A stretch of DNA of 23,351 bases, from the IMG/VR virus record IMGVR_UViG_3300002514_000114, positions 1-23,351 of that record. The stretch is one strand, 5' to 3'. A program made the position numbers and the translations under genes. Source of the stretch: a virus. The notes beneath the pieces were generated by a model. That model was not told the DNA's origin. It saw only the letters and a program-made list of their open reading frames with translations, and made no database searches. Positions 1 to 23,351 of this stretch are shown piece after piece; position 1 is the first letter of the stretch; each line of letters begins with the position of its first letter.

Positions 1-12
1 AATGTCTTTCAT
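1..12 (-). CDS. Start of a gene truncated by the window edge
   Basis: Only the first four codons (ATG AAA GAC ATT, product MKDI) are inside the window. The ATG overlaps the TGA stop of the preceding gene as ATGA, the junction type used by most genes here. A purine-rich Shine-Dalgarno (GGGGAAG) ends five bases before the ATG. Function cannot be assessed. Confidence 0.55.
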
Positions 13-239
13 GTTTGCTTCCCCTTCTCTTCAGAATCGCTTAATACCTCTAGATAGGTTGCACCCATCGGAAGTATTGTTTTCTCGTTGTCTCCATTAA
101 ATATCACAGCGCACAGTCCGTGCCTCTCGTCAATTTCCACAACAATCCCGCACTTATCCATCTTATCTCCAAAATTGATAAGGCGCTGGCGCTCTTCGTC
201 GCAGGCGAACTGGCGGCGGACTAAGTCACCGACATTCAT
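9..239 (-). CDS. Small VGDLV-family protein (predicted beta-barrel)
   Basis: Protein of 76 residues starting MNVGDLVRR. It has the pattern shared by several proteins in this window: an N-terminal VGDLVR strand, a central CGIVVEID strand, and a hydrophobic AVIFNG strand followed by a short loop. The pattern suggests a small SH3/KOW-like barrel, which is inferred from the pattern alone; no function is known. I chose the ATG at 239 over an in-frame GTG at 254 because GAGAG lies about ten bases upstream and VGDLV then sits at the extreme N-terminus as in its relatives. It overlaps the end of the preceding gene by 14 bases, so the two are probably translationally coupled. Confidence 0.8.
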   Translation of the reverse strand: MNVGDLVRRQFACDEERQRLINFGDKMDKCGIVVEIDERHGLCAVIFNGDNEKTILPMGATYLEVLSDSEEKGKQT

Positions 240-489
240 AATCGAATCTCTCACACCAGAAGCTGTGAACTCTCGTTTGGGAGCCCTTTGTAGCTACATC
301 ATAAAATATGCCGGCCGGCGTCTCTGTGACACCAATAACCAACGCCACATCGCCGAACTCAAGGATGCCGTCTGACCCATCGAACTTGGCGCCGAAAGTG
401 TTGGCAGCGAGATCATAGCGTGGATCAATGATCTTAACAAGCGAGCCGACGCTCAAAATGGGTGGGGAGGTGGTTGTTAAATCTCCCAT
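226..489 (-). CDS. Small VGSLV-family protein (predicted beta-barrel)
   Basis: Protein of 87 residues. After a 13-residue polar leader it carries LSVGSLVKI, the same opening as its neighbours, then an insertion rich in Gly and Asp, a strand VALVIGV and a C-terminal FYDVATKG strand-turn. It is a diverged member of the VGDLV family seen along this end of the window. No catalytic or metal-binding motif is visible. It starts inside the end of the preceding gene (13-base overlap). Function unknown. Confidence 0.75.
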   Translation of the reverse strand: MGDLTTTSPPILSVGSLVKIIDPRYDLAANTFGAKFDGSDGILEFGDVALVIGVTETPAGIFYDVATKGSQTRVHSFWCERFDYECR

Positions 490-689
490 TCCACTATCCT
501 TCCAATGTTGTGAACAGTCCCATCGTCGCGAACGTCAACCCATTCTTCTATGGAGTCCTCCCAAAGAATCTTCATTCTCTCCTTCGGAACAAGCTCCACA
601 ACGATTCCATCGAGCTTTTTATCCCTGCTATACACACGGCTACCGATGAAGAAGTGAAGAAGGTAATTAACGTTTCGAGCGATGGTCAC
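477..689 (-). CDS. Small basic/acidic protein of the VGDLV-like set, GTG start
   Basis: I place the start at the GTG at 689, giving 70 residues. This GTG overlaps the TGA stop of the upstream gene as GTGA, matching the junction style of the region. The longer open frame to 782 would overlap the upstream gene by 97 bases and adds an Arg/Ser/Cys-rich stretch typical of out-of-frame translation. The protein contains FIGSRVYSRD, then DGIVVELVP, MKILWED and a short C-terminal IGRIVEWEI, similar in layout to the small-barrel family though weaker. Function unknown. Confidence 0.65.
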   Translation of the reverse strand: MTIARNVNYLLHFFIGSRVYSRDKKLDGIVVELVPKERMKILWEDSIEEWVDVRDDGTVHNIGRIVEWEI

Positions 690-871
690 TTTTCTGATGT
701 CTCGTTGTAGACTGGGTGATCTCCGCGAACAATAGCGAGAAGTTCGTAGCCATCTCGAACATGCTTTCGGATCTCTCTCCACGCTTCCTTGTTATCGTGT
801 GGAGCATTCATTCGCAGCGGGGCAACCTGTCCATCTTCACTGTTGATTGTGATGGCTGTATAAAACATCAT
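686..871 (-). CDS. Hypothetical protein, 61 residues
   Basis: Short protein starting MMFYTAITI. It alternates a beta-like N-terminus with a helix (KEAWREIRKHV) and a second strand (YELLAIVRGD), suggesting a small alpha/beta fold. The ATG overlaps the upstream stop as ATGA and the downstream GTG overlaps its own stop as GTGA, which supports it as a real gene. I do not recognise the family. Confidence 0.7.
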   Translation of the reverse strand: MMFYTAITINSEDGQVAPLRMNAPHDNKEAWREIRKHVRDGYELLAIVRGDHPVYNETSEK

Positions 872-1095
872 TCATTTTCCTCTTTTGTTGCTTTTTCTAT
901 CCACATTTCGTGAAAATAAAGTTCGGTTCCATTCAAAAAACGAATATTCCAAACATCATCATTGTATTTTTTGTCGGTTAAGCGCTCTAAGATGATTCCC
1001 ATTCTAATCTCTGGCATGCTGGTGTCGTGGATACCGGCTTTGATACGTACAAGATCGCCAACTTTAAGCGGAGGTGGTGCGGACTTCTTAGTCAC
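868..1095 (-). CDS. Small VGDLV-family protein (predicted beta-barrel)
   Basis: Protein of 75 residues with a clear family signature: LKVGDLVRIKAG, then MGIILERL, WNIRFLNGTEL and a C-terminal MWIEKA. The order (opening strand, spacer, GI-[IV]-LE strand, [VI]xFxNG strand, terminal strand) matches the other members and is what a KOW/SH3-like barrel would give. The start is GTG, with GGCGAG a few bases upstream; it follows the upstream gene by eight bases. Its stop overlaps the next ATG as ATGA. Function unknown; the barrel fold is inference. Confidence 0.8.
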   Translation of the reverse strand: MTKKSAPPPLKVGDLVRIKAGIHDTSMPEIRMGIILERLTDKKYNDDVWNIRFLNGTELYFHEMWIEKATKEENE

Positions 1096-1103
1096 TTTCT
1101 CGC

Positions 1104-1322
1104 CTATAACACGAGATGTCTGACTTGAACAGGATGCAAGATCGCAGAGTCAACAAACCAACCTGTCACAACGCCGTGTGGGCGCGCCCTGCCACGGGAG
1201 AAAAATATTAGATACTCCGTGAATAGGCAAACACTTTCAGAACCAGCAGCGCGCCTGTCAAGCACCACCCCGAGGGGTCCAGAACTACCGAAGCGAGCCA
1301 AGTCACCGATCTCAAATTTCAT
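1104..1322 (-). CDS. Small IGDLA-family protein (predicted beta-barrel)
   Basis: Protein of 72 residues from the ATG at 1322: MKFEIGDLARFGS, then PLGVVLDRR, CLFTEYLIFF and a Gly/Arg-rich loop before WFVDSAILH. A longer in-frame ATG exists at 1340, but GGAGAA lies about nine bases before 1322 and that ATG overlaps the upstream stop as ATGA, so 1322 is preferred. It belongs with the VGDLV proteins by its opening and its G-V-V-L-D strand. No enzyme motif seen. Confidence 0.75.
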   Translation of the reverse strand: MKFEIGDLARFGSSGPLGVVLDRRAAGSESVCLFTEYLIFFSRGRARPHGVVTGWFVDSAILHPVQVRHLVL

Positions 1323-1531
1323 GATGGGGGTTCTCCACATCTAAGTACAGCACTGTCATCGGAATATTCGATGTAAAACATATCACCCTCAACAATATAG
1401 CAGGGGAACGTAGTTAGTGGTACGATTCTATCGGTAACGCGATACTCTACATCGATCAACTCAACTCTTACGCTGTCGTTGTCGATACTATCGACCGTTC
1501 CCATCAAAAATACTCCGATTAGCGTCTTCAT
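1319..1531 (-). CDS. Hypothetical beta-rich protein, 70 residues
   Basis: The start is placed at the ATG at 1531 (MKTLIGVFLMGTV), which forms an ATGA overlap with the upstream stop; an ATG three codons earlier is possible. The sequence is beta-rich: GVFLMGTVDSI, SVRVELIDVEYRV, FYIEYSDDSAVLRC. It lacks the exact VGDLV opening but has a similar size and strand pattern to its neighbours and may be a far relative. Function unknown. Confidence 0.65.
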   Translation of the reverse strand: MKTLIGVFLMGTVDSIDNDSVRVELIDVEYRVTDRIVPLTTFPCYIVEGDMFYIEYSDDSAVLRCGEPPS

Positions 1532-1719
1532 TCTGTGCAATCCCTGTTTACAACGGTGATGGTGATTCTGCTATTGTTCTTGATAAAAATGATTTTTAGA
1601 TTCTTCAGCATATACGTCATCTTCCATAGGTCGCATTTCTTCCTAAAATGAGGAAGTGCTTCTAATAAAGTTCCATCAAAGAACGTTGTACAAGAGGAGT
1701 GGTCAGTTAGAAGAAGCAT
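1528..1719 (-). CDS. Hypothetical protein, 63 residues, first gene of a sigma70-driven unit
   Basis: Short protein starting MLLLTDHSSC and ending with a basic, beta-like stretch (LKNLKIIFIKNN, RITITVVN). It is the first gene after a perfect TTGACA-17-TATAAT promoter. GGAAG lies seven bases before the ATG. The distance from -10 to ATG is so short that the transcript leader should be only about eight bases. The gene is coupled to the next by ATGA. No family recognised. Confidence 0.6.
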   Translation of the reverse strand: MLLLTDHSSCTTFFDGTLLEALPHFRKKCDLWKMTYMLKNLKIIFIKNNSRITITVVNRDCTE

Positions 1720-1733
1720 TTTTATCTTCCATT

Positions 1734-1762
1734 ATTATACAATCTTTTATTTAATTTGTCAA
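1734..1762 (-). promoter_or_regulatory. Perfect-consensus sigma70 promoter
   Basis: On the minus strand TTGACA (1757-1762) and TATAAT (1734-1739) are separated by exactly 17 bases, all twelve hexamer positions matching consensus. It sits between the tRNA gene and the first gene of the small-protein cluster and should transcribe towards position 1. A start about seven bases past the -10 leaves a leader of roughly eight bases before the ATG at 1719. Confidence 0.85.
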
Positions 1763-1778
1763 AGGTTTTTTAAAAAAA

Positions 1779-1853
1779 TGGTGGGCAGAGTCAGGATTGA
1801 ACTGACGACTTTCGCTGAGTCAAAGCGACACTCTCCCACTGAGTTATCCGCCC
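1779..1853 (-). tRNA. tRNA-Val (anticodon GAC), CCA encoded
   Basis: The 75-base minus-strand sequence folds as a full cloverleaf. The acceptor stem is GGGCGGA/TCTGCCC with one G-T pair, the D stem ACTC/GAGT, the anticodon stem TCGCT/AGCGA with loop TTGACTC, the variable loop AAGTC, and the T stem GTCAG/CTGAC with loop TTCAATC. Discriminator A73 and an encoded CCA follow. U33-GAC gives valine (codons GUC/GUU); A35, C36 and A73 agree with known valyl-tRNA identity elements. From memory it resembles plastid/cyanobacterial trnV-GAC. Position 37 is a pyrimidine, where a purine is normal. A run of seven T follows the CCA. It probably shares the transcript of the two small genes upstream. Confidence 0.92.
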
Positions 1854-1863
1854 ATAAGTTGCT

Positions 1864-2166
1864 TTAGCCCTCTTCTGATAGAGGCTGCGTGCGAGATTCT
1901 TGGAGAGACTTTTGCAACTCTGCATCCTCCCTGGCTTCTTTCATAAAGATCATAATCTCCTGTAAAAATACATTGAGTTCACGAGTCTCTGTTAGGAGGC
2001 TGTGGTCCAGATGCCTGTCGGGTTCATATAGACGCCCATCGATTTGGCGCTCTGTTTCATAGTCCATAAACGACTCCATCACATAGAGAGCGCCACCAGC
2101 GAAGCCTGCGCCAAGTGTAGCCAACCATCCAGCCGTCATTGCAATTGCATATAAAGAATTATTCAT
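1864..2166 (-). CDS. Small membrane-anchored protein
   Basis: Protein of 100 residues with one hydrophobic, Gly/Ala-rich segment at about residues 7-30 (AMTAGWLATLGAGFAGGALY) followed by a charged, helical cytoplasmic or periplasmic tail (ETRELNVFLQEIMIF, EAREDAELQKSL). This is a single-pass layout. It overlaps the preceding coiled-coil gene by eight bases and lies just before the tRNA gene. Together with that neighbour it could form a two-protein membrane device, for example a lysis accessory or superinfection-exclusion factor, but nothing specific identifies either. Confidence 0.7.
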   Translation of the reverse strand: MNNSLYAIAMTAGWLATLGAGFAGGALYVMESFMDYETERQIDGRLYEPDRHLDHSLLTETRELNVFLQEIMIFMKEAREDAELQKSLQESRTQPLSEEG

Positions 2167-2464
2167 TTTCTTCCTCTTTTTCTTTGTTTTTCGCTTTTAC
2201 TTTATCGTAAAAAAGAATGTTCTCTTCGATTTGTCTCAAAACACTGAGATTGTTGTTGACTCTCCAGACGCCTTCGGCGATCTCAAGAATCTGGTCGTTA
2301 CAACTATAATTCGCCTCCAGCGCCTGAAGGTTGATTTTATCTTGGAGTTCTTTTACCAGGGTAGACATACGATTGAGTTTTACTTTGAGCTTCTTGATTT
2401 CTGCAATCTTGGACTCAAAGATGAAAGTCTCAATCTTTTCCAATGGTGTTTTGTCGTCTGGCAT
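2159..2464 (-). CDS. Coiled-coil protein, 101 residues
   Basis: Almost entirely helical, with heptad-like Leu/Ile/Val spacing from about residue 8 to 60 (KIETFIFESKIAEIKKLKVK, LVKELQDKINLQALE) and a very charged Lys/Glu tail (KAKNKEKEEENE). No signal peptide or membrane segment. It is the first gene after the TTGACA promoter at 2491-2519 and is translationally coupled to the membrane protein downstream. Function unknown. Confidence 0.72.
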   Translation of the reverse strand: MPDDKTPLEKIETFIFESKIAEIKKLKVKLNRMSTLVKELQDKINLQALEANYSCNDQILEIAEGVWRVNNNLSVLRQIEENILFYDKVKAKNKEKEEENE

Positions 2465-2490
2465 GTTTTACCCGTTCGAAGATTTAATAT

Positions 2491-2519
2491 AGTGTATCAT
2501 TGTTCCCCAGAGATGTCAA
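2491..2519 (-). promoter_or_regulatory. Sigma70-type promoter (TTGACA-17-TACACT)
   Basis: Minus strand TTGACA at 2514-2519 and TACACT at 2491-2496 are spaced by 17 bases. The -35 is perfect and the -10 matches at four of six positions. It lies in a 68-base gap and the expected start is about 20 bases before the ATG at 2464. It should drive the coiled-coil gene, the membrane protein gene and the tRNA-Val gene. Confidence 0.7.
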
Positions 2520-2532
2520 GGGATATTTTAAA

Positions 2533-2808
2533 TTATTGTGCATCTTTGGCGTGCCTCTCATGAATTTCGTGCATAAGAAAGTAACGCTCCTTGCCATCAG
2601 TACAAATAACTCGGTAGTATAAAGCTTTTGGCCAAGGAAATGAATATGTGTGAACGTGTGTTATGACACCGTAGTAGTATGTTCTTTCATCATCTGGAAA
2701 GAGGTAGTAGTCGGACATATCATAATAGCACTTTACGAAATCCCCGACAGAATAGGGACTTCTAGCTATTAGCTCCTTTATTACCTCTTCTTCGTCGTAG
2801 AACTCCAT
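2533..2808 (-). CDS. Small VGDFV-family protein (predicted beta-barrel)
   Basis: Protein of 91 residues with a charged helical leader (residues 1-17, MEFYDEEEVIKELIARSPY) followed by SVGDFVKCYYD, a Tyr/Asp-rich spacer, YYYGVITHVH and LYYRVICTDGKERYF, ending HEIHERHAKDAQ. The order of strands matches the VGDLV proteins nearer the window start, with a longer N-terminal helix. Starts three bases after the upstream gene with only a weak ribosome binding site. Function unknown. Confidence 0.75.
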   Translation of the reverse strand: MEFYDEEEVIKELIARSPYSVGDFVKCYYDMSDYYLFPDDERTYYYGVITHVHTYSFPWPKALYYRVICTDGKERYFLMHEIHERHAKDAQ

Positions 2809-2811
2809 GTA

Positions 2812-3114
2812 CTATATATCATCGTGGCGTTCTCTTAGTATCACTGCCCCAATATAATCTTTGGGGCACAGAATGAATACACAGCGCCACCCCATCCACT
2901 TAGGGATGTAGTCATAGATGGGGAAATCGGGTAACTGTTCTTCGATAAGAATAGAAGTGTCCTCCACCTCCAAGTATACATCCATAGTCGAGCCTCCACT
3001 GTCGGATGCGAACATTACGTGCATTCTTCCATCAAAGTGCTCAATAACCGATTCGCGAATTGCTCGGTCGGCCTCCTTCTTCGACGCCTTTTCCCCTGAA
3101 CCAAACTTAGCCAT
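2812..3114 (-). CDS. Hypothetical protein, 100 residues
   Basis: Starts MAKFGSGEKASKKEADRA, with a basic helix of about 25 residues, then alternating strands (MHVMFASDSGG, TMDVYLEVEDTSILIEE) and a C-terminal aromatic section (MGWRCVFILCPKDYIGAV). Probably a small alpha/beta protein. A good Shine-Dalgarno (GGAGG) lies eight bases before the ATG inside the preceding gene, with which it overlaps by eight bases. No family recognised. Confidence 0.72.
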   Translation of the reverse strand: MAKFGSGEKASKKEADRAIRESVIEHFDGRMHVMFASDSGGSTMDVYLEVEDTSILIEEQLPDFPIYDYIPKWMGWRCVFILCPKDYIGAVILRERHDDI

Positions 3115-3361
3115 CTGCTCTACCTCCCATGGTATTATTTAAAATCTCAGCCCGATCGTCATAAAGATGAACAAAATGCCAAACATATTCACTCTTTGAG
3201 TAGCAATGAACCAGCGCCATGCAAGAATCACGCTCAGAAATCTCCAGCACTATTCCGTAATTATACTCTGGATCCAGTCCTCGTTCAACCCCAGTTGGTG
3301 AAGCCTCGTAAATAGCGTATGCTATTGGCCACCTTATGAGTTGTCCGATCTCGTATTCCAC
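3107..3361 (-). CDS. Small IGQLI-family protein (predicted beta-barrel), GTG start
   Basis: The open frame extends to 3472, but that part overlaps the glutaredoxin gene and is Arg/Cys/Ser-rich, so I place the start at the GTG at 3361, giving 84 residues opening VEYEIGQLIRW. This aligns with MKFEIGDLARF and other members of the family. Later it has YNYGIVLEIS, MALVHCYSKSEYVWHFVHLY and DDRAEIL, again the family order of strands. No clear Shine-Dalgarno precedes this GTG, so the exact start is uncertain. Function unknown. Confidence 0.68.
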   Translation of the reverse strand: MEYEIGQLIRWPIAYAIYEASPTGVERGLDPEYNYGIVLEISERDSCMALVHCYSKSEYVWHFVHLYDDRAEILNNTMGGRADG

Positions 3362-3369
3362 ATATTTAA

Positions 3370-3615
3370 CTATACAGTTAATAAGTGTATAGCAAGTTCT
3401 TGATATCCTCCGACAAAACTTCCGCGACTTATTTCCTCGTCTCTTGCCACAATGATAGGATATGTGTTCCAACTATAGTACTTCTTGATGGCTTCTCGGA
3501 AAGCTGGCGAGTAGCTCATCTCAATAAAGACGTGCTCTCTGTCTTTCTCCATCAAATCTGCTTGTGCGCGAATACACCACGGGCAATCAGCCACTCCATA
3601 AATAATATATACCAC
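3370..3615 (-). CDS. Glutaredoxin (CPWC)
   Basis: Protein of 81 residues with the glutaredoxin fold in minimal form: first strand VYIIYGV, active site CPWC at residues 11-14, the cis-proline strand TYPIIV (Pro53), and GGYQEL near the C-terminus in place of the usual GG[FY]xEL. Glutaredoxins reduce disulfides or glutathione-mixed disulfides; in phages they commonly serve ribonucleotide reductase, though no reductase gene is in this window. The start is GTG with AAGGA about eight bases upstream, three bases after the stop of the preceding gene. Very likely active, since both cysteines are present. Confidence 0.9.
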   Translation of the reverse strand: MVYIIYGVADCPWCIRAQADLMEKDREHVFIEMSYSPAFREAIKKYYSWNTYPIIVARDEEISRGSFVGGYQELAIHLLTV

Positions 3616-3618
3616 AAC

Positions 3619-3882
3619 CTATTCCTTGAGTTTTGTTTTTGTGATCTCCGCAATGTGCGGAGGACTGCGGTATTTGATAGTGATATCAAATTTACCTTTA
3701 AAGGTGTTTCGCAGTGCTGTTAGTGAAGTTGGCGCAGGTCCGTGGCCAGCGTCCATATACACAGGGCGGCCGCCACGGTTGCATAGTTTGATGGCGTCAC
3801 GGTGGATAGCCTTTAAGGATGAGTACGCTCCGTAGAACACCCCATCGCCATCAAATAAGCAATAGATATAAATATTTGTCAT
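3619..3882 (-). CDS. Hypothetical protein, 87 residues
   Basis: Starts MTNIYIYCLFDGDGVFYGAY, suggesting a first beta hairpin, then a helix (SLKAIHRDAIKLCN), a Gly/Pro-rich loop (AGHGPAPTSLTALRN) and a basic C-terminal strand (KFDITIKYRS). Coupled to the upstream gene by ATGA. No convincing family; the opening strand and following helix could be a small alpha/beta domain. Confidence 0.7.
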   Translation of the reverse strand: MTNIYIYCLFDGDGVFYGAYSSLKAIHRDAIKLCNRGGRPVYMDAGHGPAPTSLTALRNTFKGKFDITIKYRSPPHIAEITKTKLKE

Positions 3883-4115
3883 CGCTTACTCTTGCAGCCT
3901 GAGCAGCCGCCTCTGCCCATCTTGGTTTTCGCATTAACTTTAATCTTCTTAAAAGCTGAAATCTTGTCTTCCACGAGGCGGCCGTCGATGAGCACTCTAA
4001 CCTTATCTGCATCCCTGTTAAAAGAGCCGCAGAGGGCGATCTGGTTCTTGGGAGAGTAAAGAATATATTCGCCGGGGTATACCACATCAGCGTCCTCAAT
4101 CTCATTAAATTCCAT
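3879..4115 (-). CDS. Small protein with Cys-rich basic tail (CSGCKSKR)
   Basis: From the ATG at 4115 the product is 78 residues: a beta-rich body (YPGEYILYSPKNQIALCG, KVRVLIDGRLVED, FKKIKVNAKTK) and a flexible tail MGRGGCSGCKSKR carrying a CxxC pair at residues 71 and 74. An in-frame ATG at 4130 is possible, but GAGG lies six bases before 4115. It overlaps the nucleotidyltransferase-like gene by 11 bases. The tail could bind metal or form a disulfide; function unknown. Confidence 0.72.
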   Translation of the reverse strand: MEFNEIEDADVVYPGEYILYSPKNQIALCGSFNRDADKVRVLIDGRLVEDKISAFKKIKVNAKTKMGRGGCSGCKSKR

Positions 4116-5046
4116 CAAGCACCTCGTCAATGGACATCATCTTATCATATGCATCATATCGCATCTTGGTAAGTTTGTCAAGTGCTTTCTCTCGACGGAG
4201 GATCTTAAATGCAATATTTTCCGGAGAGAACTCTCGTTCTGGGCTGTCAAGCCCCGCTTTCCTCATATTGCGTATTTTCAACTTAACTCTTTCGATATTC
4301 CTGAGTCCCTCGGCGGTCTTTCCATTTTCGATCAGGGCGGCAATCATACCTATTTGTTTCTTGATATCTTCGCTCTTCTTGTCTGCGGTGTTAAAGTCTA
4401 TCTGCTGCTCTTCTCTCGATGGCTTGGTGATCCATTCCTCATCCGTAAGCGAATAAACACCAGAAGATATGTGGTCTTCGTTGATATTTTCAACGTAAAT
4501 TTCAACCTCAAATCCGTGGATGTGAATATCGTGCTTGTCGTTCCATCGCATACGAATGGCGTCAAAGTACGACTTCACTAGTTCTTCGTTGTCATCAAGT
4601 TCGGAAAAGTCAATGACGACGTGAAGGTCCACGTCAGAGTATTTTGACCAGTTGTAATTGGCTAAGGAGCCTGTCAGTTTAATATCCTGAACCTCGGCTG
4701 TGATTGGGAGTTCTTCCATAAAGTCGTCAATTATTTGGAGGAGTTTTTCAGACACCTCAGCATTCATAGTCTCTTCATCGTCCCAGATATCAGACTGCAG
4801 TTCTCTATTGACGGAAAAGCTGCTTGGCTCGATATCTGTTGCCTCTTCCATGGAGCCACCGAAACCAGGGGGAGCACTCTTAGAACGTGTGCGCTTTGGT
4901 TTCTTGGTGTATGGAGCAGTGTTCTCTTGCCCGCCCTTGCTGATGTAATCGTCTCGATCTGAGAGATATCGGTCAATATCAATATTATTGATAGTCTTTC
5001 GCTTCTCGTTCCTTGCAAGAAACTCGTTCCACTTTCGATTGTCCAT
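4105..5046 (-). CDS. Nucleotidyltransferase-fold protein (pol-beta/MNT type)
   Basis: Protein of 313 residues. Residues about 120-190 carry the pol-beta superfamily signature: LTGSLANYNWSKYSDVDL, with the Gly-Ser at 126-127, the metal-binding Asp138 and Asp140, and a possible third carboxylate Glu182 in VEIYVEN. Such enzymes transfer NMPs to proteins, RNA or small molecules. Before the domain is a long polar, probably disordered N-terminus with KSAPPGFGGSMEEA (about 56-69); after it is a helical region of about 100 residues. Preceded by CTATTTA and AGGAAG. The substrate cannot be read from sequence. Conserved catalytic residues suggest it is active. Confidence 0.75.
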   Translation of the reverse strand: MDNRKWNEFLARNEKRKTINNIDIDRYLSDRDDYISKGGQENTAPYTKKPKRTRSKSAPPGFGGSMEEATDIEPSSFSVNRELQSDIWDDEETMNAEVSEKLLQIIDDFMEELPITAEVQDIKLTGSLANYNWSKYSDVDLHVVIDFSELDDNEELVKSYFDAIRMRWNDKHDIHIHGFEVEIYVENINEDHISSGVYSLTDEEWITKPSREEQQIDFNTADKKSEDIKKQIGMIAALIENGKTAEGLRNIERVKLKIRNMRKAGLDSPEREFSPENIAFKILRREKALDKLTKMRYDAYDKMMSIDEVLDGI

Positions 5047-5067
5047 AGTTTAGCTTCCTATCGTAGA

Positions 5068-5074
5068 TAAATAG
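5068..5074 (-). promoter_or_regulatory. CTATTTA motif, possible phage promoter element
   Basis: Minus strand AACTATTTAT lies in a 47-base gap, about 21 bases before the ATG at 5046. The gap has no TTGACA/TATAAT pair. The same heptamer occurs in three other gaps of this window. Its position suggests a -10 or initiator element for a phage-modified polymerase, which is inference. Confidence 0.4.
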
Positions 5075-5093
5075 TTGGTTTACTTTTAAGCCG

Positions 5094-5501
5094 TTATTCT
5101 TTTTCTTTCGGCATAACCACCGACTTTGTGCCGTCAGTGTTATAGAAATGCTGCTCGCCATCCTCGAAAGTGATGATGGTGTTGTTGGTTGGATGGCTCT
5201 CAACATGAGTCTCCAAGAAGTCTCTCATAGAATCAAAAATGGAGATAGAACCCTTCGGGCTTGGCAAAAGCCAATTTGCCACACACCAACCGGAAGCTAA
5301 AACAACACCCTGAACCACAACCCCGACACCCGAGACACCAGTTTCGTCAGACTGACGACACACTGTAAAGGCTCTAATTCCTATGGGGGCTTTGTTCTGT
5401 GGGGGCTTTGGCTTAAGATCTTCGGGCTCGGTATTAAGCTCTTCGATCTCTACTTCTTCTGTTTCCACTGCCTTCTCTTCAACGTTCTCATTATGATACA
5501 T
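5094..5501 (-). CDS. Small 'SGVSGxG' domain protein of unknown function
   Basis: Protein of 135 residues. Residues 1-40 are an acidic, Pro-containing linker. Residues about 43-112 hold a compact domain, FTVCRQSDETGVSGVGVVVQ, then GWCVANWLLPSPKGSISIFD and a helix ending near H99 and H103. From memory this layout (D-x-[ST]-GVSG-x-G, a Trp strand, a [ST]-rich strand, a helix ending in His) recurs in small proteins of phages and actinobacteria with no known function. It is preceded by AGGGGAGG and its ATG overlaps the upstream TAA. Confidence 0.7.
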   Translation of the reverse strand: MYHNENVEEKAVETEEVEIEELNTEPEDLKPKPPQNKAPIGIRAFTVCRQSDETGVSGVGVVVQGVVLASGWCVANWLLPSPKGSISIFDSMRDFLETHVESHPTNNTIITFEDGEQHFYNTDGTKSVVMPKEKE

Positions 5502-5749
5502 TAAGCCTCCCCTTTCGGTTCTATTTCAAATAATGATTCTATGCAAATATCGTGGATCGCTTCAAGTGCAGCCACATCTGCTTCTATTTCGTCAAGACAT
5601 TCTTCTTCCGCATCAGCAGGTTCTCGCATTTGATGTATGCGCTCTTTCAGTTCGCGGATGCCGTCTTTTATCTGGGTTATCTTTGTTTCCATTTTCTCAA
5701 ATCTCTCTGTGATCTCATTATAACACATAGTATTTTCTTTTTTAGCCAT
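5501..5749 (-). CDS. Coiled-coil protein, 82 residues
   Basis: Acidic and helical throughout, with heptad-like repeats (RFEKMETKITQIKDGIRELK, ALEAIHDICIESLFEIE) and no membrane segment. The ATG at 5749 is chosen because a perfect AAGGAGGT lies ten bases upstream; an internal ATG at residue 8 lacks this. It follows the membrane protease gene by 21 bases. Function unknown; it may form an oligomer or a scaffold. Confidence 0.75.
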   Translation of the reverse strand: MAKKENTMCYNEITERFEKMETKITQIKDGIRELKERIHQMREPADAEEECLDEIEADVAALEAIHDICIESLFEIEPKGEA

Positions 5750-5770
5750 TTTTTCGGTACCTCCTTAAGA

Positions 5771-6529
5771 TTATTTTAGAACCTGACTCCAGTCAATCTT
5801 AAATGCCGGGATGACTATAATTATGTCCTCCATGACATTTGGACCATATTGGGAGCTTCCAACATCTATAGCCATCACGTACCCTATATACTTCCCTGTA
5901 CCTGCGTTGAACACGCCGGAGCCCGATGACCCAGACCAAGCATAGGAGTGGACATAGGCGTAGTCTCCTTTGTTATATCCAACCACCTTTCCGGGAAAAG
6001 TGAGTGGTCCGTGACCGTTTGGGAAACCTGTATAGTAGGTGCTGGTGAGGGTTGAAAATTGTTCAATCCAATTGTAGTTTAGGGGGAGGTCTTCTGGGAC
6101 TCTCATGGGAATAAGTTCTGGAATCTCCTCTGTCTCGAAAATCGCATAATCCACAAACGGACTAAGCACGGAATATTCAATACAATCAACGAAACCTTCA
6201 TCTGTGAATATCTTGGTACTCTCGCAAGGTCCACGCAGCCCGTGATAAACTGTCACTACATAGTACCTTCCTTTCGCTGTGAAGTATGTCCCAGTGAACG
6301 AGGATATATTAGTTTTATCCATTGACATGGACAGGATACGGACAGCACTTCCTTTTGTCTTACGAACGATTCTTTGATGAAACGGACTGAGTTCTTTGCT
6401 AATATTTTCTACCGCTCGTATCTCAGAAACCTCTGGTAGTTTGTTGATCTCCTTGATCCTGTACGTTGCGTACCCTGCGGCAAAACACATCAAGATGGCA
6501 ATCCATAATATTTTTACTACTCTTAGCAT
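5771..6529 (-). CDS. Membrane-anchored trypsin-like serine protease
   Basis: Protein of 252 residues with an N-terminal hydrophobic helix (residues about 4-22) that should act as an uncleaved signal anchor. The rest fits the chymotrypsin-like (S1 clan PA) fold: His96 in VVTVYHG, Asp127 in SPFVDYAIFE and Ser202 in SGSSGSGVFN, in the correct His-Asp-Ser order, with GYVMAIDVG near the end as the last barrel strand. It therefore probably cleaves proteins at or outside the inner membrane. Putative lipobox is absent. The closest functional types are glutamyl endopeptidase or HtrA-like enzymes, but there is no PDZ domain. The start lacks a strong ribosome binding site. Confidence 0.82.
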   Translation of the reverse strand: MLRVVKILWIAILMCFAAGYATYRIKEINKLPEVSEIRAVENISKELSPFHQRIVRKTKGSAVRILSMSMDKTNISSFTGTYFTAKGRYYVVTVYHGLRGPCESTKIFTDEGFVDCIEYSVLSPFVDYAIFETEEIPELIPMRVPEDLPLNYNWIEQFSTLTSTYYTGFPNGHGPLTFPGKVVGYNKGDYAYVHSYAWSGSSGSGVFNAGTGKYIGYVMAIDVGSSQYGPNVMEDIIIVIPAFKIDWSQVLK

Positions 6530-6561
6530 TATATAAGAAGCTTTTTACCTTCGTCTCTTGG

Positions 6562-6568
6562 TAAATAG
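6562..6568 (-). promoter_or_regulatory. CTATTTA motif, possible phage promoter element
   Basis: Minus strand TTCTATTTAC lies in the 51-base gap between the giant gene and the serine protease gene, about 32 bases before the ATG at 6529. No sigma70 pair is visible here. Second of four occurrences placed in otherwise promoterless gaps. Confidence 0.38.
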
Positions 6569-6580
6569 AACTCTTAAAAG

Positions 6581-9500
6581 CTAAACTTGCTTTTGATAAC
6601 TCAAAAATACGGGAAGCTCGCGCTGCCCAGCTTTGTCAGCATACCACACCAAGTCTTCGTTCCCGGTGATCTTTACACCATTCTCGCCAACTGCAACGTA
6701 GACGGGCATCATCGCACCGTCACGGATGAATTTTTCGTAGCCGCCACGGAACACATCTGATGTCGCCCTGAACTCATGGCTGGTATATGGCATAAGCTCC
6801 TCAACTTCTATCATCGTGTGATAGCGCATAGAGTTAGTGTTAACAGGGGTATCATACACCTGGACGCCGCCTTGTGCCCAGTCGGTTGCTATCGAATCAA
6901 GTGACACCTTTGGGGTGGGTCTGTCTTGAGTGTATGGGTCGTTCACATAATATTCCTTAATATCTCCGAAGGCTTCGTAAATAGACTTCGTGCCACCAGG
7001 GGTGACATCTTGAGGCACTGTCCAGTCAATTCCTCTTGCTCCACCAACCTTTAAGCCAGTGATCCTATTCATTGCCGGCAGTAGTTGCTGGAGAACGTAT
7101 CTCTCTCTTGGTTGCTGCCCAAGTAACTCAAACTTGAGGTTGAGGATGATCCTTTGTGACCCATGGGGGGCAACAGTCTTCTCTTCTCTTGTAACGGTAG
7201 TGACACCAGGGATCCCACGGATCTCGTCTGTTAGAAGCTTGAGGTGCCCTGCACGATCTGCTGCGACTGTGGCGGATACTGCCAGCTTGTAGAGTCTCAC
7301 GTCTGCGGACTCTGTCAGCTTTCTTTCTATTCTTAGTATTTGCTCTTCTACGGACTCGTTAGTGCGATGCTCGGGTGGAACTGCTCCCCAACGGCTGAGT
7401 TCGTCCGTGACGAGCTGGTTAAACATCACAGGCTTGCCGTCGTCGTCGATGGCGCCTTCGTTGGCGTGAATTCTGAACATTGCGGCTGCCATTTTCCTGA
7501 GATAGGTTTGAACAGCCACATACTTTTGAACTTCGGTCATTTCGTCAAAGTTGTTTTTGATCCACCTCGCGATAATAACTATTCTTTCGGCGATGTCCGA
7601 CGTGCCGGCTGCGGACTCGGCGCCGTATATGGAATCGATCTTGGTCAAAAGTTTGCTGGCTGTGTTGCCGTTATCAATGTCTTCTTTGGTTTTGAGTGCG
7701 TGAGCGTTGATTTCCTCAATGCGCCCTGAGACGGTAGCGTTTGCGGCGGCCTTCACGACTTCGGGGTTGTCGTTAAAATACACGATCCACTTCTTGATAT
7801 CTTCGAACTGCTGCGCTGTTGTCTCTGTGCCAGCAAAGAGTCCGAACTTCCACTTCATTTCCATATCTGGGATGGGGTGATCGTCCTGGTTGGAGCCTGG
7901 ACGGTATGGGCTGGTATATTTAATATTCGAGACGACAAAGAAGTCAACGACATCTTGTATATTGACTTGCTGGGGTTTGTGCTTATATTTGTCTCCGAAT
8001 GGGAGTTGTTGCTGGTCCTGGCTTACAGCGGATGCAGCACCGACAGCGGTGGTTAGCGCAGCTAAGAAGTCTGCTGTCATCTCGCTGGACTTAAAGACAG
8101 TTCTGTGACCACGGTGATCTCGCTCAAGACCGCCAAAAGCGCGCTGGACATATATAGGAAACCCTCCAAGGACATTGCGGCCGTCATACAAATATAGGTG
8201 AACGTCCTTACTGAACTGGATTTCGGATGATGTTTCGATGTCGGAGCCGCGACCATCACGGAACCAGAAGCTCGTGCCGGAGTCGAGTGAGTGAATTGAG
8301 AAGTTCTCTAAACCATCTTCTCCAAACTTGGCAAGTTCAGCTGAACCCCTGTCCCAATCGCTCTTGGCGATATAACCGTCCTTGACAAGTTCCCGTCGAA
8401 TCGTATCCACCAGTTCATCGTGTCTGCCACTGATATTCTCCTCTATCTCGTCAAAGAAAGCCTCCACATCGTATAGAGAGATATTCTCGACGGCACCTCC
8501 TTGCCAAACCACGTCCTGTTGGGAGCGCATGAAGGTGATGTTCATATATACTTTCTTTGGACCCTCGGTGGCGTCGCTGCCATCGGGAACAGGTCCCTCA
8601 AGCATCTCGACATCCCACACGACTTCACCGGAATCGCTGAGTTCTTCTACCGCTTCGAGGGGACCAGCAAGGAAAGCGTGCTGATTAGAGCTGTAGCCAC
8701 CCGCCGGGATGAGGTGAAACCTTTCATCTGGTGTGCCGGAGTTGGGTCCGATGGTTGCAACGAAGTCGCCATCGCTGTCCTCTTCAAAGCCTTCCCAACC
8801 CGTAAGGGGAATTTGGAGAGATATCTCGGCGTGGGTGTTGACCTCGATGTGCCCATTGTATTCTTCTGCTTCCGCGTGAACCGTGCAGCAATTCGAATCG
8901 TTGATGTCATCTGCGTTCTCGTTAAGGGTGGACAGTTCTTGCTGGATATAATCCATCGCAGTTTCTATGCCACCGTGGAAGGCGACGCGGGGGTTTGCGT
9001 CGCGGAGATATTCGGTCATCTCCATAATGCCGTCTGCATCGGTTGAGTGCTCGCCGGTTTCTTCAACGTTCTTGACATCCATATTCTTAATAAACCAGTC
9101 AATATGCCCCCAGACTGACTCTGGCGGTGCCTCGTTTGAGCGGCCTTTGATCTGGTAAATGGTCTTGTGGTCGGGGGAGTAAGTGATCGTCACATAAGAC
9201 TTTGATTCCCTCTTCTTGCTGTCCTTCTTTCGGAGAGAGACGAGGGTTCCGCGATGATCGGAACCGCAGTGCCCCATTCGCTGGGCTTCAACGGTACAGG
9301 TAGAGGTGTCAAGGTTGTACCAATAGGAGCCATCATTAAAAGTGTGAATGATGAGGTCTGGGTCTTCAAGGTTAGCCATATATTCTTCGGCTACGCGAAG
9401 TGCCGCGTCAAGATCAAGCCCCTTGACCATATCAAAGTTTGATGGGTTTTGATTGAGGAGAGTATAGATCTCGTCATATCTGCGGTTGAAGCGAGTGAGG

Positions 9501-10258
9501 GCGATGGCCATAGTGTTATTAAGAGTCGCTGCAACGCTCTCTACCTTGTCCTTATCGAGTTCAAGTTTCCCCAAAGCACGGATAGCTTTCTTGAAGGCTT
9601 TGCCCCACTTTCCGAACGGCTTTTCTATGATGGTGTTTCGCAAGTTTAGTATAATGAACTTGATCCTGTCCCACCGATCTGCCTGCGACATATCAATATC
9701 GGACATCAAAAAGAACTCTCTAAACTTCTCCGGAGTTGCCTTGCGGAGAACCCATGAGTTCTCTGGACTTTTCCACAATTCCTGTCCATGGAATTGGAGA
9801 GGATTCGCGTTAGTTACATAGCGGTCCTTAAACAGCTTAACGAGTTCATCGCCTGTAAGTTGTGGCTCTTTTTCGCCGTAGCGGTCTTCAGCCCTGGCGT
9901 GGAAGATCTTTTTTGTGGGTTCCTTTAGAGCGTGCTCCAAGTAGTCGACATCATGTCGAGGCATCGTTTTGGTCAGCCACGAAATAAACTTAAATGTTTG
10001 CCCCTCAGGGTCAATATCCCCAAAATTGTTGAGCATATGGCTCAGGACACCGAATGCGACAGGTTGGGGCTGCGCCACATCAAAAAGGTGTGTCTTTTTC
10101 CATTCATGTCCCAGCCAAGTCTTGGCTTTCTCGGGGGCGTCCATTAAGGCGGCTTCAAAATGCGTGACTACACTTTCGGGTAGACCGATATCCTTGAGCC
10201 CCTCGGTCAGTATCTCTTCGTTGAGGTATTTAAACCACTTTCCGGTCGACAAATCCAT
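6581..10258 (-). CDS. Giant multidomain phage protein, 1225 residues
   Basis: The longest gene here, with GGAGA eleven bases before the ATG. I do not recognise the whole protein. The N-terminus (MDLSTGKWFKYLNEEILTEG) has the feel of a short leader seen on marine phage proteins. Residues about 310-385 contain MGHCG with an SLR strand and TIYQIKGRSNEAPP, resembling the core of PcfJ-like proteins. The region with DEIRGIPGVTTVTREEKTV (about 1010-1090) looks like a ferredoxin/ACT-like alpha-beta domain. The last 60 residues, with VYVAVG, KITGNEDLVWYADKAG and ELPVFLSYQKQV, resemble a ParB/Srx-like domain. It could be a virion-packaged or DNA-associated protein. It is preceded by CTATTTA. Confidence 0.8.
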   Translation of the reverse strand: MDLSTGKWFKYLNEEILTEGLKDIGLPESVVTHFEAALMDAPEKAKTWLGHEWKKTHLFDVAQPQPVAFGVLSHMLNNFGDIDPEGQTFKFISWLTKTMPRHDVDYLEHALKEPTKKIFHARAEDRYGEKEPQLTGDELVKLFKDRYVTNANPLQFHGQELWKSPENSWVLRKATPEKFREFFLMSDIDMSQADRWDRIKFIILNLRNTIIEKPFGKWGKAFKKAIRALGKLELDKDKVESVAATLNNTMAIALTRFNRRYDEIYTLLNQNPSNFDMVKGLDLDAALRVAEEYMANLEDPDLIIHTFNDGSYWYNLDTSTCTVEAQRMGHCGSDHRGTLVSLRKKDSKKRESKSYVTITYSPDHKTIYQIKGRSNEAPPESVWGHIDWFIKNMDVKNVEETGEHSTDADGIMEMTEYLRDANPRVAFHGGIETAMDYIQQELSTLNENADDINDSNCCTVHAEAEEYNGHIEVNTHAEISLQIPLTGWEGFEEDSDGDFVATIGPNSGTPDERFHLIPAGGYSSNQHAFLAGPLEAVEELSDSGEVVWDVEMLEGPVPDGSDATEGPKKVYMNITFMRSQQDVVWQGGAVENISLYDVEAFFDEIEENISGRHDELVDTIRRELVKDGYIAKSDWDRGSAELAKFGEDGLENFSIHSLDSGTSFWFRDGRGSDIETSSEIQFSKDVHLYLYDGRNVLGGFPIYVQRAFGGLERDHRGHRTVFKSSEMTADFLAALTTAVGAASAVSQDQQQLPFGDKYKHKPQQVNIQDVVDFFVVSNIKYTSPYRPGSNQDDHPIPDMEMKWKFGLFAGTETTAQQFEDIKKWIVYFNDNPEVVKAAANATVSGRIEEINAHALKTKEDIDNGNTASKLLTKIDSIYGAESAAGTSDIAERIVIIARWIKNNFDEMTEVQKYVAVQTYLRKMAAAMFRIHANEGAIDDDGKPVMFNQLVTDELSRWGAVPPEHRTNESVEEQILRIERKLTESADVRLYKLAVSATVAADRAGHLKLLTDEIRGIPGVTTVTREEKTVAPHGSQRIILNLKFELLGQQPRERYVLQQLLPAMNRITGLKVGGARGIDWTVPQDVTPGGTKSIYEAFGDIKEYYVNDPYTQDRPTPKVSLDSIATDWAQGGVQVYDTPVNTNSMRYHTMIEVEELMPYTSHEFRATSDVFRGGYEKFIRDGAMMPVYVAVGENGVKITGNEDLVWYADKAGQRELPVFLSYQKQV

Positions 10259-10280
10259 ATGTTTTTTCTCCAGTCCACTC

Positions 10281-10287
10281 TAAATAG
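10281..10287 (-). promoter_or_regulatory. CTATTTA motif, possible phage promoter element
   Basis: Minus strand AACTATTTAG, 22 bases before the ATG at 10258, in a 43-base gap without a sigma70 pair. The spacing to the start codon nearly equals that at 5068-5074 (21 bases). Confidence 0.4.
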
Positions 10288-10301
10288 TTATTTATTTCAG
10301 T

Positions 10302-10646
10302 TTAACGCCCGTAATCATCTTCCATTCTTATCACGTCTTTCAAGTGTGGTGTGGATACCTCAATTATCTGAACGTTGCTCTCGTTGGCGCCGAAGCGATG
10401 TATCTGCCCAACGTTAATGTGGAGAGACTGGCCAGGGAAGACCTTGGTTATGGTCCCATCGTCTTCATAGTTGTAAAGGATGCCCTTGACGACATAGACG
10501 GTCTCTTCTTTGACCATGTGGTATTGCTTTGATAGGCGCTGTCCGGCATTGATGTGTAACAGTTTGCCGACGTAGCTGTCGGTGTGGGCCCAGATGATCT
10601 GAAAGCCCCACGGAGCCTCGATCCTTTTAAGTTCTTTGTTTAACAT
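10302..10646 (-). CDS. Cupin, mannose-6-phosphate isomerase type II-like
   Basis: Protein of 114 residues, a single cupin barrel. It opens PWGFQII, has the first cupin motif in SKQYHMVKEETVYVVKG (His43 and a downstream Glu as likely metal ligands) and the second in GQIHRFGAN. The ending VIRMEDDYGR is the common C-terminus of phosphomannose isomerase/guanylyltransferase-like cupins. Such proteins isomerise sugar phosphates or simply bind a nucleotide sugar; the phage role may be surface-glycan or nucleotide modification. GGAAG lies six bases before the ATG. It is last in its transcript before the CTATTTA gap. Confidence 0.85.
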   Translation of the reverse strand: MLNKELKRIEAPWGFQIIWAHTDSYVGKLLHINAGQRLSKQYHMVKEETVYVVKGILYNYEDDGTITKVFPGQSLHINVGQIHRFGANESNVQIIEVSTPHLKDVIRMEDDYGR

Positions 10647-10647
10647 T

Positions 10648-11001
10648 TCACTTCCAAAATAGTTGTATCGCCATAATGACGAAAGATAAAAAGACGCAAG
10701 TCATTGTCTTCGCTGTAAACATACTCTCGTTCAAAAAGTACCAAGTCAATATCGGAAAGGTCAGATATGACAGCGAGAACATCAAGAAGCGGGGTCCCCA
10801 CACAACACCCAATTCTTCATAAGCGAGCTTGATACCCAGCCAGAAGCACAATCCTGCTGGGATCGAAAAGAGGACCACAGCGACAAACGGCTTATCCCTC
10901 CACCATTCCCACACAAGCTGAGCGTTTAAATGCAGGAAACCGAAGGTCTGTCCAACTGTAAACAGTAAGCAGACATACATCATATTTTTAGACATAATCA
11001 T
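10648..11001 (-). CDS. Four-helix inner-membrane protein, SMR-like size
   Basis: Protein of 117 residues with four predicted transmembrane segments at about 6-24, 38-60, 71-90 and 97-115. The third and fourth (SLSYLTFPILTWYFL, TMTCVFLSFVIMAIQLFW) resemble the last helices of small multidrug resistance or EamA-type half transporters, and ESMF between them fits the same layout. The conserved membrane Glu of EmrE in helix 1 is missing, so drug/proton exchange is unlikely to be shown. Similar proteins, from memory, are frequent in marine phages. Weak ribosome binding site; two more in-frame Met codons follow within seven residues. Confidence 0.78.
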   Translation of the reverse strand: MIMSKNMMYVCLLFTVGQTFGFLHLNAQLVWEWWRDKPFVAVVLFSIPAGLCFWLGIKLAYEELGVVWGPRFLMFSLSYLTFPILTWYFLNESMFTAKTMTCVFLSFVIMAIQLFWK

Positions 11002-11032
11002 ATTTTTCTACATTGCCACAGCGATTAATATA

Positions 11033-11791
11033 TTAGTAGTTGGCAACGATCATCTCCCTTTGCGCGTCCTTGTTGAGTGTCTTCTGTCCATACTTGTCAA
11101 GGTAAGTTATGTTAAAATCTTTATACATCTGCTCGGCTTTCTTGTGTGGCTCGTACATCACAATCCACTTTTTATTAATACTTTTTAGTGTCTCGCAAAC
11201 ATCTGAATGGTTCAGTATGGTGCTCTCATGTCCACGGCTCTTACCGTCATCAAAAAAGTTATAACTGAATTTGCCCATGGGCAGCAATAGATAATCCCCT
11301 TGTGCGGATTCGATCGACTTTATCAGCCCTCTGTTGCTCTCCAAAGAAATATGCATATTGTCGATCTTAAAATTCTTCAAATATGATGGGACGAGGGGGG
11401 TGAATTTGCTCTCATCTAATTTTCCAGACGAAACAAGTCCGCCGTCAGAACAGCGGTTTAGAATAAAGAACAAAGCAGATCTTACATATGGGTCTCTGTA
11501 TTGTGACCAAGTCTCCTGTAGGACATTGAATAGCTGCTCGCTCCCAATGGGCATCAGCTTGCTTACTATCGCGGCGATGCGCTTTGGGTTGGACATCAGG
11601 CACTCCCAGAATTCGTGGATGACATACCTCTCGGTATGTGCGACAACAAAGCGTCCCGATTCCGCAAGAGAGATCTCCAAGTCTCCCGCGTAAAGATTGA
11701 ATATGTCGACAACAGAGCCGGGCGGTATCATCTCCTTTACAAACGGTGTCGCCTTAGTTGCCAAACGATAGTCTTTGACTGGGCTCTTCAA
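11033..11791 (-). CDS. D12-class adenine-methylase-like protein, catalytic motifs lost
   Basis: Protein of 252 residues that follows Dam/D12 order without its key residues. VVDIFNLYAGDLEISLAESG (28-46) takes the place of EPFxGGGxxxxxL, AHTERYVIHEF (51-61) that of the AnDxNxxLI helix, SALFFILNRCSDGG (105-118) that of the helix with conserved Asn, and GDYLLLPMG (165-173) that of the DPPY strand. The ending REMIVANY resembles the usual xEVLIxNY. No DPPY is present, so methyl transfer is improbable; it may be a DNA-binding or partner subunit. The start is TTG overlapping the upstream stop as TTGA. Assignment is by pattern. Confidence 0.6.
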   Translation of the reverse strand: MKSPVKDYRLATKATPFVKEMIPPGSVVDIFNLYAGDLEISLAESGRFVVAHTERYVIHEFWECLMSNPKRIAAIVSKLMPIGSEQLFNVLQETWSQYRDPYVRSALFFILNRCSDGGLVSSGKLDESKFTPLVPSYLKNFKIDNMHISLESNRGLIKSIESAQGDYLLLPMGKFSYNFFDDGKSRGHESTILNHSDVCETLKSINKKWIVMYEPHKKAEQMYKDFNITYLDKYGQKTLNKDAQREMIVANY

Positions 11792-12048
11792 GACACCATC
11801 TCGCGGATGTGTTCTTCGAACTCCTGTAGTCCGCGATACACAACAGGAACGTCGAACATATTGCCGAGAAACTTGAGAACCACAGGGAATTTATCAAATT
11901 TATGCTTACTCATAAGATAACGAGAATAATCTGGGGACTTATCCACGAATATCAAGACGTATTTCAGCCCGTTCTTCTCCAAGATACGAATCGCTTCTAA
12001 ACTATCGGCGCTTCTTGAGTGAGCAAATAGGTGATAGTTACTCAGCAT
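11788..12048 (-). CDS. Glutaredoxin-fold protein lacking active-site cysteines
   Basis: Starting at the ATG at 12048 (MLSNYHLFAHSRS) the product is 86 residues. Strand-helix-strand order, the strand KFPVVLKF with a cis-proline position and VYRGLQEFEEHI match glutaredoxin/thioredoxin-like proteins, but the CxxC site is replaced by HSRSADS and no Cys is present. It therefore cannot do classical thiol-disulfide exchange. An earlier in-frame ATG at 12099 would overlap the upstream gene by 62 bases. Its stop overlaps the TTG of the methylase-like gene. Role unknown, perhaps binding. Confidence 0.7.
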   Translation of the reverse strand: MLSNYHLFAHSRSADSLEAIRILEKNGLKYVLIFVDKSPDYSRYLMSKHKFDKFPVVLKFLGNMFDVPVVYRGLQEFEEHIREMVS

Positions 12049-12409
12049 CTTCTTCAGTGGCGGCTCTGAAATCTTGAAGTTTTTTTGCAAGCTCATCAAC
12101 AGAGGTTGGGGTTCGAACTTGTTGCTGTGGCTGTGCCGGTGGGGACGACAGGTGCGAGATATATCCGTTGATGATGTTCATCGTATCATTAAGGATAAAG
12201 TCTGCATCTGACAGCGTCTTTCGCAGGCGTTCGATATCATTGATGGTCGAAAGCGTGAGCATCTCACCCATTTCTCGCTGAGAAAGACTGGGGAGAATGT
12301 CTGTAATGCCATGCTTCAGTTTGATTACGGCTGTGTTGAGTAGGCGCTTGGCTTCTTCTGGAAGATTATCCAGATCGATAGAATATTGAATGTTTACTCG
12401 CTGTCCCAT
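12038..12409 (-). CDS. Hypothetical helical protein, 123 residues
   Basis: Starts MGQRVNIQYSIDLDNLPEEA, one strand followed by a set of amphipathic helices (KRLLNTAVIKL, TINDIERLRKTLSDADFILN) and a Pro/Gln linker (SSPPAQPQQQ) before a last helix (VDELAKKLQDF). Cytoplasmic, acidic at the end. AAGGGATAGAG precedes the ATG. I recall proteins with the same opening in marine phages, all of unknown function. Confidence 0.75.
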   Translation of the reverse strand: MGQRVNIQYSIDLDNLPEEAKRLLNTAVIKLKHGITDILPSLSQREMGEMLTLSTINDIERLRKTLSDADFILNDTMNIINGYISHLSSPPAQPQQQVRTPTSVDELAKKLQDFRAATEEDAE

Positions 12410-12413
12410 CTCT

Positions 12414-12707
12414 CTATCCCTTCAGCAACTGCTTGCTGTTTCTGTTTAGTGCGCTTTCAACCACATCTGGGGAGCCGACGACAACTATTTCGGTGCCACC
12501 TGAGCCCCTATTAATAAGCAGCTTTGAGAACCTCTCATTATCGCTGACCGACTCAGACAAAATAGAGCCAGCTCTCTCCATATAAACACGAGGCTGTTCT
12601 CGAATCATAACTACGTGCTCGGGGTTAACAAACACCTCTTTGAGCAGCCACTTGTGCGTGTTCGTGACGGGACCAGAGATGGCGATTTCCGTAAGTTTTA
12701 CTAACAT
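12414..12707 (-). CDS. Hypothetical protein, 97 residues (weak FlbD-like opening)
   Basis: Begins MLVKLTE and continues LLKEVFVNPEHVVMIRE, which resembles FlbD-type small proteins (MIxLTxLxG followed by xINPxxIxxIE). Past residue 45 the similarity stops; a polar stretch and a strand TEIVVVGSPDVVESAL follow. Likely a small beta-rich protein. Overlaps the preceding gene by seven bases with AAGGA upstream. Function unknown. Confidence 0.72.
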   Translation of the reverse strand: MLVKLTEIAISGPVTNTHKWLLKEVFVNPEHVVMIREQPRVYMERAGSILSESVSDNERFSKLLINRGSGGTEIVVVGSPDVVESALNRNSKQLLKG

Positions 12708-12910
12708 TTATTTTCCTTTTCCACGGGATATACGTGGTCCTTTTTAACTAAAACATTTCGCCCATTAATGAAAACTTCATATAGGCTTCCCTGCTCTTTA
12801 ACCAAAAGAGCGATCGATGGCTTTTTGGTTCGACTGATGTGAGAACCAGCGCCGTTATTTACGTGCAGATCGACAGCTTGCGGTATGTATACTAAATCTC
12901 CTTGTTGCAT
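12701..12910 (-). CDS. Small GDLV-family protein next to groEL
   Basis: The frame opens further upstream inside groEL, but the ATG at 12910 forms TAATG with the GroEL stop and has AGGAG nine bases before it. The product is 69 residues: MQQGDLVYIPQ, then a Gly/Asn loop, PSIALLVKEQ, YEVFINGRNVLVKKD and VYPVE. The strand order is that of the VGDLV family at the other end of the window. It occupies the position where groES often lies, but it lacks the GroES mobile-loop sequence and is too short. Function unknown. Confidence 0.78.
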   Translation of the reverse strand: MQQGDLVYIPQAVDLHVNNGAGSHISRTKKPSIALLVKEQGSLYEVFINGRNVLVKKDHVYPVEKENKC

Positions 12911-14502
12911 TACTCTATATCTCCTGTCTGAATAATTCCAAAGTTTGTGGTGATCAAAGTGCCGGCACAACTGGCAGCGTTCTTCAACGCTGAGCGGGTG
13001 ACCTTCACCGGATCGACGACTCCCTGCTTCATAAGATCGATCATCTCTGATTCACGGAAGTCCCAGCCCATCGCATCGTTACTCTCCGATAGAATCTTTT
13101 CAATAATAATATCGGGTGAGATAGCAGCGTTCATAGCCATTTGTCGAATTGGTTCTTCGCAGGCGGATTTAACAACATTGATGCCATAAGCCTGTTCAGA
13201 GTTATCAACGGTGGCGCAGATAGTATGGGAGGCGCGCAAGAGTGCCACTCCACCACCAGATACGATCCCCTCTTCTTGCGCTGAACGAACAGCTTCTAGG
13301 GCGTCCTCGATGCGGTGCTTTTTCTCAGTAACTTCTACTTCTGTGGCTCCTCCAACGCGGATGACGGCGACACCTGAAGCAAGGCGAACAATACGCTCTT
13401 GAATACGAGCGCACTCGTTAAGATTTTCTGTCGCCGTAATCTCGCTCTTGAGGCTCTCGATGCGTGTCTCGACTTCCTCATGGTCTGCGTGTCCCCCGAC
13501 GATGACAGTACCAGTTTTAGTGCTCTCGATATACTTGGCGCAACCAAAGTCTGCCAGTTCGACATCTTGAAGCTTCTTGGAGCTTTCGCGAGTAATAAAA
13601 CTGGCGCCCGTGGAAACAGCCAGATCGCTGAGGATGTTGCGACGTTCTTCGCCATATCGAGGAGCTTTGATAGCAGCTACCTTTAGGGAGCCTCGCAGGG
13701 CGTTCATAATGAGAGCAGCGAGAGCTTGCCCCTCGATCTCTTCGGCAACAATGATCAGAGGCTTGCCTTCGCGGGCGACCTTCTCCAACAAAGGAAGAAT
13801 CGGTTCGACTGCGTCGATCTTATGATCCGTGACCAAAATATACGGTTCTTCATGACTCATCATAAAGCGACGTTGATCAGTAATGAACTGACTGGAACTG
13901 AACCCTGCGTCCAGACGGAAACCCTCGGTGATATCGACAGAGGTATCCATAGAGCGGGCTTCCTCGATGGTGATAGAGCCATCTTGACCTACGCGATCGA
14001 TGGCCAACGAAATAAGTTTGCCGATGGCTCCGTCGTTGTTCGCAGAGATCGTAGCGATATGCTCAATGTCGGCAATACTTTTTACTGGGCGTGCCATGGC
14101 TCGAAGAGTGCTGACAACATCCTCAACAGCAGAATTGATACCTCGTTGAATCTCAACTGGTGAGACACCCGAGGAAATGAATTTCTGTGACTCTCGCAAG
14201 ATGGCGCGTGCCAGCACTGTGGATGTGGTGGTTCCGTCGCCTGCGTCACTATTAGTCTGGATGGCAGCTTGCTTGATGATCTGTGCTGCGGCATTCTCGA
14301 ACGGATCATCGAGGGCAACAAACTGCGCACAAGTCACGCCATCCTTGGTTGTAAATGGTGTCTTGCCTTTCTCTTGCAGGAGAACGTTGCGGCCGCGTGG
14401 ACCCAAAGTGGATGCCACATTATCTGCGAGAACGTCTGCCCCTCGCATAATCTTTGCTCGTAGACTGCTTTCGCTGTCGAATTCTCTCTTGTTGTTGCTC
14501 AT
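12910..14502 (-). CDS. groEL: Chaperonin GroEL
   Basis: Protein of 530 residues, full-length group I chaperonin subunit (family about 545). Visible landmarks: TLGPRGRNV (32-40) and DAGDGTTTSTVLARAI (86-100) in the ATP site with catalytic Asp89, IEGQALAALIMN in the apical domain, and GGATEVEVTEKKHRIEDALE with EEGIVSGGGVALL in the second equatorial part. It forms a folding chamber that uses ATP; phage-coded GroEL is known in some large phages. The flexible GGM tail of bacterial GroEL is missing; it ends GIIQTGDIE. CGAGGA precedes the ATG and the gene is cotranscribed with the Dam gene. No groES is present in this window. Confidence 0.98.
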   Translation of the reverse strand: MSNNKREFDSESSLRAKIMRGADVLADNVASTLGPRGRNVLLQEKGKTPFTTKDGVTCAQFVALDDPFENAAAQIIKQAAIQTNSDAGDGTTTSTVLARAILRESQKFISSGVSPVEIQRGINSAVEDVVSTLRAMARPVKSIADIEHIATISANNDGAIGKLISLAIDRVGQDGSITIEEARSMDTSVDITEGFRLDAGFSSSQFITDQRRFMMSHEEPYILVTDHKIDAVEPILPLLEKVAREGKPLIIVAEEIEGQALAALIMNALRGSLKVAAIKAPRYGEERRNILSDLAVSTGASFITRESSKKLQDVELADFGCAKYIESTKTGTVIVGGHADHEEVETRIESLKSEITATENLNECARIQERIVRLASGVAVIRVGGATEVEVTEKKHRIEDALEAVRSAQEEGIVSGGGVALLRASHTICATVDNSEQAYGINVVKSACEEPIRQMAMNAAISPDIIIEKILSESNDAMGWDFRESEMIDLMKQGVVDPVKVTRSALKNAASCAGTLITTNFGIIQTGDIE

Positions 14503-14514
14503 TGATTCCTCGTG

Positions 14515-15426
14515 TTATTTAGCAATAATTAAAATTTCAGATGACTTGCCCTGGGGCTTCTTTAACTCTTCCAACCACTCCTGTAGTTGTTTCTTATATC
14601 TGGCGTGACTCTTAAACTTCTTCTTGTTTCCCTCGATGTCATCAAGACACCGCTGAAGGAACTTCTTCTCTTCCACGACTGCGGGAGAGCTGACGTTCTT
14701 CATGCCCATCGCCCACTCTGCCTCTATTATATCATAGTCGGAATACATTTGTCTAATTTCTTCACTATCATTATAAGACATAATCCAGCCTCGCCTCTTG
14801 GTCAGGATCTTGTGCAAGCGCTTGTGAGGGAACTCCTGATGAAGGTCGCCGGATACTCCATAAAGTTTGTTGCTTTTATTTTCTAGTAGGTAGGGAGGGT
14901 CAAGATAGATAAAACTGTCTTTATGTTTTTCCAGCGACACTTCAAAAGGAGCATAACCCGCTTTAAAGTTTGGTTCTTCGTAATTACTTAGTCTCTTAAT
15001 TGCGTTTTCATTGAAGCGTTTTTCCTCTGCTTGGCGCGAAAACCCGCCTGAAAGGGTCCCTCCGGAGAAAGATGATCTGTTGATGGCATAGTAGGCCGCG
15101 GCATAGTTGACATCTATAACTCGATAATGTTGATACGCTGCGAGGAGCTTTCTCAAATGTAAAAACTTTTCTTTTGTGAGCGGCTTTAACTTATACACCT
15201 CATGAACCAACTCTTTGTTATGGTTTGCTGCGCAGTGCCAAAAGTTGTAGAGGGGCCAAAAAAGATCGTAGCCGTACACCTCTACTCCTTTTTTTGCCAG
15301 CGCCAGTTCGAGAGAGGCGCCGCCAACGAATGGTGAGCATACTCTCTTAACGTTTTCCGGGAAATGCGGAAGGATGTGTTTTACTGCCCGAGTCTTTCCA
15401 CCGGGGTACCGAAGGGGGGATATCAA
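14515..15426 (-). CDS. Dam-type (D12) DNA adenine methyltransferase
   Basis: Protein of 303 residues. It methylates N6 of adenine in double-stranded DNA. It has the class order: PLRYPGGKTRAV at the N-terminus (SAM/target side), PFVGGASLEL at 32-41 (motif I), the catalytic DPPY at 176-179 and a final SSEILIIAK strand. Between these last two, residues about 250-295 are a Lys/Glu-rich coiled-coil insertion that is not usual in Dam. Phage adenine methylases commonly protect against host restriction or mark replication; the target site cannot be read from sequence. The start is TTG at 15426 with GAGG five bases before it, 17 bases after the predicted transcript start. Confidence 0.95.
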   Translation of the reverse strand: MISPLRYPGGKTRAVKHILPHFPENVKRVCSPFVGGASLELALAKKGVEVYGYDLFWPLYNFWHCAANHNKELVHEVYKLKPLTKEKFLHLRKLLAAYQHYRVIDVNYAAAYYAINRSSFSGGTLSGGFSRQAEEKRFNENAIKRLSNYEEPNFKAGYAPFEVSLEKHKDSFIYLDPPYLLENKSNKLYGVSGDLHQEFPHKRLHKILTKRRGWIMSYNDSEEIRQMYSDYDIIEAEWAMGMKNVSSPAVVEEKKFLQRCLDDIEGNKKKFKSHARYKKQLQEWLEELKKPQGKSSEILIIAK

Positions 15427-15449
15427 TGTTGCCTCTATGTTATGTTAGT

Positions 15450-15478
15450 ATTATAACTGATTGTGTTGAGTTTGTCAA
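15450..15478 (-). promoter_or_regulatory. Perfect-consensus sigma70 promoter
   Basis: Minus strand TTGACA (15473-15478) and TATAAT (15450-15455) have an exact 17-base spacer. It lies in the 58-base gap after the nuclease gene and drives Dam, GroEL and the genes beyond. The start is expected near 15443, about 17 bases before the TTG codon. The -35 begins within ten bases of the preceding stop codon. Confidence 0.88.
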
Positions 15479-15484
15479 GGGGTT

Positions 15485-16624
15485 TTATTCGATGATACTA
15501 TTAATTATTTTATTAAGGTCTTCGCGCCTTAACAAGCTTAAATTAGACTTTTTCAGTCTGCCCTTCAATTTCACTGCGACTGTGAAGCTTGTTGAACCAT
15601 TGGCTCCCATCGCAGGCTTCAATCTAAACCTTAGAAAGGAAGTCAAGCCAGAGTCGGCGAATTTTGGAATACCGAAAAGCTCGGAGGCTTCGTCCGTAAG
15701 GGCATATAGCCCCGCTGTTCCGATTTGGATGAAGCGGTCACCCTTGTCTGTGTAGTAGTTTGCGATCTTTTCGAACGGGAACTCCACCTTAAGATCTGTC
15801 TTTCCGTTAAACCAGCTATTCTGCAGTTCTTTTTTGAGTTCGCCTGTGGTCGAGCTGCGTTGAAGTCCAGAAATATACTCGGTACCATCATCCACACGCA
15901 AACGAGGATCGCCAAGGTCAGCAAAGACGCAAGTTTCGTCAAGCGTGTTCTTGAGATAAACATCGAAAAGGGGACCAAAGATCTCCTTGTTTTTCACAAA
16001 GCCCTTTGTCTGCCGAGGGGACCAGCTCTTTGACTCCATATCATATTGAGCACGAAACTGTCCAAAATCTGCACTTAGGGCAGTTTTAAGCTCGATGGTA
16101 AGGGGAACCACGAGTTGTTGGCTGGCAATCGTGAGATCAGATCCGGCACCAAAGCCTGCTGTTGATGCGGTGATACCCAAATTCCCATATTCATTGTTTA
16201 TAATGTTTGCAAGCTTCTCTTCGAAATCCATACCTGCTGTCGCGGCAGAGGTTCGACTTTTCGGCTTTACATAGATATAAACACTTCCGAAATCCTTATC
16301 AAGAATCTCAATTCGACCGATGGCGCTGCCAGGGGCAGTCGGGTTATGGGAGAAACCAAGAGGGGAGAGCATAGAAGCCAGTTTTTCCATTGTTTGAACG
16401 CGCTGGTCGTCTTTTACACGAATAACGTTCTTCTTTAAAAGCTCGTAATCATATCCTTCGCCCTTAATAATGTCAATAGCCAAGTCAATATTTCGCTTTT
16501 GACCAGAGTCAGGGGAAAAAGAGAGGTCCTCCATCATCTCCATCAACATAGATGGAGTGATGAGGACTGGCTCTTGGGCTTTCTTTGCATACTCTTCTTT
16601 AAGAATACTTCTTAAATCAGACAT
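15485..16624 (-). CDS. PD-(D/E)xK nuclease-like protein
   Basis: Protein of 379 residues. The middle part has the pattern of the restriction-endonuclease fold: GMDFEEKLANII with Glu135/Glu136 on the first helix, GAGSDLTI with Asp163, and VVPLTIELKTALSADFGQ with Glu178 and Lys180 forming the E-x-K site. The first 85 residues are helical and perhaps DNA binding; the last 150 (GLYALTDEASELFGIPKF and beyond) are basic and may help target selection. Family members include phage resolvases and repair nucleases. It is preceded by ACGAGG and cotranscribed with the ClpP-like protein. An imperfect inverted repeat lies within codons 20-35. Confidence 0.65.
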   Translation of the reverse strand: MSDLRSILKEEYAKKAQEPVLITPSMLMEMMEDLSFSPDSGQKRNIDLAIDIIKGEGYDYELLKKNVIRVKDDQRVQTMEKLASMLSPLGFSHNPTAPGSAIGRIEILDKDFGSVYIYVKPKSRTSAATAGMDFEEKLANIINNEYGNLGITASTAGFGAGSDLTIASQQLVVPLTIELKTALSADFGQFRAQYDMESKSWSPRQTKGFVKNKEIFGPLFDVYLKNTLDETCVFADLGDPRLRVDDGTEYISGLQRSSTTGELKKELQNSWFNGKTDLKVEFPFEKIANYYTDKGDRFIQIGTAGLYALTDEASELFGIPKFADSGLTSFLRFRLKPAMGANGSTSFTVAVKLKGRLKKSNLSLLRREDLNKIINSIIE

Positions 16625-16639
16625 TTTTACCTCGTTTGT

Positions 16640-17278
16640 TTAAAAGATAACGTCAGCAATTCCTAATCTAACTGCTTCCTCTGCATCTAAATAGATGTTT
16701 ACCTTTCTTTCTAGCATTTTACGGACCTGAGATTCTGTCATTTTTGTATTTTCAACCAGAACTCTCGTGTAATCTTGCTGTAGGGTCTCGATGGCTTCCA
16801 TCTCGTTGAGGAGATTGTGAAGTGGTCCATGAGAACCGGCGATAACTGAGTGTATCATAACGCGGCAGTTCGCTCCGATGAATCTTCGACCCTTCGTACC
16901 ACCTGCGAGAAGCAAGACGCCTGCGGACATGACCTTGCCGACACCGATGGTGTGGATCTCCGAGGAGTGCTGGACAACGCGCATAATATCGTAAAGTGCG
17001 AACATGTCGTCGGCGGATCCGCCGTATGTGGACAAATAGAACTTAATGGGCTTGATCGCCTTGGGGTCTTTTGCCATCTTGTTAAGTTCGTTGAGATAGA
17101 TCATAGCCTGCACGATTTCGGCGACCTTCTCTTCACGCACATCTGAAAATAGTCCAACATTTCTCAGATCGGGTTCTGCCAGCATCGCTCTAAGCATCGA
17201 TTGATCGACCGAGACGGGTCCAGCCTCTGTATCACCAAGAACTCTCTTTACTACCTTGTCAGTTAAACTTTTGATCAT
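16640..17278 (-). CDS. ClpP-like serine protease
   Basis: Protein of 212 residues, close to the usual ClpP length. The catalytic triad is in place: Ser118 in GKVMSAGVLLLAGGTKGRRF, His143 in RVMIHSVIAG and Asp198 in NIYLDAEEAVRLGIADVIF. Residues 78-90 (IKFYLSTYGGSADD) form the substrate-binding strand of the family. It should form rings that degrade peptides, either with a host Clp ATPase or alone; in some phages a ClpP-type enzyme acts as prohead protease. The N-terminal 45 residues differ from host ClpP. GGAGG precedes the ATG, and it sits between a membrane protein gene and a nuclease gene. Confidence 0.93.
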   Translation of the reverse strand: MIKSLTDKVVKRVLGDTEAGPVSVDQSMLRAMLAEPDLRNVGLFSDVREEKVAEIVQAMIYLNELNKMAKDPKAIKPIKFYLSTYGGSADDMFALYDIMRVVQHSSEIHTIGVGKVMSAGVLLLAGGTKGRRFIGANCRVMIHSVIAGSHGPLHNLLNEMEAIETLQQDYTRVLVENTKMTESQVRKMLERKVNIYLDAEEAVRLGIADVIF

Positions 17279-17279
17279 T

Positions 17280-17699
17280 TTAGCTTCCCTCCTTGTCTTC
17301 TAAAAACAGGGCCTCGATAAATGCCCTATTATTACTTAGGTAGTTCATTGCTGAATCCCAATTGTCAAAATCAACCAAATTTGAGAAGGCGGGTGGGTGG
17401 GAATCGATGATATTTTGAATAGACTTCTCTCGGAAAACATCGATTTTTGTTTCGAACTCGTTTTTGTAGACTGCGATCTCAGCCTCGGGGCTCTCGGACT
17501 CCAACATTGCTTTGACCGTGATCCCACGAGCGTAATATAGGTCCTCCATCACTCGGGCAAGAGCGACGAGTGAAACCAAGTGCGTCATTCTCAGCAATAT
17601 GACACTAAGCCGAGTAGACTTAAAATAATAAAACGTTTGACATGTTACATATCCAAATATGAATAGCAGCACATATAGCATCGTCTGAATGGTGAACAT
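17280..17699 (-). CDS. Membrane protein of unknown function, 139 residues
   Basis: Begins with a hydrophobic helix at about residues 4-24 (MLYVLLFIFGYVTCQTFYYF) and a second, weaker one at 31-50 (LSVILLRMTHLVSLVALARV). The rest is soluble and acidic, with helices (EAEIAVYKNEFETKIDVF) and a Pro-rich turn. It starts the transcription unit that includes the ClpP-like protease, so it may anchor or feed that enzyme at the membrane, which is speculative. AAAAGGG precedes the ATG. The family is not recognised. Confidence 0.75.
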   Translation of the reverse strand: MFTIQTMLYVLLFIFGYVTCQTFYYFKSTRLSVILLRMTHLVSLVALARVMEDLYYARGITVKAMLESESPEAEIAVYKNEFETKIDVFREKSIQNIIDSHPPAFSNLVDFDNWDSAMNYLSNNRAFIEALFLEDKEGS

Positions 17700-17726
17700 G
17701 TATCCCTTTTCATTTCATTATAAAAG

Positions 17727-17760
17727 TATACCATCAAGCGTTTAAGCACCTGATGGTATA
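17727..17760. repeat. 10-bp inverted repeat over the promoter start site
   Basis: TATACCATCA (17727-17736) and its exact complement TGATGGTATA (17751-17760) are separated by 14 bases. One arm touches the -10 of the promoter at 17760-17788 and covers the expected start of transcription (about 17753). Because the RNA would begin within this arm, an RNA hairpin is unlikely to be complete, and a DNA operator is the more natural reading. Confidence 0.75.
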
Positions 17761-17788
17761 TTATATCTCTTTAAGATGTACTTGTCAA
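17760..17788 (-). promoter_or_regulatory. Perfect-consensus sigma70 promoter inside a palindromic region
   Basis: Minus strand TTGACA (17783-17788) and TATAAT (17760-17765) have a 17-base spacer. The -35 is part of the palindrome TACTTG-T-CAAGTA (17779-17791). It drives the membrane protein, ClpP-like protease and nuclease genes. It begins four bases after the stop codon of the acidic protein gene. Confidence 0.88.
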
Positions 17789-17791
17789 GTA

Positions 17792-18502
17792 TTATTTGGT
17801 CAAGCGTTCAAAAATGCTATTGGCGATCTTGTCAGCAATCTGATCCTTCTTGGAAGCATCCTGGAGGCGAGCCATGACGCGCTTGGCGACTTCGTTAACA
17901 ACAGCAGCGTTGTTCTCGTACATATCGCGTGCGGCTGGGGCTTCTTCCAGTTCCTCTTCCTCTTCTTCCTCGGCAGGAACTTCTTCAAGCTCTACCTCGG
18001 GAGCCATATCGACATCCATGGTCATCTCTTCTTCAGCGGACAAGGGTTCTTCTACTGGAGCAAGCTGTGTGTCACCTCCTTCAACTTCTCCCATTCCACC
18101 TTCTTGTTCGACTTCCATCTCAATACCAAGAGCGTCTGAAAGTCCCTGTGCGAAACTCTCAAGCTCTGCAGCAAGAGCGTCTTCAACGGCTGCCTTAGCG
18201 TCGCCATCGAGGACTGCGGGTTCGGGCTCATCGCCCAACTCCAAGTCAGCATCCATTTCCATGTCTGCGTCCATTTCCATTTCGTCACCCATTTCGACTT
18301 CGTCTGCATCCATTTCGGCTTCTTCACCGTCGGGGGCAAGGTCAGCCTCTGGGCCCATTTCAATCTCTTCGTCCTCTTCATCTTCGAGGACTTCCACTAT
18401 TTCTTCCTCAAGATCTTGGATCTCTTCGGAAATAGCACCAAGGTTTGCAAGCTTCATAAAGCGGCGAACCTCACCTTCAGTTAACAAAGTCTTCCGGGCC
18501 AT
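17792..18502 (-). CDS. Highly acidic low-complexity protein, possible virion scaffold
   Basis: Protein of 236 residues with three parts. Residues 1-25 (LLTEGEVRRFMKLANLG) are basic and helical, a leader that from memory occurs on many marine phage proteins. Residues about 26-180 are an extremely Glu/Asp-rich linker with short repeats such as EMDADMEMDADLELGDEPE. Residues about 192-236 are a compact helical end (VVNEVAKRVMARL, QIADKIANSIFERLTK). Acid-rich phage proteins of this type include scaffolds and DNA mimics; neither is proven. A strong AGGAGA precedes the ATG. The gene follows a CTATTTA motif rather than a sigma70 pair. Confidence 0.8.
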   Translation of the reverse strand: MARKTLLTEGEVRRFMKLANLGAISEEIQDLEEEIVEVLEDEEDEEIEMGPEADLAPDGEEAEMDADEVEMGDEMEMDADMEMDADLELGDEPEPAVLDGDAKAAVEDALAAELESFAQGLSDALGIEMEVEQEGGMGEVEGGDTQLAPVEEPLSAEEEMTMDVDMAPEVELEEVPAEEEEEEELEEAPAARDMYENNAAVVNEVAKRVMARLQDASKKDQIADKIANSIFERLTK

Positions 18503-18541
18503 TTTCTTTCTCCTATAAGCGTATAGCTAAAAACTCAAATA

Positions 18542-18548
18542 TAAATAG
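18542..18548 (-). promoter_or_regulatory. CTATTTA motif, possible phage promoter element
   Basis: Minus strand TACTATTTAT in a 75-base gap, about 39 bases before the ATG at 18502. The rest of the gap is AT-rich and has no TTGACA/TATAAT pair. Fourth gap with this heptamer. Confidence 0.38.
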
Positions 18549-18577
18549 TAACACATTTCATAAATACCCTAAAAAAC

Positions 18578-18904
18578 CTATTCGTTCAGCAGGGTACGGG
18601 TTTTAAGACGTGCAAGTGCCTTTTTCTCTATTTGTTTCACTCTCGCAAATGAAATCCCTAAGCGTGCGGCAACCTCTCTCAAGGTCATCGCCCCGTTCTC
18701 GTAAACGGATATCAGCGTGCAGTTTTTGTCTTCTTTAAAATCTATCCATTTCCTGCAAGTGACCTGTTTACAGAGAGTGCCATTCTGTTTACAAGATCTT
18801 GCACAGGCTAACAGCCCATCTGACTTGGGCAGAGCTGAGCGGGTTCTTAATTCGGTATCCCCTTCTTCTGCGAGGAGGGCGAACCAATCCGTTGATTTAC
18901 TCAT
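18578..18904 (-). CDS. Sigma70 region-4-like DNA-binding protein with Cys cluster
   Basis: Protein of 108 residues. Residues about 62-102 (TLREVAARLGISFARVKQIE, then KKALARLK) match the sigma region 4 helix-turn-helix that reads -35 elements and touches the beta flap. Before it is a set of cysteines, C34, C38, C45, C50 and C62, which could bind zinc or a cluster; regions 2 and 3 of sigma are absent. It may redirect host RNA polymerase or act as an anti-sigma-like competitor. It is coupled by ATGA to the ribbon-helix-helix-like gene, at the end of a sigma70-driven unit and just before a CTATTTA gap. Confidence 0.85.
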   Translation of the reverse strand: MSKSTDWFALLAEEGDTELRTRSALPKSDGLLACARSCKQNGTLCKQVTCRKWIDFKEDKNCTLISVYENGAMTLREVAARLGISFARVKQIEKKALARLKTRTLLNE

Positions 18905-19230
18905 AGGTCTGGATGCTCCTGTTCTATTAGATCGAAGATGTTTTCCACCTCTCCCTCATTGAGCCCCATGCTCTTCATAAGCTTCTTCCCCTTGTCGTGG
19001 AGCTTCTTGGACTTCTTTTTTCTATCCTTCGAGAGTTTTACATTAACCTCATCAAGGTATCCTTGCAATCGTTCATCACCTTCAATGTATCCTGTTATCA
19101 TATGCCGGAAGAAGGCTGATTGGGTCAACTTGTCGTGCCTCAATCGAACCAATAACTTGGCGTGGCGATGATCATTGTCCATAAAAACAAACCGCTTGGT
19201 TAGCTTTCCGTAGTCTACGTCAGAGGACAT
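18901..19230 (-). CDS. Putative ribbon-helix-helix DNA-binding protein
   Basis: From the ATG at 19230 the product is 109 residues. HAKLLVRLRHDKLTQSAFFR followed by HMITGYIEGDE resembles an RHH unit: one strand with alternating polar residues, then a helix opening with a [ST]QSxFFR signature. The second half is very basic (LSKDRKKKSKKLHDKGKKLM) and ends with an acidic helix. The ATG at 19230 overlaps the upstream TGA as TGATG with GAGG eight bases before it; two GTG codons just upstream are alternatives. It is coupled to the sigma4-like gene, so the pair may regulate phage transcription. Confidence 0.65.
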   Translation of the reverse strand: MSSDVDYGKLTKRFVFMDNDHRHAKLLVRLRHDKLTQSAFFRHMITGYIEGDERLQGYLDEVNVKLSKDRKKKSKKLHDKGKKLMKSMGLNEGEVENIFDLIEQEHPDL

Positions 19231-20267
19231 CACCACGACCTCGTTAAAATATGAGTCCCGCTTTCCGACTGGCCAGCTGCTGTCTGGCGGATAAACTCTG
19301 CCTTAAGGTGCATCTCCTCGATGCTTCGGGCTCCTGAGTAGGAAAAGCCAGAGCGGATGCCGCGTTCAAGGTCAGATAAGATGGGACGAACAGAACCTCT
19401 ATAGGGGATCTGGGTGGCCACACCCTCATGAGAGGAGAACTTGCCCTTCCATTCAACCTGAGCCTCTTTCGACGCCATTCCTCGATAATCCTTGAAACGG
19501 CTGCCATCAAGGTTCTCGAAGACCTTACCGGGGCTCTCATCGGTACCCGCCAAAAGCGAGCCACACATAACAGCATGGGCTCCTGCCGCGAGTGCCTTGA
19601 CCACATCACCAGAGTTGCGGATTCCCCCATCGGCGATGATTGTCACATCGCGAGCGGTGCGAGAACAATCAAAAATGGTCTGCAGCCCTGGGATCCCGTG
19701 TCCGGTTTGAATTCTTGTTGAGCAGATTGAGCCCCCGCCAATGTTGCACCGAACAGAGTCAGCACCCCAATCTGCCAGATCATTAATCCCCTCAAGGGTG
19801 GCTACATTGCCAGCCATAATATGGAGGTCGTCACCAATGTCCTTACGAAGACTGTAAAGCGCCTCTTTCATCGCGATATGATGCCCATGGGCTACGTCAA
19901 CACATAGGAAGGTGGCACCAGCATCGACGAGTCCTGCTGCCCTCTCAAGAAAGTCGCCTGTAATTCCAATGGCAGCTCCAACCTTGGGGATGGTACCGCC
20001 GGATAGGGTATAGGTCATATCGATTTGGCGAACTTGCTCTTCAATGTTGTTGTATCGATGGATGACGGCTGCGCCACCATATTGCCACATCGTGTGTGCC
20101 ATCGGGGATTCTGATACAGTGTCCATGGGAGAAGCAATGACCGGAAAGTCCAGCGTCAGACCGTTGCCAAGATCGGCAGTTACATCAACTTCGGAGCGAG
20201 ACCGAATATCAGAGTATTGCGGTACGAGCAGAACGTCGTCATATGATAGGGTGGGCTTGGTGTTCAT
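19230..20267 (-). CDS. IMP dehydrogenase / GMP reductase family enzyme, no CBS domains
   Basis: Protein of 345 residues, the length of GMP reductase or IMPDH without its CBS pair. It has [14 protein letters not shown] at the N-terminus, VDVAHGHH, the phosphate-binding and active-site loop [18 protein letters not shown] with catalytic Cys182, [12 protein letters not shown], and [15 protein letters not shown] makes XMP from IMP using NAD, while GMP reductase reverts GMP to IMP. AHGH and GSICSTR favour IMPDH, but CBS absence and length also fit GMPR. Either way it acts on guanine-nucleotide supply. Coupled by ATGA to the thioredoxin gene. Confidence 0.93.
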
Positions 20268-20629
20268 TGGTTTTCCTTATTCTCAATAAATTTTCTCATA
20301 TCAATTCTTCTATACCATGTGTCGTCGTGGGGGTTCATTGGTTCTTCCATCACGCGAATTTTTGAGTGATGGGTCCCAGTTCGAACTTCGATTAATGTTG
20401 GAACTCCGTTAAATTTTAATCGCTTTTCTATTTGCGGGTAATCGTTGACATTGAAGGCAAAAAACTCAACATCGGGATATTGCGCGGGGAGTTCAGCATA
20501 GTGCTCTTGCAAGTTGTGACAAAGATGACAGCTATTTGTGTAAAACTTGATAATACATGTTGCCGGGCGGTCCACTTTGCCCTCGATTATCTGCCGAAGA
20601 GACTCGACAGTGAGGCGCTCAATCGGCAT
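20264..20629 (-). CDS. Thioredoxin-fold protein (CHLC)
   Basis: From the ATG at 20629 the protein has 121 residues. ATCIIKFYTNSCHLCHNL carries the CxxC site at residues 34-37, and NGVPTLIEV carries the cis-proline (Pro77); the strand VEFFAFNVND lies between. The last 35 residues are an extra helical tail with WYRRIDMRKF. Such proteins reduce disulfides, for example as electron donors of ribonucleotide reductase. CHLC is not the classic CGPC, so redox potential may differ. The start overlaps the upstream gene by 11 bases; an ATG at 20659 is possible. Confidence 0.85.
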   Translation of the reverse strand: MPIERLTVESLRQIIEGKVDRPATCIIKFYTNSCHLCHNLQEHYAELPAQYPDVEFFAFNVNDYPQIEKRLKFNGVPTLIEVRTGTHHSKIRVMEEPMNPHDDTWYRRIDMRKFIENKENQ

Positions 20630-21083
20630 CGACTTCCGCAGCCTCAGTTTCGAGTTCAATTAGGCGTTCAAGATACCAGCGTGCCTTCTTGAGATCGCGG
20701 AGGGGGGTGCCCTTGTGAGAGTGGCGCGAGACATATTTGACGACATTGCCGGCATGGAAACCCAATCCCCAATCTTCAATAATGTCGATGACCTCGTGGG
20801 TGCCCTGGTTGTAGTGCGTTGGGTGGTCAACGAGACTGGTCTTCGAGCATCGGCGACTGCAGCCCGGGGGCAATACGGGAGAGGATGGGGAAAATGCGGG
20901 AGCCGCGGGGGAGGCGCGCTCAAGGTGTTCGGCGTACTCCTTTGCTACTTCGGATGTGTCTGGCTCCTGTGTTTTCAGGTCGTCGTCGTCGAAGTTCTCG
21001 AATGGATCGAGCTGCTGCTGTTCAGTTCGCGCAGGTTCGTCCTTGGTTACGTTAAATTTAATCTTCCAATTATCATCGGTCAT
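20619..21083 (-). CDS. DUF3310 protein (T7 gp1.7-like nucleotide kinase domain)
   Basis: Protein of 154 residues. Residues 1-80 are a low-complexity acidic/Pro-Ser linker. Residues 85-145 are a typical DUF3310: DHPTHYNQGTHEVIDIIEDW, then AGNVVKYVSRHSHKGT and DLKKARWYLERLI. The domain is shared with phage T7 gp1.7, which is a nucleotide kinase for dTMP/dGMP; the motif DHPxHY is the hallmark. It therefore probably helps phage dNTP metabolism, in keeping with the IMPDH/GMPR nearby. A perfect AAGGAGG lies inside the end of the upstream gene. Confidence 0.92.
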   Translation of the reverse strand: MTDDNWKIKFNVTKDEPARTEQQQLDPFENFDDDDLKTQEPDTSEVAKEYAEHLERASPAAPAFSPSSPVLPPGCSRRCSKTSLVDHPTHYNQGTHEVIDIIEDWGLGFHAGNVVKYVSRHSHKGTPLRDLKKARWYLERLIELETEAAEVDAD

Positions 21084-21330
21084 TTTCTAAAACCTCCTTA
21101 GTTTTGTTAATGCACTGCGGGCAGAATAGCCTAACCGCTTGTTCTTCTTCTCTAACTGTGACTGTCCATTCCATTGCCATTTGGCGATTCTTGCGGTCGA
21201 ATGGCTCTGTGCAAGCGCTGCAAGCCTCCGGCAAGTGGTCGAAGAGGGAAATTTTTTCGGCGAGGGCTTTTTCTTCTTGCGAAGCCTTCTTCATCATCTT
21301 CTCTCTTGCGCGCCGCTGCTGCCGGTTCAT
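21073..21330 (-). CDS. Small Cys4 zinc-ribbon protein
   Basis: Protein of 85 residues, starting MNRQQRRAREKMMKK, a very basic helix, followed by a zinc-ribbon layout: CSAC at residues 37-40 and CPQC at 70-73, with a beta strand (MEWTVTVREEEQAVRLF) between. Zinc ribbons of this kind bind nucleic acid or proteins; the specific role is unknown. Coupled by ATGA to the signal-peptide gene upstream and overlapping DUF3310 downstream by 11 bases. From memory this architecture is seen in other phages. Confidence 0.78.
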   Translation of the reverse strand: MNRQQRRAREKMMKKASQEEKALAEKISLFDHLPEACSACTEPFDRKNRQMAMEWTVTVREEEQAVRLFCPQCINKTKEVLENDR

Positions 21331-21746
21331 CCTGTTGTCCCCCTGTATTTACACTCACACATTATTTCTCGCAAGTAGACCCCCTCCGGATAAGTTTCAA
21401 GCTCAACCTCCCAACATTCTGCGTGCTCGGCATCGTCTGGTTCACTAACATGAAAGATAATAGATGCTTCGGCGGACGTAGCGTCCAAAGGAATAGCCCT
21501 GTAAGCGTTAGGGGGGAGGAATTCCCACGAAGAGAGCATATACATATCGCTAATAGAAACGTCGTATACCAATAACTGCTCTGAATATGCTGCGTCAGGG
21601 TGGGCGTTATTGAAACAGACACAAAAGTCAAGCTTATCTGAATACCACCACTTATCCTCGAATGCCACTCTCTCAAGTACTCCGGTATCACCAAAATTTG
21701 GCATACACGATAGCATCAAAGGTAAAAATAGCGAAAAAGCCCTCAT
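21327..21746 (-). CDS. Secreted or lipoprotein-like protein, 139 residues
   Basis: Starts MRAFSLFLPLMLSCMPNFGD, a short signal peptide ending LMLSC. This is a near-lipobox: position -1 is Ser and +1 is Cys14, while -3 is Met instead of Leu. It may therefore be lipidated and anchored in a membrane. The mature part is acidic, beta-rich and has several Cys (FCVCFN, ECWEVELE, MCECKYRG), which could form disulfides outside the cytoplasm. No family recognised. Possible roles are superinfection exclusion or lysis control. Coupled by ATGA to the methyltransferase gene. Confidence 0.72.
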   Translation of the reverse strand: MRAFSLFLPLMLSCMPNFGDTGVLERVAFEDKWWYSDKLDFCVCFNNAHPDAAYSEQLLVYDVSISDMYMLSSWEFLPPNAYRAIPLDATSAEASIIFHVSEPDDAEHAECWEVELETYPEGVYLREIMCECKYRGTTG

Positions 21747-22213
21747 CTATTCATCGCTCCAACAATCTGTTGTCGGTTAGCGCTGTTGAACACGGCGACC
21801 ATAGATGGGAATGGGGCACAATTTTGGGCTGAGCCGAACTTGAGGCGACCCTTAACGAAATAAATCTCGCTTGCCTTTAAAATATAGTTATGAAAGTACT
21901 TTGTATCTGTTCTCGCGGGACATAAAAGCACTACGGTAGTATCCGGCTTAAGAGATTCTTCATAGCACTTGCGGGCCCAACCCTTCATATTGTCGTATGG
22001 AGGATTCACAAACACTGTGTGCCCTCCCCAGTCTTGTGCCAGCCCATCATCAGATTCTGTAAAATACTTGGCGCACTTTGCGTTGTCTTCTGATGAGCAG
22101 GGGTCCAGATCAAAGGGTCCCATCATCCAGTCCAACTTACTAAAGAAGTCCTGCGGGGTTGCCCATTTGCCTGTCTTTGACGAGAACATTAAGTCTTGTG
22201 TCGACTTGTTCAT
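21743..22213 (-). CDS. Phage-type DNA N6-adenine methyltransferase
   Basis: Protein of 156 residues of the phage Dam-like family (PF05869 type, recalled). Order: FSSKTGKWATPQDFFSKLD at the start, FDLDPCS at 34-40 for SAM binding, the catalytic NPPY at 70-73, CPARTDTKYFH around 98-108 and FVKGRLKFG, ending FPSMVAVF. It transfers a methyl group to N6 of adenine in DNA; NPPY is the beta-class catalytic motif. Such enzymes shield phage DNA from restriction. It is short but complete. Coupled by ATGA to both neighbours. It differs in family from the D12 enzyme at 14515-15426. Confidence 0.95.
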   Translation of the reverse strand: MNKSTQDLMFSSKTGKWATPQDFFSKLDWMMGPFDLDPCSSEDNAKCAKYFTESDDGLAQDWGGHTVFVNPPYDNMKGWARKCYEESLKPDTTVVLLCPARTDTKYFHNYILKASEIYFVKGRLKFGSAQNCAPFPSMVAVFNSANRQQIVGAMNR

Positions 22214-22458
22214 TGGGGTTGCCCGCTCAACAGCTTGTAATTGTCATAGACTTCATCAATATCAACATCACCCTTGTATAGTCGGTATGCTTTGACTGCG
22301 GCACGAAGCTCGTCAGTGTTTAGCCAACCATTCTCTCGGAACTCATCGCGAAGCTCTCGCTTCTGCTCCTTGTAAGGCTCGATGGCATGCTCAATCGCCG
22401 CCAACGAACGGATGTATTCTACGATGTATCGCTTCTTCTCTTCTTCTGTATTGGCCAT
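22210..22458 (-). CDS. GapR/DUF2312-like small helical protein
   Basis: Protein of 82 residues, all helical. The order YIRSLAAIEHAIEPYKEQKR, ELRDEFRENGWLNTDELRA, then AVKAYRLY resembles GapR (DUF2312), a small protein that binds overtwisted AT-rich DNA in alphaproteobacteria, which has an IExLExEKK helix, AEAKGNGFD turn and ALRxxxRLRK helix. Basic content is lower than in GapR, so the match is moderate. It is the first gene after the promoter at 22490-22518, with AAGGAG and a good spacing. If right, it would assist phage replication or transcription. Confidence 0.55.
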   Translation of the reverse strand: MANTEEEKKRYIVEYIRSLAAIEHAIEPYKEQKRELRDEFRENGWLNTDELRAAVKAYRLYKGDVDIDEVYDNYKLLSGQPQ

Positions 22459-22484
22459 TTTTTCGGCTCTCCTTTTTAGTTACT

Positions 22485-22518
22485 CTGTTATAGTAACAGA
22501 TGTTGGTGGTTTAGTCAA
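22485..22518 (-). promoter_or_regulatory. Sigma70-type promoter with palindromic -10
   Basis: Minus strand TTGACT (22513-22518) and TACTAT (22490-22495) have a 17-base spacer. The -10 is wrapped in the palindrome CTGTTA-CTA-TAACAG (22485-22499), a candidate operator. The start is expected near 22483, with the ATG 25 bases beyond. It would drive the nine genes down to the sigma4-like gene. Confidence 0.75.
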
Positions 22519-22537
22519 GCGGTTTTTGAAAGTATTT

Positions 22538-23281
22538 TTATATTTCTTCTGTCGCGACTTCTTTCTCAATGAAGTCAATACCGTATGCTCGTGTGAGGTA
22601 CTGCTTAACAAGAAAGTCTCTCTGTTCGTCAGTTTCTGATTCTGAAAACACATAATTATATGTTTGCTTCTCTTGGGAAAGTTCGTGCTTGAGTTCTTTT
22701 AACTCTTTCTTCATCCAGCGGGTTTGTTGGCGGTAGTTTTTCGGTGTCTTCACCCTGTATCTCTCGGCGAGGTCTACAAGAATAAAATATCTTCTTTTCT
22801 CATACGAAGATCTTGCTGCTTGAAACTCCTCCGTCATTTCACTCTTTTCTTCTTCTGTGAAGTCTCCGGCCTCCAACTTGTCCGGGTGTAATAGTAAGGC
22901 GAGCTTCTTGAAAACTACTTTAAATGATTCGTGGATCTCCCGCTCGTCTTGCGTCATCTCATATTCTGTTTCGACTATTTCTTCGCTTTCTTCTTCGGCA
23001 TCTACTCTTATATCGTCTTCTTTTAGAGCGATCTCAGTCATTGAAGGGTCTTCGCCCTCTGCGGCTGCTTCAGCTGCCTCTTGTTCTCGACGCTGTTCGT
23101 CGGCATGCTGCTGGTGTATGGACTCCATATCGATATTGTACCTCTCGCAAACCTCTTCGCAATACTCGCCAAAGTCACGACTAGCCTCTTCAGATATGCC
23201 CTTAACACAGTCCATTTCTGTATGGACGTATCTTAACTCGTTGATAAGGCGTTTCCATTTAAGTTTGTCGCTTGCAGCCAC
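22538..23281 (-). CDS. J-domain (DnaJ-like) protein
   Basis: Protein of 247 residues. FKKLALLLHPDKLEAGD carries the HPDK motif (132-135) between two helices, followed by EMTEEFQAARSSYEKR and the next helix VDLAERYR, a J-domain pattern. J-domains stimulate Hsp70 (DnaK) ATPase. It is internal, with a helical N-terminal part (1-120) containing a low-complexity Glu/Ala stretch, and a basic coiled C-terminal part (190-220). There is no G/F or Cys-rich region, so it is not a full DnaJ. The start is GTG at 23281 with GGAGG seven bases away. It may direct host Hsp70 to phage proteins. Confidence 0.82.
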   Translation of the reverse strand: MAASDKLKWKRLINELRYVHTEMDCVKGISEEASRDFGEYCEEVCERYNIDMESIHQQHADEQRREQEAAEAAAEGEDPSMTEIALKEDDIRVDAEEESEEIVETEYEMTQDEREIHESFKVVFKKLALLLHPDKLEAGDFTEEEKSEMTEEFQAARSSYEKRRYFILVDLAERYRVKTPKNYRQQTRWMKKELKELKHELSQEKQTYNYVFSESETDEQRDFLVKQYLTRAYGIDFIEKEVATEEI

Positions 23282-23351
23282 TACTCATCCTCCACATTAA
23301 GTAGTACTATGGAGGATGAGCGGCGGGCGATCAGCGGCGCTTGCCTTGTCC
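23281..23351 (-). CDS. C-terminal end of an upstream gene (partial)
   Basis: One minus-strand frame is open from the window edge to a TAG at 23281-23283, giving about 22 residues ending SSSIVLLNVEDE. Its stop shares one base with the GTG of the J-domain gene (TAGTG), the coupling type common here. Another frame, ending GQGKRR, is also possible, so this call is tentative. Confidence 0.4.
   Translation of the reverse strand, partial: TRQAPLIARRSSSIVLLNVEDE
23284..23320 (-). promoter_or_regulatory. Hairpin that masks the J-domain Shine-Dalgarno
   Basis: In the minus transcript CTCATCCTCCA (23310-23320) pairs perfectly over 11 bases with TGGAGGATGAG (23284-23294), with a 15-base loop. The second arm contains the GGAGG ribosome binding site for the GTG at 23281. 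Folded RNA would block initiation unless the upstream gene is being translated or the stem melts. Confidence 0.7.

What the first reader, a model, noticed from the sequence alone, without database searches (positions are those of the whole stretch)
9..3361. A clustered, diverged family of small 'VGDLV...GIVLE' proteins
At least six short genes (9-239, 226-489, 868-1095, 1104-1322, 2533-2808, 3107-3361), two weaker ones (477-689, 1319-1531) and an outlier beside groEL (12701-12910) share one layout: an opening [VI]G[DSQ][LF][VIA][RK], a spacer of variable length, a G-[IV]-[VI]-[LVT]-E-like strand, and a strand ending near an NG or DG turn. Nine related small genes in 23 kb suggest repeated duplication with fast divergence, as in anti-defence or host-takeover arrays. 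The small SH3/KOW-like barrel fold is inferred. I know similar proteins in marine phages, all without function.
Basis: partly seen in the sequence, partly recalled or inferred. Interest (0 to 1): 0.68.

Follow-up and report, generated by a model that had tools for sequence, protein, structure and literature searches.

The report
Shuffled gene-cassette array in marine phages
The small 'VGDLV' genes in this marine virus fragment mark the edge of a large, fast-changing tandem array found in its relatives, where one short DNA sequence both ends one gene and starts the next, so that whole genes come and go precisely at that sequence.

Summary
Of the nine genes, four are clear members of one family (9-239, 868-1095, 2533-2808, 3107-3361), two are probable (226-489, 1104-1322), one is undecided (477-689) and one is not a member (1319-1531, DUF3006-like). 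The groEL neighbour (12701-12910) is a separate single-copy gene with the same predicted SH3-like fold. In large relatives (159-293 kb contigs) the family usually has about 10-33 members in tandem runs. The unexpected part is the junction. In contigs chosen only by groEL, 20 of 33 adjacent family pairs overlap by exactly 14 nt (control 5 of 197). One ~33-bp sequence, (C)TGGAGGTAATCARTGAAAGTCGGTGATTTGGT, encodes the upstream protein's LEVI(N/S)ESR-stop and, in another frame, the downstream SD, start and MKVGDLV. In six comparisons between relatives 85-100% identical, whole cassettes are present or absent with both ends at this junction, one between contigs otherwise 99.8-99.98% identical over 73 kb. 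Unrelated genes (DUF2061, GIY-YIG) also carry it. I read it as a cassette array that gains and loses genes by recombination at a dual-coding junction. Protein function (host takeover or anti-defence) is inference. The window itself holds one diverged junction, at the contig end.

The parts
9..239 (-). P0001, clear family member (MNVGDLVRR...GIVVEI...); its start lies in the 14-nt overlap with P0002
   Evidence: HMM without window rows E 5e-6; hhalign 97.6%
226..239 (-). The one 14-nt dual-coding junction in the window: ATGAATGTCGGTGA = end of P0002 (..YECR-stop) and start of P0001 (MNVGD). Diverged from the canonical ATGAAAGTCGGTGA
   Evidence: sequence; same geometry as the junctions in relatives
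226..489 (-). P0002, probable family member
   Evidence: hhalign 52% over full length, controls at most 0.9% (reversed at most 7.6%); HMM E 0.52
477..689 (-). P0003, undecided: only the middle segment (GIVVELVPKERMKILWED) resembles the family
   Evidence: HMM E 4.1, hhalign 8.4%
868..1095 (-). P0004, clear family member with similar genes in L022, L113, L117, L125 and G002; predicted five-stranded SH3-like barrel
   Evidence: HMM E 2e-11; AlphaFold pLDDT 84; relatives
1104..1322 (-). P0005, probable family member (N-terminal half)
   Evidence: hhalign 55% over 25 residues; HMM E 2.3
1319..1531 (-). P0006, not a member; resembles DUF3006 weakly; orthologues in L067, L073, L076
   Evidence: hhalign 0.2%; Pfam E 0.012, orthologues 0.0007-0.03
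2533..2808 (-). P0007, clear family member, similar gene in the same place in G001, G002, L113, L116, L117
   Evidence: HMM E 5e-7; hhalign 93.6%
3107..3361 (-). P0008, family member with orthologues in the same place in L009, L023, L024, L053, G001, G002
   Evidence: HMM E 8e-5; orthologues E 1e-8 to 1e-10 against phmmer query
12701..12910 (-). P0009, separate single-copy gene directly after groEL; predicted SH3-like barrel; not part of the array

Best explanation
These genes are the groEL-proximal edge of a tandem gene-cassette array typical of a group of large uncultured, apparently marine phages. Each cassette (median 175 bp start to start) usually encodes one small protein of about 50-75 residues with an SH3/KOW-like barrel. 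A shared sequence of about 33 bp joins neighbours and is coding in two frames: it gives the last residues LEVI(N/S)ESR and the stop of one gene, and at the same time the Shine-Dalgarno, start codon and MKVGDLV of the next. Because a cassette begins and ends within this sequence, recombination between any two junctions removes or adds a whole number of cassettes and leaves all remaining genes intact and translationally coupled. SHOWN: the family, the 14-nt overlap, the shared DNA, clean cassette presence/absence at junctions, and unrelated genes carrying the junction. INFERRED: that recombination between junctions (a RecA gene is present in all large contigs tested) made these changes; that the window's own phage continues into such an array beyond the contig end; and that the diverse products are host-takeover or anti-defence proteins that bind different partners through one scaffold (my probability for that role about 0.45).
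For: Family HMM and counts in relatives. In groEL-selected contigs 20 of 33 adjacent family pairs overlap by exactly 14 nt, against 5 of 197 control gene pairs, Fisher p 7e-16. Junction information content 46 bits in overlapping members against 24 bits in the others; an SD-like core lies upstream in 352 of 549 overlapping against 134 of 506 other members. Contigs G008 (L133) and G021 (L135) align over 60.2 kb at 99.83% and 13.3 kb at 99.98%, with one large indel, a single 176-bp cassette between two copies of ATGAAAGTCGGTGATTTGGT. Five further comparisons at 85-96% identity (L165/G002, L200/L172, L200/L210, L227/L193, L262/L151) show whole cassettes present or absent at junctions. A DUF2061 gene in L167 has junctions at both ends, and GIY-YIG genes in L188 and L179 end at junctions. 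RecA in 8 of 8 large contigs. The window shows the same geometry at 226-239 and similar genes in the same order as in G001, G002, G014, G016. Both models are SH3-like barrels.
Against: The window itself has one diverged junction; the array in this phage is not seen because the contig ends. Many family members (e.g. most of G004) lack the junction. No experiment shows recombination, coupling or function. One indel of similar size (L196/L239) is not at a junction. Most family members outside the groEL-selected set were retrieved with the junction pattern, which biases their proportions; two of the six comparisons share L200.
Confidence: 0.75

Rival explanations
1. Plain tandem duplication plus translational coupling: the overlap is kept because it supplies a strong Shine-Dalgarno and a coupled start, and cassettes come and go by ordinary unequal recombination between similar neighbours. 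The junction has no role in capturing foreign genes.
For: GGAGGT sits just upstream of the start in the junction. The upstream C-terminal Arg is kept in 333 of 347 cases and codons that would change it (GTT, GTG) are avoided, which suggests selection on the protein tail as well. Short shared ends are where recombination between diverged paralogues would fall anyway.
Against: Unrelated genes (DUF2061, GIY-YIG, helical proteins) carry the junction at one or both ends, and neighbours are too diverged (783 clusters at 60% identity) to look like recent duplicates of one another.
Confidence: 0.3
2. The products are not effectors but nucleic-acid-binding KOW/Tudor-like proteins that tune phage transcription or translation, with copy number setting dosage.
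For: The family profile weakly matches NusG/Spt5 KOW and ribosomal proteins; Foldseek neighbours include eS4, NusG, Tudor and Mfd domains.
Against: All matches are weak and say fold, not function. High diversity and turnover suit varied partners better than one dosage-dependent task (inference).
Confidence: 0.25
3. No common descent: [VI]GD at the first strand is a generic feature of SH3/KOW barrels, and the genes are unrelated small barrels that look alike.
For: For P0009, P0003 and P0006 there is no significant sequence similarity beyond a short stretch.
Against: HMM built without the window finds four of the genes at 1e-4 to 1e-11, full-length alignments, and shared junction DNA in relatives.
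Confidence: 0.07
4. The cassette presence/absence cases are assembly artefacts caused by short repeats.
For: All contigs come from metagenomes, and junctions are repeats of about 20 bp.
Against: In L133/L135 the shared repeat is 20 bp, shorter than the k-mers assemblers usually use (general knowledge). The other five comparisons are between contigs that also differ in the flanks (85-96% identity), so they are different phages.
Confidence: 0.05

Closest known systems
PeSL 'mobile regulatory cassettes' of T4-like phages (Arbiol 2010, Comeau 2014; not held here, known through PMC4503421)
   Same: Short repeated sequences at gene borders that mediate shuffling of small phage genes.
   Different: PeSLs are promoter plus stem-loop motifs (as described in PMC4503421; that they lie between genes is from memory). 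Here the repeat is inside the coding sequence of both neighbours and carries stop, ribosome-binding site and start.
Start-associated sequences (SAS/ESAS) of Cluster K mycobacteriophages (PMC3203893)
   Same: Conserved short sequence repeated before the start codons of many small non-structural genes, in one orientation.
   Different: SAS is 13 bp, 3-7 bp upstream of the start, and genes behind it are of different families; no 14-nt dual-coding overlap and no paralogue array described in the passages read.
Integron gene cassettes (from memory)
   Same: Single-gene units with a shared boundary sequence, gained and lost as whole units.
   Different: Integrons use attC sites and an IntI recombinase; no such recombinase was looked for or seen, and the boundary here is coding.
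S-PM2 cyanophage 'ORFanage' (PMC4503421)
   Same: Variable block of small unknown genes in a large marine phage that can be lost.
   Different: Lost in one large deletion; no shared junction reported.
Bacillus phage G zinc-ribbon expansion, ~35 copies (PMC7824862)
   Same: One small domain expanded to dozens of copies in a very large phage.
   Different: Different fold; no shared coding junction reported in the passage read.
YorP of SPbeta (PDB 2heq), DUF4314-type and other phage SH3-like proteins
   Same: Small phage proteins with the same predicted fold.
   Different: Weak Foldseek E-values, about 20% identity; no sequence-level family match.

Membership tests
Small SH3/KOW-like barrel (fold class) | Five to six short strands with a long loop after the first strand and a short 3-10 helix before the last | tested here: met
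   AlphaFold of P0009 (pLDDT 90) and P0004 (pLDDT 84); Foldseek neighbours SH3, Tudor, KOW, none below E 0.001 in PDB
Array family (VGDLV cassettes) | Full-length profile similarity for the nine window genes | tested here: inconclusive
   Met for P0001, P0004, P0007, P0008; probable for P0002, P0005; undecided P0003; not met for P0006 and P0009
Array family (VGDLV cassettes) | 14-nt dual-coding junction with the neighbour | tested here: inconclusive
   In the window only P0002/P0001 (226-239); frequent in relatives (20 of 33 adjacent pairs in groEL-selected contigs)
DUF3006 (for P0006) | Score above Pfam's curated cut-off | tested here: not met
   16.2 bits against 32.3; best orthologue 20.2 bits
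PeSL-type shuffling | Early promoter with stem-loop between genes | not tested
   Promoters and stem-loops were not scanned; junctions lie inside overlapping genes, so there is no space between the genes
Integron cassettes | attC site and integron integrase | not tested
   No search was made; RecA is present in 8 of 8 large contigs
Anti-defence or host-takeover proteins | Demonstrated effect on a host target or defence system | not testable with these tools
   Needs experiments; no Pfam or PHROGs function is attached to the members
GroES-like co-chaperonin (for P0009) | Cpn10 profile match | tested here: not met
   No Pfam match for P0009; the phage has another, weakly Cpn10-like protein at L002:7859-8140 (E 0.011, below cut-off)

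The most novel reading that the evidence does not exclude
A gene-capture system without a dedicated recombinase: a dual-coding junction that is stop, ribosome-binding site and start at once lets large marine phages insert, delete and exchange small genes, including unrelated ones, by short-homology recombination while keeping every neighbour in frame and translationally coupled, giving each phage a variable repertoire of small effector barrels.
Probability: 0.42. Interest if true: 0.87.

Novelty: new variant of a known kind. Interest (0 to 1): 0.74.

Why it matters
It offers a concrete DNA-level mechanism for how phages keep and reshuffle dozens of small unknown genes, a long-standing question about phage 'dark matter'. 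It predicts where insertions occur, gives a search pattern, and warns that the conserved ends of these proteins partly reflect the junction rather than protein function. If the products are counter-defence proteins, the arrays are a large unexplored pool of them.

Tried and rejected
Looking for the window's phage among cultured phages: no DNA match to a 7.7-kb stretch and no tblastn match to P0009 or its homologue; P0001, P0004 and a canonical array member gave only chance-level matches, as did the junction DNA. Single-sequence scans of IMG/VR with P0004, P0008 and P0001 found nothing, probably because the family diverges too fast for that tool; groEL was the useful anchor. I tested P0009 as a member of the array and rejected it. 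I considered that the array is host DNA: the six genome matches are all from metagenome bins; the one I examined (L248) joins bacterial and phage-like genes across a run of N, so I treat it as mis-binning or misassembly. L196/L239 differ by 215 bp that is not at a junction. Literature searches found no description of this junction or array, but the library lacks most subscription papers and preprints. Two reports on PeSLs were not held.
Full report
WHERE IT IS. The window is bases 1-23351 of a 34,560-base IMG/VR virus fragment. It encodes groEL, clpP, IMPDH and two DNA adenine methylases; beyond the window lie a second clpP, a DnaE-type polymerase, a B12-type ribonucleotide reductase and a weakly GroES-like protein. 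No DNA relative of a 7.7-kb stretch was found among 50,697 cultured-phage records. GroEL retrieved 80 related viral contigs at 61-70% identity, some from records of 145-203 kb.

THE NINE GENES. All nine ORFs are present as described. I built an HMM from two large relatives and iterated it with every window sequence excluded. It detects P0004 (2e-11), P0007 (5e-7), P0001 (5e-6) and P0008 (8e-5); P0002, P0005 and P0003 are at 0.5, 2.3 and 4.1. Profile comparison raises P0002 and P0005 to 52% and 55%, while 21 other window genes stay at or below 0.9% and reversed sequences at or below 7.6%. P0006 is excluded (0.2%); it and its orthologues lean to DUF3006 below the curated cut-off. P0009 is different in kind: it follows groEL in nearly all retrieved loci, has one strong match in each of 20 records, and resembles the family only over its first 7-10 residues.

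FOLD. AlphaFold on 59 homologues gives P0009 as a six-stranded SH3-like barrel (pLDDT 90). On 104 family members it gives P0004 as a five-stranded barrel with the same order and the same short helix before the last strand (pLDDT 84). Foldseek neighbours in the PDB are SH3, Tudor, KOW, PetP, nitrile hydratase SH3 and the SPbeta protein YorP, all at weak E-values; among viral models, many unannotated phage proteins. The family profile touches NusG/Spt5 KOW, MIB1 and PsaE sequences weakly.

THE ARRAY IN RELATIVES. The window cluster is the near edge of something larger. In G001 (203 kb), G002 (187 kb), G014 and G016, genes similar to P0008 and P0007 lie in the same order downstream of groEL, followed by tandem runs of family genes. 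Whole-record counts are 14-33 in most of the large records (159-293 kb), 10 in G032 and 5 in the divergent G004 by this profile. Over 208 loci there are 1059 family ORFs in 783 clusters at 60% identity.

THE JUNCTION. Consecutive family genes overlap by exactly 14 nt far more often than expected: 20 of 33 adjacent pairs in contigs chosen only by groEL, against 5 of 197 control gene pairs. The consensus (C)TGGAGGTAATCARTGAAAGTCGGTGATTTGGT reads LEVI(N/S)ESR-stop in one frame, and carries the Shine-Dalgarno and the start of MKVGDLV in another. Of 347 upstream proteins that overlap this way, 333 end in Arg. GTC encodes the Val in 22 of 23 unbiased cases, against 17% genome-wide use. In the window, ATGAATGTCGGTGA at 226-239 has the same geometry between P0002 and P0001, and the contig ends right after P0001.

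GAIN AND LOSS AT THE JUNCTION. L133 and L135 come from contigs of two IMG/VR datasets (G008 and G021). These contigs align over 60.2 kb at 99.83% and 13.3 kb at 99.98%, with one large indel: a 176-bp cassette between two copies of ATGAAAGTCGGTGATTTGGT. Smaller differences are spread over the contig, and 38 of 103 of them form three patches inside the array region. Five more comparisons at 85-96% show one cassette, or two neighbouring genes, present or absent with both ends at junctions; two of these involve L200. One other indel of this size, L196/L239, is not at a junction.

UNRELATED GENES CARRY IT. A DUF2061 membrane protein gene in L167 begins VKVGDTLKK and ends EDESR, with junctions on both sides between family genes. 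GIY-YIG nuclease genes in L188 and L179 end in INESR and YESR at junctions. This is hard to explain by duplication of one family alone and argues for a DNA-level element.

MECHANISM. The best reading is an array whose shared junction lets recombination add or remove whole cassettes without breaking neighbours. A RecA gene is present in all eight large contigs tested, but its use here is inferred. Whether the junction is selected for exchange or for translational coupling is open; both fit. The role of the products as takeover or anti-defence proteins is inferred from number, diversity and turnover only.

KNOWN OR NEW. The literature library describes related ideas: PeSLs in T4-like phages (cited in PMC4503421) and start-associated sequences in mycobacteriophages (PMC3203893). 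I found no account of a dual-coding junction or of this array; absence from this library is not proof of novelty. I file it as a new variant of a known kind (modular shuffling at short shared sequences).

LIMITS. Gene calls are mechanical. Most family members beyond the groEL-selected set were retrieved by the junction pattern, so proportions from them are biased. Everything rests on metagenome assemblies.

Noticed in passing
12701-12910 (-) and orthologues, e.g. L036:11579-11782: A single-copy SH3-like gene (GDL(V/C)xIPQ...KP...VYPME) directly follows groEL in nearly all related phages; its constant place suggests a link to the chaperonin, not tested.
   Followed up: partly
L002:7859-8140 (-), genome 30858-31139: A weakly Cpn10-like protein (GroES-like) encoded far from groEL; the phage may carry its own chaperonin pair.
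   Followed up: partly
16640-17278 (-) and L002:516-1121 (-): Two different ClpP-type protease genes in one phage.
   Followed up: partly
L002:10340-10792 and 10786-11559 (-): An ORF ending like an intein (FFLENGVYTHN-S) followed by helicase-like sequence, next to a DUF559/MTES-type nuclease; possibly an intein with its endonuclease. By eye only for the intein.
   Followed up: no
18578-18904 (-): Small protein with sigma-70 region 4 (Pfam E 6e-10), a possible phage transcription factor.
   Followed up: no
1779-1853 (-): tRNA-Val (GAC anticodon) inside the small-gene cluster; GTC is the codon favoured at the junction Val, perhaps a coincidence.
   Followed up: no
L196 against L239: A 215-bp presence/absence difference in a near-identical pair, with breakpoints at TTTACAT and not at a cassette junction; the inserted end looks like a tRNA 3' end, by eye.
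   Followed up: partly
L248 (CP070664.1): A record titled as a WOR-3 bacterial chromosome joins bacterial genes to phage-like array genes across a run of N; probably a misjoined or mis-binned record.
   Followed up: partly
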